From: Chloroflexota bacterium
GTDB taxonomy: Bacteria; Chloroflexota; UBA11872
Length of the DNA: 64,000 bases
Assembly (NCBI GenBank): GCA_022821905.1
Contig: JAJECS010000006.1
Location: forward strand, 1-64,000
Reading direction: 5' to 3'
Shown: piece by piece, positions 1 to 64,000 of the stretch
Position numbering within the stretch: the first letter of the stretch is position 1
Layout: each line of letters opens with the position of its first letter
Made by a program: the position numbers and the translations under genes
Notes under the pieces: generated by a model
The model's input: the letters and a program-made list of their open reading frames with translations, nothing else
What the model was told of the DNA's origin: nothing
Database searches by the model: none

Positions 1-1
1 C

Positions 2-25
2 GCCCCGCGCGTCGGCGCGCGGGGC
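2..25. terminator. GC-rich stem-loop at left edge
   Basis: A perfect 10-bp stem (2-11 with 16-25) with a 4-nt loop, almost entirely G and C. No T-tract follows on either strand, so it is not a classical intrinsic terminator. It probably lies beyond the 3' end of the minus-strand ABC operon or of a gene outside the window. The rest of 1-255 shows no convincing gene. Confidence 0.4.
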
Positions 26-180
26 CAAAACCGCCGCTAATGACGCACCACCGGCCCCAAACGCCGTCAACCCGACGCCCCACGGCACCCTGTCGCCGCT
101 CCGGCGCTCTGGCACCCTGGTTGTTCAGAGCTTCCCTAAGGGGCACAGGACTAGGCGCAACGTCCTTAGATTCCTCGCTG

Positions 181-237
181 GCGCTCGGAATGACGAAGAA
201 GGGGCGCTCGGAATGACAGACAGGGGCGCTCCGAACC
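181..237. repeat. Three 23-bp tandem units
   Basis: Units start at 181, 204 and 227. Each begins with GCGCTCGGAATGAC or a close variant (the third has GCGCTCCGAAC). The preceding segment (about 170-180) reads TTAGATTCCTCGCTG, and the whole resembles a dispersed repeat of the 'attcctcgctgcgctcggaatgac' type. It lies just downstream of the ABC permease stop codon. No coding role is seen. Confidence 0.6.
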
Positions 238-255
238 GACTCGGCCGCGAGCCGG

Positions 256-1293
256 CTAACCGCCCTTGGCGCCGGCCACATCCTTGCGTTGGAACAACCA
301 GAACGCCAGACCGCCGAGGATGACCGTATAGCCCAGCATCACCATCGCGGCGGGCAGAGGGTCGGGCACTGCGCCGATGCCGCCGGCTCCGAACGAGAAA
401 TCCCCCGAGTCCATCCAACCGCTGGCCGCGCGCCCCAGGACAAACGTTGAGATGCCCTCGAACCAGGCGAAGTTGGCCAGGATGCCGACGACGATCTGCT
501 CGATCACGTAGTAGCCGACGCTGATCGCAATGCCCATTCCCGACGACGAGGTCAATACCGACATCAGCACGGCCAACGCCACATACGGCAGGTAGACATA
601 GATGAGCTTGCCGAACGCGATGGCAAGCTCGGACCACTCGCCGGCGCCGACGATCTCACCTTCCAGCGTAAGGGTGGCGATCACGCTGGCGACGCCGACG
701 ATTGCCAGCACCAATGCGCTCAGGCCCACGCTCGCGAGCGCGATCACGAGGGTCTTGGACGCGAGCAACTGCCAGCGGCCGACGCCCCGCACCAGGACGG
801 TGCGCAGCGTCCCCCAGCCGTATTCGGTTCCTGGAACCGACGCCGCCAGAATCATGATGAGTATGACGCCAAAGAAGGCCAGCGAACTGACCAACGCGAA
901 CATCAGGCTGTTCGGGAGAAACATGGCTTGCCGGATGTCGTCGGAGTTCTCGTTTACGGATTCACAGCTCTCGGCAAACTGCTGCAGGTTCCTGGCGATG
1001 TTTTGCTGTTCCTCCCGAGAGAAACGCTCGAAGTCCAGCGGAAGATCGCCGTCCTGCATGTCCGTGAGATCAGCGCAGGTGAACTCAATCTCGACGGTTT
1101 CCCCAGCCGTATCGGTTGCGTCGAACGAGATGCTCGATTGGTTGGCGGGCCCTCCGGTTGCCACGAAGGCATAAGTGCTCCAGAAGATGAGCTGCGAGAT
1201 GGCCACGCCGATGAGCAGCAGGATCCACGGCATCCGGCGACGGTGCAGCTTGAACCACTCCCAGCGGGAGAGCCTGAGGACCTGCCCGATCAT
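256..1293 (-). CDS. ABC-2 type transporter permease
   Basis: Membrane subunit of an ABC-2-type exporter, 345 residues. The N-terminus is short and basic (WEWFKLHRRR), followed by a transmembrane helix at about 24-46. A large, acidic, probably extracytoplasmic loop (about 47-131) contains two cysteines (about 75 and 109) that could form a disulfide. Five further hydrophobic segments lie between about 132 and 335. This one-helix, large-loop, five-helix plan is typical of ABC-2 permeases (known of the family). The ATG overlaps the stop of the upstream ATPase gene by 4 bp (ATGA), so the two are co-transcribed and probably translationally coupled. The substrate cannot be read from sequence; export of a drug, lipid or peptide is possible. 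Confidence 0.85.
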   Translation of the reverse strand: MIGQVLRLSRWEWFKLHRRRMPWILLLIGVAISQLIFWSTYAFVATGGPANQSSISFDATDTAGETVEIEFTCADLTDMQDGDLPLDFERFSREEQQNIARNLQQFAESCESVNENSDDIRQAMFLPNSLMFALVSSLAFFGVILIMILAASVPGTEYGWGTLRTVLVRGVGRWQLLASKTLVIALASVGLSALVLAIVGVASVIATLTLEGEIVGAGEWSELAIAFGKLIYVYLPYVALAVLMSVLTSSSGMGIAISVGYYVIEQIVVGILANFAWFEGISTFVLGRAASGWMDSGDFSFGAGGIGAVPDPLPAAMVMLGYTVILGGLAFWLFQRKDVAGAKGG

Positions 1294-2204
1294 TCGAGCT
1301 CACCCGCGACGTCGCCGGTGACTTCGAGGAAGTACTGCTCCAGCGACTGTTGCAGGGGCGTGATCTCCGCGACGTAGACGCCGGACTTGCCGAGCGCGGC
1401 GGTCAGCTCCGAGGTGCGGTCGTGCGGCGCGGTCACGATGAGCGCCTCGCCCTCGATCCGCACCTCGTCCACCCACTCCAGCGCCGAGAGAATTTCGACG
1501 GCTTCCGCGTCGTCGGAGGTTCGCAGTCGGATCTGTTCCTGCTGGTGGAGTAAGTCGCCGACGGCGCCCTGGGCGATCACCTTGCCCTTGGACAGGATGG
1601 CGACGCTGTCGCAGATCTGCTCCACCTCGTTGAGCAGGTGGCTGGAGAGCAGCACGGTGCGATCGGCGCTCCCCAGGTTGCGAATCAACTCGCGCACTTC
1701 GGCCATTCCCGCCGGGTCCATGCCGTTGGTCGGCTCGTCCAGGATCAGCAGCTCGGGGTTGCCGAGCAGCGTGTAGGCCAAGCCCAGCCGCTGCTTCATC
1801 CCCAGCGAGTAAGTCTGGAATCGGTCGCCGGCCCGGTCGGCCAGGCCGACCTGTTCGAGCAGATCGTCCAGCTCCTTGGGCGAGCCGCGGCCCGAGATGC
1901 CCTGAAAATAGGCCAGGTTGCGGCGTCCCGAGAGATAGGGATAGAAGTACGGCTGCTCGACGATGGCGCCCACGCGATGCAGCGCCTCAGCGTGGCTCGT
2001 CTGGGAGCCCAGCAGGCTGAAGCTGCCCGAGGTCGGGCGCACCAGACCCAGCAGCATGCCGATGGTGGTGGTCTTGCCCGATCCGTTGGGGCCCAGGAGA
2101 CCGAAGATGCGCCCGCGGGGCACTTCGAGCGTGAGCTGGTCGACAGCGAGGATGTGACCGTAACGCTTCGTCAAGGCCTCGGTCTGGATGACGAAGTCGT
2201 TCAA
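1290..2204 (-). CDS. ABC transporter ATP-binding protein
   Basis: Nucleotide-binding subunit partnering the permease immediately downstream, 304 residues. All motifs are intact: Walker A GPNGSGKTT at 38-46, Q-loop in VEQPYF near 83, signature SLGMKQR at 133-139, Walker B LLILDEPTNG at 152-161, and the switch histidine in LLSSHLLNE near 190. The C-terminal 80 residues resemble the regulatory extension of CcmA/BcrA-like exporter ATPases. The start is TTG at 2204, chosen because AGGA lies 6 nt upstream and the KRYG motif follows at the usual distance. A long, structured leader precedes it (see 2385-2475). Confidence 0.92.
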   Translation of the reverse strand: MNDFVIQTEALTKRYGHILAVDQLTLEVPRGRIFGLLGPNGSGKTTTIGMLLGLVRPTSGSFSLLGSQTSHAEALHRVGAIVEQPYFYPYLSGRRNLAYFQGISGRGSPKELDDLLEQVGLADRAGDRFQTYSLGMKQRLGLAYTLLGNPELLILDEPTNGMDPAGMAEVRELIRNLGSADRTVLLSSHLLNEVEQICDSVAILSKGKVIAQGAVGDLLHQQEQIRLRTSDDAEAVEILSALEWVDEVRIEGEALIVTAPHDRTSELTAALGKSGVYVAEITPLQQSLEQYFLEVTGDVAGELE

Positions 2205-2384
2205 GGCAGTCCTGTTCGCTTCAACGTGATTGCCCGCAAAGACGGCACATCATACGAGGTCACGGCAAGCATTCTTGAGCAGGGGACGGCATCGGAGCCG
2301 GTCGCGCGTGATTCCAGGATGGCGCAGATACGTTGCTGCACGCTACCCCTTCCAATCGACAGCCCCAGCGAGCGCGCCGGGGTG

Positions 2385-2475
2385 ATTTCCCGTACCACCA
2401 GGCTCGACCCCAGCAGCCGCTGAGGCTGCCGGGAAATACACAACGCGCCTTGCGGCGCGCTATTAGCCTGGTGGT
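2385..2475 (-). ncRNA. Candidate pseudoknotted leader RNA
   Basis: In 91 nt there are four perfect pairings: 2394-2404 with 2465-2475 (11 bp), 2385-2392 with 2430-2437 (8 bp), 2413-2418 with 2424-2429 (6 bp, 5-nt loop) and 2444-2449 with 2454-2459 (6 bp, 4-nt loop). The first two interleave, so the fold is a pseudoknot with one hairpin in each connecting loop. On the minus strand the last hairpin is capped by GCAA, a GNRA tetraloop; on the plus strand it would be TTGC. The element lies about 180 nt upstream of the ABC ATPase start and begins where an extended -10 at 2482-2490 would place the transcript start. It matches no riboswitch I can name. Alternatives are a mobile inverted-repeat element or a plus-strand ribozyme-like fold. 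Confidence 0.5.
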
Positions 2476-2481
2476 GGAGGG

Positions 2482-2490
2482 ATGGTATCA
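2482..2490 (-). promoter_or_regulatory. Extended -10 of ABC operon
   Basis: The minus strand reads TGATACCAT, matching TGnTAnnnT. The +1 would fall at about 2475, the first base of the 11-bp stem of the leader element. No good -35 is visible, as is usual for extended -10 promoters. The same motif type lies before both peptide-binding-protein genes and the VanW gene. Confidence 0.4.
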
Positions 2491-2594
2491 CGCCCGGGAC
2501 CGGAGCGACCCACCACCTTGGGATTCATGCTGGGCCGATGGGCGACCTATGCGTGCGCCGCATATGAGCGGGTCACAGGCATCCGGTTAGCCGC

Positions 2595-2990
2595 CTACGC
2601 GGGCTCCTCGCGCCGGACGGTGCCTATGCGGTCGATCGCGCGGTCGAACGAGGCCACCACCCCGACGCCCGTCCGCTCCGCGCTGGCCACCAGATAGGCG
2701 TCGGCGTAGTCGAGACCGTGCACCTCGTAGACCTCCACCGCGCGTAGGAGCAGCGGGCCGTCGACAACGCGGATGGCGCGAAAGGCAAGGATCGACCGCA
2801 GCGCCTCGGCCACCTGGTGTCGAGGCGCCTCGTAGTACGACTCCAACACATACGCGACCTCGGCGAGGATGAGGTCGGGGAGGAGCAACGTGTCGGCGTG
2901 TTGGAGATGTCGAGTTGCCCTTCTCGCCTGTTCTGGGGGATCGCCGGTGAGATGCCGGACGAGAACGTTCGTGTCGAGAAAGGCCGTCAT
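2595..2990 (-). CDS. PIN-domain toxin, VapC-like
   Basis: Putative ribonuclease toxin of a type II toxin-antitoxin pair, 131 residues, the usual length for VapC. Acidic PIN residues are present: D6 in FLDTNVLVR, E44, D94/D97 in the GLDYADAYL segment, and D116 in ASFDRAID. These coordinate metal in the family. The ATG at 2990 overlaps the antitoxin stop by 4 bp, the normal antitoxin-first arrangement. The target RNA cannot be inferred; VapC enzymes typically cut tRNA or rRNA. Confidence 0.87.
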   Translation of the reverse strand: MTAFLDTNVLVRHLTGDPPEQARRATRHLQHADTLLLPDLILAEVAYVLESYYEAPRHQVAEALRSILAFRAIRVVDGPLLLRAVEVYEVHGLDYADAYLVASAERTGVGVVASFDRAIDRIGTVRREEPA

Positions 2991-3235
2991 CGCCGCGAGG
3001 CGGCTCTAGCCTTCCGGGTTTCGCGCACGACGTCGTCCCACGGTGTGCCGCGCTTGGTGGCCGGTACGGTCACTGAACCGGCGAGTTCAATGAGGTCGGC
3101 GCTGCGCGCCAGGATCGCCCGTTGCCCCTCGACCCTGAAGACGACCTGGTCGCCTTCCTGAATGGTGAGCGCCTCACGCACCGCGCGAGGAATCGTGACC
3201 TGGCCTTTTGACGTGACTCGCGCCGCGACGTCCAT
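2987..3235 (-). CDS. AbrB/MazE-family antitoxin
   Basis: Swapped-hairpin DNA-binding antitoxin of the AbrB/SpoVT type, about 82 residues. The N-terminus (residues 5-45) has the family core TSKGQVTIPRAVREAL followed by GDQVVF; the basic C-terminal tail (WDDVVRETRKARAASRR) is likely the toxin-binding arm. I start it at the ATG at 3235 because AAGGAG lies 7 nt upstream and the AbrB fold begins immediately; a longer frame to 3328 adds unrelated sequence. It overlaps the PIN toxin by 4 bp. Autoregulation is likely through the inverted repeat just upstream. Confidence 0.85.
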   Translation of the reverse strand: MDVAARVTSKGQVTIPRAVREALTIQEGDQVVFRVEGQRAILARSADLIELAGSVTVPATKRGTPWDDVVRETRKARAASRR

Positions 3236-3243
3236 ATGGCGCT

Positions 3244-3284
3244 CCTTACTATTGATCGACAGTAAGGATACGCCAACGGTCAAG
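3244..3284 (-). promoter_or_regulatory. Operator/promoter of the vapBC-like pair
   Basis: Inverted repeat CCTTACT (3244-3250) and AGTAAGG (3261-3267) around a 10-bp centre, directly upstream of the antitoxin Shine-Dalgarno. A -10-like TATCCT on the minus strand (3270-3265) overlaps the outer arm, and TTGACC occurs at 3284-3279 but at poor spacing. The layout fits a toxin-antitoxin complex repressing its own promoter. Confidence 0.4.
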
Positions 3285-3355
3285 GTCTGCGAATTCCCGG
3301 GCTGCACGCAGCCCCGGGCCACCGGCACTGGTGCGCCGGGCTCAGCCCGCGTCGG

Positions 3356-4279
3356 CTACAGCGTGAAGGTGTCCGGGCCGGTGCGGCGCCAGTCGGGACG
3401 GTAGCCCTCCTTGGCGTTGTATCCCATGGACGGGAACACCTGCTGGGGCGTGCGCCAGGGCCATGCCTGGCCGCCGATGACGCGGTAGTCGTCGTCCCTG
3501 CCGCACAGCCAATAGAACATGTGCGCCACGAAGATGGCCGTGCGGTGGCCGCCGTAGTAGGCGGTGTGGAAGTCGAAGTCGTCCTCCACAATCCAATCGC
3601 GCTGGGGCGGCGCCGAGCGCCAGTAGTTGTACTTCAGCATCCGCCGCCGGCCGGTCGAGGTGGAGACGCCGCGCCGGTGCAGGATGCTCTGGTGATGGAT
3701 GCCGATCGTCCCGGCGGGACCTTCGAGCAGGACGCCCTGTTCCTCGAAGTCGCGCTTGTTGGGTCCAATGTGGGTGCCCGGAAACACCTCCGTGGGGCCC
3801 ATCCCGGCCGGGGTGTCCTGCGGAAAGTAGAAGACTTCCAGGAAGTTGAGCTCGGGACCGAAGATGTGGTCGGCGTCCTGATGCCACCCCTGCGCCGGCA
3901 TGGGGCACTCGGCGAGATGGTGGCTGGTAATCACGGGCAGGCCGACGTTGGCGCCGAGCAGGGATCGCAGCGCGCCCGCGAGCTGCGGATTCAGCAGCAC
4001 GTGCTCGATGAACCACTCCTCGAGCAGGATGGCGCTCGGCTCGTGCGAGCTGCGAATGCGCTCCAAGTCGTCCAGCGTCAGCCCCGGCGGCATCATGACC
4101 GGGTTGAGCGGGGCTTTGCCGTCCAGATAGTCACAGCACTTCTGGTTGATCTCGTCCGGCACGACGCCTTCGAGCAAGAGGTGCCCGTCGCGACAGAATT
4201 CGAGCACCTGGCTGTCGGTGAGCGTGGGGGCGCAGTCGAACGATCGGGCTTCGCTGTCGTACTCGACGCTGGATGGCAT
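3356..4279 (-). CDS. Phytanoyl-CoA dioxygenase (PhyH) family protein
   Basis: Fe(II)/2-oxoglutarate-dependent oxygenase, 307 residues. The HxD iron-binding pair is H133 and D135 (GWHQDADH), the distal histidine is probably H201 (ILHRRG), and arginines at 211-213 could hold the 2-oxoglutarate carboxylate. The DG-x-LLLEGVV segment near residue 31 is the usual PhyH N-terminal signature. Substrate is unknown: bacterial PhyH enzymes hydroxylate lipids, ectoine, amino acids or natural products. One of three divergent PhyH genes here (others at 27.4 and 58.1 kb). It is downstream of tRNA-Lys on the same strand, not in a clear operon. Confidence 0.85.
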   Translation of the reverse strand: MPSSVEYDSEARSFDCAPTLTDSQVLEFCRDGHLLLEGVVPDEINQKCCDYLDGKAPLNPVMMPPGLTLDDLERIRSSHEPSAILLEEWFIEHVLLNPQLAGALRSLLGANVGLPVITSHHLAECPMPAQGWHQDADHIFGPELNFLEVFYFPQDTPAGMGPTEVFPGTHIGPNKRDFEEQGVLLEGPAGTIGIHHQSILHRRGVSTSTGRRRMLKYNYWRSAPPQRDWIVEDDFDFHTAYYGGHRTAIFVAHMFYWLCGRDDDYRVIGGQAWPWRTPQQVFPSMGYNAKEGYRPDWRRTGPDTFTL

Positions 4280-4302
4280 GGGCGGCGGTATCCGAGGTTG
4301 CC

Positions 4303-4327
4303 GAGGCCGCCTATTCTATGCGGCCTC
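4303..4327. other. Stem-loop between tRNA-Lys and phyH
   Basis: GAGGCCGC (4303-4310) pairs perfectly with GCGGCCTC (4320-4327) around a 9-nt loop. It lies downstream of tRNA-Lys and about 25 nt upstream of the PhyH start on the same strand, so it could end the tRNA transcript or sit in the PhyH leader. There is no T-tract. Confidence 0.35.
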
Positions 4328-4420
4328 GCCCGTGAAGGCAGTGCGGGGCGTCAACGCTCACGGAGCACCTGCACGGGCGCCGGGCGCACGGCACCAAAGA
4401 TGTCAGACGCCCAGACCTGG

Positions 4421-4493
4421 TACCCCCGGTAGGAATCGAACCTACAACCTTCGGATTAAGAGTCCGCTGCTCTGCCAATTGAGCTACGGAGGC
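4421..4493 (-). tRNA. tRNA-Lys (anticodon CTT)
   Basis: A 73-nt cloverleaf read on the minus strand. The acceptor GCCTCCG pairs with CGGGGGT (with G-U pairs), the D-arm is GCTC/GAGC, the anticodon loop is CTCTTAA with anticodon CTT, and the T-arm is GTAGG/CCTAC with TTCGATT. The top anticodon-stem pair is a G-A mismatch. CCA is not encoded. A promoter fits 3 nt upstream of the mature 5' end. Confidence 0.95.
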
Positions 4494-4502
4494 CGGTTGC
4501 CC

Positions 4503-4532
4503 AGTCTACTGGCGCGGTGCTGGCGGCCTCAA
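4503..4532 (-). promoter_or_regulatory. Promoter of tRNA-Lys
   Basis: On the minus strand TTGAGG (4532-4527) is separated by 18 bp from TAGACT (4508-4503). Transcription would start near 4496, three bases before the tRNA. Confidence 0.5.
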
Positions 4533-4572
4533 TGATGGGGCGCTGCCTGCACCATGAATTAAGCTTGACGGC

Positions 4573-5184
4573 ATGAGCAGCGACGCTCCGCCAGAGCCCC
4601 CGCAGCCGACGCCGGAAGGGCGGCGCCTGCGGCTCCCATCCCTGTCGCGAAGCGCCGCCGTGATCGCCCTGGCGCTGGCCGTCGGTGGCGCGGCGCTGGG
4701 TCTGTCAATTGCGAACCGTCTGGCGGATGACGATCGCGGGACGGTGGCATACCTGAGCAAGGTCGAGGCGGGGCGCTGGAGCGAGCGATTCGGGCCCGCA
4801 CCGGGCTATAAGCCCGGATTCGTCCGCCCGCCGAGCCGATTTGGCCGCGGCTCGTTCGGCAAGGACAGCTGGGCCCGCAAGCCTGACGGCAAGCACGGCG
4901 CACGCTCACCGGCCCGCACCGATTCCGCCGCCGGCATGGTGATCGCCATCGGCGAGGTCACGGGCGTGTCACACGGCACGATCAGCATGTTCACCATTCT
5001 CGGCAACGACGTTGACATTGCCCTGCGGGAGGCCGATCAGGCTGAGGGCATTGCCCTTGGTGGATGGGCGGTCGTCATGGCGGAACGGACCGGCGACGGA
5101 CTGGCGGCGCGCTGGGTGCGCCCGATGCCGGCGCCGGACGATTTCCCCGACCGCGCGCGCCTGCGGCCCGCGGTCGCGAGCTAG
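4573..5184 (+). CDS. Membrane-anchored protein, DUF5666-like
   Basis: 203 residues with no confident function. The N-terminus is Pro-rich, then one transmembrane helix at about 28-47 (AAVIALALAVGGAALGL), a basic and glycine-rich linker (about 65-115), and a C-terminal beta-type domain (about 118-190: GEVTGVSHGTISMFT..., ending ARWVRPM). That domain resembles the small OB-like DUF5666 repeats of extracytoplasmic proteins; the resemblance is by eye. Topology suggests an exported C-terminus. The stop is 12 bp before the next gene, so the two are probably co-transcribed. Confidence 0.6.
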   Translation: MSSDAPPEPPQPTPEGRRLRLPSLSRSAAVIALALAVGGAALGLSIANRLADDDRGTVAYLSKVEAGRWSERFGPAPGYKPGFVRPPSRFGRGSFGKDSWARKPDGKHGARSPARTDSAAGMVIAIGEVTGVSHGTISMFTILGNDVDIALREADQAEGIALGGWAVVMAERTGDGLAARWVRPMPAPDDFPDRARLRPAVAS

Positions 5185-5196
5185 TAGCGCCCGCGA

Positions 5197-5829
5197 ATGG
5201 CGATCCTGCGACACATTGCCGACGTTCCGCTCTATGCGGCGATCGGCGTCGGGCCCCTGGTGGCCGGTCGCACGGTGATCGACGGATTTATCGGGGTCCA
5301 GGGCGAACCGTGGCTCGGGCGGACCTCGCTCACCATCGAGTGGCTGGCGTTCGTGGTGCTCGGCTACTTCTTCACGCGAACGCTGGTTGGCCTATCGCTG
5401 GACTATGAGACGTTTTGGCGGGTGCCGGGCCGGATGAGCGAGTTTGCCGCGCTGCTGTCCGCGGAGAGCTCCGACGGGCCGCTGCATGCCCACGTGGAGC
5501 GGTCGGGCGGTGACGTGTCGGCGGCCCTGCACGCGAAGGTGCTGAGTCGGGCCGGCATTGGTGGATCGTCGCTCGGTGGGCTGCACGCGCTGTACATCGC
5601 CTTTCGAGCGGGCTTGCTCGGCGCCGTCGTCGCGCTCATGTGCCTGGTCGTCGAGCTATTGCGCCGCGCAGTGAGCGGGGACGCTGAAATCCTGCTCATC
5701 GGGGTTCTTGCGGCCGTCGCGGCGGCGGTGGTGCTCGTCGCGTCGCTGGGAAGCCGGATCGTTGGCCGCGGGGTCGCGTATTACGTCGCCCGCAAGATCC
5801 GGAGACTGGCAGCGGACGCCTCGGGCTGA
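5197..5829 (+). CDS. Hypothetical multi-pass membrane protein
   Basis: 210 residues, family not recognised. Hydrophobic segments lie at about 8-28, 45-66, 133-153 and 163-190, suggesting four transmembrane helices with a central soluble loop (about 70-130) carrying charged residues. The N-terminus (MAILRHIADVPLYAAIG) could be a re-entrant or amphipathic helix. It begins 12 bp after the DUF5666-like gene; the two may form a membrane pair. Nothing in the sequence shows a catalytic motif. Confidence 0.6.
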   Translation: MAILRHIADVPLYAAIGVGPLVAGRTVIDGFIGVQGEPWLGRTSLTIEWLAFVVLGYFFTRTLVGLSLDYETFWRVPGRMSEFAALLSAESSDGPLHAHVERSGGDVSAALHAKVLSRAGIGGSSLGGLHALYIAFRAGLLGAVVALMCLVVELLRRAVSGDAEILLIGVLAAVAAAVVLVASLGSRIVGRGVAYYVARKIRRLAADASG

Positions 5830-5878
5830 TTCACGGAGCGCTCGGAACGAAGCGATTCCGGACGCAGGCTCGGTCGGT

Positions 5879-6643
5879 CTAGGCGATCGTCGGCAAGTTG
5901 AGAAACTCTGCCTCGCAGTCGCGCTGCTCGGCGATGAGGTCGGCGAGGGCACGCACCCCGAATATCTCGGTGGCATAGTGCCCGGCGGCGATGAAGTGGA
6001 TGCCTAGCTCGCGCGCGAGCATCTCCGCCGGTTCGGCCATGTCGCCCGTGATCAAGACGTCCGCGCCAAGCGCCTGCGCCTCCTGAATGAAGGACGCGCC
6101 GCCGCCGCTGCACACCGCCACGCGCTGAATCGAGGCCGGCCCGTGCATGAACGTCGCGTGCGGTCGACCAATGGCGGCCTCCACGCGTTCGACCAGCGCC
6201 GCGGGAGTCAGTGGATGAGCCGCGCGGCCGATCTTGCCGATGGATCGGCCACCGCTGAGCGCGAACGGCGTGGGCTCCGGCTCGAGCCCGAGCGCGCCCA
6301 CGATTTGCGCGTTGTTGCCCAGGCTGTCGTGCGCGTCCAACGCTAGGTGGTAGGCGGCGAGGCTGATATCGGCGTCGAACAGCGCGCGCAGACGCTCTCG
6401 CATGACCCGATTGACCACGCGGCTGTCACGGTCCCAGAAGAGCCCGTGGTGCACGACGACCAGCTGCGCCCCGACTCGCGCGGCTTGCCCAAACAGCGCC
6501 AGACTGGAGCTGACGGCGGTGACCACCCGCTCGACGCGCTCGCTGCCGACCACTTGCAGGCCCATGGGCCCATAGTCCGGAAACGCAGCCACGTCGAGCG
6601 TGGCGTCCAGAAACGCGATCAGGTCGTCGCGGCGCTCCGACAC
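5879..6643 (-). CDS. Nif3-like dinuclear metal centre protein
   Basis: Member of the Nif3/YbgI (DUF34) family, 254 residues, the normal size of the two-lobe form without an insert. Metal-binding residues are visible: HH at 65-66 (VVVHHGLFWD), H and D in the AYHLALDAHDSLGNN segment near 95-102, and H in AAGHYATEIFG near 219. Members form hexamers with two metal ions; the reaction is still uncertain, with GTP cyclohydrolase-like or metal-related roles proposed. The start is GTG at 6643, 7 bp after the stop of the DUF5069 gene; a longer frame reads back through that gene and is rejected. Confidence 0.87.
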   Translation of the reverse strand: MSERRDDLIAFLDATLDVAAFPDYGPMGLQVVGSERVERVVTAVSSSLALFGQAARVGAQLVVVHHGLFWDRDSRVVNRVMRERLRALFDADISLAAYHLALDAHDSLGNNAQIVGALGLEPEPTPFALSGGRSIGKIGRAAHPLTPAALVERVEAAIGRPHATFMHGPASIQRVAVCSGGGASFIQEAQALGADVLITGDMAEPAEMLARELGIHFIAAGHYATEIFGVRALADLIAEQRDCEAEFLNLPTIA

Positions 6644-6650
6644 CCGGCGG

Positions 6651-6905
6651 CTAGCTGACGGCCTTGCTTGCCTCGCGCACCCCGTCGACCAGCTCGGCGT
6701 CCGTGTCGCTGGCTGTGGCGATGCGCATGAACTCATCCGCCGAGAGCCCCAGCTCGCCCAGCACGCGTTTGTCGATGGGACACGGGTAGATGTAGTCGTC
6801 GATGGTCCCGTCGGCCTTGGCCCGGGCCTTGTCCGACATGCGGGCAATCCAGGGAATGCCGCCGATCACGAGGTCGCGCGACCGCGGCTGGAAGCCTTCG
6901 CTCAT
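6651..6905 (-). CDS. DUF5069 domain protein
   Basis: Small soluble protein of 84 residues that I recognise as DUF5069-like from the opening (SRDLVIGGIPWIARMSDKARAK), the central YPCPIDKRVLGELGL and the C-terminal FMRIATASDTDAELVDGVRE. Function is unknown. It precedes the Nif3-like gene by 7 bp on the same strand, so the two are likely one transcript. No transmembrane segment or signal peptide. Confidence 0.75.
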   Translation of the reverse strand: MSEGFQPRSRDLVIGGIPWIARMSDKARAKADGTIDDYIYPCPIDKRVLGELGLSADEFMRIATASDTDAELVDGVREASKAVS

Positions 6906-6935
6906 AGGTCGATCCCCTGTGTCGTGTACCAGAGT

Positions 6936-7841
6936 CTAGACCAGAGCAGTGGCAAGCTGCCTAACGTTTGGCGCTTGCGCGGCGAGGTCTCGGACGAGTG
7001 TCAAACCCGCCGGGTGGGGAGGCTCGGAACGCCAGAGTCCGGCGGCGTCGGCGAGGGCGAGCAGCAGGGCGCCGGCCAGCAACGGCGAGTCTCCGTGTGG
7101 GCACGGAACGTCCCCATGGCCGGCAAGGAGGGCCTGCCCGGCGCGACCGGACGCTGGATCATGCGGCAGCATCGTGGCTTTACATAACGACCAGTCGGGG
7201 AAGTCAAGTCCAAAGGCTTCCAGGTCGACGAAAACGATCCCGTCGGCGCCAAGGATCAAGTTGGCCGGATTCAGATCGAGCGGCACCGTCCGCATGGGAG
7301 CGGCGGTAGTGAGGTCGGCGAACCGGCGGATTTTTTCGGCCGCCGCCGCCCACGCCGGGTCTCCAATCCGGACGACCAGCGAGTCGATCACCGAATCGGC
7401 GACTGCTGCGATTTCCGCCGTGCGCAGGCTGCGTGCCCGCTCGACGCGCGCGGGTCCGAGCGCGTCGGTCCATGCGTCAAGCGCGGCGAGCAAGGCGTTC
7501 CAGGCGATCGACACCTCCGCCCACGCGGGTCGGGCGACTTCTCCCCGCAACGCCTCTGCCAGAGTGGGGCCGTCAACCCATTCGCGAACAACGGTCCCCT
7601 TCGCGTCGTCCACCGCCAGCAGCTGCGGCACCGGCGCCCCGCGCGCGGCAAGGGCGGCGTAGGCGGCGCCCTCCGTGCGTGCCCGCTCGCCGGCTTGGGG
7701 TCCGTCGAACAGCTTGCAGGCCAGCGTTCGGGCACCGTCCCGCACCCGGTATGTCCCCCGCGCGATGTGTTCGATCCGCGACCTATCCGGGCGATGCACA
7801 CCCGCCGCACGTAACGCGGCGCTAATGCGCGAGTTGCTCAC
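6936..7841 (-). CDS. Kinase-like protein, APH/choline-kinase fold
   Basis: Protein-kinase-like fold of the aminoglycoside phosphotransferase/choline kinase superfamily, 301 residues. K43 in ACKLFDG and E57 fit the ATP-binding lysine and its partner; D189 and N194 in PLDLNPANLIL fit the catalytic loop, where the usual HxD histidine is replaced by PL; D206 in FVDLEAFG fits the metal-binding aspartate. The substrate is unknown, most likely a small metabolite. The start is GTG at 7841, overlapping the stop of the upstream DUF2344 gene by 4 bp (GTGA), so the genes are coupled. Confidence 0.75.
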   Translation of the reverse strand: MSNSRISAALRAAGVHRPDRSRIEHIARGTYRVRDGARTLACKLFDGPQAGERARTEGAAYAALAARGAPVPQLLAVDDAKGTVVREWVDGPTLAEALRGEVARPAWAEVSIAWNALLAALDAWTDALGPARVERARSLRTAEIAAVADSVIDSLVVRIGDPAWAAAAEKIRRFADLTTAAPMRTVPLDLNPANLILGADGIVFVDLEAFGLDFPDWSLCKATMLPHDPASGRAGQALLAGHGDVPCPHGDSPLLAGALLLALADAAGLWRSEPPHPAGLTLVRDLAAQAPNVRQLATALV

Positions 7842-8497
7842 TCGCGCAGCTCGGTCTCGATCTCGGTCCTGACGACGGCGCTGAATTCGACGCCCAGCGC
7901 CGACCCGAGATCGCGCGGCGTGACGATGGAGCCGTCGCGCAGGCTCAGGCGGGCGTGCAAATGTTGGTCCGGGCCAACCGCCAGGTCCATCACCCCGGGG
8001 CGAATGTCCCGCGGGCGCGAGGGCTTACCCTTTCGGTCATCGCGCTGGACGATGACGCTGTTGGCCGCAAGCAAATTCGCCACCCGGTCGGCCAGATCTT
8101 CGGGCGGATCTTGCAGTTGCAGGTCATAGATCGCCCAGGCCGTCGCAAACTTCCGGCGCGCGACTCGGCGGACCTCGCCCACGGCCAGCCCGTCGGCGGT
8201 TGCGGAGGACAGTCGCTCGCGGACCGAATCCGGCGGCACGTCCTCCCGCAGCGACAGCACCACGCACTCCCGGAGGCCCTCGGTACCAACGGCCAGCGGC
8301 GGGCCGAAGGTCAGCCGAGGCTTTGGGCGAAATCCGCGGCTATAGGCCAGGGGCAGACCGGCGCGGCGCGTGGCGCGCTCCCACGCCCGACGCACGTCGT
8401 GCAGCGACAGGTACCGCGCGTCGCCAGTCTTGGCGTAACGGAGGAGGTAGTGATGCTCGGCGGGTGGTTCCTGGTCCATGCAGCAGATTCGGGTCAC
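7838..8497 (-). CDS. TIGR03936/DUF2344 family protein
   Basis: 219 residues. It matches the small partner of a B12-binding radical SAM protein: opening LLRYAKTGDARYLSLHDVRRAWERA, then AYSRGFRPKPRLTFGPPLAVGTEG, both hallmarks of the family. In many bacteria the domain is fused to, or beside, the radical SAM protein and near ribosomal or RNase G genes; here the partner is absent and the neighbour is a kinase-like gene. GTG at 8497 is the longest start; ATG at 8479 fits the family N-terminus about as well. Function is unproven, possibly tRNA or ribosome modification. Confidence 0.8.
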   Translation of the reverse strand: MTRICCMDQEPPAEHHYLLRYAKTGDARYLSLHDVRRAWERATRRAGLPLAYSRGFRPKPRLTFGPPLAVGTEGLRECVVLSLREDVPPDSVRERLSSATADGLAVGEVRRVARRKFATAWAIYDLQLQDPPEDLADRVANLLAANSVIVQRDDRKGKPSRPRDIRPGVMDLAVGPDQHLHARLSLRDGSIVTPRDLGSALGVEFSAVVRTEIETELRE

Positions 8498-8565
8498 GCG
8501 CGGCCGCTCGCGCGTGCCGTGCCTTGTAGCATAGGCGCGCCGAGTGACGCCGAGCGTGCGGGCCA

Positions 8566-9090
8566 GTGAACGAACCGGTTCTGCTTCTCAATCAAAACTA
8601 CGAGCCGCTCAATGTCTGCCGCACGCGCCGCGCCATCGTGTTGCTCAGCAAAGGCAAGGCCGAGTTGCTGGAAAACGGGCGCGCCCCGATTTACAGCGTG
8701 CGCCAGCTCTACCCGCGGCCGTCGGTGATTCGCATGCTCTATCACGTCCGCCGTCCCCGCCCGACGGTGAGGCTCAGCCGACGCGAGGTGTTCGTGCGCG
8801 ACCGATATCGCTGTCAATACTGTGCCGAGATGACCATCGAGCCGACCGTGGACCACGTGGTGCCGCGCCGGACAGGCGGACGGCGCCGCTGGGAGAACCT
8901 GGTGACCGCGTGCCGTCGCTGCAACCTGCGCAAGGCCGGACGCACACCGCGCGAGGCGGGCATGCGCCTGCTGCGCCAGCCGCGACGCCCCAAATCGGCC
9001 ATCGCCCACCTGGTCTGGCACGTCGCCGGAGGCAGCGTCGACCCCACCTGGCAGCCCTACCTGCCCCAGTTGGAGTCGGCCGCCGGCTGA
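8566..9090 (+). CDS. HNH endonuclease family protein
   Basis: 174 residues. The N-terminal half (LLLNQNYEPLNVCRTRRAIVLLSKGKAE) is the conserved leader of a widespread chromosomal HNH family. The nuclease domain follows: a zinc ribbon from C83/C86 and C116/C119, the catalytic histidine in DHVVPR (H97), N111 and the CxxCN end. These housekeeping HNH proteins are found in most Actinobacteria and Chloroflexota with unknown role. The start is GTG at 8566; the gene is divergent from the DUF2344 gene, 68 bp apart, so both promoters lie in that gap. Confidence 0.87.
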   Translation: MNEPVLLLNQNYEPLNVCRTRRAIVLLSKGKAELLENGRAPIYSVRQLYPRPSVIRMLYHVRRPRPTVRLSRREVFVRDRYRCQYCAEMTIEPTVDHVVPRRTGGRRRWENLVTACRRCNLRKAGRTPREAGMRLLRQPRRPKSAIAHLVWHVAGGSVDPTWQPYLPQLESAAG

Positions 9091-9114
9091 CCCTCAGGTT
9101 GCGGGCAACGGGGC

Positions 9115-11406
9115 TTAGCTGCCTCCGTGCTCGCGCAGCAGATTCAGCGCCGACCCCGCCCAGAGCCATTCGATCTGGTCGTCCGTCAGGGTGTGGTCGA
9201 GTTGGACGTGATCCTGTGAGCCGTCCGCATGGTCGATGCGTGCCGAGATTGGCCGACCTGGGGCCAGTCGATCAATGTCCTCGAGGCTCACCCGGTCGTC
9301 GGCCTGAATGCGGTCGTAGTCGGCGGGATTCGCGAAGGTCAGCGGCAAGATGCCTTGCTTCTTGAGATTCGTCTCGTGGATGCGGGCGAAGCTGCGCACC
9401 ACCACGGCGCCCGCGCCCAGGAGGCGCGGCGACATGGCTGCGTGCTCGCGGCTGCTGCCCTCGCCGTAGTTCGAGTCGCCCACGGCCACCCAGGTCAGCC
9501 CCGCGGCGGCATAGGCCTTGGCAATCTCAGCCAGCGGCGCCTCGGCAGCCCCGGTGAGCCCATTTCGTCCGGCGCCCGGAGTGTCCGCAAAGGCGTTGTT
9601 GGCCCCGGTAAACATGTTGTCGCTGATGCGAGTGAGGTGCCCCCGGTAACGCAGCCAGGGTCCTGCCGGCGAGATGGCGTCGGTGGTGCACTGCCCCACG
9701 GCTCGGAGCAACACCGGCATGGACTGGAACTGCTCCGCCGACCGCGCTTCGAACGGCGTCAGCCGTTCCAGCCGCTCGCTGTCCGCGGCGATCGATACCT
9801 CGACCTCGGCGGCGTCCGTTGGGGGCGGCACATAGCCGAAGCGCCGGCCCGTAAACCCATCGGCCGGCACGTCGGGCGCCGGCTCGGGCGGGTCGAGGCG
9901 CAGTCCGTTGCCGTCGAGCGAGTCGGTCAGCGGATTGAATGACAGACGTCCGCTGAGCGCAAACGCCACCGTGAGCTCGGGACTGGTGATGAACGCCTGA
10001 GTGTTTGGGCTGCCGTCGTTGCGCCGGGGGAAGTTGCGATTGAAGGAGGTGACGATGGAGTTGGTGGCCAGCGCCTTGCCGCCCGCGGCATCCGGCTCGA
10101 TGTCCTCGCGGCGCCATTGGCCGATGCAGGGGCCACAGGCGTTGGCGAGGACGCTGCCGCCAATGGCCTCCAAATCGGCCAGCTGGCCGTCACGCTCGAT
10201 CGTGGCCCGCACCATCTCGGATCCCGGCGTGACGAGGAACGGCACGGAGGCCCGCAGCCCGGCGGCCGACGCCTGCCGGGCCACGTCGGCGGCGCGCGTG
10301 ATGTCTTCGTACGAGGAATTGGTGCAGCTGCCCAGCAAGGCGGCCGAGATCTGCTCGGCGAAGCCCTCGGACTCCACTTCCGCGCCCAGCGCCGACACCG
10401 GGCGGGCGCGGTCGGGTCGGTGCGGCCCCACGACATGCGGCTCGAGCTCGGACAAGTCGATTTCCACGACCTGCTCGTAGAAGGACCCAGGATCGCGCTC
10501 GACCTCGGCGTCGGCGCGGAGCAGGTCCCGATTCGCGTCGGCCAGGTCGGCCAGCTCGGCGCGTTCGGTGGCACGCAGATACGTGGCCATGCGCTCGTCG
10601 TAGGCGAACACGGATGTGGTGGCGCCCAGCTCGGCGCCCATGTTGGTGATGGTGCCCTTGCCGGTGCAGGCGAGTGCCCGAGTGCCGGGTCCGAAATACT
10701 CAATGATCCGGTTCGTGCCGCCGCTCGTGGTGAGGATGCCCGCGAGCTTCAGGATCACGTCCTTGGGCGCGGTCCAACCGTTCAGCTCGCCGGTGAGCCG
10801 CACGCCGACGATGTGCGGTTGCAGGGTCTCCCACGGCAGATCGACCATCACGTCGACGGCGTCCGCGCCGCCCACGCCGATTGCCAGCATTCCCAGTCCG
10901 CCGGCGTTGGGCGTGTGCGAATCGGTGCCGATGATCAGCCCGCCCGGAAACGCATAGTTCTCCAGGATGACTTGGTGAATGATTCCCGATCCCGGGGCCC
11001 AGAATCCGATGCCGTATCGTGCACTGACCGATTTAAGGAAGGCGTAGACCTCGTTGTTCTCGAGCAACGCCGTTTGAAGATCAGCGCTGGCGCCCACGTG
11101 CGCCCGGATCAGATGGTCGCAATGCACCGTCGTCGGCACCGCCACCGCGTCCCGACCCGCGAGCATGAACTGCAGCAGGGCCATCTGCGCGGTCGCGTCC
11201 TGCATCGCCACGCGGTCGGGGCGAATCTGCAAGTAGCTTTCCAGCGGCGTCAGGTCCTGGGTCGACGGGTCGTCCAGGTGGCCGAAGAGCAGCTTCTCGG
11301 CCAGCGTGAGCGGGCGGTCGTGTCGTTCGCGGATCTTGGCGAGGCGCGCGCGCATCCGCGCGTACGATTCCGCGACCAGCGCAGGGGTCGACTCGATCAC
11401 CGTCAC
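9115..11406 (-). CDS. acn: Aconitate hydratase
   Basis: Converts citrate to isocitrate through cis-aconitate in the TCA cycle; cytoplasmic 4Fe-4S enzyme. 763 residues, the length of the mitochondrial-type aconitase rather than the about 890-residue AcnA. Cluster ligands are C361 in GSCTNSSYED and C424/C427 in ANACGPCIGQW. H97/H103, the TDSHTPNAGG loop (161-170) and the GTGSSR-like GEGSSREHAA loop in the swivelling C-terminal domain are intact. The start is GTG at 11406 with AGGAG 8 nt upstream. Single gene, divergent from the prenyltransferase gene. Confidence 0.95.
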   Translation of the reverse strand: MTVIESTPALVAESYARMRARLAKIRERHDRPLTLAEKLLFGHLDDPSTQDLTPLESYLQIRPDRVAMQDATAQMALLQFMLAGRDAVAVPTTVHCDHLIRAHVGASADLQTALLENNEVYAFLKSVSARYGIGFWAPGSGIIHQVILENYAFPGGLIIGTDSHTPNAGGLGMLAIGVGGADAVDVMVDLPWETLQPHIVGVRLTGELNGWTAPKDVILKLAGILTTSGGTNRIIEYFGPGTRALACTGKGTITNMGAELGATTSVFAYDERMATYLRATERAELADLADANRDLLRADAEVERDPGSFYEQVVEIDLSELEPHVVGPHRPDRARPVSALGAEVESEGFAEQISAALLGSCTNSSYEDITRAADVARQASAAGLRASVPFLVTPGSEMVRATIERDGQLADLEAIGGSVLANACGPCIGQWRREDIEPDAAGGKALATNSIVTSFNRNFPRRNDGSPNTQAFITSPELTVAFALSGRLSFNPLTDSLDGNGLRLDPPEPAPDVPADGFTGRRFGYVPPPTDAAEVEVSIAADSERLERLTPFEARSAEQFQSMPVLLRAVGQCTTDAISPAGPWLRYRGHLTRISDNMFTGANNAFADTPGAGRNGLTGAAEAPLAEIAKAYAAAGLTWVAVGDSNYGEGSSREHAAMSPRLLGAGAVVVRSFARIHETNLKKQGILPLTFANPADYDRIQADDRVSLEDIDRLAPGRPISARIDHADGSQDHVQLDHTLTDDQIEWLWAGSALNLLREHGGS

Positions 11407-11519
11407 AGGGTTCTCCTCTCGGCGCCCGTCCGGCCGGTAGCGGTGGTCGCCCGAATCCTATCCTTACCCAACTATCGCGCATTTGCGCGTGGTCGCGGGA
11501 ACGAGGCCCTCAGGGTTCC

Positions 11520-12428
11520 ATGATCCAGCAACTCGCCGCGCTGGTGACGACCGCCCGGCCGGCCCAGTGGCTGAAAAACGTCGTCGTGCTGGCGCCGCTC
11601 GTCTTCGCGCAGCGGCTCACCGAGGGCGGCGACGTGCTCCGCGCCGTGGCCATGTTCGCCATCTTCTGCGCGCTGGCCTCCGGCGTGTATTTCATCAACG
11701 ACGCGGTCGATGCCGAACGCGACCGCCGCAACCCCCACAAGGCACGCCGGCCGGTGGCCGCGGGACGGCTGAGCCGTGCCACGGCGGTAGTCGCCGGTGC
11801 CCTATTGGGGGCGCTCGCCGTGGGGTTGTCCGCCCTGCTCGGCACGGGCGTGGTGGTCGTCCTCGGCAGCTATTTCGCGCTCAACGTGGCCTACAGCCTG
11901 TGGCTCTCGCGGGTGGCGTTCCTGGACGGAATGGCCGTTGCCTCAGGGTTTGTCCTTCGCGCCATTGCCGGAGCGGTCGCCATTGCGGTTCCGTTTTCCG
12001 GCTGGCTCATCCTGTGCACGTTTCTCTTGACGCTCCTTATCTCACTGGGCAAGCGGCGTGCGGAATTGACGCAGGCGAACGCGCAGGCTCGGGGCCTCCG
12101 GCAAACCTGGAACGACGTGCCGCAGGAAGTCGTCGATGCCGTAATCGTCCTCGTGGGCGCGACGGTGGTCGTCTGCTACGCGATATACAGCCTGGCGCCG
12201 GAAACGGCGGCCCAGTTCGGCGGTCGAGGGCTCGTGTTCACGGTGCCGTTCGTGCTGTATGGCATCACGCGGTTCATGCTGCGCGCGTTCAGCGGCGAAG
12301 GCGTGTGGGACCCGACAACCGTGCTGCTGCGCGATCGCGGCGTCCAAGCTGCCGTAGTCGGCTGGCTCGCCGCTGCGGTGATCATCATCTATTGGGCCGG
12401 CCCGTGGCTCAGCGAGCTGGTCTCTTGA
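11520..12428 (+). CDS. UbiA-family prenyltransferase, decaprenyl-phosphate phosphoribosyltransferase-like
   Basis: Integral membrane prenyltransferase, 302 residues, about eight to nine hydrophobic helices. The first Asp-rich motif is NDAVDAERDRRNPHKARRP starting at N60; the NPxKxxRP tail and early PxQWxKN (14-20) are typical of the 5-phosphoribosyl-1-phosphate:decaprenyl-phosphate transferases (Rv3806c type), which make the lipid donor of arabinose or related sugars for cell envelope glycans. The second motif is near YSLWLSRVAFLDGM. The alternative is another UbiA-type transferase. The ATG at 11520 is preceded by AGGG. Confidence 0.85.
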   Translation: MIQQLAALVTTARPAQWLKNVVVLAPLVFAQRLTEGGDVLRAVAMFAIFCALASGVYFINDAVDAERDRRNPHKARRPVAAGRLSRATAVVAGALLGALAVGLSALLGTGVVVVLGSYFALNVAYSLWLSRVAFLDGMAVASGFVLRAIAGAVAIAVPFSGWLILCTFLLTLLISLGKRRAELTQANAQARGLRQTWNDVPQEVVDAVIVLVGATVVVCYAIYSLAPETAAQFGGRGLVFTVPFVLYGITRFMLRAFSGEGVWDPTTVLLRDRGVQAAVVGWLAAAVIIIYWAGPWLSELVS

Positions 12429-12585
12429 GCGGCGGATTCTGGCTCTCACGCCAATGACGCAGAGGCGGCGCGCTCCATCTCCGGTTACGCCGGTCGGCTG
12501 CCGGAATTCGCGACGCCGCTGGCAGCTCCGGCTTCGATTCGACGAGTCCGTGGGTAGAATGCCGCCCGCTACTGGCTCCTCCTAG

Positions 12586-12891
12586 ATGCCCGACCCGTCA
12601 CCACGCGACCGCGCCGAGGCCTACCGCCGCGCGACCGAGCGCGTGCGGGCGCGGCTGGGATTTGCGGGTCACGCGGCGGTATGGGCGGCCGTCGCCGTTC
12701 TGCTCCTGATCGTGAACATCATCGCGACCCCGGACTTCATCTGGTTCTTCTGGCCGGTGGCGTTCTGGCTGATCGCGCTGGCGCTGCACGGCTGGACGGT
12801 GTTCGGCCCCGGCCTGCCAGTGATCGAGCGCTGGCGCCAGCGAGAAGTCGCGCGTGAGCTCGAGCGCATGCGGCATCAGGGTGACGAGTGA
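12586..12891 (+). CDS. 2TM domain protein
   Basis: 101 residues. An Arg-rich N-terminus, two transmembrane helices (about 25-47 and 52-75), then a basic helical tail (RWRQREVARELERMR). This is the 2TM domain plan, found alone or on histidine kinases; function unknown. A -10-like TAGAAT lies at 12555-12560. Its stop overlaps the GTG of the DUF72 gene by 4 bp, so the genes form an operon. Confidence 0.75.
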   Translation: MPDPSPRDRAEAYRRATERVRARLGFAGHAAVWAAVAVLLLIVNIIATPDFIWFFWPVAFWLIALALHGWTVFGPGLPVIERWRQREVARELERMRHQGDE

Positions 12892-13772
12892 GCGCCACGC
12901 GCCGATTCGGCATTCGCGGCTGGCAGCGGCTGGAGGACTTCTATCCACCCCGCGTAAAGCCGGCGGAAATGCTGGGCCACTACGCGGCGGTGGCCGACGT
13001 CGTGGAGACGCCCAACACGTTCAACGGCATCCCCAAACCGGAGCGGCTGGCCGAGTGGGCCGAACAGGCGCCGGATGACTTTCGCTTCGATGTCGTCGCC
13101 TTCGGCGGCCTCACGCTGCATCAACGGCGGCCTGGCGACACGGGACCCATCGGACGGCGGTCGTGGCAGAAGGTTTCAGTCATCCCGCCCGACGTGCTAT
13201 TCGATGACTTTGCCCAGGCCCTCGCGCCTCTGGCGGATGCCGGCAAGCTCGGCTGCGTGGTGCTGCAGTTTCCGTCGTGGTTCGGTGCCGGCGACGAGGC
13301 CCGGGAATACCTGGGGCACGTTAGCGGACTTCTCCCCGAGCTGCCCCTGGCCGCCGAGTTTCGGCATCCGAGTTGGGACGTGCCCAGCCAACAAGACGCG
13401 ACCCTGGAGTGTCTGATCGACCTGGAAATGGCGCTCGTCGTGGCCGACTTCCCGCCCGATCGACCCGAGGCCGGACCGCCCACCGTCGCCGTCACCACGG
13501 ATGGGCTCAGCGTCGTGCGGCTCCATGGCCGCGACGGCGACGCCTGGCCGCGCACCGAGGCGAATCCCGTCGAGTCAATGGCGCACGCCTACTCCGACGC
13601 GGAGCTGGCGCCGTGGGTGGCGCGGGTGCGTGAGCTTTCCGAAGAGGCATCCGAAGTCCACGTTCTCGTGGGCACGACGCCATACGGGGAGGCCCTCGAC
13701 GCCGCCAACCGCCTGAAGTCGGCCATTGCCGAGGCCGAAGAGGCCGAGGCGCGCTGGGGCTACGTGCCGTAG
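12888..13772 (+). CDS. DUF72 (YecE-like) TIM-barrel protein
   Basis: 294 residues. Matches the DUF72/YecE family: FGIRGWQRLEDFYPPRVKPAEMLGHYA near the start, ETPNTFNGIPKPERLAEWAEQAP, and AEFRHPSW in the second half. The fold is a TIM barrel; function is unproven. The usual family opening is IGTSGW, here replaced by FGIRGW. The start is GTG at 12888, inside the ATG-less overlap with the 2TM gene. A hairpin repeat follows 26 bp after its stop. Confidence 0.85.
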   Translation: MSATRRFGIRGWQRLEDFYPPRVKPAEMLGHYAAVADVVETPNTFNGIPKPERLAEWAEQAPDDFRFDVVAFGGLTLHQRRPGDTGPIGRRSWQKVSVIPPDVLFDDFAQALAPLADAGKLGCVVLQFPSWFGAGDEAREYLGHVSGLLPELPLAAEFRHPSWDVPSQQDATLECLIDLEMALVVADFPPDRPEAGPPTVAVTTDGLSVVRLHGRDGDAWPRTEANPVESMAHAYSDAELAPWVARVRELSEEASEVHVLVGTTPYGEALDAANRLKSAIAEAEEAEARWGYVP

Positions 13773-13798
13773 GCAAGCTCTGATTGGGTCGGTGGGCC

Positions 13799-13856
13799 GC
13801 GCCCCCATCCGTTCGTCCTGAGCTTGTCGAAGGAGATGCCGAACGGATGGGGGCGC
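13799..13856. repeat. Palindromic REP-like element between convergent genes
   Basis: A perfect 17-bp inverted repeat (13799-13815 with 13840-13856) enclosing 24 nt that contain TCCTGAGCTTGTCGAAGGA, itself the core of a widespread dispersed bacterial repeat. It lies between the ends of the DUF72 and secF genes, so it can act as a two-way terminator. The arms carry CGCCCCCATCCGTTCG, probably the element's own sequence. Confidence 0.7.
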
Positions 13857-13892
13857 ATGTCGGCGAATGTCTCCCAATCGTTCAGAGTTCTC

Positions 13893-14834
13893 CTAGGTCG
13901 TCGAGGCTCGGCGCCAGGGGAACACCCGGCGCCAGATGCGCGGGATGTCGCGCTGCTCCCACGAAGCGACCAGGCAAGCCGCGTTGAATATCGACGAGTA
14001 CGTCCCAATGGCGAAGCCGAGGGAAAGCGCCAGGACAAAGTCGCGAATCGTCGGCCCGCCCAGGAGCAGCAGGGCGAGCAGCACCAGCAACGCGGTGAAC
14101 GAGGTATTGAGCGATCGCGTCAGGCTCTGGTTGGCGCTGTGGTTGATGATGTCGGCGATGCCGGGTCGCTCGTCGTCGTCGAGATGCACGTAGTCACGGC
14201 TCGTCTCGCGGATGCGGTCGAAGACGACGATGGAGTCGTTGACCGAAAACCCGATCACCGTGAGCAGGGCGGTCACGAACAGCGCGTCGATCTGCACATT
14301 GAGCGCGTGGCCCAGGATCGCGAACACGCCAATGACGAACAGCGCGTCATGCAGCAGCGCCACGATTGCCGCCACGCCATAGCGGACTGAATGCTGCATG
14401 CCGCGAAATGCCCACGTGACGTAGAGCAGAATTAGCCCCGAGGCCACGGCCACCGCGATGATGGCGGCGCGGGTGAGCTCTTCCCCCACGACCGGGCCGA
14501 TGGCTGAGAACCCAAGCTCCTCGACCGGCCCGGTGGCGTCGCCCAGGCCGGTGAGCAGGTCGTCCTTTTCGTCGACGTCGATGGCGCGCACGCGGAGCAG
14601 GGCGTCGCTCTCGCCCGCCATCTGGACCACGGCTTCGGGGAAGCCCGCGCCCTGCGCGGCCGACGTGACAGCCTCTTGCGTCGTGTCCGCCGCGACGCGC
14701 ACCTGCAGCAGCGTGCCGCCGGTGAAGTCGATGCCGGGTTTCAGGCCGCCGGTCAGCAGCGCCGCGATGCCCGGTGCGAGCAGCACGGTGGACACCAGGT
14801 ACCACCAGCCGCGGCGGCCGACGATGTCGAACAT
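13893..14834 (-). CDS. secF: Protein translocase subunit SecF
   Basis: Sec accessory membrane protein, 313 residues, six transmembrane helices with a periplasmic domain after the first. The family signature GIDFTGGTLLQVRV lies at about 33-46, and the membrane half has GFSVNDSIVVFDRIRE, the motif involved in proton-driven pulling of secreted proteins. It starts at ATG 14834, sharing one base with the secD stop (TGATG), so secD-secF are translationally coupled. The terminal basic tail (RIWRRVFPWRR) is cytoplasmic. Confidence 0.95.
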   Translation of the reverse strand: MFDIVGRRGWWYLVSTVLLAPGIAALLTGGLKPGIDFTGGTLLQVRVAADTTQEAVTSAAQGAGFPEAVVQMAGESDALLRVRAIDVDEKDDLLTGLGDATGPVEELGFSAIGPVVGEELTRAAIIAVAVASGLILLYVTWAFRGMQHSVRYGVAAIVALLHDALFVIGVFAILGHALNVQIDALFVTALLTVIGFSVNDSIVVFDRIRETSRDYVHLDDDERPGIADIINHSANQSLTRSLNTSFTALLVLLALLLLGGPTIRDFVLALSLGFAIGTYSSIFNAACLVASWEQRDIPRIWRRVFPWRRASTT

Positions 14835-16189
14835 CAGGCCGCGCCTTCCTCGGGCGTGGACCGCGCGCCAAACCAGCGCGGCTGGTCAACGCCCGGGACG
14901 AGCACCGCCAGCCGCAGCAGCGTGCGGCTGATGGTGATGGCCGAAAACATGCTCACCGCCACGCCGATCGCCAGCGTCAGCGCGAATCCCCGCACGCCGC
15001 CGCTGCCGAAGCCGAAGAGCACCGCGCAGATGAGCAGCGTGGAAACGTTCGAGTCCCGGATGGAGGGCCAGGCGCGGTTGAATCCCGCTTCGATGGCCCG
15101 TCGCACCGCGCGACCGCGGCGCACCTCTTCTCGCGTGCGCTCGAAGATCAGGATGTTCGCGTCAACGGCCACGCCGAGCGACAGGATCACGCCCGCCACA
15201 CCCGCCAGGGTGAGGGTGACCGGCACGAGCTTGAAGATGGCGAAGACGAGCATCACGTAGGCCACGAGCGCCAGCGCCGCCACGACGCCCGCGGCCCGGT
15301 AGTAGGCCACCATGAACGCCAGCACGAGCACGGCGCCCACGATGCCGGCGCGCACCGAGAGCGCCAGCGATTCCTCGCCCAGCGTCGGACGCACGGTCAG
15401 GTTCTGCACCACCTTGAGCGGCACCGGAAGGGCGCCGTATTGCAGCTGGATGGCCACCCGGCGCGCCTCGTCCGGCGTGAACGTGCCGCGGATGACGCCC
15501 TCGTCCCGGATCGGCGCTTCGATAACGGCTGAGTTGATGACGATGTCGTCCACCGTGATGGTGAGCCATTGGCCCAGGTGCGTGCTGGTGTGCCTCTCGA
15601 AGTGCTCGCCGGAGGAGGGCTTGAGCTCGAACGCGATCATGGACGCGCCGAGCTGATCGAACTCGACGCGCGCCGACTGGAGGTCCGCCCCGCGCAGCAC
15701 GACGTCTTCCGGATCGGCCATGAAGACCTCGTCGTCCGGGTAGGGCCGCGAACCGGTGTCGACGATCAGGAGCTCTCCGGTTTCGCGGAAGAGCGCGATC
15801 GCGTCGTCGAGGGGATCCGCGCACTCCTCGGCCGCCGGATCGCAGTCCGGGTCCGGACCGCCAAGGCCGGGAAGCTCCACGATCAGTCGGGTGTCGCCCT
15901 CGATCTGGATGACTGGCTCGGCGACGCCGAGCGCGTTGACGCGGTTCTCGATGATCTGCCGCACGGCCTCCATGGCATCCGCGTCAACCTCCTGGTCGGG
16001 CGCGGGGTCCGCCTCGAATCGCACGTGCAATCCGCCCTGGAGATCCAGTCCCTGCCGAAACTCCAGATCGGAAAAATCGCGCGTGCCGACCTGCACCGGG
16101 AAGCCGGGAGAGTTCGGAACCACGATGTAGAGCGCCAGCGCGAAGACGACCGTGATGAGCGCCAATATCGAGAGGTGACGGCGGCGCAC
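14834..16189 (-). CDS. secD: Protein translocase subunit SecD
   Basis: Partner of SecF in the SecDF complex, which uses the proton gradient to complete export through SecYEG. 451 residues: one N-terminal helix (about 7-25), the periplasmic P1 domain with GLDLQGGLHVRFE, a variable head region, and five C-terminal helices including LGVAVDANILIFERTREE. The start is GTG at 16189. The DPAAEECADPLDDA segment near 125-140 is an acidic insert. Co-transcribed with secF. Confidence 0.95.
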   Translation of the reverse strand: MRRRHLSILALITVVFALALYIVVPNSPGFPVQVGTRDFSDLEFRQGLDLQGGLHVRFEADPAPDQEVDADAMEAVRQIIENRVNALGVAEPVIQIEGDTRLIVELPGLGGPDPDCDPAAEECADPLDDAIALFRETGELLIVDTGSRPYPDDEVFMADPEDVVLRGADLQSARVEFDQLGASMIAFELKPSSGEHFERHTSTHLGQWLTITVDDIVINSAVIEAPIRDEGVIRGTFTPDEARRVAIQLQYGALPVPLKVVQNLTVRPTLGEESLALSVRAGIVGAVLVLAFMVAYYRAAGVVAALALVAYVMLVFAIFKLVPVTLTLAGVAGVILSLGVAVDANILIFERTREEVRRGRAVRRAIEAGFNRAWPSIRDSNVSTLLICAVLFGFGSGGVRGFALTLAIGVAVSMFSAITISRTLLRLAVLVPGVDQPRWFGARSTPEEGAA

Positions 16190-16240
16190 GTCAGCGACTC
16201 GGGGCGTAGGTTCGGGGCATGGCGTTGATGATACGCGGCG

Positions 16241-16603
16241 TCAGCCGAAGGTTCCGTCGTGTCGCTGGTGCAGCCAGACCGGATTGCCCTCGGGATCCGC
16301 GATCATGGCGTTCAGGCAGGCTGGGGTATCGCGCGTCTCGTGCAGCACCTCGATGCCGCGGGCCCGCGCCTCTTCCAGCGCCTCGTCAACATCATCGACC
16401 GCAAGCGCCACGAGCACTTTGGGAGGTTGAAGTCCCACATGCGCCGGCGTTACGGCCAGCGTCACGGAGCCCGCCTGAAACTCGCGCCAGTCATCGTCCT
16501 GTATCCCAGTCTCCGGCAGCCCAAGCACGTCGCGGTAGAACCGCGCGGTCCGATCGACGTCGTCGGCAACGATCCAGATGAAATCGACGCCTTTGATCTG
16601 CAA
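16241..16603 (-). CDS. VOC family (glyoxalase-like) protein
   Basis: Single vicinal-oxygen-chelate domain, 120 residues, two beta-alpha-beta-beta-beta modules: VDFIWIVADDVDRTARFYRDVLGLPE and LVALAVDDVDEALEEARARGIEVL, ending MIADPEGNPVWLHQ. The metal-ligand positions are poorly conserved (no His at the first site), so it may bind a ligand rather than catalyse. The start is TTG at 16603 with GGAGG 6-7 nt upstream. It is 51 bp downstream of secD on opposite transcription order, not clearly part of that operon. Confidence 0.8.
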   Translation of the reverse strand: MQIKGVDFIWIVADDVDRTARFYRDVLGLPETGIQDDDWREFQAGSVTLAVTPAHVGLQPPKVLVALAVDDVDEALEEARARGIEVLHETRDTPACLNAMIADPEGNPVWLHQRHDGTFG

Positions 16604-16764
16604 TCCCAGCCTCCAGGGCCGCCATCTGCGACCTCTTCACGCCCCATCATGCAAGTGCGCACGGACTGACGTCGATGCCGCTGAATGTCTCACGCGCTCG
16701 AAGCGTTTCCGGAACTCGCCGGTCGTAAGCTCCAGCGATAGACCATCGTTCGCAGGAGCGCTAC

Positions 16765-17346
16765 GTGCGGAAGCTCGTGCTGGTGCGTCATTCGCAGCCT
16801 GAGATTGAGCGCGACATACCGGCAGCGGAATGGAGACTCAGCGACATCGGGCGGCGTCGGGCCGAGTCGATGGCCGCGAATCTGCGCGGCTACCGCGCGA
16901 ACCTGGTCTGGTGCAGCCGGGAGCCCAAGGCCGTCGAGACCGCCGAAATTCTTGGGATGGCGCTCGGCGTCCCGACGCGGATCGAGGCTGGTCTCGAAGA
17001 ACACCATCGAGACAACGTGCCGTTCTTTCCCACCACTGCAGAGTTCGGGCAAGCGATTGATGAGTTCTTCTCCCAGCCGTCTCGGCTAGTCCTGGGCTCC
17101 GAAACCGCGAGCCAGGCACGCGACCGATTCGCCGCCGCGATTGAAGCCGTCCTTGAAGCGGATTCCGGCGACGCCATCGTGATCACCCACGGCACGGTGA
17201 TGTCGCTCTACCTGGCGCAGGTGACTGACATTAAGGCCATGAGTTTCTGGCGAGAGTTGCGAACTCCGTGCCTGGTGGAGGTTGAGCTTCCCGGCATGCG
17301 CATTGGCCCGATCGTCGTTGCCGGCGAAGGCGCGCCCTCGCCCTGA
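16765..17346 (+). CDS. Histidine phosphatase family protein
   Basis: Phosphoglycerate-mutase-like phosphatase, 193 residues. The catalytic pair R8-H9 (LVRHS, the usual G replaced by S), R52 (CSREPKAVETAE), acid E79 and second histidine H142 (VITHGT) are all present, so it should be active by a phosphohistidine. Substrate unknown. The start is GTG at 16765, 7 nt after AGGAG. Monocistronic, convergent with dprA across a hairpin repeat. Confidence 0.87.
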   Translation: MRKLVLVRHSQPEIERDIPAAEWRLSDIGRRRAESMAANLRGYRANLVWCSREPKAVETAEILGMALGVPTRIEAGLEEHHRDNVPFFPTTAEFGQAIDEFFSQPSRLVLGSETASQARDRFAAAIEAVLEADSGDAIVITHGTVMSLYLAQVTDIKAMSFWRELRTPCLVEVELPGMRIGPIVVAGEGAPSP

Positions 17347-17390
17347 TTGCGCTCCCTCGGCTAGCCACGCCGGGGAGTGGAAGCTTCGCG

Positions 17391-17414
17391 TAGGGGCGGG
17401 GCTCAGACCCGCCC
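17391..17414. repeat. Hairpin repeat, GGGCGGG family
   Basis: Stem GGGCGGG (17394-17400) with CCCGCCC (17408-17414), loop GCTCAGA, preceded by GTA. The same family (TAGGGGCGG...CCGCCCCTA or GGGCGGGTCTCAGACCCGCC) recurs at 22391 and 28726. Here it lies between the convergent ends of the phosphatase and dprA genes. Confidence 0.6.
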
Positions 17415-17449
17415 GTCAGAAGGGCTTTGCGCGTCTTTAGGCACTCAAA

Positions 17450-18634
17450 CTAACCGCCGCTTCCGCCCGCCGGCTCGGGTCGCGGATGGACGTAGCGTCC
17501 GCCGCCCACGTGTCGAGCTAGGCCCTTGAGCTCCAGCATCGTGAGGATGGCCGACACGCGGTGCGCGGGGAGTCCGGCGGTTTGCGCCATGGTGTCGATG
17601 TGCCTAGGTGAGGCGTTGAGCTGCTCGGCAATGGGGCGCTCATCGGCGTCCGGCTCGACGACGGGATGCAGCGCGAGCTGGACTGGATCGACGGAGATGC
17701 CAAGGGTCTCCAGCACGTCGGCGGCCGATGTCACGGCGCGCGCCTCGCCGCGGAAGATCAGCGCGTTGGTGCCCTGGCTGCCGGCTTTGAAGATGTCGCC
17801 GGGCACGGCCATGATCTCGCGGTTGTGCTCGATGGCGTAGCGGGCGGTGATCAGCGCCCCGCTCGGGAGCGGCGCCTCGACGACGATGGTTCCCAGCACG
17901 AGTCCGCTGATGATCCGGTTGCGCTGAGGAAAGTTCTCCGCCGAGCCGCGCATCCACACGGGGTATTCCGTGACGATGGCGCCCTGCTCCGCAATCTGTC
18001 GCGCCAGCGTTCGGTTGGCGGCCGGGTAGATGGTGCCGAGCCCCGTGCCCCACACGGCGACGGTTGGACCACCGGCATCCAGGGCGGCGCGGTGCGCCAC
18101 GCTGTCCACGCCCGACGCCATGCCGCTCACGATCGTGATCCCGCTGCCGGCAAGGTCGCCGGCGAGTCGCTCGGTGACCAGCCGGGCGTACGTGCTCATG
18201 CGCCGCGTGCCGACGATGGCGACCGCGCGGTCCTGGGATAGAGCGTCGACGTCCCCGCGGACGTGCAGCAGCGCCGGCGGATCGGCGATCTCCCGCAGCC
18301 TGGCGGGGTATGCCGGGTCGTCCCAGGCAATCGCGAGTCCGCCGGTCTTTTCCAGGGCCGCCAGCGCGGCCTCGGGCTCGATATCCCCCCGCGCATCGAG
18401 GAATTGCTTAATGACCTTGGATTCCAGCCCGGCGCGCCGCAGCTCTCCGGCGGATGCACCCCAGGCGCGCTCCATGCTGTCAAAGGCCCGCCGCAGGGCC
18501 CAGACGGCGCCCGAGCTGATCCCGCGCACGGCGTTGAGCGCCACCCAATAGGCCAGGTCGTCCGGCGTGCGGCCGGTGGGCGCCGGGAAATCCAGATCGC
18601 CCGCCGGCTCGACCGCGGGTCGTATGTCGCTCAC
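17450..18634 (-). CDS. dprA: DNA-processing protein DprA
   Basis: Loads RecA on incoming single-stranded DNA during natural transformation. 394 residues: an N-terminal SAM-like helical region (about 20-100), the Rossmann core with IVGTRRMSTYA, SGMASGVDSVAHRAAL, GTGLGTIYPAANR and PQRNRIISGL, then a C-terminal winged helix (about 320-390). The start is GTG at 18634, close to the divergent oxidoreductase gene; a frame extending to 19045 lies antisense to that gene and is rejected. Confidence 0.93.
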   Translation of the reverse strand: MSDIRPAVEPAGDLDFPAPTGRTPDDLAYWVALNAVRGISSGAVWALRRAFDSMERAWGASAGELRRAGLESKVIKQFLDARGDIEPEAALAALEKTGGLAIAWDDPAYPARLREIADPPALLHVRGDVDALSQDRAVAIVGTRRMSTYARLVTERLAGDLAGSGITIVSGMASGVDSVAHRAALDAGGPTVAVWGTGLGTIYPAANRTLARQIAEQGAIVTEYPVWMRGSAENFPQRNRIISGLVLGTIVVEAPLPSGALITARYAIEHNREIMAVPGDIFKAGSQGTNALIFRGEARAVTSAADVLETLGISVDPVQLALHPVVEPDADERPIAEQLNASPRHIDTMAQTAGLPAHRVSAILTMLELKGLARHVGGGRYVHPRPEPAGGSGG

Positions 18635-18748
18635 GGATGTAGCGTAGCCACGGCGTCCCATGCGCGCGACATTCGGCCGGTAGGGCCTGCGGGCTGCCAT
18701 GATGACGGCAAACGGTATTGGGCACGGTCGATGAAGGAGCGCGGTGGA

Positions 18749-19753
18749 ATGGCGAACCAGAGCGGCAAGCTGCGGGCGGCACTGATTGGCATCGGGCACG
18801 ACCATGCGTGGGGCAAGGCGCAGGCGCTGCGCCGATCGAATGACATGGAGCTCGTCGGCGCGTTCGAGCCGGACGCCTCGGAGTGGGGACGGCAGCAAGC
18901 CGTGGACCGCTTCGGCGATGTCCCGGCAATGTCCGAGGTCGATGTGCTGCACGACGAGACGATCCGAGCCGTGTTCGTCGAGACGCTCCCGCGCCACAAC
19001 CTGCGCTGGGCGCGGCGGGCGCTGGAGCACGGCAAGCACATCCACATCGACAAGGCGCCGTCACCGTCGCTCGCCGATCTGCGGGCGGTGCTCGACCTGG
19101 CGGGCTCGAGCAACCTTCACGTGCAGATGGGCTATCAGTTCCGCTACAACCCGGCGATCGAATTGGCGCTGCGCGCCATGCGTGAGGGCTGGCTGGGCAA
19201 CGTCACCCGGATCAACGTCGACATCCCGACCAACATCGCCAGCTACGCCGACATTCGGGCCAAGGACGGCGCGCATGCCGGCGCGTTGTTCTATCTGCTG
19301 GGATGCCATGTGCTCGATGCGGCCATGTTGTTTCTCGGCAAGCCCTCCAGCGTGTGGGCCAGCCATCGACGAGACGCGCGGGGTGAGGGCGAGCCGTTCG
19401 AGGACAACTGCACGGCGGTGCTGGAGTATCCCGGCGCCGTGACGCTGCTGCAGACCTGGGTCACCGGCAACGAGCCCATGCACCACCGGCGATTTCAGGT
19501 GATCGGCGAGCGCGGCTCGGTGCTGATCGAGCCGATCGAGCCGCCGGGTGTGCGCTTGTTCCTCAGCGAGGCGCACGAGGACTTCCCCGCGGGATGGAGC
19601 GAGCCGGCGATTCCCATGCGCCCCAGGTACGACGGCGACATCGAGGATCTTGCGGCCTGGATTCGGGGCGACCGCGCGCCGGCCTACAGCGCGGCGCACG
19701 ACCTGGCCGTGCACGAGACGCTGTTGCGTATCTGCGGGGTGATCGGCGGCTGA
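18749..19753 (+). CDS. Gfo/Idh/MocA family oxidoreductase
   Basis: NAD(P)-dependent sugar or cyclitol oxidoreductase, 334 residues. An N-terminal Rossmann domain (AALIGIGHDHAWGKAQAL near residue 9, with GHDHA replacing the usual GxGxxG), then HIHIDKAPSPSLADLR and the C-terminal beta-sheet domain. D100/K101 in the IDKAP motif correspond to the EKP lysine of the family. The start ATG 18749 follows GAAGGAG by 9 nt. Divergent from dprA; substrate unknown. Confidence 0.87.
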   Translation: MANQSGKLRAALIGIGHDHAWGKAQALRRSNDMELVGAFEPDASEWGRQQAVDRFGDVPAMSEVDVLHDETIRAVFVETLPRHNLRWARRALEHGKHIHIDKAPSPSLADLRAVLDLAGSSNLHVQMGYQFRYNPAIELALRAMREGWLGNVTRINVDIPTNIASYADIRAKDGAHAGALFYLLGCHVLDAAMLFLGKPSSVWASHRRDARGEGEPFEDNCTAVLEYPGAVTLLQTWVTGNEPMHHRRFQVIGERGSVLIEPIEPPGVRLFLSEAHEDFPAGWSEPAIPMRPRYDGDIEDLAAWIRGDRAPAYSAAHDLAVHETLLRICGVIGG

Positions 19754-19785
19754 GCGCGGCCGGCGGATTGGGGCGTGGCGTCCCG

Positions 19786-20508
19786 CTAGATGCTTCGGAT
19801 CTCCGCGGCGATGCCCGGCTCGATGCCGCACTCGTCGGCGACGCCCTCATTCACCTCGATGGCGTAACGGGCCGGCGCCACCGACCGCGTGATCGGCAGA
19901 TTCGGCGCGGTCTCGTGCTCCGGGCGCATGGTCTGCACGTCCACGACGACCGAATCGCCGTTGATGAAGATGATGTCGAGGGGGATCAGCGTGCCCTTCA
20001 TCCAGAAGCTGAGCACCTGCTCGTCCGCATAGACGAACAGCATGCCGCGATCTCGCCCCAGGGACTCACGGCCCATGAGGCCGACGGCGCGCTCTTCCGG
20101 ATCATCCGCCACCTCCAGAAAGAGCTCGCAGGACCCGATGGACGCCGCCGCCTGGATCTCCGATCCGAGGGCCGGCGTCGGTGCGGGAGTGGGGGTGGCC
20201 GTGGCGGTTGGCTGCGGCGTCGGTGACGGCATCGCGGTCGGCGTGGGCGTCGGTGGCGGTGTTGGTGTGGCGATCGGCGTTGGCGACGGCCTTGGAGTTG
20301 GGGCGGTCGTCGCAGTCGGCGCGGGCGCTGGTGAAGGCGTGGGCGTGGCCGCTGCGGTTCGCGTTGGCGATGGCGCGGCAGCGGTCGTGGCTGCCGTGCT
20401 CGCGGTGGGCGTCGGCGGTGCCTCGGGAGTCGGTGCCGCCACCGGCGCGGGCTCCGCACCGCAGGCGGCCAGGAGCACCGCCGCGGCAACAACGACCACA
20501 GCTCTCAT
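19786..20508 (-). CDS. DUF192 lipoprotein with Pro/Thr-rich linker
   Basis: 240 residues. A lipoprotein signal peptide ends in LLAAC (C16), so it is anchored to the outer face of the membrane. Residues 20-115 are a low-complexity linker rich in P, T and A. The C-terminal domain (about 120-240) is DUF192: VGLMGRESLGRDRGMLFVY, SFWMKGTLIPLDIIFI, then RYAIEVNEG. DUF192 proteins are small beta proteins of unclear role, sometimes near carbohydrate functions. The linker is coded by GGCGTCGGTG-like repeats, prone to length change. Confidence 0.85.
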   Translation of the reverse strand: MRAVVVVAAAVLLAACGAEPAPVAAPTPEAPPTPTASTAATTAAAPSPTRTAAATPTPSPAPAPTATTAPTPRPSPTPIATPTPPPTPTPTAMPSPTPQPTATATPTPAPTPALGSEIQAAASIGSCELFLEVADDPEERAVGLMGRESLGRDRGMLFVYADEQVLSFWMKGTLIPLDIIFINGDSVVVDVQTMRPEHETAPNLPITRSVAPARYAIEVNEGVADECGIEPGIAAEIRSI

Positions 20509-20547
20509 GCGCCGACCTCCTTCAACGACCGCTTGCGCGCCGCGCCG

Positions 20548-20961
20548 TCAGCCTTCGTCCGGGAGCGCCTGGTGCTCGCGCAGCACGATCGTGTCCGAGT
20601 GGTCGGCGGGATACGGCGGCGACGTCACGAACAGCACTCGTGCCGGGGACTCGCCCGCGCAGGCGAATTCGATGGTCTCTTGCGGCGAGGTTACGACGCA
20701 CTCTCCGGCTTCCAGCTCGACGCTCTGCGGTTGGCCTGCGTCCTTATCGAACGACGTGACGCGCACGCGCCCGGCCAACACGTAGGTGACCTGCTCGATC
20801 GTGCGATGCGCGTGCGGCTGGTAGGCCGCGCCGGGCTCCAGCAGACCCTCGGCAAGCGTCATGTGGCGCGCGGGCGCCAGATCGAACGGCCACACGGGCA
20901 CGTCGTCCGGCGCCACGACGCGCGGGCCGACGCGCCGCACCCGCAGCGTCGCATTGCCCAC
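20548..20961 (-). CDS. Cupin domain protein
   Basis: 137 residues, a single conserved cupin barrel. Metal-type residues are present: EPGAAYQPHAHRTIEQVTYVLAGRVRV (two histidines and a glutamate) and a later histidine-poor second motif, ELEAGECVVTSPQETIEFACAGESPARVLFV. Possibly a ligand sensor or an isomerase or dioxygenase of small substrates. The start is GTG at 20961, 10 bp after the stop of the transaldolase-like gene, so it is the last gene of that operon. Confidence 0.8.
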   Translation of the reverse strand: MGNATLRVRRVGPRVVAPDDVPVWPFDLAPARHMTLAEGLLEPGAAYQPHAHRTIEQVTYVLAGRVRVTSFDKDAGQPQSVELEAGECVVTSPQETIEFACAGESPARVLFVTSPPYPADHSDTIVLREHQALPDEG

Positions 20962-20971
20962 TTGGAACGTC

Positions 20972-21748
20972 CTAGGCGTGCGCGCCCTCGCCTATCGAGA
21001 CCGGGACGCCCTCCAGGTAGCCGGCCTCGTGCATCTGCACCCACTCGTCCATGAACATGTCGTTCCACTGGGAAGAGAGCGGATGCTCCATCAGCTCGGC
21101 GAAGACGTTCCAAAAGATGATGATGCCGTCGGCCCCGTCGCGCAGCGCCGCGATGGCGGTGTCGACCGAGCGCACCAGCGCCGCCGTAATGTACGGGCGC
21201 TGCTCCCAGCCGCGGAACATCGCCACGCATTCGCGCACCAGCTTGGTCGGGTCGCCGCCGACCTGCTTCACCGGCTCGCAGAACGGCAGGATGTGCGTCG
21301 CGCCCGCCTGCGCGACCGCCGCCGCTTGGCCCAGGGAGAAGCACGTGGTGCAGAAGGTCTCGACGCCCTCGGCCTTGAGCACGCTGAATGCTTCGAGGCC
21401 GTGCACGGCGCAGGGAATCTTGATGACGATCCGGTCCGACATGCGCGTGAACACGTGCGAGACGTCGAGAAGCTCCTGGGTGGAATGCCCGTCAACCTCC
21501 ACCACCACCTGCTTGTCGGTGATGTCCAGGTAGCGCTTCACCAGCTCGGTGAGCGGTCCGTACTTCTGGACCATCTCGTTGAGCACCACGGTGTTGGTCA
21601 CGATGCCGTAGCCGCCGCGGGGCAACCAGACCTTCAGGTCTTCGGGATCGCCCGCCAGCCAGATCGCCGGGCCGGTCCCCCGCTGCTTGGCCGCCGGCAC
21701 CGGTCCGGCCGCCGGCGCGCTGTTGGCGTGTGCCATTGCGTTACTCAC
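20972..21748 (-). CDS. Transaldolase/fructose-6-phosphate aldolase-like protein
   Basis: 258 residues, TIM-barrel aldolase of the transaldolase family. The N-terminal strand has YGIVTNTVVLNEM, like the TTNPTI motif, and the Schiff-base lysine sits in VIKIPCAVHGLEA. ILPFCEPVKQVGGDP and ALRDGADGIIIFWNVF follow. Carbon substrate unknown. The start is GTG at 21748: GGGAGG lies 7 nt upstream and it overlaps the end of the VOC gene by 8 bp (GTGAGTAA). An upstream ATG at 21754 is too close to that site. Middle gene of a VOC-aldolase-cupin operon. Confidence 0.75.
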   Translation of the reverse strand: MSNAMAHANSAPAAGPVPAAKQRGTGPAIWLAGDPEDLKVWLPRGGYGIVTNTVVLNEMVQKYGPLTELVKRYLDITDKQVVVEVDGHSTQELLDVSHVFTRMSDRIVIKIPCAVHGLEAFSVLKAEGVETFCTTCFSLGQAAAVAQAGATHILPFCEPVKQVGGDPTKLVRECVAMFRGWEQRPYITAALVRSVDTAIAALRDGADGIIIFWNVFAELMEHPLSSQWNDMFMDEWVQMHEAGYLEGVPVSIGEGAHA

Positions 21749-22160
21749 TGTCATGCCTCCCGTCGACAAGCTGCAATCCCATGTCTTGTGTGGCGTCGGT
21801 GTCGAGGAAACTGATCCGCCAGCCCGAGGAGCTGACGATCGGCGCCGTGCCGTCGATGCCGTGATCGCCCTCGAGGGTTGCAAGGGTGGCGTCCATGGCG
21901 TCGTCGCGAAAGGCCACGTGATGCACGCTGGCGCCGTGCTCGTCGAGGTGGGCGGCGAACTTGCTGCGCGACGGATCGGTGGGGCAGATCAGCTCGAGGA
22001 ACGCGCCGGAGTCGCCGACCCGCAACGCCGCGTAGCGGTTGCCCTCCTCCTCGGACGCCCAGATTTGCTCGGGTTCCATGCCCAGCGTGTCGCGGAAGAG
22101 CTCGAGCGCCCGGTCGAGGTCCGGTACGACGTAGGCCACGTGATGAATCGCGTCAAACAT
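21741..22160 (-). CDS. VOC protein, methylmalonyl-CoA epimerase-like
   Basis: 139 residues, two VOC modules: AIHHVAYVVPDLDRALELFRDTLGM and SVHHVAFRDDAMDATLATLE. The H-Q/E metal pattern is mostly preserved (HHVAYVV, LELICP, HHVAFR, and the C-terminal Q in GLQLVDG), which fits methylmalonyl-CoA epimerase or a related metal VOC enzyme. The ATG is at 22160. It overlaps the aldolase gene by 8 bp and leads the operon. Confidence 0.8.
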   Translation of the reverse strand: MFDAIHHVAYVVPDLDRALELFRDTLGMEPEQIWASEEEGNRYAALRVGDSGAFLELICPTDPSRSKFAAHLDEHGASVHHVAFRDDAMDATLATLEGDHGIDGTAPIVSSSGWRISFLDTDATQDMGLQLVDGRHDSE

Positions 22161-22301
22161 GCCAAGTCTCGCTGCGGCGTGCGGCTATGGGTCTGAGTTT
22201 ACGTGGCGCGGCGGACACTGGCTTTCCGGCGGCAAATGCGACGCGTCGTCTCTAGCCCGAAACGGTCCTGGCGCCTGCGTACGTGACCCTTGCGCAACCC
22301 T

Positions 22302-22351
22302 CCGTCATTCCCGCGGAGCCTGTCCCCGCGAAGGCGGGGAGCGGGAATCTA
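22302..22351. repeat. ATTCCCGC hairpin repeat, nested copy
   Basis: Begins GTCATTCCCGC and ends GCGGGAATCTA, the same family as 27251 and 28663, but a second GC-rich hairpin (CCCCGC GAAG GCGGGG) is nested inside the loop. Intergenic, upstream of the VOC gene. Confidence 0.6.
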
Positions 22352-22390
22352 CCTTCACTGAACCTGGAGGCGCGCCGGATGCTTGGCGTC

Positions 22391-22410
22391 GGGCGGGTCT
22401 CAGACCCGCC
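22391..22410. repeat. GGGCGGGTC hairpin repeat
   Basis: GGCGGGTC (22392-22399) pairs with GACCCGCC (22403-22410) around a 3-nt loop, the family also seen at 17394 and, as a perfect palindrome, at 28726. It lies at the 3' end of nth. Confidence 0.6.
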
Positions 22411-22411
22411 A

Positions 22412-23164
22412 CTACAGGGCTTTTCCAACGCCTCCGTAAGGCGAGCGCGACGCCCGATTTGGCGTGGTGGCGCTGGGGCAGATGTCGTTGAGCGTGCACG
22501 CGTCGCATTGCGGCTGCCGGGCCTCGCACACGCGCCGCCCGTGAAAGATCACCCCGATGCCCGCGAAGATCCAGTCGTCGCGTTCGAGGAGATCCATCAG
22601 GTCGCGTTCAATCCGCACCGGGTCGTCGTGCTTCGTGAGCCCCAGCCGCTGCGACAGCCGGGCCACGTGCGTGTCCACCACCACCCCGCTCGGGATGCCG
22701 AATGCCTCGCCGAGCACGACGTTGGCGGTCTTGCGGGCGACGCCCCGCAGCTTGAGCAACGACTCCATCGTCGTGGGCACCTGGCCGTCGAACTCCTCGA
22801 CCAGGTGGGCGGCAGTCGCCCGGATCGACTTGGCTTTCTGTCGGTAGAACCCGGTGGGGTGCACGATGTCTTCCACGTCTTCCTGCGGCGCCGACGCCAA
22901 CGCCTCCGCCGTTGGGTAGCGGGCGAACAGCGTGGGCGTCACCTTGTTGACCGCCACGTCGGTCGTCTGCGCCGAGAGGATCACGGCGATCAGCAACTGA
23001 AAGGGATCGGTGTAGGTCAGCTCGGCCGCGGCCTCCGGGTAGAGATCGCGGAGGCGGCGGATGATCTCGGCCGAGCGGGCGCGGCGCGCGGCCTTTGACT
23101 CACGCCAGCTGCGCACCGGCGGGCCCGACCGCCGCCTGGAAACCCTGCCGCGACGCGCTGCCAT
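22412..23164 (-). CDS. nth: Endonuclease III
   Basis: Bifunctional DNA glycosylase/AP lyase for oxidised pyrimidines, base-excision repair. 250 residues. Catalytic lysine in the helix-hairpin-helix LRGVARKTANVVLG, catalytic aspartate in VVDTHVARL, and a C-terminal 4Fe-4S cluster with CEARQPQCDACTLNDIC spacing (C-X6-C-X2-C-X5-C). The first 30 residues are a basic extension. Divergent from the VanW gene, 169 bp apart. Confidence 0.94.
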   Translation of the reverse strand: MAARRGRVSRRRSGPPVRSWRESKAARRARSAEIIRRLRDLYPEAAAELTYTDPFQLLIAVILSAQTTDVAVNKVTPTLFARYPTAEALASAPQEDVEDIVHPTGFYRQKAKSIRATAAHLVEEFDGQVPTTMESLLKLRGVARKTANVVLGEAFGIPSGVVVDTHVARLSQRLGLTKHDDPVRIERDLMDLLERDDWIFAGIGVIFHGRRVCEARQPQCDACTLNDICPSATTPNRASRSPYGGVGKAL

Positions 23165-23259
23165 TCGCGGAGCATATCGCGCAGGCCGTCGCCGGGCGCC
23201 GCGGCCGCGCCCAGCGTGGCCGCTGGCCGGCGCGTGTCGGTTCCCTCACGGAAGGCCGC

Positions 23260-23268
23260 TGATACTAT
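23260..23268 (+). promoter_or_regulatory. Extended -10 of VanW gene
   Basis: TGATACTAT, fitting TGnTAnnnT, puts the transcript start near 23275, about 60 nt before the gene's ATG. No convincing -35. It resembles the motif before the ABC operon and the two peptide-binding genes. Confidence 0.35.
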
Positions 23269-23333
23269 CGGGCAATCTTGATTCTCGGTATGACTGCAAC
23301 CAACAGACGCGCGTCGTTCCGAGGCGGAAGATC

Positions 23334-25232
23334 ATGACGGCCGACGCATCCGACCAGTCGCCGTCACGACGCGCGCTGATCCTGGCTGGTCTGGGCGTCG
23401 CCGGATTTGCGGCGGCCGCTCCCGTCGCCCTGGTCGCGTCCCTCCTGCGCGGCGACGACGGGATGTTGCCGTCAGGCGTGCAGGTCGACGGCGTGGACGT
23501 GGGCGGACTGTCCCCCGAAGAAGCCGTGGCGCGGCTGGAGGCCTACTGGGCCCCTTATCTGGCCAACCCCGTAAGCTTCGAGCTCGGCGGCCAGATGTGG
23601 CGTCCATCGGCCGCCGACGTCGGCCTCACGGTGGATTACCGGGGCGCCCTTCGCGGCGTGCTGGCCGCGCGGGGCGGAGGCGGCATCATGCGTCGGATCT
23701 CCGAGCCGCCGGCGACCGTCGATCGTGACCTGGTCGCGGCGACGTTCGATCCGAACGTCCTGCGCGCCTACGTGGCCGGCATAGCCCAGGGATTCGATCA
23801 GCCGGCCGTGGACGCCAGCGTGTCCCTGGAGGGAGCCGACGTGGCTGCCGTCCGTCCCGGCCAGACCGGCCGCGTGGTCGATATCGAGGCGGCGGTGCGG
23901 GCCGTTGGCGATCTCACCCAACCGACCCCACCGGGCCGCGTGATCACGCTGTCCTTCCGTGAGGATGTTCCGGCCTATACCACCGACCACGCGCGCGCGG
24001 CGCTCGAAGAGATCACCCGCATGACCAGCGCCCCGCTTTGGCTGATGCACAAGGGGCGGGGGTGGACCATCACACCCGTGGAGTTGCGGGCCGCCATCGA
24101 TGTTCGGGAGGGCGGCGCCGAATTGACCCCGACCTTGGACTTCACGCGCTTCAACGACCTGTTCACGCTCATCGACGACACCCTCGCCGCCGAGCCGCAC
24201 CCATCGGTGTTCGAATACGACGAGGCGCGCAACCGCGTGCGGGCCTTCCAGGTTGGCAATCCGGGGCAGATCGTGGATCGCGCCGCGCTCGAGCAGGCGA
24301 TGGAGCGGGCGGTGGCCTCGACCGATGAGCGCGTGGTCGAAATCCCCCTGACGCTGCTCAACACGGGCGCCGACTTCGCCGAGAATCCGCTCGGCATTCG
24401 GGACCTGCTGGCCATCGGCGACTCGATCTACAAGGGGTCCCCCGACTATCGCCTGCACAACATCGCCGTCGGCGCCAGGAAGCTCGACGGCCTGGTCGTG
24501 CCGGCCGGCGAAACGTTTTCATTCCTCGAGAGCATCGGGCCGTTCGAGCTGCGCCACGGCTGGGTTGAAGGCAGCGTCATCCTCGCCGACAAGACCGAGC
24601 AGGGCATCGGGGGCGGTATCTGCCAGGTGTCGACGACGCTGTTTCGCGCCGTCTTGAACGCCGGACTTCGAATCGAGGAACGATGGCCGCACCTCTACCG
24701 GGTGCGCTACTACGAGATGGGCCCAGCGCCGATTGGGATCGACGCCACGATCTTCAGCCCCGGCCTCGACTTCAAGTTCCGCAACGACACCGAGCACCCG
24801 ATCATGCTGCGCGCATTCGCCGACGAAACGCTCGGCGCCCTGACGTTCGAGGTCTGGGGCGTCAATGACGGTCGGCGTGTGGAGATCGTGGATCACGAAT
24901 TAAGAGATTGGGAAGATCCCCCGCCGGACCAGGGCATCGTCGAACCCACCGAGGATCCGGAGTTCGAGGAGCAGGTGGAGTGGTCCAAGCGCGGCGTGCT
25001 GGCGGCGTTTTCGCGCGTGATCGTCTGGCCCGACGGCAGCGAGACTCGATCGACCTTCCGCTCCAGTTTCGTGCCGTGGCCCAACCGGTTCGTCGTCGGC
25101 ATCGACGTGGCGAAGGCCAGGTTTCCGACGCAGTACAACGAGTGGTTCGACGAAAACCCCGAAGACGCCGCGCGCTGGGGTGTGACGCGCGCGCCCGACG
25201 TGCCCGACGATCCAGACGCACCGGCCGGCTAG
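23334..25232 (+). CDS. VanW family protein with PG-binding-like domains
   Basis: 632 residues. A twin-Arg-like N-terminus (SRRALILAGLGVAGFAAA) suggests export through the membrane. Two peptidoglycan-binding_4-type domains (about 40-170 and 190-310) precede the VanW domain (about 380-530), with its GETFSFLESIGPF, GGGICQVSTTLFRAVLNAGL and FSPGLDFKFRN motifs. A charged tail follows. VanW function is unknown, though tied to cell-wall glycopeptide resistance loci. The start ATG 23334 is preceded by GAGGCGGAAG. Confidence 0.9.
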   Translation: MTADASDQSPSRRALILAGLGVAGFAAAAPVALVASLLRGDDGMLPSGVQVDGVDVGGLSPEEAVARLEAYWAPYLANPVSFELGGQMWRPSAADVGLTVDYRGALRGVLAARGGGGIMRRISEPPATVDRDLVAATFDPNVLRAYVAGIAQGFDQPAVDASVSLEGADVAAVRPGQTGRVVDIEAAVRAVGDLTQPTPPGRVITLSFREDVPAYTTDHARAALEEITRMTSAPLWLMHKGRGWTITPVELRAAIDVREGGAELTPTLDFTRFNDLFTLIDDTLAAEPHPSVFEYDEARNRVRAFQVGNPGQIVDRAALEQAMERAVASTDERVVEIPLTLLNTGADFAENPLGIRDLLAIGDSIYKGSPDYRLHNIAVGARKLDGLVVPAGETFSFLESIGPFELRHGWVEGSVILADKTEQGIGGGICQVSTTLFRAVLNAGLRIEERWPHLYRVRYYEMGPAPIGIDATIFSPGLDFKFRNDTEHPIMLRAFADETLGALTFEVWGVNDGRRVEIVDHELRDWEDPPPDQGIVEPTEDPEFEEQVEWSKRGVLAAFSRVIVWPDGSETRSTFRSSFVPWPNRFVVGIDVAKARFPTQYNEWFDENPEDAARWGVTRAPDVPDDPDAPAG

Positions 25233-25291
25233 TCGCCGTCGAACGCTAGCCAAGCGGCCGCGCGCCCTCTTAGGATGGAACGAAGGAATTG

Positions 25292-25365
25292 CGGGGCGTG
25301 GCGCAGTCTGGCAGCGCGCATCGTTTGGGACGATGAGGTCGCGAGTTCAAATCTCGCCGCCCCGA
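25292..25365 (+). tRNA. tRNA-Pro (anticodon TGG)
   Basis: A 74-nt cloverleaf: acceptor CGGGGCG/CGCCCCG, D-arm GCGC/GCGC with a 9-nt loop, anticodon stem CATCG/CGATG with loop TTTGGGA (anticodon TGG), T-arm GCGAG/CTCGC with TTCAAAT. The next bases are CCA (25366-25368), so the 3' end may be encoded. A -10-like TAGGAT lies at 25271-25276. Confidence 0.96.
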
Positions 25366-25553
25366 CCAGCGAGCTTTGCTGGCGCCGGTGGCCCGAGGTC
25401 GACGGAGTGGGTGCGCGGCCGCGTTCGCCACTAAGGGCCGCATCCAGCGCTCGAGGCGCCGGAGCGTTGACGTGACGATGAGAACGACAACCGAGATTGC
25501 CGGGGCTGCCACCACCGACGTCCCGCGGTGACGGCGTTGGGTCTTCCGACGTG

Positions 25554-26579
25554 ATGGGCGCCAGGCGGCCGCGGCGGCCGGGCTGGCGCGTCCTCCGCTC
25601 GATGGTCGCGATCCTGTGCACGGCCGGCCTCCTGGCGACCGGTGGCGTCTCCGTGAGCCTTGCCGCGCCGGACGAGCTTCCGCCGGCACCCGAGCGCGCC
25701 GCGGCGTCGGAGGTCACGCCGCCAACCAAGGAGCCGCCGCCGGAGCCAACCCCTCCGGCGACCTCGACCGATGAGGCGCACGACACCGTGGGGAACGCTC
25801 TGGAGTTGACCCGCTCGGTGCAAGGGCGTCCCATCAACCTCGTCGAGCTTGGCGATGGCCCCCGCTGGGTGGCCGTTATCGGCGGCATTCATCAGGGCAA
25901 CGAGGCGAACACGACCGACCTCGTCTACCTGCTGCTCGACCACTTTCAGGCCAATCTTGACCTGATTCCCGACGGCGTCGGCGTGGCCTTCATACCCGAC
26001 CTCAATCCCGACGGCGCCGTGGCGGGCACGCGCGAGAACGCGAACGGCGTGGACCTCAATCGCAACTGGGACTCGAACTGGCAGCCCGACAGCTACGGGC
26101 CGTCGGGTCTGGTCGTTGGCGGCGGCGGCACCGAGCCGTTCTCGGAGCCTGAAACCCGCCTGCTCGCGCGCTACCTCGTTGATCGGCCGTTTCTGGCGGC
26201 GATCTTCTACCACAGTCGGGGCGCCTTGGTCGTCGCGGGCCATGGCGACGACGGCGGCTCGGCCGAGCTCGCGCGCGTGATCGCGATCGCGGCTCAATAC
26301 CTCTATCTCACGGAATGGACGGCCTATCCCCTCAGCGGCCAGGCGACGGACTACCTCGCCAACCAGGGCATTCACGCCGTAGACGTGGAGCTCACCAACT
26401 ACACCGATCCGGACTTCGCCCAGAATCTGCGAGGGCTTAACGCGGCCCTAGCATGGGCGCAGGCGCTCGACCCGCCCCCCGGCGCCGAACGCGACATCCC
26501 GGCACAGATTTCCATTCGCTGTGGGTGTCGGCTGGGCGTTGACTGCGCGGGATTCGCGATGGCGCTGTGCCTGTGGTGA
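25554..26579 (+). CDS. Secreted M14-type zinc carboxypeptidase-like protein
   Basis: 341 residues. A basic N-terminus and hydrophobic stretch (about 11-37) look like a signal peptide ending near SLA. A Pro/Glu linker (40-72) precedes the metallopeptidase domain: zinc ligands H113 and E117 (GGIHQGNEANT), N167-R170 of NGVDLNRNW, third ligand H220 (IFYHSRG), and general base E279 (DVELTNYTD). Residues 305-341 look unrelated. Likely cleaves peptide or cell-wall substrates. The start at 25554 is chosen for the signal peptide; GTG 25551 is also possible. Confidence 0.8.
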   Translation: MGARRPRRPGWRVLRSMVAILCTAGLLATGGVSVSLAAPDELPPAPERAAASEVTPPTKEPPPEPTPPATSTDEAHDTVGNALELTRSVQGRPINLVELGDGPRWVAVIGGIHQGNEANTTDLVYLLLDHFQANLDLIPDGVGVAFIPDLNPDGAVAGTRENANGVDLNRNWDSNWQPDSYGPSGLVVGGGGTEPFSEPETRLLARYLVDRPFLAAIFYHSRGALVVAGHGDDGGSAELARVIAIAAQYLYLTEWTAYPLSGQATDYLANQGIHAVDVELTNYTDPDFAQNLRGLNAALAWAQALDPPPGAERDIPAQISIRCGCRLGVDCAGFAMALCLW

Positions 26580-26693
26580 CGGTCGTTGCGTCCGGCGCAC
26601 GTCCCGCCGCGACGGACGGTGACCGAGCTTCCGCCGCGGGGCGCCCGTTGCTTAGAATCGAGCAGACCCACTTGGGCTTCGGGAGCCACGCTT

Positions 26694-27230
26694 ATGCCCA
26701 TGAACGACGACCTGGCCGATGCGCTCAATGCGCAGATCACCCACGAGTTCAACGCCTCCTACATCTACCTGGGAATGGCGGCCTACTTCGAGTCCCTCGA
26801 TCTCGACGGCTTCGCCGGCTGGATGCGGGCGCAGAGCACCGAGGAGTGGGGCCACGGAATGCGCATCTTCGACCACCTGGCCGCCCGCGACGTCCCCATA
26901 ACGCTGGAAGCGCTCATTGGACCGAAGACCGGCTACGACGACCCGCCGGCGGCCATCGCCGCCGCGCTGGCCTACGAGCAGGGCAACACGCGCGCCGTCA
27001 ACGCGCTCTATGCCAGGTCGGTTGAGTGCGGCGACTACCAGGCCAAGTCGCTGATGGACTGGTTCGTGAACGAGCAGATCGAGGAGGAGGACACGCTGCG
27101 CACCCTCCTGAGCCAGCTCAAGATCGCGGGCGGCGACGGGGCGGGATTGCTGATCCTCGATCGCGAGCTGGGAGCGCGGCAAGCGGCGGGGCCGGACGGC
27201 GAGGACATGGGGGGCGAAACCGCGGAATAG
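26694..27230 (+). CDS. Ferritin
   Basis: Iron-storage protein of the non-haem bacterial type, 178 residues. The four-helix bundle carries ferroxidase ligands E18 (HEFNAS), E50/E51 and H54 (TEEWGHGMRIFD), E94-type (YEQGNTR) and E127/Q-region (WFVNEQIEEED). The start ATG 26694 follows GGGAG by 8 nt; ATG 26700 is another candidate. The C-terminal tail is Gly-rich and acidic. Stored iron would be mobilised for the Fe enzymes around it. Confidence 0.93.
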   Translation: MPMNDDLADALNAQITHEFNASYIYLGMAAYFESLDLDGFAGWMRAQSTEEWGHGMRIFDHLAARDVPITLEALIGPKTGYDDPPAAIAAALAYEQGNTRAVNALYARSVECGDYQAKSLMDWFVNEQIEEEDTLRTLLSQLKIAGGDGAGLLILDRELGARQAAGPDGEDMGGETAE

Positions 27231-27248
27231 GCGCGGCTCGTCGAAGTC

Positions 27249-27290
27249 CGTCATTCCCGCGGAGGCGGGAATCTAGCTCCCGTCCCGCGG
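27249..27290. repeat. ATTCCCGC hairpin repeat
   Basis: TTCCCGC (27254-27260) pairs with GCGGGAA (27265-27271) around GGAG, inside the CCGTCATTCCCGCGGAGGCG family. A second short pairing, CCCG with CGGG, follows up to 27290. It is 18 bp after the ferritin stop and may terminate it. Confidence 0.6.
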
Positions 27291-27445
27291 GAGTCGAAGC
27301 CAGGGTTGTCGACGGCATTCGCGGGCAGTGTGCGTTTATCGCGCCTGTGGACGGCAAACTAGGCGAATACCCGCCAACGGCTGCTGGCCGTTGCGTCATA
27401 ATTCGGCATTAGCCAGGGTCGAATCGCGATCAAGGTAGGGATCCC

Positions 27446-28579
27446 ATGGTGACGATTACCCAAAGCGTGCCGATGGTGGAGCCGGCCCCCGAGCGTGAGG
27501 TCTCGGCCGTGCCAACCGTCCCCCAGGTGCCGGCGCTGACCGAAAGCCAGATCGCCCAGTTCAAGCGCGACGGCTTTCTCGTGCTGCCCGGCGCCCTCGA
27601 TGCCGAGCTGTGCCGCCGCGCGCGGGACGACATGTGGGAGGCGATCGGTACGTATCTCCCCCGGATGAAGCGCGGCGACCCCTCGACCTGGACGCCGATC
27701 ACCGACGAGGAGACGACGGCCTTCCCCGTGGCCTATCACGGCGGCCAGCCCTACTTCGGCGGCGGCGGAACCCGCTACTACGTGCGCAACGGCACCAAGG
27801 ACTTCATGCTCGACCTGGGCCCCCGCGCGCTCTGGACCGTGGCCGAGCAACTCCTCGGCAAGGGCACCGTGGTGTGGCCGGCCGGGCGCGACGAGTCCGG
27901 GTCCACCACTGGTCCCTGCCTGATGAGCGATGAGTCGATGGAAGTGTTGTACGGCCAAGACTTGGACACCTGGCCGTCGCTGCCGACGTTCCAGACGCAG
28001 ACCCTGCGCCTGCCTCAGCAAGGTCTCGAGTTGCTAACCGGGCAGGGCACGCGCGGCCTCTACTGCACGCTGCCGAATAGCCCGGACCCGGGCCCTAACT
28101 GGCGCGGCGCGCATTCAGACGGCTCGTCCTATGGCCGCTTCCGGCTCAACTTCGCAGCCTATATCGACGACCTGCCGCCCGCGTCCGGCGGTTTCACCGT
28201 GTGGCCGGGCAGCCACACGCGGATCTGGGAGCACCACTGGAAGACGTTCCACGCCGGTGAAACACACGTTGGTCGGCGCCACAACGCGCGAAAGCTGGGC
28301 GGTCACGGGCGCTTGGCCGATCCCATCGTCGAAGCCGTGAAGGCCGACACCGAGGCGGTCGACACCTACGGCCCGACCGGTTCGGTGGTGCTGTGGCACC
28401 ACAAGATCCTGCACGTCCCCGGCCAGAACACCTCGAACGACGTGATCCGCCAGGCCACGATCTACGGGTTCATGAAGTCGCCCGAGAGCCTCTCCGATGA
28501 GATGGCGATGACCGACGCCGGCGGCGACATCTGGCGCGACTGGTCGGACGAGGTGCGTGAAATCGACGAGGGGGCATAG
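27446..28579 (+). CDS. Phytanoyl-CoA dioxygenase (PhyH) family protein
   Basis: 377 residues, longer than the usual 260-310. HxD iron pair at about 221/223 in GAHSDGSSYG; the distal histidine and 2-oxoglutarate arginine lie in ILHVPGQNTSNDVIRQATIY (near 321-333). The N-terminal FKRDGFLVLPGALDAELCRRARDDMW is the family opening. The substrate is not evident. Alone between two repeat clusters; a hairpin CAACGGC/GCCGTTG and an AT-rich stretch precede it. Divergent in sequence from the other two PhyH genes. Confidence 0.83.
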   Translation: MVTITQSVPMVEPAPEREVSAVPTVPQVPALTESQIAQFKRDGFLVLPGALDAELCRRARDDMWEAIGTYLPRMKRGDPSTWTPITDEETTAFPVAYHGGQPYFGGGGTRYYVRNGTKDFMLDLGPRALWTVAEQLLGKGTVVWPAGRDESGSTTGPCLMSDESMEVLYGQDLDTWPSLPTFQTQTLRLPQQGLELLTGQGTRGLYCTLPNSPDPGPNWRGAHSDGSSYGRFRLNFAAYIDDLPPASGGFTVWPGSHTRIWEHHWKTFHAGETHVGRRHNARKLGGHGRLADPIVEAVKADTEAVDTYGPTGSVVLWHHKILHVPGQNTSNDVIRQATIYGFMKSPESLSDEMAMTDAGGDIWRDWSDEVREIDEGA

Positions 28580-28599
28580 GCCGGAACTCGGGTCGCCGC

Positions 28600-28753
28600 G
28601 GACTCGTCATTCCCACTCCGACTCCTTCCCCCCTGAGGGGAAGGCTGGGGTGGCGTCCCCTCCGTCATTCCCGCGAAGGCGGGAATCCAGTCCGGTCAAG
28701 GCTGGGGGCGCGCTGCAATTCTGGCGTAGGGGCGGTTCGCGAACCGCCCCTAC
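28600..28753. repeat. Cluster of three dispersed repeats after phyH
   Basis: In 155 bp: an inverted CTCCTTCCCCCCTGAGGGGAA element (28620-28643), the ATTCCCGC-GAAG-GCGGGAAT hairpin (28667-28686), and a perfect 28-bp palindrome GTAGGGGCGGTTCG/CGAACCGCCCCTAC (28726-28753). All belong to families seen elsewhere in the window. No gene overlaps; the 313-bp gap 28580-28892 is filled mostly by them. Confidence 0.65.
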
Positions 28754-28892
28754 CTGATTGTCCAAAGGTCTCCCGACGGGGGCAGGCTCTTCACCAACGA
28801 GGCCAGATCCCTGCGGGGCACCCTTGCTAACCAGGCTTTTGCAAGCCCACTGATATCGTGACCGAATCCGGGGTCGGGCCCGAGAATGCCGC

Positions 28893-29951
28893 ATGACGTC
28901 GCACCTGCAGCGCTGCGTCGCCGAATACGAGCGGCAGGCTGCGGCGGACGCCGCCACGGCCGATCACTCGTTGCTGGCCGATGGGCTGGCCGACTTCGAG
29001 CGGTTGCCGCGGGACCAGCGGTTGGCGTCCGGGAACGTCCGAGCCGCGGTCAAGCTCTTCATGCGTCTGCGCAAGCGAGCCGAAACGGTCGATCTGCTCA
29101 CCGAATACCTGGCGCAGGACCTGAGCACCGACGACGAGGAGTGGGCGCGCTGGGAGCGCACCGACAACCTCGCACTGATGCGCCGCTTCGAGGAGACGGT
29201 GGAAGCGCAACGCGACGACTTCGCCTGGGCCAAGGAGCGACTCGAACCGCACCGCTGGCTCCGGGTGATGTACGACGGCACCCAGGCCCTGGCGTGGTGG
29301 GGCGCCGGGCGAATGGACGAGTGGCTGGCCATGGTGCACGAGCTGCGCGCGGCCGTGCCCATCAACGAGCGCACGCGCGAAGCCTGGTTTCATCTCAATC
29401 GAACCGAAGCGCGAGTGCTGGAGCAAGGCGAACGGATCGACGACGCGCTGGCCGCCGCCGACCGGGTTGGCGTGCTCGCCGACCGCTATCCGGAATGGGA
29501 TTGGGCCGAAATGGTTCGGTTGGAAGGGGACTTGACGCGTATGTCCGTGCTCGCGCGGGCTGGTCGCGACGAGGAGTTCGATGCCGCGGCCGACCGGGTG
29601 ATCGCGCGGTTGGCCGAGTTTCCGGCCACCCCCACGGTTGCTCCCGAAGGCCCGAATCAGTACGTGGTCCTCTGTCACAACGCCGCCGCAAGACTCTATT
29701 TCGCAAAGCGATACAGGCGCGCGGCACGGCTATTTCGGCAGGCTGCCCGGGGTAAAGCGCCCTATCTCACCTATATCTTTCTGGCCGCGTGCGTGTGGGC
29801 AATCACCCAGGATCGCCACGAAGTGATGGACTGCCTTCACGAGGCGGCCAAGCGAGATCCTTCGGGATCCGTCTGGCAGCGCGCCCAGCGGCTGCCGGAG
29901 TTCGCCGACCTCGCCGACGATGAGGAAATCAAGGTCGCGGCGGGGGCGTAG
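28893..29951 (+). CDS. Hypothetical helical-repeat (TPR-like) protein
   Basis: 352 residues, family not recognised. All-helical, with many E/R/A/L pairs and short repeating helices (LLADGLADFERLP, KLFMRLRKRAETVD, EARVLEQGERIDDALAAADRV, RRAARLFRQAARG). It looks like a TPR or other alpha-solenoid scaffold. No signal peptide or membrane segment; cytoplasmic. The neighbouring Nudix genes are on the other strand, so it is probably a single-gene unit. Confidence 0.6.
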   Translation: MTSHLQRCVAEYERQAAADAATADHSLLADGLADFERLPRDQRLASGNVRAAVKLFMRLRKRAETVDLLTEYLAQDLSTDDEEWARWERTDNLALMRRFEETVEAQRDDFAWAKERLEPHRWLRVMYDGTQALAWWGAGRMDEWLAMVHELRAAVPINERTREAWFHLNRTEARVLEQGERIDDALAAADRVGVLADRYPEWDWAEMVRLEGDLTRMSVLARAGRDEEFDAAADRVIARLAEFPATPTVAPEGPNQYVVLCHNAAARLYFAKRYRRAARLFRQAARGKAPYLTYIFLAACVWAITQDRHEVMDCLHEAAKRDPSGSVWQRAQRLPEFADLADDEEIKVAAGA

Positions 29952-30020
29952 GCCAGACGACCAGCACGTGACGCTGATCCAGGAGGGGCGCGGGACTACG
30001 AGAACCGCATCGAAGGCTCG

Positions 30021-30734
30021 CTACCGCAGCGCGTCGAGCCTTGCCAGAATCGCCTCCACATGCGCGTGAGTCGGCAGGGGCTCCTGCCCATCCCACCACC
30101 GAAAGTCGCTGATTTCGGCGCCAGTCCGCACGTCGCCGTCCGCCTCAACCAGAAAGACGTGGTGCCGGTTCGCGGAGCTGGCCCAATCGAACACGAACTC
30201 CGTTCGCGTCGCCGTGAGGCCCGTCTCCTCGCGCAACTCCCGAACAGCCGTCTCCACGGACTGCTCCCCCGGCTCGATGCCGCCGCCCGGCAGCGAAAAC
30301 TGCCCGGTATTGTCACCGACAAGCAGCACGCTGCCATTTCGAATCACAACCACGGTCGCCCGCGGGCGGAGTCCGTCAGGCACGGGTTCCGGGTGCAGGC
30401 AGTTCCATTCCCAACGCCAGCGCCGCAGATGCCGACCGGTATCGAGATCATCATCGCCCCAGACCCGATAGAACAGGTCGCGGACGTCATCGGGCTCATC
30501 GTGGAGCGTGCGTCCGTCCCACGTCGCGATGTGGGGGTCGCCCGGATCCCACGCCGGCAGGCACGCATCGAGCATCGCCTGACGGTCGGGAATCTTGCCG
30601 TCGTGGGCGGCGGATACCACGGACGCCGAAACAGCCATGGCAATCAGGACGGCGGCGACAATGCATGCAATGCGCCTGACGAAGACCGCGTGCTCACCGC
30701 GCCATCGTGTTCGGCCATCTGACCGAAACGACAT
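30021..30734 (-). CDS. Nudix hydrolase with N-terminal export signal
   Basis: Nudix hydrolase, 237 residues, cleaving a nucleoside diphosphate linked to another moiety. The Nudix box GGGIEPGEQSVETAVRELRE and EETGL is complete (about 149-171), so it should be catalytic. Uniquely for the fold, residues 17-42 are hydrophobic (IACIVAAVLIAMAVSASVVSA) and look like a signal or anchor, followed by a 70-residue region before the box. The ATG at 30734 follows GAGGA by 6 nt. A paralogue lies immediately upstream. Confidence 0.8.
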   Translation of the reverse strand: MSFRSDGRTRWRGEHAVFVRRIACIVAAVLIAMAVSASVVSAAHDGKIPDRQAMLDACLPAWDPGDPHIATWDGRTLHDEPDDVRDLFYRVWGDDDLDTGRHLRRWRWEWNCLHPEPVPDGLRPRATVVVIRNGSVLLVGDNTGQFSLPGGGIEPGEQSVETAVRELREETGLTATRTEFVFDWASSANRHHVFLVEADGDVRTGAEISDFRWWDGQEPLPTHAHVEAILARLDALR

Positions 30735-30830
30735 GATCAATCCTCATTCCTCGCAATCGCGCCGGCGTCGCCGCCTGGTTTCAAACCTCGCTCGATTCGA
30801 ATACGCGGCGCAGCTGCCGGACATGGTCGC

Positions 30831-31199
30831 TTAGCCCAGGTCCCCGAGCATCGCCAGGATTGTCGCGACATGTGAGTGGGCGGGGCCAGGCACGCGGGCT
30901 CCCCGGTCCAGCCACCGGTAGCCGCTAATTTCGGGCGTCATCTCGACTTCCCCGGTTGCCTCAACCAGGAAGATGTGATGCTTGTTGACGGAGCTCTCCC
31001 ACTCGCACAAGTACGTCACTCGCGTCGCCGTCAGCCGCGTTTCCTCGTGCAGTTCACGAATGGCCGCCTCCTTGGGGAGCTCTCCCGGCTCGATGCGGCC
31101 GCCCGGCAACATGAACCACCCGGCGTTATCGCTAACCAGCAACACCTCGTCACGCCGCACCACGACCGCAGTGGCCCGTTGGCGGAGACGGCCGGTCAT
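30831..31199 (-). CDS. Nudix hydrolase, short paralogue
   Basis: 122 residues, cytoplasmic single Nudix domain. The box is GGRIEPGELPKEAAIRELHE then ETRL (34-56); the position normally glycine in ExGU is arginine (R55). It shares TATR...(C/D)W(E/A)SS(V/A)N(K/R)HH(I/V)FLVEA with the larger gene next door, so the two are tandem paralogues. Substrate unknown. Confidence 0.82.
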   Translation of the reverse strand: MTGRLRQRATAVVVRRDEVLLVSDNAGWFMLPGGRIEPGELPKEAAIRELHEETRLTATRVTYLCEWESSVNKHHIFLVEATGEVEMTPEISGYRWLDRGARVPGPAHSHVATILAMLGDLG

Positions 31200-31335
31200 G
31201 ACCCCGAGCTCATCCGCGCCCGTGTCTGAACCCAGCGAATGTCCCCGGCGCTGACGGCATGCTCATACTCTCTGACGGCACATCGCAAAGCTCGACGGCG
31301 CCGCGGCTATCGCGATGCCGCCCGGCCGGCTTGGC

Positions 31336-32247
31336 CTATCCGGGATTTGCTTGCGCACCCAGTCCGAGCTGTGCGATCAGGAAGTCCGCATAGGCCAGCG
31401 AGTCATCGTCGATGGTGACGGTGGGGTTGCGCAGGGTGGCGTGCTCCAGGAGGTCGCGGGCGGCGAGCAGGCGCTTTTCGAGGGCGTTGAAGAACTCCAT
31501 GTCGGAGAGGCCGAAGGCCAGCCACGGCACCAGCGGCTCGAACGCGGCCAGCGCCTCCGCGGCCTTACCCGCAACGGCGAGCCGCCAGGCGTGCACCAGC
31601 ACGTCCGTGAGCGCCAGGCCGGGCATGATGCCGACGATTCCGGTGGGGACGAGCTCCAGCATGTAGAGCCCGCCCCAGCCCTCGAACACCTCTACCCGGC
31701 CGTCGGTGGCCGCGATGATGGCGCGCACCTTGGGGCCCATGCGCGGCTCTTCGAGCTTGATGTAGCGGAAGTTCGGGCACACGTCGGCCAGCTTGGCGCA
31801 GAAGTCGGCGCCGACGGAGCTGCCGCTCGGGTTCCAGTCCTGGATCAGCACCGGCGTGCTGACCGCGTCGCAGACGGCGCGGGCGTAGTCGAACTGATCG
31901 TCGTCGGTGAGCGGAAACTGGCGCGGGAGCGCGAAGGAGATGACTTCGGCCCCGATGTCGGCGTTCTGGCGGGCGAGGTCGGCGGCGCCCTGGGCTGAGC
32001 CGTGGTTGCACTGCGCCATCACCGGCAGGCGGCCGCCGGCCTGGTCCACGGCGACCTCGACGACTTGGAGCCGCTCCGGCTCCGTGAGCTTGTAGAACTC
32101 GCTGCCGTAGGCCGGCAGACAGATGGCGGCGGCTTCGGCTTCGACCGCAAAGTCGACCAGGCGGCGCAGGGCGGCCGTGTCGACGGCTTCGCTTCCAGGG
32201 ACGAACGGCGTCGGGACGATGGGCACGACGCCCGAGATCGGCTTCAC
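31336..32247 (-). CDS. DapA-like aldolase family protein, atypical
   Basis: Dihydrodipicolinate-synthase/N-acetylneuraminate-lyase superfamily TIM barrel, 303 residues. The Schiff-base lysine is K164 (RYIKLEEP) and the barrel opening VPIVPTPF is present. The usual catalytic tyrosine is missing: the strand reads TPVLIQDWNPSG where DapA has VLYN, and the YYNK motif is FALPRQ. It may therefore be another pyruvate-dependent or decarboxylating enzyme. The start is GTG at 32247. It is downstream of the HyuAB-zinc operon on the same strand, separated by repeats. Confidence 0.78.
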   Translation of the reverse strand: MKPISGVVPIVPTPFVPGSEAVDTAALRRLVDFAVEAEAAAICLPAYGSEFYKLTEPERLQVVEVAVDQAGGRLPVMAQCNHGSAQGAADLARQNADIGAEVISFALPRQFPLTDDDQFDYARAVCDAVSTPVLIQDWNPSGSSVGADFCAKLADVCPNFRYIKLEEPRMGPKVRAIIAATDGRVEVFEGWGGLYMLELVPTGIVGIMPGLALTDVLVHAWRLAVAGKAAEALAAFEPLVPWLAFGLSDMEFFNALEKRLLAARDLLEHATLRNPTVTIDDDSLAYADFLIAQLGLGAQANPG

Positions 32248-32254
32248 GGATTCC

Positions 32255-32292
32255 CCCTCACCCCAGCCCTCTCCCGCGGTGGGGAGAGGGGG
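32255..32292. repeat. CCCTCACCCCAGCCCTCTCCC-type hairpin repeat
   Basis: CCCTCTCCC (32267-32275) pairs with GGGAGAGGG (32282-32290) around a 6-nt loop, preceded by CCCTCACCCCAG. The same family is at 58992-59029. Lies between the DapA-like gene and the zinc-protein gene. Confidence 0.6.
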
Positions 32293-32367
32293 CTTTCCGT
32301 CCGTCGCGATCGTGAACCGACAATCGCTGTTGACTTAGCCCGTGTGGTTGCCAACTTGGACCGGAAC

Positions 32368-32392
32368 GGGCGCCCACAAGGGGCGCCCCTAC
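32368..32392. repeat. GGGCGCCC direct repeat
   Basis: GGGCGCCC, itself palindromic, occurs at 32368-32375 and 32381-32388, then CTAC. A member of the TAGGGGCG-type dispersed family, 50 bp from the zinc gene stop. Confidence 0.45.
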
Positions 32393-32441
32393 ACGGAGCA
32401 GACATCCGATGTGCGTGGAGCGGCGGGCCATGTCCGGCCTG

Positions 32442-32636
32442 CTAACCGTCTCCGCCACCCTGGGCGGCCGCCTTCTGCCCGTAGCGCGGATACCAGTAGG
32501 TCCGGTAGATGCGGAAGCATTTGTCGCTGCACACGATGACCGGCTTGCCCTCGTGCTCTTTCACCATCTCCTGCACGGGAATCAAGATGCCGCAGCTCTG
32601 GCATCGCGGCATTTCGTCGACTTCACGTTGCGGCAT
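32442..32636 (-). CDS. Small zinc-ribbon protein coupled to HyuB
   Basis: 64 residues, with one putative zinc site: CQSC (about 12-15), then CSDKC (about 36-40), i.e. CxxC and CxxxC. A short basic N-terminus and C-terminus with two tyrosines. The start ATG at 32636 overlaps the last 14 bp of the HyuB gene, so translation is coupled. Position resembles the small zinc subunit of ATP-dependent ketone carboxylases, which follow HyuA/HyuB-type subunits; that reading is inference. It could also be a chaperone-like or regulatory peptide. Confidence 0.65.
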   Translation of the reverse strand: MPQREVDEMPRCQSCGILIPVQEMVKEHEGKPVIVCSDKCFRIYRTYWYPRYGQKAAAQGGGDG

Positions 32637-34425
32637 GCGCCATCTCCTCTCGCGCGAGGCGCGTGGCGTCCTCATCGATCACGCCCGCGTCATCCAGCAC
32701 GACGCCGTAGGTTTGCTCCGCGGCTTGCGCGTCGATCAACTCGTCCGCGACGTCCTGGCGCACCAGTTCCGCGGCACGCTCATGGGGAGCGCCGTAGCCG
32801 CCCCCGCCGGGGGTGCAGAGCATGATGAGGTCGCCTTCGCCGAGCTCCACGTTCGAGAACTTGCCCGCCGAAATTCGGTCGTAGAGGTCCTTGGCCGAAA
32901 GCCATTCCTCCGAGTCGGCCGGCTTGAACAGCAGCGCCGCGTTGCCGGCGGGCTCGCCGCCCTTGAGGCCCCATGGCCTGAACCAGGTGCGGTTCACGTG
33001 GGCGCTGATGGTGATCGGCGCCAGGCAGCGCCAGATGCGCCGCACGCCGAACCCGCCGCGGTGCGCGCCCGGCCCGGTGCTCTCGGGGATCACGCTGTAT
33101 TCCTCGATGCGCACCGGATAGCGGACCTCGATCACCTCGCAGGGCGAGTTCAGGCAGTTGCCGTTCTTGGTCACCATCGCGTCATTGCCGTCGGCGTCAA
33201 TCCGTCCGCCGCATCCCATGCCCTCGATGTGCAGCAGCACGAACGGCTCGCCGGTATCGATGTTGGTGCCGTAGATGCCCAGCAAGCCGCTGGTGCCGCC
33301 GTCGCAGGCCTGGCTGCGATCGCTCATCTGCGAAAACGCGGCAAACAGCACGTCCATGGTGTTGGGGTAGGTGTCGGAGTTGCCGCCCACGCACGATCCG
33401 GGGTAGTTGACGTTCACCACCGTTCCGGGCGGGGCCACGATGGCGATCGGCCGGTAGGCGCCGTGATTCCACGGGATGTCGTCGGGAATCATGTGGAAGA
33501 TCGTGGCGTAGGTCGCGGATGCGGTCGTGCCGAACGACTGGTTGATCGCGCCGGCGGATTGCGGATCTGACCCGGTGTAGTCCACCACGATCTCGTCCCC
33601 GCGCACGTTGACCTCCGCGGCGAAGCGGTAGGACGTGTCGGGCAGCACGCCGTCGTCTTCGATGATCCCTTCCGCCGCATAGGCGCCGTCGGGCATGCGC
33701 GCGATCGCCTGCCGCATCATCACCTCGGAGACATCCTTGATCTGCTCCGACAGCAGGTTGAATCGGTCGATGCCCAGGCGGTCGATGAGGTCGACGATGC
33801 GCCGCTCGGCCAGGTAGGTCGAGCCCACCATCGCCATCAGGTCGCCGCGCGACACCTTGGGCGTGCGCACGTTCGACGTGATGATGGCGAAGATGTCCTC
33901 CACCGGCTCGTCGTCCTTGTAGATCTTGATCGGCGGCAGCCGCAGCCCCTCCTGGAAGATGTTGCGCGTGTCGCCAAAGGCCGCCGGCACCATGCCGCCG
34001 ATGTCGGTCATGTGGGCGATGTTGGCCGCATAGGCCACCACGTCGCCCTTGTAGAAGCAGGGCTTGAGCGTCATGAACTCCGGCATGTGGCAGCCGCCGC
34101 GATACGGATCGTTGTGCAGGATTACGTCGCCGGGATGCATGTTCTCGGGACCGACTTCCTTGATGGCCCATTCGACGGTGTGCACGATGGCGCCGATGTG
34201 CGCCGGGCAAAAATCGCCCTGGGCGATCATCTGCCCTGCGGCGTCGAACACCACGCAGGAAAAGTCGCGCGCCTCGTTGAACATCGTCGAGTATGAGGTG
34301 CGCAGCATGGCCGCGCCCATCTCCTCGCAGGTGCCGATCAGGTAGTTGCGCGTGACTTCGAGTTGGACCGGGTCGTCGATGTTCAGGTCGGCGACGCTGC
34401 GTTTGGCGGATGTGTCCTGCACCAT
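32623..34425 (-). CDS. HyuB / oxoprolinase subunit B family protein
   Basis: B (beta) subunit family of hydantoinase, 5-oxoprolinase and acetone/acetophenone carboxylase, 600 residues. Typical features: LEVTRNYLIGTCEEMGAAMLRTSYSTMFNEARDFSC at the start, NDPYRGGCHMPEF (about 106-118), GSDPQSAGAINQSFG, SVGGNSDTYPNT-like region and a C-terminal TPGGGGYGAP loop. With the A subunit upstream it would use ATP to open or carboxylate a cyclic amide or ketone. Starts 1 bp after HyuA and ends inside the zinc-protein gene. Confidence 0.92.
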   Translation of the reverse strand: MVQDTSAKRSVADLNIDDPVQLEVTRNYLIGTCEEMGAAMLRTSYSTMFNEARDFSCVVFDAAGQMIAQGDFCPAHIGAIVHTVEWAIKEVGPENMHPGDVILHNDPYRGGCHMPEFMTLKPCFYKGDVVAYAANIAHMTDIGGMVPAAFGDTRNIFQEGLRLPPIKIYKDDEPVEDIFAIITSNVRTPKVSRGDLMAMVGSTYLAERRIVDLIDRLGIDRFNLLSEQIKDVSEVMMRQAIARMPDGAYAAEGIIEDDGVLPDTSYRFAAEVNVRGDEIVVDYTGSDPQSAGAINQSFGTTASATYATIFHMIPDDIPWNHGAYRPIAIVAPPGTVVNVNYPGSCVGGNSDTYPNTMDVLFAAFSQMSDRSQACDGGTSGLLGIYGTNIDTGEPFVLLHIEGMGCGGRIDADGNDAMVTKNGNCLNSPCEVIEVRYPVRIEEYSVIPESTGPGAHRGGFGVRRIWRCLAPITISAHVNRTWFRPWGLKGGEPAGNAALLFKPADSEEWLSAKDLYDRISAGKFSNVELGEGDLIMLCTPGGGGYGAPHERAAELVRQDVADELIDAQAAEQTYGVVLDDAGVIDEDATRLAREEMAHAAT

Positions 34426-34426
34426 C

Positions 34427-36451
34427 TCACTCCACCTCCAGGATGACGCTGCCTTGCGGCTCGACCCGCGCCGACCAATCGGGCGGCACGATGGCCGTGG
34501 CGTCGTCTTCCACGATCATCGCCGGACCCTTGAAGGTATTGCCCGCTCGCAGGTCGTCGCGGTGATAGAAGGGCGTCGATAGCAGACCGTCGGCCTCGGT
34601 GAAGTAGACCTCGCCCACCTTGACCGGCGCCGGCATGGGCCCGGGTGGGACATCCGGAAGCAGGACCTCCCGCCGCCGGGCGATGGCCGTTAGCCGCATA
34701 TTGACGATTTCAAAGGCCGACTCCGGGAAGCTCCAGCCGAACTGCCGGTCGTGCTCGGCGTCGAAGGCCTCGCGGGCCGCGGTGATGTCCTCGGCGGTGA
34801 TGGCGCCGCCGGCGACGGGGACCTCGAGCTCCCAATTCTGACCGTAGTAGCGCAGGTCCAGGCTGCGCTGCATGGCCGGCGGATCGCCGAAGCCCTCGCG
34901 CGCGAAGTCGTCGCGAGCGCGCTGCTCCAGATCGTCGAAGTCGCGTTGCACGGTCTCGACGTCGATGTTGTCGGAGTAGGTGATGCGCGTCTGCATGTAG
35001 TCGAACCTGGTGTCCGCCATCAGCGCGCCGAGGGCGCTGAACGCGCCGGGGAACGGCGGCACGACGACCCGTTGCATTCCGAGATGATCGGCGAGGTAGG
35101 CGCCGTGCAGGGGCCCCGCGCCGCCGAAGGCGACGAGCGCGAACTCGCGCGGGTCGATGCCCTGGTCGATGGTCAGCAGGCGCATCGTCTCGGCCATGTT
35201 GCTGTTCATGATCTCGAGAATGCCCGCCGCGGCGCGCTCCGCCGAAAAGCCGAGTTCCGCGCCGATGCGCTCCACGGCCTGACGGGCCGCCTCGGGCACC
35301 AGCTGCACGTCGCCGCCAAGCTTGAACGCCGGGTCGAGTCGGCCCAGCACCACGTTGGCGTCGGTGGACGTCGGCTCGGCGCCGCCGCGGCCATAGCTCG
35401 CCGGCCCCGGATCGGCGCCCGCGCTCTGCGGGCCGACCTTGAGCAGGCCGGCGGCGTCGAGCCAGGCAATGCTGCCGCCGCCGGCGCCGATGGAGCGGAT
35501 GTCGAGCATGGGCGTGGCGATGGGGATGCCGAACTCGAGCTCGGTGGTCGTGGTTTGCGCGGCCCGCCCGCCGGCCACCAGACAGGCGTCGAAGCTGGTG
35601 CCTCCGATGTCGGCGGTCATCAGCGGATCGAGCCCCAGGTCTTGTCCCAGTTGCAGGCTGCCGATCACCCCGCCGGCAGGCCCGCTCTGAATCATCGTCA
35701 CGGGCTCGGCCTTGGCGGTGGCGGTCGCCATCACGCCGCCGTTGCTGCGCATGATCAGCAGTCCGCGCGCTCCCTGGCGGTCCAGCTCGTCTTCGAGCGA
35801 CGTGAGGTATTCGTCGATGCGCGGCTTGAGATAGGCGTCGATCACCGTGGTGCTCGTGCGCTCGAACTCACGCCACTGCGGGAATACGTCGGAGCTGATT
35901 GAGACGTAAGCCTCGGGGTAAAGCTCCTGCACGATCTCCCGCGTGCGCCGCTCATGCTCGGGATTGAGGAACGAGAAGAGATAGCTGACGGCGATGGCTT
36001 TGACTTCCTCGGCGCGCAGGCGCTCGACCGCAGCGACCACGTCTGCTTCCTCCAGCGCCTGGACGACTTCTCCGTGCGCGCCAATTCGCTCACCCACCTC
36101 CAGGCTCAATGCGCGGTCGACCAGGTGGCGCGGCTTGCGCCAGTGCAGGTCGAAAGACTCCGGGCGCACGATGCGCTGGATGCGCAGCACGTCCCGAAAG
36201 CCCTGTGTGGTGATGAGCCCGATGCGCGGCCCGCGGCGCTCGATGAGCATGTTGGTGCCGACGGTGGTGCCGTGCACGAAGTACTCGATGGCGGCCGGGT
36301 CGATTTCGGCTTTCGCCAGCGCGTCGAAGATTCCCTGCGACGGCGAGGCGGGCGTCGTGAGCGACTTCGCGACCTGCAATCCGGTGTCGCCATCGGTGGC
36401 GATCAGGTCCGTGAATGTGCCGCCCATATCGACCGCGACGTTATGTGCCAC
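34427..36451 (-). CDS. HyuA / oxoprolinase subunit A family protein
   Basis: ATP-binding A subunit family, 674 residues with acetate-kinase-like (ASKHA) fold. The phosphate-1 loop VAVDMGGTFTDLIATDG begins at residue 5; the second phosphate motif is ADIGGTSFDACLVAGG; GGAGPLHGAYLADHLG is near 440. It would activate the substrate by phosphorylation for the B subunit. I start at GTG 36451, 7 nt after GGAG, giving the normal short lead; GTG 36469 is in frame. 188 bp downstream of the dppB-like gene. Confidence 0.92.
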   Translation of the reverse strand: MAHNVAVDMGGTFTDLIATDGDTGLQVAKSLTTPASPSQGIFDALAKAEIDPAAIEYFVHGTTVGTNMLIERRGPRIGLITTQGFRDVLRIQRIVRPESFDLHWRKPRHLVDRALSLEVGERIGAHGEVVQALEEADVVAAVERLRAEEVKAIAVSYLFSFLNPEHERRTREIVQELYPEAYVSISSDVFPQWREFERTSTTVIDAYLKPRIDEYLTSLEDELDRQGARGLLIMRSNGGVMATATAKAEPVTMIQSGPAGGVIGSLQLGQDLGLDPLMTADIGGTSFDACLVAGGRAAQTTTTELEFGIPIATPMLDIRSIGAGGGSIAWLDAAGLLKVGPQSAGADPGPASYGRGGAEPTSTDANVVLGRLDPAFKLGGDVQLVPEAARQAVERIGAELGFSAERAAAGILEIMNSNMAETMRLLTIDQGIDPREFALVAFGGAGPLHGAYLADHLGMQRVVVPPFPGAFSALGALMADTRFDYMQTRITYSDNIDVETVQRDFDDLEQRARDDFAREGFGDPPAMQRSLDLRYYGQNWELEVPVAGGAITAEDITAAREAFDAEHDRQFGWSFPESAFEIVNMRLTAIARRREVLLPDVPPGPMPAPVKVGEVYFTEADGLLSTPFYHRDDLRAGNTFKGPAMIVEDDATAIVPPDWSARVEPQGSVILEVE

Positions 36452-36639
36452 TCCTGCGCTCCAATTCACACTCAGGCCAGGGACAGACGCACCCTGAACG
36501 GCGTTTCGGCGACGCCGGCAAATCGTGCGGTCGACGCCGTCCGCGCGCCGCCGGAACGCGCCAGCCTAGAGGATATAGAAAATCCCGAAATCGCGGGCCG
36601 TGCCGTGTGCCGTCGATGGCCGGGGAGTGAGGCGCCTGT

Positions 36640-37590
36640 CTACGCGAGCCGGACGCGCGGATCGATGTAGGTGTAGAGCACGTCGACGAGAAGATTCGCG
36701 ATCACGTAGATCGTGGCCGCCAGCATCACCAGCGCCTGCACCACGGTGTAGTCGCGCGTGAGGATGGCCTTGACCAGCGTGAAGCCGATGCCCTTGCGGC
36801 TGAACACCACTTCGATGACCACCGCGCCGATCAGCAGGCTGCCGAACTGCAGGCCGACGATCGTCACCACCGGGATCAGCGCGTTCTTGAGCGCGTGGCC
36901 CCAGACGACGGTGCTCTCGCGCACCCCTTTCGAGCGCGCAGTGCGGATGTAGTCGCGGCTCATCACGTCCAGCATGGATGAGCGGGTCAGGCGGGCCACA
37001 ATCGCCGCACCGCCGATCCCCAGGGCGAGCGCGGGCATGATGAGCTCCTTGCCGTTGCCGTTGGCGATGGCCGGCAGGAGATTGTTCATATTGATGCTGA
37101 ATATGTAGATGAGTATCAGCCCAATGAGGAAATTGGGTATGGAAACGCCGAGCACCGCGATGAACTGGCTGCCGTAGTCAATCCAGGTGTGATGGCGCAT
37201 GGCGGACACCACGCCGGCCACGAGCCCGATGAAGAGCGTCACCGCCATGCCGGCCAGCGTGAGCACCAGCGTCGAGGGGAATTGCTCCGCAATCACGTCC
37301 GTGATCGGCTGCTTGGTGCGGAACGAGCGCCCAAGGTCGAGCCGCAGCACGTCCCAGAGGTAGAAGGCGAACTGCTCGGGAATCGACCTGTCGAGCCGCA
37401 GCTTGGCCCGCGCTTGCTCCAGGGCGTCGATCGAGACCGAGGTGTTGGACGTGCCGCCGGCGTCGCTGCTGTAGTAGAAGACTTCGACGGGATCGCCCGG
37501 AATCAGGCGCAGGAGGACGAACACCAGCAGCAGCACACCCAGGATCACTGGGATTGCGGCTAGCAGCCTCCGGACGATGTATCGCCCCAT
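36640..37590 (-). CDS. Dipeptide/oligopeptide ABC transporter permease (DppB-like)
   Basis: Inner-membrane subunit of a peptide ABC importer, 316 residues, six helices. The N-terminus YIVRRLLAAIPVILGVLLLVFVLLRLIPGDPV is the classic DppB opening, and the coupling loop EAA region is RTARSKGVRESTVVWGHALKNA. Pairs functionally with the DppC-like permease at 44.4 kb and the two binding proteins. The ATG at 37590 follows GGAG at 11 nt. Confidence 0.93.
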   Translation of the reverse strand: MGRYIVRRLLAAIPVILGVLLLVFVLLRLIPGDPVEVFYYSSDAGGTSNTSVSIDALEQARAKLRLDRSIPEQFAFYLWDVLRLDLGRSFRTKQPITDVIAEQFPSTLVLTLAGMAVTLFIGLVAGVVSAMRHHTWIDYGSQFIAVLGVSIPNFLIGLILIYIFSINMNNLLPAIANGNGKELIMPALALGIGGAAIVARLTRSSMLDVMSRDYIRTARSKGVRESTVVWGHALKNALIPVVTIVGLQFGSLLIGAVVIEVVFSRKGIGFTLVKAILTRDYTVVQALVMLAATIYVIANLLVDVLYTYIDPRVRLA

Positions 37591-37625
37591 GCTGCGCGTG
37601 CTCCTAGCTCACCGTGCGAACGGTC

Positions 37626-37643
37626 CCACGAGGCGCCTCGTGG
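37626..37643. promoter_or_regulatory. 18-bp perfect palindrome before dppB
   Basis: CCACGAGGC/GCCTCGTGG, a perfect inverted repeat with no loop, 36-53 bp upstream of the DppB-like start. It could bind a dimeric repressor or activator. It may also be a GC-rich accident. Confidence 0.3.
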
Positions 37644-37826
37644 AGGGCTGAGCCCATCCATCCTTCTGGTCGCCTCAGGCTCGGCAGTGTAGCCGACGGC
37701 TCATCTGGCGAGCACGCTGCCGGCGATGCGCGGGACGCCGCCGGGAGCTGCCTGGACCCGGGAACGACCTTGCGGATTCGCTGTCGTGAGACACTGCAAG
37801 CAGCCTGATTGCGGTGTCCTCGCGCG

Positions 37827-38987
37827 TTGAATATCACAAGCGTCGAGACCAAGGTGCTCGAGTTGCCCGCTCGCGATCCCCATGCGGGTCGGCGACGCCG
37901 AGGCTGGCTCGAGCGGAACCCTATCGCGAATCCGATGTCGCCCTATGTCTCTGCCGCGGCCAACATGCTGCGCTGGGTGCCGGAGTGGCCGGACTTCCTC
38001 GTCGTCGTGACGGCGGAGGACGGCACGCAAGGGGTTGGCCCAGGGAGGTACGGGCGGCCGGTGGCCGCCGTCATCCAGGATTACCTGGGTCCGCGCATCA
38101 TCGGTGAGCCTGCGCTCGCGACCGAGCGGCTCTACGACATGCTCGTCCGGCTGTGCGCGCCCTTTGGCGCCACCGGTCTTGCGTCGTACGCCGTCAGCGG
38201 CATTGACCTCGCGCTGTGGGATCTCAAGGGCAAGGCGCTGGGAAGGCCCGTCTATCAGCTGCTTGGCGGTCCGGCCCGAGACTTCGTGACGTGCTACGCC
38301 ACCTGCGGGGACACGGATTGGGTCAAGGAGCTTGGATTCTCCGCCGTGAAGGTGCCCTGTCCCTATGGCCCCGTGCACGGGCGGGACGGCGTGCAGCGCA
38401 ACATCGCGCGCGTGGCGGCGGCCCGGGAGTGCATGGGCGATGAGGCGCAGCTCATGCTCGACTGCTGGATGTCACTCGACGTGGCGTATGGCGTGCAACT
38501 GGCGGAATCGTTGCGCCCCTTCGGCCTCGCGTGGATCGAGGAGATGCTCCGCCCGGAAGACTTCGACGGCTACGCGCAGCTGCGGGCCCGCCTACCGTGG
38601 CAGACTCTGGCGACGGGTGAGCACTGGTACACGCCGTATCCCTTCAAGCATGCGGCGTCGCGCCGCCTGGTGGATATCTTGCAGCCGGACATCGCGTGGG
38701 TTGGCGGGTTGACGCCTCTGCTCAAGATCTGCGCCATCGCCGACGCCGCCGGGCTGGCCGTCATTCCGCACGGCGGGGCTGGAAGTCCCTATGGGCAACA
38801 CGCCCTCTACGCCCTCCCCGCAATCCCGCTCGGCGAGTGGTACATCGCCACGGCGCCGGGCGTTCCGCTGGAGAACGGCCCCTTGCTGCCGGGCACGGCC
38901 ATGCCCCGGAACGGCAGGCTGCGACCGTCCGACGCGCCCGGCTTCGGCGTGGAGATCGATGCCGACAAGCTGCCGGCGTTCCTTTAG
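37827..38987 (+). CDS. Enolase-superfamily sugar-acid dehydratase, rhamnonate dehydratase-like
   Basis: 386 residues. Metal ligands D212 (MLDCW), E238 (WIEEML) and E265 (TGEHWY); K175 in FSAVKVP; D288 and H315 (IPHGG) as the base dyad. The whole layout, including WMSLDVAYGVQLAESL and DILQPDIAWVGGLTPLLKI, matches L-rhamnonate-type dehydratases in the mandelate racemase group, which make 2-keto-3-deoxy sugar acids. The start is TTG at 37827; in-frame TTG 37809 is an alternative. The neighbouring reductase and lyase genes fit sugar-acid breakdown. Confidence 0.82.
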   Translation: MNITSVETKVLELPARDPHAGRRRRGWLERNPIANPMSPYVSAAANMLRWVPEWPDFLVVVTAEDGTQGVGPGRYGRPVAAVIQDYLGPRIIGEPALATERLYDMLVRLCAPFGATGLASYAVSGIDLALWDLKGKALGRPVYQLLGGPARDFVTCYATCGDTDWVKELGFSAVKVPCPYGPVHGRDGVQRNIARVAAARECMGDEAQLMLDCWMSLDVAYGVQLAESLRPFGLAWIEEMLRPEDFDGYAQLRARLPWQTLATGEHWYTPYPFKHAASRRLVDILQPDIAWVGGLTPLLKICAIADAAGLAVIPHGGAGSPYGQHALYALPAIPLGEWYIATAPGVPLENGPLLPGTAMPRNGRLRPSDAPGFGVEIDADKLPAFL

Positions 38988-39017
38988 GGACGGCGCGCCG
39001 GCGCCGGGATCTGGCTA

Positions 39018-39956
39018 ATGGAGTATCGGCGGCTGGGCCGGACGGGCCTCGAGGTGTCGCTGGTGGGGCTTGGCACCGGCGGGCCAAGCCAGTTGGGCCA
39101 GACGCGCGGCGCCACGCGTGACGTGATTCGCGACTTCGTGCGGCGCGCGCTCGACCTGGGAATCAACTATTTCGACACCGCGCCCGCGTATCACGACAGC
39201 GAAGCGCTGCTCGCCCATGCGCTGGACGGCGTGCCCCGGGACGAGACCGTGATTGCGACCAAGTATCCGAGCGTGGTCGACGTGCACGCGGACGCGCCGC
39301 CCCTCGCGCCGCCAAGCGTCATTCGCCCATCCGTCGACGAGAGCCTGCGGCGACTCCGGAGGGACGCGCTGGATATCGTGCTGATTCACGCGCTGCGGCC
39401 TGAGCTCTACGACGAATGCCGCGAGCGCCAGGTGCCTGAGTTGCTCCGCCTCAAGGACGACGGCCTGGCGCGGTTCGTCGGGATTTCCGGATGGCCGGTG
39501 ATGGTGGGCCGGGCCGTTGCCGACGGCTGGCCCGACGTAGTGATGCCGAACTACAACCTGCTCACCCACGCCGTCGAACGCCATGTGTTCCCATTGGCCC
39601 ACCGGCACGACGTGGGCGTGGTCGCCATGACGCCCGTGCGACGCGCCATGTCCGACCCCGCGCACTTGCGCGAGGTGGTGAGGCGGATGAAGAGTGCGGG
39701 ATTGGTGCCGCCCGCGTCCGTGCCGGATGCGCAGCCGCTTGATTGGCTCATCCACGGCGACGTGGGGTCGGTGATCGAGGCGGCCTACCGCTTTGCAGCC
39801 GCGCCGCGCGAGGTCGCGTGCGTGCTCACGGGCACGGCCGATCCGGCCCACCTGGCAGCAAACGTCGAAGCAGTAGGTCGCGGACCGTTGCCTGCCGCCG
39901 ACGTCAATCGATTGCGGGCAGCCTTCGGCGGCCACGACGAATACTTCGGCGACTAG
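39018..39956 (+). CDS. Aldo/keto reductase, dehydrogenase-like
   Basis: NAD(P)H-linked oxidoreductase of the AKR TIM-barrel superfamily, 312 residues. Tetrad D53, Y58 (FDTAPAYHDSEAL), K82 (VIATKYP) and H near 121 (VLIHALRP). It resembles D-threo-aldose 1-dehydrogenase/L-fucose dehydrogenase-like proteins. 30 bp after the enolase-family gene on the same strand, so probably co-transcribed with it; a sugar-oxidation pathway is plausible. Confidence 0.85.
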   Translation: MEYRRLGRTGLEVSLVGLGTGGPSQLGQTRGATRDVIRDFVRRALDLGINYFDTAPAYHDSEALLAHALDGVPRDETVIATKYPSVVDVHADAPPLAPPSVIRPSVDESLRRLRRDALDIVLIHALRPELYDECRERQVPELLRLKDDGLARFVGISGWPVMVGRAVADGWPDVVMPNYNLLTHAVERHVFPLAHRHDVGVVAMTPVRRAMSDPAHLREVVRRMKSAGLVPPASVPDAQPLDWLIHGDVGSVIEAAYRFAAAPREVACVLTGTADPAHLAANVEAVGRGPLPAADVNRLRAAFGGHDEYFGD

Positions 39957-40005
39957 AGCCGAAGACTCGCCGAGCGGACAACCGCCGCCCAGGGCAGGAA
40001 CGCAG

Positions 40006-40116
40006 ACCGCCGCCGGGCCTGGGTCGACCTGTTCCGCGAAGAGCACGAGGCTCATCCGCGGGCAGACCCTGGCCGAGGCTCACGCCCATCCTCGGCCACC
40101 CAGACCCGGCGGCGGT
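40006..40116. terminator. Branched inverted-repeat structure between convergent genes
   Basis: ACCGCCGCCGGGCCTGGGT (40006-40024) pairs with 40098-40116 at 18 of 19 positions. Inside it, GGCCGAGG (40071-40078) pairs perfectly with CCTCGGCC (40090-40097), and shorter hairpins, e.g. GAGC/GCTC at 40041-40053, fill the other loop. It lies between the ends of the reductase gene (+) and the binding-protein gene (-) and probably terminates both. A related but simpler structure follows the second binding-protein gene. Confidence 0.5.
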
Positions 40117-40133
40117 GCTGAACTCCCTAGACG

Positions 40134-42050
40134 CTAGCCGCCCTTCTTGTCGTAGAAGTCCATCGCGAATGCCTGGTCGAGCAGCGTGGAGTGCGCCACG
40201 CCACCGATCTGGTCGCTGTTGTAGAACCACTGCGCCATGGCGTCAGCCAGCGGGATGTTGACGGCGGCCTCCTGGATCAGGCGGTTCGCCTCCATCCACA
40301 TCTCGGCGCGCTTGGACTCGTCGAACTCGGCGCGAGCCCCGTCGAGCAATGCGTCGATGGGGTCGCCCTCGGTCGCCACGCCCGGCTCACCGTTGTAGTT
40401 GAGGAATGCGAACGCGCGGCCAGGCAGCCCGTAGTTCGACGTGTGGTACTTGGCGTACAGCACGTCGGCGTCGGGGCCACGCCCGCCGGTCCACTGGTGG
40501 GTGTACTTCCCTTGTGCCATGTCGTTGATGTAGGTCGCGAACTCGACGTTCGGGATGTCCACGAAGATGCCAATGCTGGACTCGATGTCCAGCTTGTACA
40601 GCTCGCTCAGCGGGTTGGGCGTGTTGGGGAACTCAACCTGCATGCGCTGACCGTCGCGGTAGCGGAAGCCGTCGTCACCGCGCGCGTAGCCGGCGTCGTC
40701 CAACAGCTGGTTGGCCTTGCCGACGTCCCACGGGTAGAGGTCTTCCATGGCCTCGTTGTAGCCGATGGTGCCCGGCGTGAGGATGTTGCCCGCGATGCGT
40801 GGGATGCCACCGTTACCGCGCTGCACCACGAGCTTCTTGTTGACCGCGTGGTTGAGCGCCTGGCGGACGACGATGTCGTCGGTGGGCCAGCGCGTCGAGT
40901 TGATGTGCAGGAACCACGGCATGCCCGAAGACATACGCCCAAGGATGGCGCGGTTGTCCTGCTTCGCGAAGCGCTCCATGTCGATGAATTGGAAGTGCTG
41001 GATCCAGTCCACCTCGCCGGCCTCGAAGGCCGCCGCGCGGGCCACTGCGTCCTGCGCCAGGATCTGAATGACGAACTCGTCGGGGTACGGGGCCCCCTGG
41101 TTCGTCGCCCACTCGGGCGCCCACGCGTAGTCTTCGTTCCGCTCGTAGGTGACGGAGACCTGCTCCTGCCACTCCTTGAACTTGTACGGACCCGTGCCGA
41201 CCGGGTTACGCGCGATGTCCTCGCGATACTGGATGTACGCCGCCGGTGAGGCGAACGTGATCTGACGGTCCGCCAGCACCTGCATGAACAGGGCCTGCGG
41301 GGTCTTGGTCTTCAGATCGACGGTGAACTCGTCCACCACCGTGAGGCTCTCCACGTCGCCGACTGTGCCCGCGATCTCGCCCCGCTCCAGGCTCTCGTCC
41401 AAGAAGAGCATGAAGTTGAACGCAACCGCCTCCGCGTTGAACGGCGTGCCGTCGTGGAACTGCACGTCCTGACGCAACGGGATGCGGCGCGTCAGGCGGT
41501 CATCCGAAAGCTCGGGCATGTCCGCGGCCAGCCGCGGGACGATGCGGTTGTTCGGCGCCCACGTGTACAAGGTCTCGTACATCGGGAAGCCGCTGCGGTA
41601 GGACCACTGGTCCATGCGCACCGGGTTGAACGACGTGATGGGACCCGGCGTACCCCAGGTGATCCGGCCACCGCGGGTCGGGTTCCACTCGCCGAGCGGA
41701 ACGGCTTCGTCGGAGCGGAAGAGATTGATCCCCTTCAGGGCGCCGCGCGCCGCCGTCTCGGCCTCGATCTCGACGATGACTTCCTTCTCGACGACGACTT
41801 CCTTTTCGACGACGACTTCCTTCTCGACGACGACGGCCTTCTCGACTTCCTTGATGACTTCCTGCGTCACCACCTTCTCGACCTCGACCTGCTGGATCTC
41901 GGTCACGGTGACGATCTTCTCGACCTCGACTTCCCTGATCTCAACCTCGCCCTCGCCGCACGCTGCGAGTGCCGCAACGCCGACGCCGCCCGCGAGGGCC
42001 ACAGCCCCACCGCGGAGGACGCTCCGGCGACTCAGTGACTTCCCACGCAT
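40134..42050 (-). CDS. Peptide ABC transporter substrate-binding lipoprotein, copy 1
   Basis: Captures peptides or related solutes for the Dpp/Opp importer. 638 residues, family SBP_bac_5. A Tat-type lipoprotein signal (SLSRRSVLRGGAVALAGG then LAAC) is followed by a 60-residue linker of repeated VEVEK, VVVEKEV units, then the periplasm-facing two-domain body (e.g. RIPLRQDVQFHDGTPFNAE). The start ATG 42050 follows GGAGGG. About 90% identical to copy 2. A Chloroflexota-style linker. The in-frame repeat at 41775-41846 encodes part of it. Confidence 0.93.
   Translation of the reverse strand: MRGKSLSRRSVLRGGAVALAGGVGVAALAACGEGEVEIREVEVEKIVTVTEIQQVEVEKVVTQEVIKEVEKAVVVEKEVVVEKEVVVEKEVIVEIEAETAARGALKGINLFRSDEAVPLGEWNPTRGGRITWGTPGPITSFNPVRMDQWSYRSGFPMYETLYTWAPNNRIVPRLAADMPELSDDRLTRRIPLRQDVQFHDGTPFNAEAVAFNFMLFLDESLERGEIAGTVGDVESLTVVDEFTVDLKTKTPQALFMQVLADRQITFASPAAYIQYREDIARNPVGTGPYKFKEWQEQVSVTYERNEDYAWAPEWATNQGAPYPDEFVIQILAQDAVARAAAFEAGEVDWIQHFQFIDMERFAKQDNRAILGRMSSGMPWFLHINSTRWPTDDIVVRQALNHAVNKKLVVQRGNGGIPRIAGNILTPGTIGYNEAMEDLYPWDVGKANQLLDDAGYARGDDGFRYRDGQRMQVEFPNTPNPLSELYKLDIESSIGIFVDIPNVEFATYINDMAQGKYTHQWTGGRGPDADVLYAKYHTSNYGLPGRAFAFLNYNGEPGVATEGDPIDALLDGARAEFDESKRAEMWMEANRLIQEAAVNIPLADAMAQWFYNSDQIGGVAHSTLLDQAFAMDFYDKKGG
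41775..41846. repeat. Four 18-bp in-frame repeats in binding-protein linker
   Basis: Units of the form GACGACTTCCTTCTCGAC start at 41775, 41793, 41811 and 41829; each encodes about six residues (VVVEKE-type) on the minus strand. Copy 2 (43.9 kb) carries a different number and order of these units, so the linker length varies by unit gain or loss without frame change. Confidence 0.8.
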
Positions 42051-42068
42051 AAACCATCCCTCCAATTG

Positions 42069-42102
42069 CAGGCTTTCCGAGCCTGTGCGCGAGAGGATAC
42101 CA
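42069..42102 (-). promoter_or_regulatory. Promoter and leader hairpin of binding protein 1
   Basis: Extended -10 TGGTATCCT (42102-42094) predicts a start near 42087. The RNA then begins with a 6-bp hairpin, CAGGCT/AGCCTG (42069-42085, loop CGGAA), 19 nt upstream of ATG, ending just before the GGAGGG ribosome site. Conserved in copy 2. Confidence 0.45.
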
Positions 42103-42162
42103 GCCCGCGCGGACGATTTGCACCACGCAGAGGCTGTTGACCGTGGGTCACGTTGGTCGCCA

Positions 42163-42243
42163 ATTCCCGCGACCGTGGGAATCACGGCACCGTCCGCGGG
42201 CGGGTGATCCGAGCGGTCCCGGAACCCGCCCGGCGGCGGTGCC
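42163..42243. terminator. Stem-loops after binding protein 2
   Basis: GGCACCGTCCGCGGGCGGGT (42186-42205) pairs imperfectly (17 of 20) with 42224-42243. A smaller hairpin, ATTCCC (42163-42168) with GGGAAT (42177-42182), lies beside it. Probably ends the copy 2 transcript; its 3' arm (CGGCGGCGGTGC) also occurs downstream of copy 1. Confidence 0.45.
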
Positions 42244-42264
42244 AATCTCCCTAGGCGCTAGCCG

Positions 42265-44184
42265 CTAGCCGCCTTTCTTGTCGTAGAAGTCGAGCACGGT
42301 GGCTGGTTCGTGGATCGTTGAGAGCGCCACGCCACCGATCTGGTCCCTGTTGTAGAACCACTGCCCCATGGCGTCCGACAGCGGAAGGTTGACGGCGGCC
42401 TCCTGGATCAAGCGGTTCGCCTCCATCCACATCTCGGCGCGCTTGGACTCGTCGAACTCGGAGCGCGCCCCGTCGAGCAGTGCGTCGATGGGGTCGCCCT
42501 CGGTCGGCACGCCCGGCTCACCGTTGTAGTTGAGGAACGCAAACGCGCGGCCCGGCAGCCCGTAGTTCGACGTGTGGTACTTGGGATACAGCACGTCGCC
42601 GTCGGGGCCACCACCGCCGGTCCACTGGTGGGTGTACTTCCCTTGCGCCATGTCGTTGATGTAGGTCGCGAACTCGACGTTCGGAATGTCCACGAAGATG
42701 CCGATGCTGGACTCGATGTCCAGCTTGTACAGCTCGCTCAGCGGGTTGGGCGTGTTGGGGAACTCAACCTGCATGCGCTGGCCGTCGCGGTAGCGGAAGC
42801 CGTCATCACCGCGCGCGTAGCCGGCGTCGTCCAGCAGCTGGTTGGCCTTGCCGACGTCCCACGGGTAGAGGTCTTCCATGTCCGCGTTGTAGCCGATGGT
42901 GCCCGGCGTGAGGATGTTGCCGGCGATGCGCGGGATGCCGCCGTTGCCGCGCTGCACAACCAGTTTCTTGTTGATGGCGTGGTTGAGCGCCTTGCGGACA
43001 ACGATGTCGTCCGTCGGCCAGCGCATGGAGTTGATGTGCAGGAACCACGGCATGCCGGGAGCCAGACGCCCGATGATGATGCGGTTGTCCTGCTTCGCGA
43101 AGCGCTCCAGGTCGATGAACTGGAAGTGCTGGATCCAGTCCACCTCGCCGGCCTCGAAAGCCGCCGCGCGCGCCACCGCGTCCTGCGCCAGAATCTGGAC
43201 GACGAACTCGTCCGGATATGGCGCGCCCTTGTTCGTCGCCCACGCAGGCGCCCACGCGTAGTCGTCGTTCCGCTCGTAGGTGACGGAGACCTGCTCCTGC
43301 CACTCCTTGAACTTGTAGGCGCCGGTGCCGACCGGATTGCGCGCGATGTCCTCGCGGTAGGTGATGTACGCCTGCGGCGAGGCGAACGTGATCTGAAAAT
43401 CGGCGAGCACCTGCATGAACAGCGCCTGCGGAGTCTTGGTCTTCAGATCGATGGTGAACTCGTCCACCACCGTGACGCTCTCGATGTCGCCGACCTTGCC
43501 CGCGACCTCGCCTCGCTCCAGGCTCTCGTCCAGGAACAGCATGAAGTTGAACGCCACTGCCTCGGCGTTGAACGGCGTGTCGTCGTGGAACTTCACGTCG
43601 CGGCGCAACGGAATGCGGCGGGTCAGGCGGTCATCCGACAGCTCGGGCAAGTCGGAGGCCAGCCAGGGAATGATCGTGTTACCCGGCGCCCACGTGTAGA
43701 GGTTTTCGTAAATCGGAAACCCGTTGCGATAGGACCACTGATCCATGCGCACGGGGTTTAGCGACGTGATCGGGCCCGGCGTACCCCAGGTGATTCGGCC
43801 ACCCCGGGTCGGGTTCCACTCGCCAAGCGGGACGGATTCGTCGGAGCGGAAGAGGTTGACGCCCGTCTGAAGGCCGCGCGCCGCCGTCTCGGCTTCGATC
43901 TCGACGATCTTCGTGACGACCTTCTCGACCTCGACTTCCTTGACGACTTCCTTCTCGACGACGACGGCCTTCTCGACTTCCTTGATGACTTCCTGCGTCA
44001 CCACCTTCTCGACCTCGACCTGTTGGACCTCGGTGACGGTGACGATCTTCTCGACTTCGACCTCTCGAATCTCAACCTCGCCCTCGCCGCAGGCAGCGAG
44101 TGCGGCGACGCCGACGCCACCCGCCAGGGCCAAGGCCCCGCCACGGAGGACGTTCCGTCGACTCAGAGATTTGCCTCGATCCAT
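42265..44184 (-). CDS. Peptide ABC transporter substrate-binding lipoprotein, copy 2
   Basis: 639 residues, tandem paralogue of copy 1 with the same signal (SLSRRNVLRGG), lipobox LAAC and SBP_bac_5 body. The linker differs: after VVVEKEVV it reads KEVEVEKVVTKIVEIEAE. Substitutions in the binding body are scattered and mostly conservative, so both are probably functional with perhaps different affinity. The ATG at 44184 follows GGAGGG by 7 nt. 213 bp separate the two genes. Confidence 0.93.
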   Translation of the reverse strand: MDRGKSLSRRNVLRGGALALAGGVGVAALAACGEGEVEIREVEVEKIVTVTEVQQVEVEKVVTQEVIKEVEKAVVVEKEVVKEVEVEKVVTKIVEIEAETAARGLQTGVNLFRSDESVPLGEWNPTRGGRITWGTPGPITSLNPVRMDQWSYRNGFPIYENLYTWAPGNTIIPWLASDLPELSDDRLTRRIPLRRDVKFHDDTPFNAEAVAFNFMLFLDESLERGEVAGKVGDIESVTVVDEFTIDLKTKTPQALFMQVLADFQITFASPQAYITYREDIARNPVGTGAYKFKEWQEQVSVTYERNDDYAWAPAWATNKGAPYPDEFVVQILAQDAVARAAAFEAGEVDWIQHFQFIDLERFAKQDNRIIIGRLAPGMPWFLHINSMRWPTDDIVVRKALNHAINKKLVVQRGNGGIPRIAGNILTPGTIGYNADMEDLYPWDVGKANQLLDDAGYARGDDGFRYRDGQRMQVEFPNTPNPLSELYKLDIESSIGIFVDIPNVEFATYINDMAQGKYTHQWTGGGGPDGDVLYPKYHTSNYGLPGRAFAFLNYNGEPGVPTEGDPIDALLDGARSEFDESKRAEMWMEANRLIQEAAVNLPLSDAMGQWFYNRDQIGGVALSTIHEPATVLDFYDKKGG

Positions 44185-44202
44185 AGGACTTCCCTCCAGT
44201 AG

Positions 44203-44236
44203 CAGGCTTTCCGAACCTGTGGGCGCGAGGGTATCA
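44203..44236 (-). promoter_or_regulatory. Promoter and leader hairpin of binding protein 2
   Basis: Extended -10 TGATACCCT (44236-44228) predicts a start near 44221. A 6-bp hairpin, CAGGTT/AGCCTG (44203-44219, loop CGGAA), starts the RNA. Against copy 1 one C-G pair has become a U-G pair, which keeps pairing. Confidence 0.45.
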
Positions 44237-44417
44237 GTCGGTGCTGCGGTTTGCACGACATCGAATAACTCGACAGTGCATCTCTTTGGTTCTGATATTC
44301 CTACAAAGCCGTCGTCGCGGGAGCGGGGATTCAGGGCGCCGGTACCCGTCCGCGCAGAGGCGTCTCACGCGTGCGGTCGCACAACTCCCGGCCAAACAGG
44401 GGCCGCGATCGCTGGGG

Positions 44418-45386
44418 CTACTGCGCCCAGGCGCTCGCTTGCGGGTCCAGCGCCTCGCGCAGGCCGTCGCCCAGCATGTTGAACGACAGCACCGTCAGCG
44501 CCAGCGCCAGCCCGTTGAAAATGCAGATCCACGGGGCCAGGGCGAGCACCGCGCGGTATTGGGCAATCTCCAGGCCCCACTCCGGCGTCGGCGGTGAGGC
44601 GCCCAGTCCCAGGAAGCTGAGTCCGGCCGCCGAGATGATGGTCGAGCCGAGACCCAGCGTGGACATGATCAAAATCGGGCTGAGGATGTTGGGCAGGATG
44701 TGACGCACGATGATGCGCGTGTCGCGCATCCCGATCGCGCGCGCCGCTCGCACATAGCCGAACTCCTTGGCCGAGAGCGTCGAGCCGCGCACGACGCGCG
44801 CATAGAAGGGAACGCCGGCCACGCCCAACGCGATCATGGCGTTCGTGAGGCTGGGCCCGAGCGACGCGACGATCACGATGGCGAGCAGCAGTCCCGGAAA
44901 CGCCAACAGCACGTCGAGCAGGCGGCTGATGACCATGTCGATCCGTCCGCCGAAGTAGCCGGCGGCCATGCCGAGAATCGTGCCGCCGGCGCCGGCAAGC
45001 AACACGGCCACGAATCCGACCCGCAGCGAGATGCGCGATCCGTGGACCACGCGGCTGAAGACGTCACGGCCGATGTCGTCCGTGCCGAAGGGGAAGAACG
45101 CCGGCTCGACCTCGCCGCTCTCTCCCACGCGCGTGCCGCTCGACCATGGCGGGCGCAGGCGGTTCTCGAGCACTGACTCGAGCGTCGGCTTGGTGTTGAT
45201 GCCTTCCGGCGCGATCAGGTCGGCGAAGATGGCGCAGAGCGCAAAGAGAATCAGCACCACGCCACCTGCCATCGCGGCGAGGTTGCGCCGCAACCGCCGC
45301 CACGCCATCGACCACTCGCTGCGCACGGCCGACGAGGCCACCGCGTCGATAGACGCCGTGTCAGACAGGGGTTCGGCTTGTGCCAT
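44418..45386 (-). CDS. Dipeptide/oligopeptide ABC transporter permease (DppC-like)
   Basis: Second permease of the peptide importer, 322 residues, six helices with an N-terminal cytoplasmic and periplasmic extension. Typical DppC elements: EWSMAWRRLRRNLAAMAGGVVLILFALCAIFADLIAPE near the start, FPFGTDDIGRDVFSRVVHGSRISLRVG, and coupling loop YVRAARAIGMRDTRIIVRHILPN. It is 5' of the two binding-protein genes on the same strand; the DppB-like gene is 7 kb away across two plus-strand genes. Confidence 0.93.
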   Translation of the reverse strand: MAQAEPLSDTASIDAVASSAVRSEWSMAWRRLRRNLAAMAGGVVLILFALCAIFADLIAPEGINTKPTLESVLENRLRPPWSSGTRVGESGEVEPAFFPFGTDDIGRDVFSRVVHGSRISLRVGFVAVLLAGAGGTILGMAAGYFGGRIDMVISRLLDVLLAFPGLLLAIVIVASLGPSLTNAMIALGVAGVPFYARVVRGSTLSAKEFGYVRAARAIGMRDTRIIVRHILPNILSPILIMSTLGLGSTIISAAGLSFLGLGASPPTPEWGLEIAQYRAVLALAPWICIFNGLALALTVLSFNMLGDGLREALDPQASAWAQ

Positions 45387-45462
45387 TGCCGCCGGTAGGA
45401 ATGGGGCTGCGATTCGCGACGATACTACAAAGGCGGTTTGGCGGGGGCGGGCCGACGGCGGA

Positions 45463-46332
45463 CTACGCCAGCGCCACGAGCGCCGCCCCGGCGGCGATGG
45501 CGCCGGCGCCGATGAACCGTGGGACGTGCCGCGGCTCGCGCAGCAAGGTCATGCCCAAGGCCGCGCCGATCATGATGCTGACTTCGCGGGCGGCGGACAC
45601 ATAGGGCGCCGGGGCCATGGTGAGCGCAATGAGCACCAGCAGGTACGCGGTTACCGATAGGAGGCCGACCAACGTCGCGTCGCGCAGGGACACGGGCGCT
45701 CGGCGCCAGGGCCGCCGCCCATAGCGCACAAGGACCAGGGGAGTCAGCAGGGCGGCGGCTATCAGCCACATCAGGTAGGCGTACGGGAGCGGATTGACGA
45801 CGGCCACGCCCTGCTTGTCGACCAGCGTGTACGTCGCGATGATTACTCCTGTGAACGCCGCGTAACGACCTCCTGGTCGCAGCAGCATGCGCGGCGCGTC
45901 GAGCAGCGACTTTGGATCGAGGCTCCGGAGATTGATCAGATAGATTCCGGCGACCACGGCGAGCACGCCGGCCACTCCCATCGGCGAAACGGATTCGCCC
46001 ACGATCCAGACGCTCGCCACCAGGACCAGGGCGGGTCCGATGCCCCGGGCCAGGGGATAGGTGACCGAAAGATCGGCTCGGGCGTAGGCATTGCCCAGCG
46101 ACCAGAAATACGCCGCGTGCAGTACCCCCGTGGCTACGATCCAGACCCAGCCAGCCGGAGGAATCGGCTCTAGGACCACGCCGACGATGAACGCCGGCAG
46201 ATAGATAGCCAACGTGACGACCAGGGCCAGCCAGAAGAAGACTGGGTGTCCCTGGCCGCGCTTGGCGAGCAGATTCCACGCGGCGTGCATTGCAGCCGCC
46301 GTAAACACCAGCGCCAGTGCAGCCGGAGGCAC
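45463..46332 (-). CDS. EamA/DMT-family transporter
   Basis: 289 residues, about ten transmembrane helices in two repeated halves of the drug/metabolite transporter superfamily (10-TMS family). Motifs: AAMHAAWNLLAKRGQG at the start and GVLAVVAGIYLINL at the end of the first half, SLRDATLVGLLSVTAYLLVL in the second. Likely a metabolite exporter or an unspecific permease. The start is GTG at 46332. Confidence 0.87.
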   Translation of the reverse strand: MPPAALALVFTAAAMHAAWNLLAKRGQGHPVFFWLALVVTLAIYLPAFIVGVVLEPIPPAGWVWIVATGVLHAAYFWSLGNAYARADLSVTYPLARGIGPALVLVASVWIVGESVSPMGVAGVLAVVAGIYLINLRSLDPKSLLDAPRMLLRPGGRYAAFTGVIIATYTLVDKQGVAVVNPLPYAYLMWLIAAALLTPLVLVRYGRRPWRRAPVSLRDATLVGLLSVTAYLLVLIALTMAPAPYVSAAREVSIMIGAALGMTLLREPRHVPRFIGAGAIAAGAALVALA

Positions 46333-46421
46333 AGTGAATCCCTGCCGAGGGTCGTGGGGTGCGGCAAGCTACCACGGAGTCGCCGCCGCGGCCCCACGGC
46401 CAGCGAGCGTCTCGGATGGGC

Positions 46422-46910
46422 TTAGAGCGTCCGAATCCGGATGGTGGCGGTGCCGTCGTAGCGCAGGCGCTCGCAGCGCGCGGCGAAGGCTTGCCAGTCC
46501 TCCGACGGGCCGTCGTACGACCCAAAGACGTTCGCCGCTTCGAGGGTGATGAACTTGCCCGGAATGGTGGGGCGCGCGTAGCGGTCGTAGGGCCAGTAGA
46601 CCTCGCTCAGCGCGCCCGGATGCCCGTGCCGCGTGCCGGCTTCATAGTGGGTGAAGATCAGATCGCCCGGAGCAACGCACGTAGTGGCGTTCTCGATGGG
46701 CGCGACCACGGTCGGGTCGAAATAGAACGCCGCGATGGTTCCTGAATAGATCGCATGCAGGCACTCGGCCTGCTCGGGCAGCCCCGCGGTCACCGCTGCG
46801 CAGGTCTGCGGCGCCGCGTCCCACAGCAGCTTGAAGCGGGCCGGCGGCGCACCCGGCAGCTCGAGTTCGATGGTCGAAACCCTGGGTTCCCCTGATTCTG
46901 ATGCAGCCAT
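46422..46910 (-). CDS. DUF3830 (cyclophilin-like) protein
   Basis: 162 residues. Recognised as DUF3830-like by KLLWDAAPQTCAAVTAGLP, THYEAGTRHGHPGALSEVYWPYD and the C-terminal CERLRYDG. The fold is a cyclophilin-like beta barrel without the usual isomerase residues. Often placed near catabolic enzymes; exact role unknown. ATG at 46910; GTG 46880 is an alternative. A longer frame overlapping the reductase gene to 47462 is rejected. Confidence 0.75.
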   Translation of the reverse strand: MAASESGEPRVSTIELELPGAPPARFKLLWDAAPQTCAAVTAGLPEQAECLHAIYSGTIAAFYFDPTVVAPIENATTCVAPGDLIFTHYEAGTRHGHPGALSEVYWPYDRYARPTIPGKFITLEAANVFGSYDGPSEDWQAFAARCERLRYDGTATIRIRTL

Positions 46911-46999
46911 GCGTAGCGCCTCCGGCGGAGCAGACCTGATGCGCGACTGTAGGTCTAACGCCGCGTGCCCGCGAGACTCGCGCCGGATTCCCGCCTGGT

Positions 47000-47914
47000 C
47001 TACTCGCCAGCCGCGATGGCAGAGAGTTCGACCCGCTCGTTCTCCGTCATGCGCCACTCGAGGGCGCGGACGTTCTCCTCGATCTCCTCGGGGCGCTTCG
47101 TGCCGGCCAGCGTCACAGTCACGATCGGGTTGGAGATCACCCACGCCAGCGCCAGCTGCGCCACGGTGAAGCCGCGGTCGCGGGCCGCCTCCTTGAGCCG
47201 GTCCACCCGCTGCAGGTACCTCAGAAAGTGCTCGCGCTCGAACAGCGGCAGCTCGAACACCGTGCCGCGACTGCGGAAGTCGTCCTCGCCGAAGGTCGTC
47301 TCCGGCGTCATCGTGCCGGTCAGCAACCCGTGCGCCATGGGGCCATACGCCATCAAGCCGAGCCCGCGCTCCTGGCAGAAGGGAAATAGCTCGGCCTCCG
47401 GCCGGCGGTCGAACAGGTGATAGCCGATCTGCTCGGTAACAAGGGGAAACGTCTCCAGGCACTCGTCGAGCTGGGCGGCGCTGAAATTGCTCACGCCGCC
47501 GTAGCGGATCTTGCCCTGCTGCTGAAACTTGGCCATGGCCTCCATCGAGTCGGCAATGGGCACGCTCGCGTCCGGCCAGTGGATCAGGTAGAGATCCAGA
47601 TAGTCGGTCTGCAGCCGCTGCAGGCTGCCTTCCAGGTCCGCCGCCATGTTGTCGGGCGCGGTGCTGCCTTTGCTCACCAGCACGACTTCGTCCCGCCGTC
47701 CCTTGAGCGCCCGTCCGACGAGCTTCTCGCCCTCGCCGAACCCGTAGCGGGCGGCGGTGTCGATCAGCGTGACTCCAAGGTCGATGGCCCGGTGAATGCC
47801 GCGGATGGCCTCGTCGTCGTCGAATGGGCCGTACTGCCCCCGTCCGATGGGAAACCCGCCGAATCCAATCACCGACGTCACGAGATCGGACTGGCCCAGC
47901 CTGCGGTACTCCAT
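47000..47914 (-). CDS. Aldo/keto reductase
   Basis: 304 residues, AKR TIM barrel. Tetrad D52, Y57 (LIDTAARYGFGEGEKLVGRAL), K82 (VSKGSTAP) and H near 114 (LYLIHWPDA). It differs from the reductase at 39 kb. Resembles YajO/IolS-like reductases. The start ATG 47914 follows GGGAG. It may be co-transcribed with DUF3830 89 bp further on. Confidence 0.85.
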   Translation of the reverse strand: MEYRRLGQSDLVTSVIGFGGFPIGRGQYGPFDDDEAIRGIHRAIDLGVTLIDTAARYGFGEGEKLVGRALKGRRDEVVLVSKGSTAPDNMAADLEGSLQRLQTDYLDLYLIHWPDASVPIADSMEAMAKFQQQGKIRYGGVSNFSAAQLDECLETFPLVTEQIGYHLFDRRPEAELFPFCQERGLGLMAYGPMAHGLLTGTMTPETTFGEDDFRSRGTVFELPLFEREHFLRYLQRVDRLKEAARDRGFTVAQLALAWVISNPIVTVTLAGTKRPEEIEENVRALEWRMTENERVELSAIAAGE

Positions 47915-48003
47915 GTCGGGGCTCCCTCGCGTGTGTGTGTGGGCTCAGCGCTTACCGTATCGCGCCCCAAAACCGCGCGCAGAGCCGTCTGAAGCCGATC
48001 CGG

Positions 48004-49191
48004 CTATGCGGCAGCCGGCCTCGCCGCGGGCAGGCGGGCGACCACGGCTCCCACCAGGATGGTGAGGATGAAAATCGGCGCCAGCAACAGCGCCAGCGCC
48101 ACGATGCCGGCGGCATCCATCAGCGCGCCGGCCGCCAGCGGAAGCAGCAGGGCCGATGTCCCCGAGGCCGCTTGCAGCGCCGCCACGCCCCGGCCAGCAT
48201 GGCGGGCCGGTACGCGGTCGGCCAACAGGATGACGGGTGAGGTGGCCCCAAAGCCACCCATCGCGTAGAAGAAGGCCGTGAGCCCAAGGAAGGCCACGTG
48301 CGCGGGAAACATCAACACTATGGTGCTGAGGAGGTTCAGCAGCACGGTCGCGCCGATAACCATCAGCCGCCCGTAGCGGTCCATCAGCTGGCCGCCCGCG
48401 AAGGTGGCAATGGCGCGGAGGCCCGAGAGCAGGGAGAGCACCAGGCCCACGGTCGCCGGGTCGAGCTCCAGCGTCACTCCGCCGTACAACGGCAGCGCGA
48501 CCGCGCGCAGGGTCGAGGCGCCGCCCCAGAGCAACGCGCCGAACGCCAGCACGCCGGCGAGGGCGCGCCACGGCACCCGACGCCCCGGCGCGGTTTCGGA
48601 TTCGTCGGCTGCGCTGGCGGCCGGCTGCGCGTCGCGGATCAAGGCGACCGCAATCAACGCGGCAAGGACGGCCACGGCGGCGGCCATCACCAGCGCCGAG
48701 CGCCACCCGAAGGCCACAGTCAGCCCTCCAGCCGCTACCGGACTTGCCAGCATGCCGATCTGAAACCCGGTCAGCCCGCGCGAGATGGTGCGCCCGCGGG
48801 CCGCCGGCGGCGCCAGCCGCACCAGGTGCGCGACGGCGGCGCTTTCCATGAAGGCCGCGGCCAGGCCAGATGCGAACACCGCGCCGACCAGGGCCCAGAA
48901 TCCCGGCGCCAATGCAGCGCCCAGCGATCCCGCCGCCAGCCCGAGCGACGCGATCCCGAGCACCAGGCGCGGCCCCACCCGGTCCGTCAGATATCCGGCG
49001 GCGGGCGTGACGAGCACGCGGCTGAGCGAAGGCACGGCCACCAGCACGCTGAGCGTGGCGAAGTTGATGCTGAATTCGGCTTGGATCGGCACGAGCAGCG
49101 GGCCGTAGACCGACATCCCGAAGGCCGTGGCCGCCACCACCCCGAACGTGGCGGCAACCTGCGAGACCTCAGGCGATCGGGTCGAGATCAT
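48004..49191 (-). CDS. MFS transporter
   Basis: 395 residues from the ATG at 49191 (TTG 49221 adds ten residues). About twelve transmembrane helices; the first-half motif YLTDRVGPRLVLGIASLGLAAG is the MFS loop 2-3 signature (D-R-V-GPR). A hydrophilic loop (ALIRDAQPAASAADESETAPGRRV) separates the halves. Probable efflux or uptake of small organic molecules; substrate unknown. Confidence 0.87.
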   Translation of the reverse strand: MISTRSPEVSQVAATFGVVAATAFGMSVYGPLLVPIQAEFSINFATLSVLVAVPSLSRVLVTPAAGYLTDRVGPRLVLGIASLGLAAGSLGAALAPGFWALVGAVFASGLAAAFMESAAVAHLVRLAPPAARGRTISRGLTGFQIGMLASPVAAGGLTVAFGWRSALVMAAAVAVLAALIAVALIRDAQPAASAADESETAPGRRVPWRALAGVLAFGALLWGGASTLRAVALPLYGGVTLELDPATVGLVLSLLSGLRAIATFAGGQLMDRYGRLMVIGATVLLNLLSTIVLMFPAHVAFLGLTAFFYAMGGFGATSPVILLADRVPARHAGRGVAALQAASGTSALLLPLAAGALMDAAGIVALALLLAPIFILTILVGAVVARLPAARPAAA

Positions 49192-49360
49192 GTTCCGAGC
49201 CTGACAGGGCGCGTCGGTCAAAATGAATCGAGACCGGCATGGGCGTGACGGTGGTGCAGATCATCCAGCCGCGTCAACCCTCGGCCCGTTCACACTCCCG
49301 TCAGACGCTGCCTGCTACGCTCCCGCCGTCCGCCCAAAGCGTGACCACAAAGGGCCGATC

Positions 49361-50260
49361 ATGCGCACCGGCAGCGGTCGATTCACCTACGAACTCGTTC
49401 CGGGCTGGGCCAGGATCCCGCCCCACATCTCCACCGGCTGGATCGGGGGCGTGGTCACCGACCGCCGCGGGCGGGTCTACTGCTTCGGGCGCGGCACCCA
49501 TCCCATGCTCGTCTTCGACCGCGAGGGCTCGCTAGTCGACCACTGGGGCGACACGTTCGTCAGCCACGCGCACGGGGCCTTCATCGACGATGAGGAGCAG
49601 CTCTGGCTCACGGATCGTTTCGCCCAGGTGATCTGGGTCTGCGACACCGCGGGTCAGGTGCTCCGCAAGATCGGCCTGCTGCACATCAGGTCCACCGACG
49701 ACGACTACCACATGAAAGGCGACCCGCCGCCGGGCGAGCCGCCGCGATTCGACGGTTTCAACCATCCGACCAACGCCCACCTAGCCGCCGACGGCACGGT
49801 CTTCATCTCGGACGGGTATCGGGCCGCCAAGTGCCACCGGTTTTCGGTGGCGGGTGTGATCGAGAAGTCCTGGGGCAGCCCCGGCAGCGGACCGGGGCAG
49901 TTCGACCTGCCGCACGGCATCTGGGTCACGCAGGACGACCGCGTGCTCGTGGCCGACCGCGAGAACAGCCGCGTGCAGGTCTTCAATCGCGACGGCGAGT
50001 TCCAGGATGAGTGGACGGGCATCCACCGCCCGACCGACTTCTTCGTCGACGAGGACGCCGACGCCATCTACGTCGCCGGGCTCGACGGCCGCGTCTCCGT
50101 GCTCGATCTCGACGGCGCGCTCATCACCCACCTGGGCGAACCCGGCCCCGGCCCCGGCCAGTTCGGCGCACCACACGACGTCTGGATCGACGACCAGGGC
50201 GCCCTCTACGTCTGCGAGGTCCAGCGCGCCAACCGCCTGCACAAGTTCGTGCCGGTCTAG
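49361..50260 (+). CDS. NHL-repeat beta-propeller protein
   Basis: 299 residues, about five to six NHL repeats (GVVTDRRGRVYCFGRGTHPMLVFD, GIWVTQDDRVLVADRENSRVQVFN, DVWIDDQGALYVCEVQRANRLHKF), giving a six-bladed propeller. Similar to the lyase domain of peptidylglycine alpha-amidating enzymes and to bacterial NHL proteins, but no signal peptide is present and the catalytic residues are not certain. The start ATG 49361 follows AAAGGG. Its last 60 bp and the next 35 bp are duplicated at 57097. Confidence 0.85.
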   Translation: MRTGSGRFTYELVPGWARIPPHISTGWIGGVVTDRRGRVYCFGRGTHPMLVFDREGSLVDHWGDTFVSHAHGAFIDDEEQLWLTDRFAQVIWVCDTAGQVLRKIGLLHIRSTDDDYHMKGDPPPGEPPRFDGFNHPTNAHLAADGTVFISDGYRAAKCHRFSVAGVIEKSWGSPGSGPGQFDLPHGIWVTQDDRVLVADRENSRVQVFNRDGEFQDEWTGIHRPTDFFVDEDADAIYVAGLDGRVSVLDLDGALITHLGEPGPGPGQFGAPHDVWIDDQGALYVCEVQRANRLHKFVPV

Positions 50261-50295
50261 GGGGCGGGCCGGAGAGAATCAAGAACCGACTCGAT
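50201..50295 (+). repeat. Left copy of 95-bp duplication
   Basis: Covers the last 20 codons of the NHL gene and the first 35 bp beyond its stop. It matches 57097-57191 at 81 of 95 bases, without gaps. Beyond 50295 the sequence turns visibly more A+T rich. Confidence 0.85.
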
Positions 50296-50405
50296 TACTT
50301 TCACACCAGCGCTATAGGGTCTACTCAACGGAGATTCTGTTAACTTGCAACCGCCATTCCCAAAAATGAGCGTTGAAGATTCCAATTCGGTAGGAAACTA
50401 GCAAA

Positions 50406-51011
50406 GTGTCTGGCTGGTTTGGATATAGTCGATTGCGGGGTAAGGCGCTACCCCCGGACGAAGCATACAGCCGCGTAACCAACCCTGAGCGATTTCGCCC
50501 TCTGCATCCTGCCATGCTGGAGATTATGGACAGGCTGGAGAGCCAATTCGAAGTCGATCGCACCGAAGGGTATGGTCTCGACAAGGAACTGGAGCGGGGC
50601 ATAGACCTTGCCCGCCCAGATTTCAGGCTCACCCCCAGGGACCCTGAGGCTGCGCCTATCGCCGTGTCGTTCTCGACTTTCCCTGGTCTTATTGTCCGGT
50701 TTGGACGATGGTACATAGAGCCTTTTCCGGTCTGTGGCTGCGATGCCTGTGATGAGTCGGCAGAGGGTGAGATCGAAAGACTCAACGAAATGGTCGACGC
50801 CGTAGCTGCTGGACGATTTCGTGAGGCAATTCGACGTCCCTTGATCTCACTTAGAGGGTCAGGCTGGGTGGACACGAGGTTCTGGTCCGACGACAGGAGG
50901 TCTGGAAGGACGGGTCGTGTTGACGGCCCCCGTGCCCGCGAGATGGCTGGTGGTCGTCGCCGTCTGGACTTGGACTGGAAGCCGTGGCGGCGTAGACGGA
51001 CCGTGAGCTAG
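50406..51011 (+). CDS. DUF6226-like protein
   Basis: 201 residues that I recognise only loosely (YSRVTNPERFRPLHPAMLEIMDRLE, then LIVRFGRWYIEPFPVCGCDACDE). Two cysteines in CGCDAC could bind a metal. The C-terminus is strongly basic (RRLDLDWKPWRRRR). Base composition is lower in G+C than the neighbours. The start is GTG at 50406. First gene of the accessory block; function unknown. Confidence 0.55.
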   Translation: MSGWFGYSRLRGKALPPDEAYSRVTNPERFRPLHPAMLEIMDRLESQFEVDRTEGYGLDKELERGIDLARPDFRLTPRDPEAAPIAVSFSTFPGLIVRFGRWYIEPFPVCGCDACDESAEGEIERLNEMVDAVAAGRFREAIRRPLISLRGSGWVDTRFWSDDRRSGRTGRVDGPRAREMAGGRRRLDLDWKPWRRRRTVS

Positions 51012-51105
51012 CGACTGGCTTGCGGTGTCCGGGCCTCATTGAGTGCCTTGATCGCTGGGTGAGCAACCTCCTCCGACTCCTTCGTCGTGAGATAATTGGC
51101 GATAG

Positions 51106-54100
51106 ATGCGTGCCGAGTATGGGGCCGAGATTAGGGAATCCATGCCTTCGGCTGGCGAGAGCGGCCGTCTATTGTCCCGTTGCCTTTCACTGGACCTCGA
51201 AGTCGGCGTCAAAGACGGTCGCATCCACGCTCTGGCGGGAGTACGCCCGGACACCGCGCAATCCCTGGCTCTACCCGTAGCGCGAAACAGCCTCGCTGGT
51301 GCATTGGCCAAGCTGGACGACCTTGCCGAAGGCGCGGACTACCTGCTGGGCCACAACCTCATCGACTTCGACCTGCCCCATCTAATGGCAGCGAATCCCA
51401 CTTTGAAATTGTTGCGGCTGCCTGCGGTGGACACGCTCAGGCTCAATCCCCTGGCTTTCCCGCGCAATCCCTACCATCACCTCGTCAAGCACTACCAGGA
51501 CGGGCAACTCAAGCGCGGGCGCCGAAACGACCCGGAGTTGGACGCCAGATTGACGCTTGAGGTCTTCGCCAATCAGCAGAAGGAGTTGCGCGACGCGCCG
51601 GCTGACCTGTTGACGGCCTGGCATTGGCTTGCCACGCGGGAAGGTGGCGCGGGATTCGACCGGGTATTCGCCGCATTGCGTCGTGCGCGAAGACCCTCCG
51701 ACGCAGAGGCGCATGACGCGATTCGGGCGCGTCTGGCCGGCAACGCCTGTCAGTCACAAGCACGCCAGGCCATGGCGAACGCAACCCGACACGGTTGGGC
51801 GCTGGCCTATGCGCTGGCGTGGATATCAGTGTCCGGGGGCGCCTCGGTCATGCCTCCCTGGGTGCGGCATCAGTTTCCCGAAGCCGGTCGGCTGGTGCGC
51901 CGGTTGCGCGACACCGCCTGCGCCGATGCCGCATGTGGATGGTGCCGGGAGCGGCACGACGCCCGCAAGGAACTCTTGCGATGGTTCGGTTTTTCCGATT
52001 TCCGTCCAGAGCCGTCGGACGAGCTTGGGCGGCCCCTGCAGCGGTCCATCGTGGAGACGGCGATGGCTGGCGAGCATGTGCTGGGGATACTGCCCACCGG
52101 GGCCGGAAAGTCGCTCTGCTACCAGATTCCGGCGCTATCCCGCTACGACAAGACCGGCGCTCTGACGGTGGTGATTTCGCCTCTGGTCGCCCTCATGGCG
52201 GATCAGGTGAAAGGACTCGAAGCGAAAGGCATTGGATCCTGCGTCACCATCAATTCGCTTCTGTCCATGCCGGAGCGATCCGACGCTCTGGACCGGGTGC
52301 GGCTGGGAGACGCCAGCATCCTCATCATCTCGCCGGAGCAGCTTCGCAACGTCTCCCTGCGCCGCGTCCTCGACCAACGCGAGATTGGCTCCTGGGTGCT
52401 TGACGAGGCCCACTGCATCTCCAAATGGGGTCACGACTTCCGGCCCGACTACCGCTACGTGGGGCGCTTCATGCGTGAGCGGGCGGGGCAGGAGCCGGTG
52501 CCGCCGGTGTTGTGCCTGACCGCGACGGCCAAGCCCGACGTGAAGGCCGAGATCGCGAACTACTTCCAGGAAGAGCTCGGCATCAACCTGAGAGTCTTCG
52601 ACGGCGGCGCACAGCGCACCAACCTGGAGTTCGTGGTGGTGCAGTCGAGTAGCGAGGGTCAGTTCTCCGACATTCATCAGGTCATCGAGGCCGATCTGCC
52701 GACGGAGACGCCGGGCGGCGCCATCGTCTATTGCGCGACGCGACGGCAGGCCGAAGAGGTTGCGGATTTCTTGCAGGCAAAAGGGATGGATGCGAATTGC
52801 TTCCATGCCGGACTGCCGCCGGAGACCAAGAAGAACGTCCAGGAGAGTTTCATCCGCGGCGATCTGCGAGCCATCTGCGCCACCAACGCCTTCGGCATGG
52901 GCATCGACAAGCCGGACGTGCGGATCGTGATTCACGCCGACATCCCAGGTTCCTTGGAAAACTACCTCCAGGAGGCGGGGCGCGCCGGACGGGACCAGCA
53001 GAGGGCGCGCTGCGTGCTGCTCTACACGGCGGATGACGTGGAGAAGCAATTCGGCATGTCGGCCCGTTCCCGGCTGACGCGACGCGAAATTCACGGAGTG
53101 CTGCGGGCGCTGCGGAGTCTCGACCGCAAGAAGCGCTTGAACGGTGAGGTGGTGGCCACCGCAGGCGAAATCCTGGGCGAGGACGAAGAGCAGGTATTCG
53201 AGCGAGACTCCGCTACCGACGACACCCGGGTGCGCACCTCGGTGGCCTGGCTGGAGGAAGCCGTGCTGCTGACCCGAGAGGCGAACAGGGTTCAGGTGTT
53301 CCCGTCCTCCCTGCGGGTGAACTCGGTGGAAGAGGCGAGCGCCAAGCTCCAAAAGGCGCGTATCGCGGATGTCTACCGCCGCCAACTGCTGACCATTGCC
53401 GAGGCGCTCATCGAGGCCGATGCCGACGAAGGCGTGTCCACCGACGAGTTGATGGCCGCATCGGGCCTGACATCTGAGGCAGTGCGGGCCGCGCTCCACG
53501 ATATGGAGCGCTGGGGCATCGCCAGCAACGACACCGTGTTGACCGCCTTTGTCCACACAGCGGTGCAGCGATCCTCCCAGCGACGCTTCGAGCAAGCGGC
53601 GGACCTTGAGCGGGGCCTTATCGACCTCCTGCGGGAGACGGCTCCGGACATGCAAAAGGGCGACACGTCCCCACTGCATCTCCGCCTCGCGACCCAGCGG
53701 CTCAAGGACGACGGCCATGCCCACGCGCTGCCCGAACTCCTGCGGCGCATCGTCCGCAGCATTGCCGCTGACGGGCGGGGCGAGGGTGGCGGTGGGGGAA
53801 GCCTGGGAGTGCGTGGGCGCGATGCGGAGACCATGCAGGTGACGTTGCAACGCGAGTGGAACGTGTTGGAGAAGACCGCCGAACTGCGGCGTGCGGCCGC
53901 GGGGCGCCTGTTGGACCACCTGCTCGCCTGCCTGCCGTCGGGAAGCCGAGGCACGGACTTGCTGGCCGAGACGACGCTGGGCAAGTTGCTGCAGGCCATC
54001 GAGTCCGACTTGATCCTCAAAAGCCAGGTCAGGGATCCCGCCAAGCTGATGGACCGAGCGCTTCTGTGGCTGCACGAACAGGAAGTCATTCGGCTAAACC

Positions 54101-56256
54101 AGGGGCTGACCGTATTCCGTCCCGCCATGACCATCCGCCTGAAGCCGGAAACACGAGGCTTTGCGCGGGCCGACTTCACACCCCTCCAGCTCCACTACGA
54201 CGAGCAGGTGCTGCAAATCCACGTCATGGCGGAGTATGCGGCGCAGGGTCTTGGCTCCATGGCCAACGCTCTGCGTTTGGCCATGGACTATTTCAGATAT
54301 GGCCAAGCGGAGTTTCTGCGCCGATGGCTGCCCGACAGAGAGAGGGACCTCTCGCGCCAGACCACGCCGGAATCATGGCGGGCGATCGTCGAGAGCTTGA
54401 ACAACCCCATCCAGCGCCGCATCGTTGCCGACGACCGGGAGCAGACGAACGTGCTGGTGCTGGCGGGCCCGGGCTCCGGCAAGACGCGGGTGCTGGTGCA
54501 CCGGATCGCCTACCTGATTCGCGCCAGGCGCGAGAACCCTCGCGGCATCCTGGCCCTCGCCTACAACCGGCACGCAGCGGTCGAAATACGCCGACGTCTC
54601 GCGGACCTCATAGGCGACGATGCCAAGGGCGTGATGGTGTTCACCTGCCACGCGCTGGCCATGCGGCTGGTCGGCGCGAGCTTCTCGGGGCGGGCGAATC
54701 GACTCGACGAGGGCAGATTCCAGGAGATTCTCAAGCAGGCCGTGGCCCTGCTGCGCGGGGAGGGACTGCCGCCCGACGAGGCCGACGAGCATCGATCCCG
54801 CTTGTTGGCCGGCTTCCGCTGGATACTGGTGGATGAGTATCAGGACATCGGCCGAGACCAGTATGAGCTGATCTCCGCCCTGGCAGGCCGAACGCTCGCC
54901 GAGGAAGACGACAGGATCAGTCTCTTCGCGGTGGGCGACGACGACCAGAACATCTACGCCTTCGGCGGTGCGTCGGTGGAGTTCATCCGGCGCTTCCAGG
55001 CGGACTATGGGGTCAAGCCCGCCTATCTCACCGACAACTATCGCTCCACCGGCCATATCGTCGCGGCCGCCAATGCCGTGATCGAGCCCGCCCGGCAGCG
55101 GATGAAGACCGGTCATCCGATCCACGTCAACCGTGCGCGGGAGAAGGCCCCGCCGGGCGGTATTTGGGCTGAACGTGATCCGGTCGCCGGCGGTCGAGTG
55201 CAGATCCTGCCGGCGGGCGACGATCCCATCTCACAGGCTCAGGTGGCGGTGGCCGAGTTGCAGCGGTTGTCGGGACTCTCGCCGAACTGGGACTGGTCCA
55301 CCTGCGCGGTGGTGGCGCGCGAGTGGAGCTACCTGGACCCGGTGCGCAGCCTCTGCGAGCTCGAGGGGATTCCCGTGCAGTTGGCGAACGAGGAGTTCTC
55401 GGGAGTCTGGCATCTGCGGGAGACTCAGGCGCTCGTGAGTTGGGTTCGCGGCCAAGACCCAACGTTGGTAACGAGCGCGGGTCTGAAGGACTGGCTGGCC
55501 GGGCAACCCTCCGGCCCCTGGGCCGAGCTGCTGGGTGAGGCCATGGACGAGTACGAGTTGGAAACCGGCGGCGCGGAAACGTCGGTGAGTCACTTCATCG
55601 AATGGCTGGCCGAGTGGGCGCGCGAGGTGCGGCGCCGCCAGCGTGGGCTCATGTTGTTGACCGCTCATCGCGCCAAGGGCTTGGAGTTCGACCACGTGGT
55701 CGTGCTGGACGGAGGCTGGGACCGCGTGGGACCTGATGAGGACGCCGACGCGCCGCGCCGTCTGTTCTACGTGGCCATGACCCGCGCACGGGAGACGCTT
55801 GCCCTGGCGCGCTTTTCGGTGCCGCACCCGCTCCAGGTCGCCCTACGGGACAGTCCCTTGGCGCTGCTCCGCCCAGCGCCCACCAAACTCCCGGCCGCCG
55901 CCCCGGAGCTGGCGCGTCGCTATCGACGGCTCAGCCTGCGTCACGTCTTTCTCAGCTTCGCCGGATACAGGCGCCAGGATCATCCCGTGCATCGCGCCAT
56001 TGCCACGCTCTCGCCCGGGGACCGGCTGGAGGTGCGAAACGGCGCGAATCGCTGGGAGCTTCTTGACCGCAAAGGGACGGTCGTTGGGCAACTCGCTCGT
56101 GATTTCGAGGTCCCCGACGGCGTGCGTTGCACGTTTGCCACGGTCTTGGCCGTCGTCACATGGGACCGGGAGCGCTCCGAACCGGAATACCAAGACCGCC
56201 TTCAGTGCGACGCTTGGGAAGTGGTGGTGCCGGAGCTGGTGTTCGAGCCGGGCTAG
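51106..56256 (+). CDS. Exonuclease-RecQ-UvrD fusion helicase
   Basis: 1716 residues. (1) An exonuclease-like N-terminus: LDLEVG near 29, GHNLIDFDLPHL near 82 and DPELDARLT near 143 fit DEDD-type acids. (2) A RecQ-type SF2 helicase: Walker A GILPTGAGKS near 326, DEAHCISKWGHDFRPDYR near 431, AGRAGRDQ near 625; RQC and HRDC are not clear. (3) A UvrD/Rep-type SF1 helicase: GPGSGKTR near 1120, VDEYQDIGRDQ near 1242, DDQNIYAFGG near 1280, TAHRAKGLEFD near 1520, AMTRAR near 1560. Likely DNA repair, recombination or defence. ATG 51142, after AGGG, is an alternative start. Confidence 0.85.
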   Translation: MRAEYGAEIRESMPSAGESGRLLSRCLSLDLEVGVKDGRIHALAGVRPDTAQSLALPVARNSLAGALAKLDDLAEGADYLLGHNLIDFDLPHLMAANPTLKLLRLPAVDTLRLNPLAFPRNPYHHLVKHYQDGQLKRGRRNDPELDARLTLEVFANQQKELRDAPADLLTAWHWLATREGGAGFDRVFAALRRARRPSDAEAHDAIRARLAGNACQSQARQAMANATRHGWALAYALAWISVSGGASVMPPWVRHQFPEAGRLVRRLRDTACADAACGWCRERHDARKELLRWFGFSDFRPEPSDELGRPLQRSIVETAMAGEHVLGILPTGAGKSLCYQIPALSRYDKTGALTVVISPLVALMADQVKGLEAKGIGSCVTINSLLSMPERSDALDRVRLGDASILIISPEQLRNVSLRRVLDQREIGSWVLDEAHCISKWGHDFRPDYRYVGRFMRERAGQEPVPPVLCLTATAKPDVKAEIANYFQEELGINLRVFDGGAQRTNLEFVVVQSSSEGQFSDIHQVIEADLPTETPGGAIVYCATRRQAEEVADFLQAKGMDANCFHAGLPPETKKNVQESFIRGDLRAICATNAFGMGIDKPDVRIVIHADIPGSLENYLQEAGRAGRDQQRARCVLLYTADDVEKQFGMSARSRLTRREIHGVLRALRSLDRKKRLNGEVVATAGEILGEDEEQVFERDSATDDTRVRTSVAWLEEAVLLTREANRVQVFPSSLRVNSVEEASAKLQKARIADVYRRQLLTIAEALIEADADEGVSTDELMAASGLTSEAVRAALHDMERWGIASNDTVLTAFVHTAVQRSSQRRFEQAADLERGLIDLLRETAPDMQKGDTSPLHLRLATQRLKDDGHAHALPELLRRIVRSIAADGRGEGGGGGSLGVRGRDAETMQVTLQREWNVLEKTAELRRAAAGRLLDHLLACLPSGSRGTDLLAETTLGKLLQAIESDLILKSQVRDPAKLMDRALLWLHEQEVIRLNQGLTVFRPAMTIRLKPETRGFARADFTPLQLHYDEQVLQIHVMAEYAAQGLGSMANALRLAMDYFRYGQAEFLRRWLPDRERDLSRQTTPESWRAIVESLNNPIQRRIVADDREQTNVLVLAGPGSGKTRVLVHRIAYLIRARRENPRGILALAYNRHAAVEIRRRLADLIGDDAKGVMVFTCHALAMRLVGASFSGRANRLDEGRFQEILKQAVALLRGEGLPPDEADEHRSRLLAGFRWILVDEYQDIGRDQYELISALAGRTLAEEDDRISLFAVGDDDQNIYAFGGASVEFIRRFQADYGVKPAYLTDNYRSTGHIVAAANAVIEPARQRMKTGHPIHVNRAREKAPPGGIWAERDPVAGGRVQILPAGDDPISQAQVAVAELQRLSGLSPNWDWSTCAVVAREWSYLDPVRSLCELEGIPVQLANEEFSGVWHLRETQALVSWVRGQDPTLVTSAGLKDWLAGQPSGPWAELLGEAMDEYELETGGAETSVSHFIEWLAEWAREVRRRQRGLMLLTAHRAKGLEFDHVVVLDGGWDRVGPDEDADAPRRLFYVAMTRARETLALARFSVPHPLQVALRDSPLALLRPAPTKLPAAAPELARRYRRLSLRHVFLSFAGYRRQDHPVHRAIATLSPGDRLEVRNGANRWELLDRKGTVVGQLARDFEVPDGVRCTFATVLAVVTWDRERSEPEYQDRLQCDAWEVVVPELVFEPG

Positions 56257-56356
56257 GCCGACCGCAAAACTACCCAGAATCGCGGACCGATCAGCCGCCG
56301 CATTCCTCGGGTCAAGTCGCCGGCAGTAGTGGCCTCTGCGCTCGCGAGTGATACTT

Positions 56357-56385
56357 TGACTCATAGTGACTCAACTTATGACTCA
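56357..56385 (+). promoter_or_regulatory. TGACTCA repeats before FitAB-like pair
   Basis: TGACTCA occurs at 56357-56363, 56367-56373 and 56379-56385, spaced 10 and 12 bp, about one helical turn, just upstream of the antitoxin ATG. Direct repeats are typical operators for ribbon-helix-helix antitoxins. Confidence 0.5.
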
Positions 56386-56401
56386 TCCAAGGCGATCTGC
56401 C

Positions 56402-56665
56402 ATGCGCCAACTCACAGTGAGAGGCTTCGATGACGAGCTCAGCAGCAGGCTGCGCCGCCTCGCGAAGCGTGATGGGATCTCCCTGAACCAGGCCGCGTTG
56501 AAGCTACTCCGGAAGGGGGCCGGGCTCACGGACATCGCCGGAGGCGCGGATACCATCGGCAATTCCCTGGATCATCTGATAGGTACCTGGTCCGCGGAGG
56601 AAGCGGATGAATTGCTATCGACGCTGCGGGAGCTCGACACCATCGACGAGTCAATATGGCGATGA
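56402..56665 (+). CDS. FitA-like ribbon-helix-helix antitoxin
   Basis: 87 residues. RQLTVRGFDDELSSRLRRLAKRDGISLNQAALKLL is a ribbon-helix-helix DNA-binding domain with the strand-helix-helix layout; the C-terminal part (IGTWSAEEADELLSTLRELDTIDESIWR) is the toxin-binding helix. The start ATG 56402 follows AAGG by 9 nt; an in-frame GTG at 56366 would run through the operator repeats. It overlaps the PIN gene by 10 bp. Confidence 0.82.
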   Translation: MRQLTVRGFDDELSSRLRRLAKRDGISLNQAALKLLRKGAGLTDIAGGADTIGNSLDHLIGTWSAEEADELLSTLRELDTIDESIWR

Positions 56666-57066
56666 GGATTCTCTTGGATTCCAACGCCTACGTTTACCTC
56701 AGGCGCGGGCATTGGCAGGTCTTGGAGCTTGTGCAGAGCGCGGAGGCAGCCCTCCTATCAGCCGTCGTGGTCGGCGAGCTACTGTATGGATTCCGGCTGG
56801 GCTCAAACTTTGAGCGAAACCTAGCAGCCCTCCGCGCATTCCTGAACAACCCGTACGTTTCGTACGTTCCGGTCGGCGAGGTAACCGCAGACCGTTACGC
56901 TAGGATCGCGGCTGCGTTGCGAGCGAAGGGCCGTCCAATTCCGACCAACGATGTGTGGATCGCGGCGCACGCGATGGAAACAGGGGCCGACCTCATTTCA
57001 GCCGACCGCCACTTCGCCCATGTTGACGGGATTGCCTGGGTCCCGATAGCGGCGGACCGAGCTTGA
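56656..57066 (+). CDS. PIN-domain toxin, FitB/VapC-like
   Basis: 136 residues. Acidic residues D8 (ILLDSNAYVY), E41 (VVVGELLYGF), D99 (TNDVWIAAHA) and D117 (ISADRHF) make the PIN site. Paired with the antitoxin above in the accessory block, divergent from the other pair at 2.6 kb. Probably stabilises the block. Confidence 0.87.
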   Translation: MAMRILLDSNAYVYLRRGHWQVLELVQSAEAALLSAVVVGELLYGFRLGSNFERNLAALRAFLNNPYVSYVPVGEVTADRYARIAAALRAKGRPIPTNDVWIAAHAMETGADLISADRHFAHVDGIAWVPIAADRA

Positions 57067-57096
57067 CGACGGCGCCGGCTACTTCAACTGGGGCGA

Positions 57097-57191
57097 GCGC
57101 TCTACGTCTGCGAAGTCCAACGCGCCAACAGCCTGCACAAGTTCGTGCCCGCGTACGGGGCAGACCGGTCAGAATCAAGAATCGACACGAT
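57097..57191 (+). pseudogene. Remnant of a second NHL gene (right duplication copy)
   Basis: Reads ALYVCEVQRANSLHKFVPAY in frame from 57097, matching the NHL gene end at 50201, then 35 bp of the same flank; 85% identical, without gaps. The stop codon of the NHL gene is lost (TAC). Two of the coding differences are synonymous (GAG/GAA, CAG/CAA). It lacks a 5' part and a ribosome site. Likely the tail of a tandem NHL paralogue, separated from its front by the helicase block. Confidence 0.75.
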
Positions 57192-57261
57192 CAGGTTCAG
57201 TCTTGTTCGTCAGGTCGATCTCGGCGGCAGGTCCGGCAACCTGCACGGGGCTCGTCCATGA

Positions 57262-58047
57262 ATGCCTGCCGTTGCGTCTGATTCGCCGTTCGCGGGAGTC
57301 GGCGAGGGGAAGAGGGAACCGTCTCTGCGGGTAGTCAATTGGAATGTCGAGTGGGCCACGCCCCGCTCATGGCGAACCGCCGAAATCCTCAGCCGCATTA
57401 GTCAACATGCGCCCGAGATCGTCTGCCTTACGGAGACGCACGTCGGGCTGATGTCGCAATGTGGCCACATGATCTGCTCGCAGGCCGACGCCGGATACAA
57501 AGTCGATGAGAATCGGCGAAAGGTCATGCTCTGGTCGCGAGAGCCTTGGAGCGAAGTCGACCACATGGGGCTCGATTCAATGCCGCCCGGACGGTTCGTG
57601 TCCGGCATCACACAGACGTCTGTGGGTGCGGTTACCGTCCTCGGCATCTGCATCCCCTGGTTCGGATCCCGGACCGAGGCTCGGCGCGGGGCGGAGCGCA
57701 GGATGCGATGGGAGGACCACGAGCAGTATCTAGTCGGTCTGACTGAACTTCTCGAACGCGAGGAAAAGAAGCGCCTGATAGTGATGGGCGACTTCAATCA
57801 GGCCATCGGGCCGGGCAGCCGAGCACCCGCTGAGCTTCGATTGGCGCTCCAGAACGCCTTCTCACCGAGCATGCGAATCGCTACCGCAGACCTTGCCTTC
57901 GAGGGACGCCGAAGCATCGACCACATTGCACTCAGTGAGGACTGGACAGTTAGCTCCCGGGAAGCAATCAGCAACATTCAAGAGGGGAAGGAGCTTTCGG
58001 ACCACTTCGGCGTCTTTGCCGACGTGTCAATCCACAAGATGTGGTAG
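57262..58047 (+). CDS. Endonuclease/exonuclease/phosphatase (EEP) family protein
   Basis: 261 residues, EEP fold shared by DNase I, ExoIII and phosphatases. Motifs: VVNWNVEWATP, CLTETHVG, VMGDFNQAIGPG, SIDHIALSEDW and LSDHFGVFAD, i.e. N, E, D/N, D/H and D/H of the active site. No signal peptide. Nuclease or phosphodiesterase activity is likely. Lies right of the duplication; base composition is again lower in G+C. Confidence 0.83.
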   Translation: MPAVASDSPFAGVGEGKREPSLRVVNWNVEWATPRSWRTAEILSRISQHAPEIVCLTETHVGLMSQCGHMICSQADAGYKVDENRRKVMLWSREPWSEVDHMGLDSMPPGRFVSGITQTSVGAVTVLGICIPWFGSRTEARRGAERRMRWEDHEQYLVGLTELLEREEKKRLIVMGDFNQAIGPGSRAPAELRLALQNAFSPSMRIATADLAFEGRRSIDHIALSEDWTVSSREAISNIQEGKELSDHFGVFADVSIHKMW

Positions 58048-58101
58048 CGCTGGCCAATCTGGTGAGAGATTGGCCAAGGAAACCCTCGCGCTCGTTTCGG
58101 T

Positions 58102-58899
58102 CTAGGCCGACCCGCCGTCGGTAATCCGCGCCGACGCCAGCAGTTCCTTGCTGCGCTCCGATAGCTGATCGAATTGGGCGCTGGTCATCTCAACCCAGTG
58201 GCCGGAGTAGTACCACGGGCGCGTGTAGACCAGGCACAGCTCGGGGCGCGCGTGGTCGGAGCGGTTGGGCGTGCCGCGGTGCAGCGGGCGCGGGTCCTGC
58301 ATCCAGATCGAGCCCTTCTTGAGGTTGAGCCGCCTGGGTTGGAAGTCACCCGCCTCTAGCACGTCGTTGTAGTTGCCTTGCAGGCTGGGGTCGGCCAGGT
58401 ACTGCGTGCCCGGCAGGATCTCGAAGCTGCCGTTCTCCTCGAACGTGTCGACCAGCGGAATCTTGGCGCTCACGGTGTCGCAGGTCTGGATGCCGATGTG
58501 CGGCGTCGTGAGCGCCATGTCGCGATGCCAGCGCTGGTAGGTGCTGTCGGGATAGGGGTTGTTCGACGTGTAGCCGGTGAGCTGGTAGTCCGAGACGCCC
58601 CAATAGCGATCCATGAACGCCAGTACCGTGGGGTGCTCGAAGACTGCTGGGTCGGAGAACGGCTCGGCCCAGGGCAGGTCGACCGTGTAGCGGTTGGGAT
58701 AGCCCAGGCGCCCGCGTCCCGTGGCCAGGTCGCCGGAAAGCACCTGGGAGTTCCGCGCGCGCACGGTTTCCAGCAGGGGCATGAACGCCTCGTGGAGCGC
58801 ATCCACCAGTTCCACGGGAAGCGCGTTTTCCAATACCGTGAACCCGTTGATCCGGTACTCGGCGACGCGCAGGTCCAGATCGTCGTGCGGTGCGTTCAT
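58102..58899 (-). CDS. Phytanoyl-CoA dioxygenase (PhyH) family protein
   Basis: 265 residues, the usual length. HxD pair H125/D127 (YQRWHRDMAL), distal H207 (PRPLHRGTPN) and R218 for 2-oxoglutarate are intact. The N-terminus EYRINGFTVLENALPVELVDALHE is the family opening. Third PhyH in the window. Monocistronic, convergent with the EEP gene. Substrate unknown. Confidence 0.85.
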   Translation of the reverse strand: MNAPHDDLDLRVAEYRINGFTVLENALPVELVDALHEAFMPLLETVRARNSQVLSGDLATGRGRLGYPNRYTVDLPWAEPFSDPAVFEHPTVLAFMDRYWGVSDYQLTGYTSNNPYPDSTYQRWHRDMALTTPHIGIQTCDTVSAKIPLVDTFEENGSFEILPGTQYLADPSLQGNYNDVLEAGDFQPRRLNLKKGSIWMQDPRPLHRGTPNRSDHARPELCLVYTRPWYYSGHWVEMTSAQFDQLSERSKELLASARITDGGSA

Positions 58900-58991
58900 G
58901 GTGTGACCCGTTCGCTCACGCCGGCTGCGGTGAGCTTAGCGCGCCGTAGTGGTTCGTTTTGGTTCGGACAGCGTGCGGTCGGCGGCGGAAC

Positions 58992-59029
58992 CCCTCACCC
59001 CAACCCTCTCCCACAGCGGGGAGAGGGGG
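58992..59029. repeat. CCCTCACCCCAACCCTCTCCC-type hairpin repeat
   Basis: CCCTCTCCC (59004-59012) pairs with GGGAGAGGG (59019-59027) after CCCTCACCCCAA; same family as 32255. It lies between the PhyH start and the next gene's end. The 200-bp gap shows nothing else. Confidence 0.6.
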
Positions 59030-59100
59030 CCGGACGCGGGACGAGAATCGGAAACCAGCCCAGTACTAGACAGAATGACCCACATCCTCACCGGCGGCGG

Positions 59101-59898
59101 CTACGTCGGGTCCGGTACCTCGAAGAGGAAGCCCTCGATCTCGATGTTGAGCCCGGTCAAACCGGGCGGCACGTCGAAGACGACGCTCACCTTCGCATCC
59201 TTGCCGGCGGGCAGACTCTCCACCAGATAGAGCGGGCGGCCCCGTTCGATGTCGGGCACCATGCCCGTCAGCGCGTTCGTGCCCAGGTTGCTCACGGCAA
59301 TCTCGTCACCGTCGGCGGTGAGCAGGACGATGTTGGCCTTGGCAATCGTGGTGAACGACGACGACCCGTTCTTGAAGTGCATGTTCACCAGCTTGAAGGC
59401 GCCGTTCTTCGGCTGGAACGGCGAGCCGGTGAACTGCTTCAACTCCGGCAGGTTGGCCACTCCAATCAAGGTGACCTCGAACCCCGTCGCATCGACCAGG
59501 GTGTCGCCGGCCGTCGGCAGACCGGTGCGTGACACCGCCGCTTGCTGCTCGACCTCGACGCGGGCCTGCGCCCGCACCTCGGCGTAGATCGCCACGGTTG
59601 GTGTGGCCTCCGGCGCGGCCGCCTCGGTGGCGGTGGTTTCAGTCGAAGTGGATTCGGTGTCCGGCGTTTGCGCGGCCGCCGTGGTCGGGCGGGCGGCAGG
59701 CGTCGCGGCGGACGCCGTGCGTGCCACGGCCTGGGCGGGGACCGTCGGCGCCGGCGTGGCATCGGCTCCGTCGGTGTCTTCGGTTGGACCCTGCGCGATT
59801 GAGACCGCTGCGATCACGACTGCGATGACCACGATGAGCGCCACGAGCGCCAGGTAGAACTTCGGGACGCTGCGGAGATATCGACCGATCGTGGCCAC
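59101..59898 (-). CDS. Membrane-anchored DUF4352-like protein
   Basis: 265 residues. A transmembrane helix at about 14-37 (FYLALVALIVVIAVVIAAVS), then a long Ala/Thr/Pro linker (40-125), then an extracellular beta-sandwich domain (about 135-262: FEVTLIGVANL..., FKLVNMHFKN...SF, ending FDVPPGLTG) similar to DUF4352, which sits in secreted and anchored proteins. Start GTG 59898, preceded by AAAGGGGG. Function unknown, surface-exposed. Confidence 0.7.
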   Translation of the reverse strand: MATIGRYLRSVPKFYLALVALIVVIAVVIAAVSIAQGPTEDTDGADATPAPTVPAQAVARTASAATPAARPTTAAAQTPDTESTSTETTATEAAAPEATPTVAIYAEVRAQARVEVEQQAAVSRTGLPTAGDTLVDATGFEVTLIGVANLPELKQFTGSPFQPKNGAFKLVNMHFKNGSSSFTTIAKANIVLLTADGDEIAVSNLGTNALTGMVPDIERGRPLYLVESLPAGKDAKVSVVFDVPPGLTGLNIEIEGFLFEVPDPT

Positions 59899-60161
59899 GG
59901 TCCGGCCCCCTTTATTCGCACCCCGGCGCAAGTGCCGGACGCCGATGTGCCCTTCACGCGAACGCGCCGCGCGGTGCTTGCCGTCCCCGCACATCGCGAG
60001 GCCGGCACCCGATTATGCCTGCCAGCGCCGCGGCACCGGGAGCGCGATATCATCGGGCGCCTTCAGCAAGACGCGGCGATCGCCCGGTGGCGATTCCCTG
60101 CCGTGTCTTCAGCGCGATTTGATGGGCGGTTCCCCGTCGCACCGGACAACGTCGTTTAGCC

Positions 60162-61403
60162 ATGCCGCTTGGCTTGCTGAAATACGGACTGCGACCGCGC
60201 CGCCCGCCTGACCGGTTTCTCCCGCCCCGCCCGGAGCTCAAGCGCGCCTACGACACCGTCATCATCGGCGGCGGCGGCCACGGACTCGCCGCGGCGTACT
60301 ACCTGGCGACCGAGCACGGCATCACCGACGTCGCGGTGCTCGACAAGGGGTATCTCGGCGGTGGCAACACGGGGCGCAACACCGCCATCGTGCGGGCCAA
60401 CTACCTCACCGAGGAGGGTGTTCAGTTCTACGCCGAATCGCTGGATCTCTGGCGCGGGCTGAGCAATGAGCTCGACTTCAACCTTCAATACACCGAGCGC
60501 GGTCACCTCACGCTGGCCCACGCCGACTCAGCCATTCGCACCATGCGCTGGCGCGCCGAGGTCAACAAGCACTTCGGCGTTGACTCCGAGCTGATCTTCC
60601 CCGACGAAATCGCCAGGCTGGCGCCGGGCCTCGATCTTTCGTCCGACGTGCGGCATCCCGTGCTGGCGGCGCTGTACCACCCGCCCGGCGCCACCGCCCG
60701 GCACGATGCGGTCGTGTGGGCCTATGCCGCACGCGCCGCGGAGCGCGGCGTTGAGTTGCACTCCGACACCGAGGTCACCGGAATTCAGGTGGAGAGCGGT
60801 CGCGTCACCGGCGTCGAAACCTCGCGCGGACCCATTCAGTGCAACCGCGTGCTCCAGGCGGTGGCCGGGCAAAGCTCTCTCGTCGCGGCCATGGCCGGCT
60901 TTCGCCTGCCGATCCATACCGTGCCGCTGCAGGCCTGCGTGTCGCTGCCGCTCAAGCCCTGGCTCGATCCGATCGTGGTGTCGGGCAGCCTGCACGTCTA
61001 TATCTGGCAGTCGGCGCGGGGTGAAGTCGTCATCGGCGGCGCCACCGATCCATACGCGCTCTACGCCAACCGGTCGACGCTGGAGTTTGCCGAGGGCACC
61101 TTGTTGCCGGTGCTGGAGCTATTCCCATTTCTCGCCAACGTCAAAATGCTGCGCCAATGGGCCGGCATGTGCGACATGACGCCCGATTTCAGCCCGGTGA
61201 TGGGCGTCACCCCGGTCGAGAATCTCTACATCGACGCGGGCTGGGGCACCTGGGGCTTCAAGGCCACGCCGGTCTGCGGCAAGCGGATGGCGGAGCTCAT
61301 CGCCACCGGGCGCACGCCCGACCTCTTGGAGCCGTTTCGGCTCAGCCGCTTCGCCGAGTTCGAGCAGGTCGGCGAAAAGGGCGCGGCCTCGGTGGGCCAC
61401 TAG
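60162..61403 (+). CDS. soxB: Sarcosine oxidase subunit beta family, FAD-dependent
   Basis: 413 residues. N-terminal FAD-binding GGGGHG (36-41) after YDTVIIG and D/AxxDKGYLGGGNTGRNTAIVRANYL, then the substrate domain with GGATDPYALYANRS and GMCDMTPDFSPVMG. The beta subunit holds the FAD and demethylates sarcosine in heterotetrameric sarcosine oxidase; other secondary or tertiary amines are possible. First gene of a soxBDA operon; the next ATG is 8 bp on. Confidence 0.92.
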   Translation: MPLGLLKYGLRPRRPPDRFLPPRPELKRAYDTVIIGGGGHGLAAAYYLATEHGITDVAVLDKGYLGGGNTGRNTAIVRANYLTEEGVQFYAESLDLWRGLSNELDFNLQYTERGHLTLAHADSAIRTMRWRAEVNKHFGVDSELIFPDEIARLAPGLDLSSDVRHPVLAALYHPPGATARHDAVVWAYAARAAERGVELHSDTEVTGIQVESGRVTGVETSRGPIQCNRVLQAVAGQSSLVAAMAGFRLPIHTVPLQACVSLPLKPWLDPIVVSGSLHVYIWQSARGEVVIGGATDPYALYANRSTLEFAEGTLLPVLELFPFLANVKMLRQWAGMCDMTPDFSPVMGVTPVENLYIDAGWGTWGFKATPVCGKRMAELIATGRTPDLLEPFRLSRFAEFEQVGEKGAASVGH

Positions 61404-61411
61404 GTGCGCGC

Positions 61412-61696
61412 ATGAAGATCATGCCGTGCCCGCTCAACGGGCCGCGAAACATCCAGGAGTTCACGTGCGGCGGCGAAGTCGTGATGCCACCCGATCCCGA
61501 CCGCGCCGATGCCGCGGCCTGGGCCGACCACCTCTTCCTGCACGACAACGCCGCCGGAATCGTGCGCGAGTGGTGGTATCACGTGCCCACCAGCTTCTGG
61601 TTCATCGCGGACCGCGACACGGTCACCGATGAGATCGTGCGCACGTTCCATCCGCGCGAGCTATTCGGCGTCGACGAGCGATCGGACCAGCCATGA
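61412..61696 (+). CDS. soxD: Sarcosine oxidase subunit delta
   Basis: 94 residues. Opens KIMPCPLNGPRNIQEFTCGGE and has REWWYHVPTSFWFIADRDTVTDEI. In the characterised enzyme this subunit binds zinc through two cysteines near the start (CPYC), a histidine and a later cysteine; here the second cysteine is N and the last is S. This variant (CPLNG) also exists in other bacteria, so the zinc may be absent. Its stop overlaps the soxA ATG by 4 bp. Confidence 0.87.
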   Translation: MKIMPCPLNGPRNIQEFTCGGEVVMPPDPDRADAAAWADHLFLHDNAAGIVREWWYHVPTSFWFIADRDTVTDEIVRTFHPRELFGVDERSDQP

Positions 61697-64000
61697 CGCG
61701 CGAGCGCCTGCCGCCTCCGGCCGGCAGCCGGATCGACCGCGCGCAGCCGGTGACGTTCGAGTTCGAGGGGCGTCGCTACGACGCCTATACGGGCGACACC
61801 ATCGCCAGTGCCCTGGCCGCGAGCGACGTGTGGTGTCTGTCGCGGTCGTTCAAGCTGCATCGGCCGCGGGGCTCGTTTGGATTCGCGGGCGATGAGGCCG
61901 GTGGGCTGGTGCAGCTCGAGACCGAGCCCAACGTGCACGCCGACACGCGCATCATCGAGCCCGGCATGCGGGTGCGGGCCCAGAACACCGTCGGCGGCCT
62001 CGACAAGGACTGGGCGGCGCTGCTCGGACTCTTCGAACGCTTCCTGCCCGTGGGCTTCTATTACAAGGCCTTCTACAAGCCGCGCGGCGTGTGGAACTGG
62101 TGGGAGAAGATCATCCGCCGGACGGCTGGCCTCGGGCAGGTCGATCGAAGCTGGACGCCCGAGTACTTCGACAAGGCGTACGCATACTGCGACGTCGCGG
62201 TCATCGGCGGCGGCGCGGCCGGTCTGGCCGCCGCCGCCGCGTGCGGCGCCCAGGGCCTGGATGTCCTGGTCGTCGAGCGTGAGCCGGAATTGGGCGGCTG
62301 GCTCACCTACGGACGACTGGACCCGGGCGACGGCACCCTCGATGACTTGCGCGGGCGCGTTCAGGGCCTGCCATCCGTGCGAGTGATGACTTCCGCGACT
62401 TGCACCGGTTGGTACGCCGAAAACTGGCTGGCTGTGTCTCAAGGCAACCGCCTGCACAAGGTCCGCGCCAAGGCCGTCATCGCCTGCACCGGCGGCGTCA
62501 GCCAGCCGGCCGTATTCCGCAACAACGACCTGCCGGGCATCGTGTCGGCGTCGGCGGCGCAGCGTCTGATTCGGCATTACGGGGTGCGACCGGGCCTGCG
62601 CGCCGCGGTGCTCACGGCCGGCGATGAGGGCTACGCAGCGGCGCTCGACCTGGCCGAGAACGGAACCGATGTGGCTGCGGTGGTCGACTGCCGGCTCAAT
62701 GGGCTCACAGGCCCGATGGCGTCTGAAGCCGAAGCGCGTGGGCATCGAATTCTGTCCGGCCACACTGTGCGCGAGGCCTGGCGCGATTCGCAGCGCTTGC
62801 AGATTGGCGGCGTGCTGGTCACGCGCGTCACTGGACCCGGCGCATGCGCCGCCGATGGAGAACGCATCGACTGCGACTTGCTGGTGGTCGCCGCGGGCGT
62901 GGCGCCCGCCGGAGGCCTGTTGGCGCAGGCCGGCGCCAGGTTCCGGCCCAGCGGGCGCGGCGCCGTGCCGCGCCTGGCGTCGCTGCCGGATCACGCATTC
63001 GCCGCGGGCGTCGTCGCGGGTGCGGCGACCGTTGCGCAGGCCCTGGCGCAGGGCGAGCAGGCCGCCGGGGCGGCCGCCGCGGACTTGTCCGGCTCCGCCG
63101 CTGATGCCTTGGTGAACTCCGCTCGACCCGATGCCGATGAATCGGGCGCGACGTGGCCCGTGTTCCCGCACCCGCACGGCCACGAGTTCGTCGACCTCGA
63201 CGAGGACGTCACCGTGCGGGAGATCGAGGACGCGCTGGCGGAGGGATACGAGGACATCGAGCTTCTGAAGCGCTACTCCACGGTGGGAATGGGTCCGAGC
63301 CAGGGCCGCCTCTCCGCCATCGCGACCGCCGCCGTCACGGCCACGGTTCGCGGCACATCGGCTGCCGAGGTCGGCGCAACCACCAACCGTCCGCCGACAT
63401 CCCCCACGCGTTTCGGTCTGTTTGCCGGCCGTGGATTCCAGCCCGTGCGGCGCACGCCCATGCACGGGTGGCACGTGGGCGCGGGCGCCCAGATGATGAC
63501 CGCCGGACTCTGGATGCGACCGGCGTACTACGGGCCTCCCGACGAGCGCGCGGACGCGATCGCCGACGAGGTGTTGGCGGTGCGCCGCGCGGTGGGCCTG
63601 ATCGATGTCTCCACGCTGGGCGGGTTCGAGATCCGCGGGCCCGACGCGGTGGAGTTCCTTGAGCGCGCCTATACCCCCTCGTTCCGCCGCCTGCGGGTGG
63701 GTCGCACCCGCTACGCGCTGTTGACCGAAGAGCAGGGCGTCGTCGTGGACGACGGCGTGGCGGCAAGGCTGGGACCCGACCACTACTACGTGACGGCCAG
63801 CACGTCGGGGGCGGAGCAGCTCTATCCCCTGCTGCTCTGGTATCAGGCGCAATGGCAGCTCGACGTCGATATCGCCGACGTCACCTCGGCCTACGGGGCC
63901 ATCAACATCGCCGGTCCGAAGGCCCGCCGCGTATTGGAGAGGCTAGGGACGAATATCGACCTCTCGCCCGAGGCGTGCCCCTATCTCGCCGCCCGCACCG
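61693..64000 (+). CDS. soxA: Sarcosine oxidase subunit alpha, truncated by window end
   Basis: About 769 codons are seen, no stop; it continues past the edge. Starts MTRERLPPPAGSRI; residues 15-110 are the Fer2-like N-terminal fold with SFKLHRPRGS, a GxGxxG NAD site at about 171-176 (AVIGGGAAGLAAAA), and a GcvT-like folate domain from about 580 (GLFAGRGFQPVRRTP). It moves electrons and transfers the methyl group to tetrahydrofolate. The ATG 61693 overlaps soxD by 4 bp. The soxG gene probably follows outside the window. Confidence 0.92.
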   Translation, partial: MTRERLPPPAGSRIDRAQPVTFEFEGRRYDAYTGDTIASALAASDVWCLSRSFKLHRPRGSFGFAGDEAGGLVQLETEPNVHADTRIIEPGMRVRAQNTVGGLDKDWAALLGLFERFLPVGFYYKAFYKPRGVWNWWEKIIRRTAGLGQVDRSWTPEYFDKAYAYCDVAVIGGGAAGLAAAAACGAQGLDVLVVEREPELGGWLTYGRLDPGDGTLDDLRGRVQGLPSVRVMTSATCTGWYAENWLAVSQGNRLHKVRAKAVIACTGGVSQPAVFRNNDLPGIVSASAAQRLIRHYGVRPGLRAAVLTAGDEGYAAALDLAENGTDVAAVVDCRLNGLTGPMASEAEARGHRILSGHTVREAWRDSQRLQIGGVLVTRVTGPGACAADGERIDCDLLVVAAGVAPAGGLLAQAGARFRPSGRGAVPRLASLPDHAFAAGVVAGAATVAQALAQGEQAAGAAAADLSGSAADALVNSARPDADESGATWPVFPHPHGHEFVDLDEDVTVREIEDALAEGYEDIELLKRYSTVGMGPSQGRLSAIATAAVTATVRGTSAAEVGATTNRPPTSPTRFGLFAGRGFQPVRRTPMHGWHVGAGAQMMTAGLWMRPAYYGPPDERADAIADEVLAVRRAVGLIDVSTLGGFEIRGPDAVEFLERAYTPSFRRLRVGRTRYALLTEEQGVVVDDGVAARLGPDHYYVTASTSGAEQLYPLLLWYQAQWQLDVDIADVTSAYGAINIAGPKARRVLERLGTNIDLSPEACPYLAART

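Follow-up and report, generated by a model that had tools for sequence, protein, structure and literature searches.

The window, i.e. the whole 64,000-nucleotide stretch of DNA that was analyzed, carries on its minus strand a structured element that is located upstream of an ABC transporter gene. Comparison of this element with its relatives points to an uncatalogued family of leader RNAs that has strong comparative support and has so far been found in only one family of the Chloroflexota. The copies compared establish the structure of the RNA, the strand it is read from, its position and its distribution. We propose with moderate confidence that it represents a new family of cis-acting 5' leaders whose fold controls the downstream message, most likely by setting ribosome access via a long-range helix termed A-A'.

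Structure of the leader RNA in the window

As the initial annotation had recorded, 31 perfect base pairs in four stems of 11, 8, 6 and 6 bp are found at 2385-2475. The two longest, P1 (2475-2465 with 2404-2394, 11 bp) and S2 (2437-2430 with 2392-2385, 8 bp), are interleaved. The two 6-bp stems are a hairpin with a GCAA loop and a GCAGCC/GGCTGC hairpin, the latter being one of two alternatives on comparison across copies. Conserved pairing joins GGCAGCCUCAG to CUGGGGCUGUC at 2368-2358, beyond the element as originally delimited. The full RNA spans 2475-2358 of the minus strand (roughly 118 nt), is longer than the element first delimited and has two long-range helices beyond its four stems, namely A-A' and B-B'. 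Read from 2475 downward, the minus strand holds P1, the P2 hairpin, S2, A, B, P1', a single A, S2', B', A', a Shine-Dalgarno-like stretch and a GTG start (Table 1). The strand order of the whole RNA is P1, S2, A, B, P1', S2', B', A', or 1-2-3-4-1'-2'-4'-3', and in the window copy the A strand overlaps the end of S2 by one G.

Table 1. Coordinates of the leader, of neighboring features in the window and of IS1595-family elements at other loci
Feature	Position	Strand	Basis or remark
-10-like box TACCAT	2482-2487	-	TGA before it (extended -10); 6 nt before first base of P1
Whole structured leader, P1 first base to A' last base	2358-2475	-	Comparison of copies
P1 5' strand, 11 nt	2465-2475	-	100/100 pairs standard, ten copies
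P2 hairpin, GCAA loop	2441-2462	-	Absent or different in other copies
S2 5' strand, 8 nt	2430-2437	-	80/80 pairs standard, ten copies
A strand GGCAGCCUCAG	2420-2430	-	110/110 pairs standard (ten copies); 96.7% of cells paired (19 copies)
B strand GCUGGGG	2408-2414	-	68/69 pairs standard (ten copies); 86.8% of cells paired (19 copies)
P1' strand	2394-2404	-	Ten-copy pairing
S2' strand	2385-2392	-	Starts 1 nt past P1'
B' strand CCCCGGC	2376-2382	-	Pairing in 10- and 19-copy sets
A' strand CUGGGGCUGUC	2358-2368	-	Pairing in 10- and 19-copy sets
Shine-Dalgarno-like GGAAGGGG	2346-2353	-	Sequence
46-codon GTG frame directly after leader	2201-2341	-	Stop overlaps ABC start
TATGAT box near ABC start	2249-2254	-	Also present in genomes without leader
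ABC transporter ATPase (PF00005)	1290-2204	-	ABC-2 membrane protein gene comes next
IS1595-family elements	L142:9306-12207 (G005), L143:1453-5085 (G001), L151:122-2241 (G013)		23-41-nt inverted repeats, several cargo genes

The likelihood of such a layout arising by chance was evaluated on shuffled sequence. A pair of interleaved Watson-Crick stems no shorter than 11 and 8 bp, with no more than 1 nt between P1' and S2', occurred once in the 64-kb window and in none of 200 dinucleotide shuffles. When the limits were relaxed to stems of 10 and 8 bp and a spacing of up to 4 nt, 14 of 200 shuffles contained such a layout, and allowing one G.U per stem gave three interleaved layouts in the window compared to a mean of 1.45 per shuffle (40 shuffles). 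The interleaving is thus striking only at full stem length, while looser settings are not rare. Two further interleaved candidates on the plus strand, at 14804-14886 and 60619-60693, were seen at the loose setting and are at about the shuffle level. The folding energy of the minus strand was -63.2 kcal/mol, which corresponds to a z of -7.4 relative to shuffles; the plus strand also beat its shuffles, less strongly (z -5.3).

Homologues and distribution

A DNA search of 101 genomes (E up to 0.1) returned matches in 37. These included a single close copy, located at the same ABC gene in the congeneric genome G003, and one diverged match in G005 that consists of two copies 500 bp apart, each directly before a small membrane-protein gene. 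The matches beyond G000, G003 and G005 were short, and the six that were folded looked unrelated. A model of four copies (R1), in which P1, P2, P3 and a 3' hairpin made up the structure with P3 and the 3' hairpin treated as fixed, found one further copy, in G001; its matches in G002, G040 and G060 at E 0.01-0.04 were judged unrelated. The R1 fold was superseded, since its P3 and 3' hairpin would form in place of A-A' and B-B'. A small basic ORF located beside two early leaders had six matches in 31 genomes, one of which led to the leader in G013. The neighboring membrane protein, matched in 7 of 111 genomes, yielded the G008 copy and a variant in G031, with no leader recognized at its matches in G002:C13, G020 and G023. 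A pattern search based on A and A' brought many chance matches and three copies, two of them in G010 and one in G002.

Model R2, made of A-A' and B-B' from ten copies and with one bracket of its structure line one column off, found further copies in the class. Model R3 holds the same two helices from 19 copies (alignment A7, which leaves out G005b and includes G012a, at a contig end, as well as three copies, G007a, G007c and G011a, that do not pass the P1+S2 test described below). It was used to search 400 phylum genomes. Matches were obtained in 15 of the 19 genomes of the bacterial family, and the remaining 22 genomes of the class had none; the sole match outside the family, in G083, was judged to be chance (P1+S2 score 10.8). 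Clear P1+S2 copies are present in 14 of the 19 family genomes, G017 failing the test, and copies may be missed in such counts since the model searches score only the best first-look candidates, 12 to 118 per genome. The G031 variant (L155, about 1370-1500, plus strand) precedes a related membrane-protein gene and was missed by R3. Its P1 is 14 bp long, its S2 is in two parts (8 and 7 bp) and a 14-bp pairing covers the Shine-Dalgarno sequence, with the strand order unchanged.

Several other lists were gone through. A pattern scan of genome contigs (31 stretches) contained as true copies only L109 and L123, which are those of G003 and G001 themselves; in an earlier 20-genome match list true copies were confined to G000, G001, G003 and G005, and in a 9-genome list to G002, G008, G010 and G013. 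In the P1+S2 test, four viral-contig stretches scored 0-11.4 and ten scored 14.8-15.6, compared to 18.2 for the weakest clear copy. A further search of viral contigs gave no copies and no encoded relative among them, and DNA searches of plasmids and phages gave no copies.

A mobile repeat such as a REP or MITE, which the initial annotation had named as one outcome that would undo its proposal, was rejected: near-identical copies scattered in one genome were not found, G000 contains one full-length leader match, and a second, weak R2 match in that genome (C24, E 0.26) has neither P1 nor S2. The paired copies within G005 and within G010 differ in sequence. The statement that no known family is recognizable also held. 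No Rfam family reached threshold at the window leader, none was found at the leader positions of the other copies at permissive thresholds, and searching both strands of 2200-2600 at E up to 10 gave only one chance miRNA match. No known riboswitch aptamer family is therefore present at the leader positions as judged by Rfam, a result that says nothing about a new class. A literature search of open-licence papers returned no description of this RNA or of leaders on IS1595 cargo.

Covariation and strand

Pairing was evaluated in ten copies with helix registers set by hand and a single bulged B base omitted in each of G005b and G001. In these, 358 of 359 pairs were standard, and two-sided changes, i.e. 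the compensatory changes in related genomes that the initial annotation had called for, were found at 10/10 positions of P1, 8/8 of S2, 6/7 of B and 3/11 of A. Swapping the arms between copies lowered the standard fraction to 0.59 in P1, 0.56 in S2 and 0.57 in B. Swapped A arms were still 0.89 standard; the A sequence is conserved and varies little. The pairs included 29 G.U and no A.C and the RNA is therefore the minus strand of the window, as had been suggested at the outset for a structured leader.

Across 19 copies, 92.5% of the cells of A-A' and B-B' were paired. Controls with one strand slid reached at most 52.2%, and shuffles averaged 86.9% with none of 500 reaching 92.5%. No shuffle matched the covariation score or the number of cells with two-sided change either. 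Two of the five measures were unremarkable, namely the number of pair types, as high in 430 of 500 shuffles, and the number of pairs changed on both sides, as high in 15 of 500.

As the pairing of P1 and S2 is absent from R2 and R3, the search for these helices next to R2 and R3 matches constitutes a fair test of them. Nineteen of 27 places passed, with very different sequences, and 8 failed. Considering only the 17 places found solely by R2 or R3, 9 had a clear P1+S2 and 8 failed. The 19 clear copies scored 18.2-24.2 (the 19th 23.0), compared to a null of swapped upstream arms that had a median of 8.0, its 99% point at 17.2 and a maximum of 19.6, and that includes swaps among close relatives.

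Five copies matched R3 on the opposite strand too, more weakly wherever both were scored (e.g. 39.1 vs 74.2 bits). The sense strand outfolded the antisense strand in 17 of 17 copies, whose fold energies ranged from -55.6 to -80.2 kcal/mol. Several bases between A and B are conserved as well. This is not the case for the loop of the P2 hairpin, and the significance earlier attached to its GNRA type was not borne out: other copies in the genus differ there and those in G008, G010 and G013 have only 0-2 nt.

The leader at the ABC transporter locus

The initial annotation had considered the leader a possible sensor for the substrate of the exporter. This tie was dropped upon comparison within the genus. 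The same ABC gene is present in all six genus genomes, four of which are without the leader upstream (it is found there only in G000 and G003), and elsewhere the leader precedes unrelated genes. A promoter-like box near the ABC start is conserved in six of six genomes, as TATGAT in five and TATTAT in one, and the gene thus seems to have a promoter of its own. The leader in the window, standing alone upstream of the ABC exporter, may add a second, RNA-controlled transcript.

It is a serious possibility, although on the whole we hold it to be less than probable, that the window leader is left over from a cargo unit since lost and has no effect on the exporter. The ABC gene's own conserved box and the four genomes in which the leader is missing agree with this, as does the short frame downstream of the window leader, which is not conserved and ends at 27 codons in G003 compared to 46 in the window. 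Conservation of the leader itself argues against a relic. Between G000 and G003, five 25-nt blocks over 2352-2476 are identical at 23-25 of 25 positions, while the flanking intergenic blocks of the same length are identical at only 6-21 of 25. Some function is favored because the leader is more conserved than its flanks. Within P1 the two genomes differ by one compensatory change (U-A to C-G) and by one change from A-U to G-U on the minus strand that keeps the pair as a wobble; on the plus strand the latter would give A.C. No match to an IS1595-type transposase was found in the 64-kb window. Beside the leader, at 2595-3235 of the minus strand, a PIN-domain protein and an adjoining MazE/AbrB-type protein are encoded, likely as a toxin-antitoxin pair.

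Promoter-like box, start codon and ribosome-binding site

Each of the 19 clear copies carries a TANNNT box 5-7 nt upstream of P1 (17 counted by script, G013 and G007:C50 read by eye). The same motif at this spacing precedes 0.3% of window positions, and a sigma-70 consensus scan of 1-6000 returned no promoter. The spacing of the box implies that transcription would start at P1's first base or immediately adjacent to it, and placing the transcript start there, as was done initially, is probably right. In each of the 17 copies examined, the chosen start codon was 115-146 nt from the beginning of P1 and 13-39 nt after A', a uniformity that is partly built in as start codons were picked by a simple Shine-Dalgarno score only 8-95 nt after A'. 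The leader consequently lies between predicted promoter and predicted start codon on the same strand.

No covariation with the Shine-Dalgarno region was observed for P1, S2, A, B or B' (mean rank 0.48-0.68 relative to swapped pairs, n=17). In three copies the 3' hairpin seemed by eye to sequester this region through its 5' arm (CCCC/GGGG-like pairing), an idea that failed against swapped pairs in 17 copies. As no leader segment covaries with the region, direct sequestration is unsupported as a general rule; in the G031 variant it is A' that directly covers the Shine-Dalgarno sequence. A terminator-like site was found in 1-6000 only at 892-877, at a considerable distance from the leader. In copies of G013, G008 and G010 (L148/L151, L153, L169 and L186) the first five bases of P1 are repeated right after A' as GTCAC or GCTAC, matching their own P1, and this repeat could pair with P1' instead.

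The main rival to control of translation is protection of the 5' end, both of which we infer. The message would be paired from its first nucleotide on and 5'-end-dependent decay blocked, by a static knot that senses nothing. The position of P1 behind the box in every clear copy, the stable folds of the 17 copies, the lack of a covarying anti-Shine-Dalgarno segment and the remoteness of the terminator-like site would all suit a stabilizer of this kind. A plain hairpin would suffice for it, however, and the set of four conserved long-range helices, in which S2 abuts A, exceeds that need, as do the several conserved bases between A and B. We consider the stabilizer unlikely as an account of the family.

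Downstream genes and IS1595 elements

The genes that follow the leaders are mostly mutually unrelated and have no assigned function. An N-terminal hydrophobic segment within the first 60 residues was predicted for the ORF after 12 of 18 clear copies compared to 10 of 46 window ORFs (one-sided Fisher P 0.001; the background ORFs are of at least 150 aa while leader ORFs are often shorter). Taking all places with an ORF, 16 of 24 precede one with a hydrophobic segment. One leader product is a PF14373 superinfection-immunity-like protein and another has a holin-like match below its cut-off. The membrane protein in G013 has relatives in 21 Streptomyces phage records that are short and in some cases annotated as membrane proteins, the best being MH171095.1 44970-45290 (54 residues aligned at 42.6% identity). 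A SAM riboswitch (71.1 bits) is located at L221:2492-2597, roughly 1 kb downstream of the leader in G014.

A protein encoded in the leader's own unit, either the divergent basic protein of 45-48 aa or the membrane protein, might bind the RNA as a repressor or activator, and the small basic ORF does lie divergently beside three leaders (G005b, G001a and G013). The variety of downstream proteins speaks against such a binding site and makes it quite improbable, as do the three of the six basic-ORF matches in the 31 genomes that have no recognized leader adjoining (G005:C2, G008:C12 and G011:C45) and the fact that G000 has no basic-ORF match at E up to 0.01.

Four copies at three loci (G005a, G005b, G001a and G013) lie inside elements of 2.1-3.6 kb that have inverted repeats and an IS1595 transposase, and such a transposase is also found near the copies in G008, G007a, G007b and G018 and near the G031 variant. 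These placements would agree with a transposon-borne RNA that serves the mobility of IS1595 instead of its cargo, or with a free small RNA. We regard either as very unlikely, given that both leader copies in G005 are inside the element with each preceding a cargo gene, and that most of the remaining loci have no IS1595 transposase within a flank of roughly 1.5 kb. The G005 element also contains a 72-base tmRNA-like piece at L011:694-765 of the plus strand, whose score of 34.4 bits (E 1.2e-10) falls short of the gathering score of 47. It aligns to the two ends of the model with most of the middle missing, ARAGORN calls no gene there, and a TACCAT box is found just upstream.

An HDV-like self-cleaving ribozyme on the plus strand, a reading raised initially on account of a stem order that we take to be the same as in HDV, has a negligible probability, since no match to RF00094 or another HDV-like model of Rfam was obtained at E up to 10, the homologues and the excess of G.U over A.C favor the minus strand, A-A' and B-B' have no place in the HDV fold, and inspection by eye made neither a catalytic cytosine nor P1.1 evident.

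Comparison with known leaders and pseudoknots

In having a conserved 5' UTR fold, a promoter-like box and many unrelated downstream genes, and in keeping its structure while the sequence changes, the leader resembles orphan riboswitch candidates and other cis-regulatory 5' leaders. Unlike these it has no recognized expression platform or Rfam match and is so far confined to one bacterial family; its main helices cross and its structure begins at about +1. The preQ1 and SAM-II riboswitches are H-type pseudoknots with shorter stems. The leader is like them a compact pseudoknot in a bacterial leader and differs in that Rfam, at permissive thresholds, gives no match at its positions. In common with IS1595-family cargo transposons, several copies are surrounded by inverted repeats and a transposase (NF033547). 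The conserved RNA leader on cargo genes sets them apart from known IS1595 cargo transposons, for which none was found in the open-licence literature searched.

P1, S2 and A-A' follow the 1-2-3-1'-2'-3' order of ABCABC pseudoknots ("pseudotrefoil", subclass 1C), for which Table 3 of a survey of 1939 RNA structures gives 51 sequences (PMC3390330). In the leader these helices measure 8-16 bp, with a fourth helix located inside one of them.

Proposed mode of action

Control of the message by a cis-acting leader, the reading favored above, would proceed as follows. Once transcription had started at P1, the first 118 or so nucleotides could fold into P1, S2, A-A' and B-B' with an optional P2 hairpin. 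P1, S2 and A-A' are in ABCABC order in all ten copies with B-B' inside A-A', and the only overlap among the registered helices is of 0-2 nt at the junction of S2 and A. The four helices could form together since their bases are separate apart from these. Nested folding up to the start codon picked A-A' and B-B' in five of seven copies (G000, G005a, G005b, G013 and G008). In G003 the outcome was P1 plus local hairpins, and in G001 it was local hairpins. Local pairing of A with B and of B' with A' is available as an alternative and offers a possible switch. Opening or closing of A-A' beside the ribosome-binding site would then set translation in answer to some signal. Action in cis and at the level of translation is what we infer from this arrangement, and the leader probably controls how messages are used.

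The leaders may, more speculatively, constitute a new regulatory class, although we think this unlikely in its full form. The RNA would be a one-piece knot beginning at +1 and made of three to four helices, each of about one turn or more, that has been spread in part by transposons. It would act as a common switch for the accessory exported and membrane proteins of the family, the superinfection-immunity-like protein being among its targets, and would respond to a signal that RNA is not known to sense, e.g. phage attack or the state of the envelope.

The modeling and comparison of copies have thus led from one raw-sequence observation to an RNA family that has strong comparative support and is not catalogued. 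As its main helices cross, it would be a good test case for three-dimensional folding of RNA. The cargo genes of IS1595 transposons are shown to carry a common RNA leader. In uncultured Chloroflexota, the leader marks otherwise unannotated and often exported proteins as one group that is likely to be regulated together.
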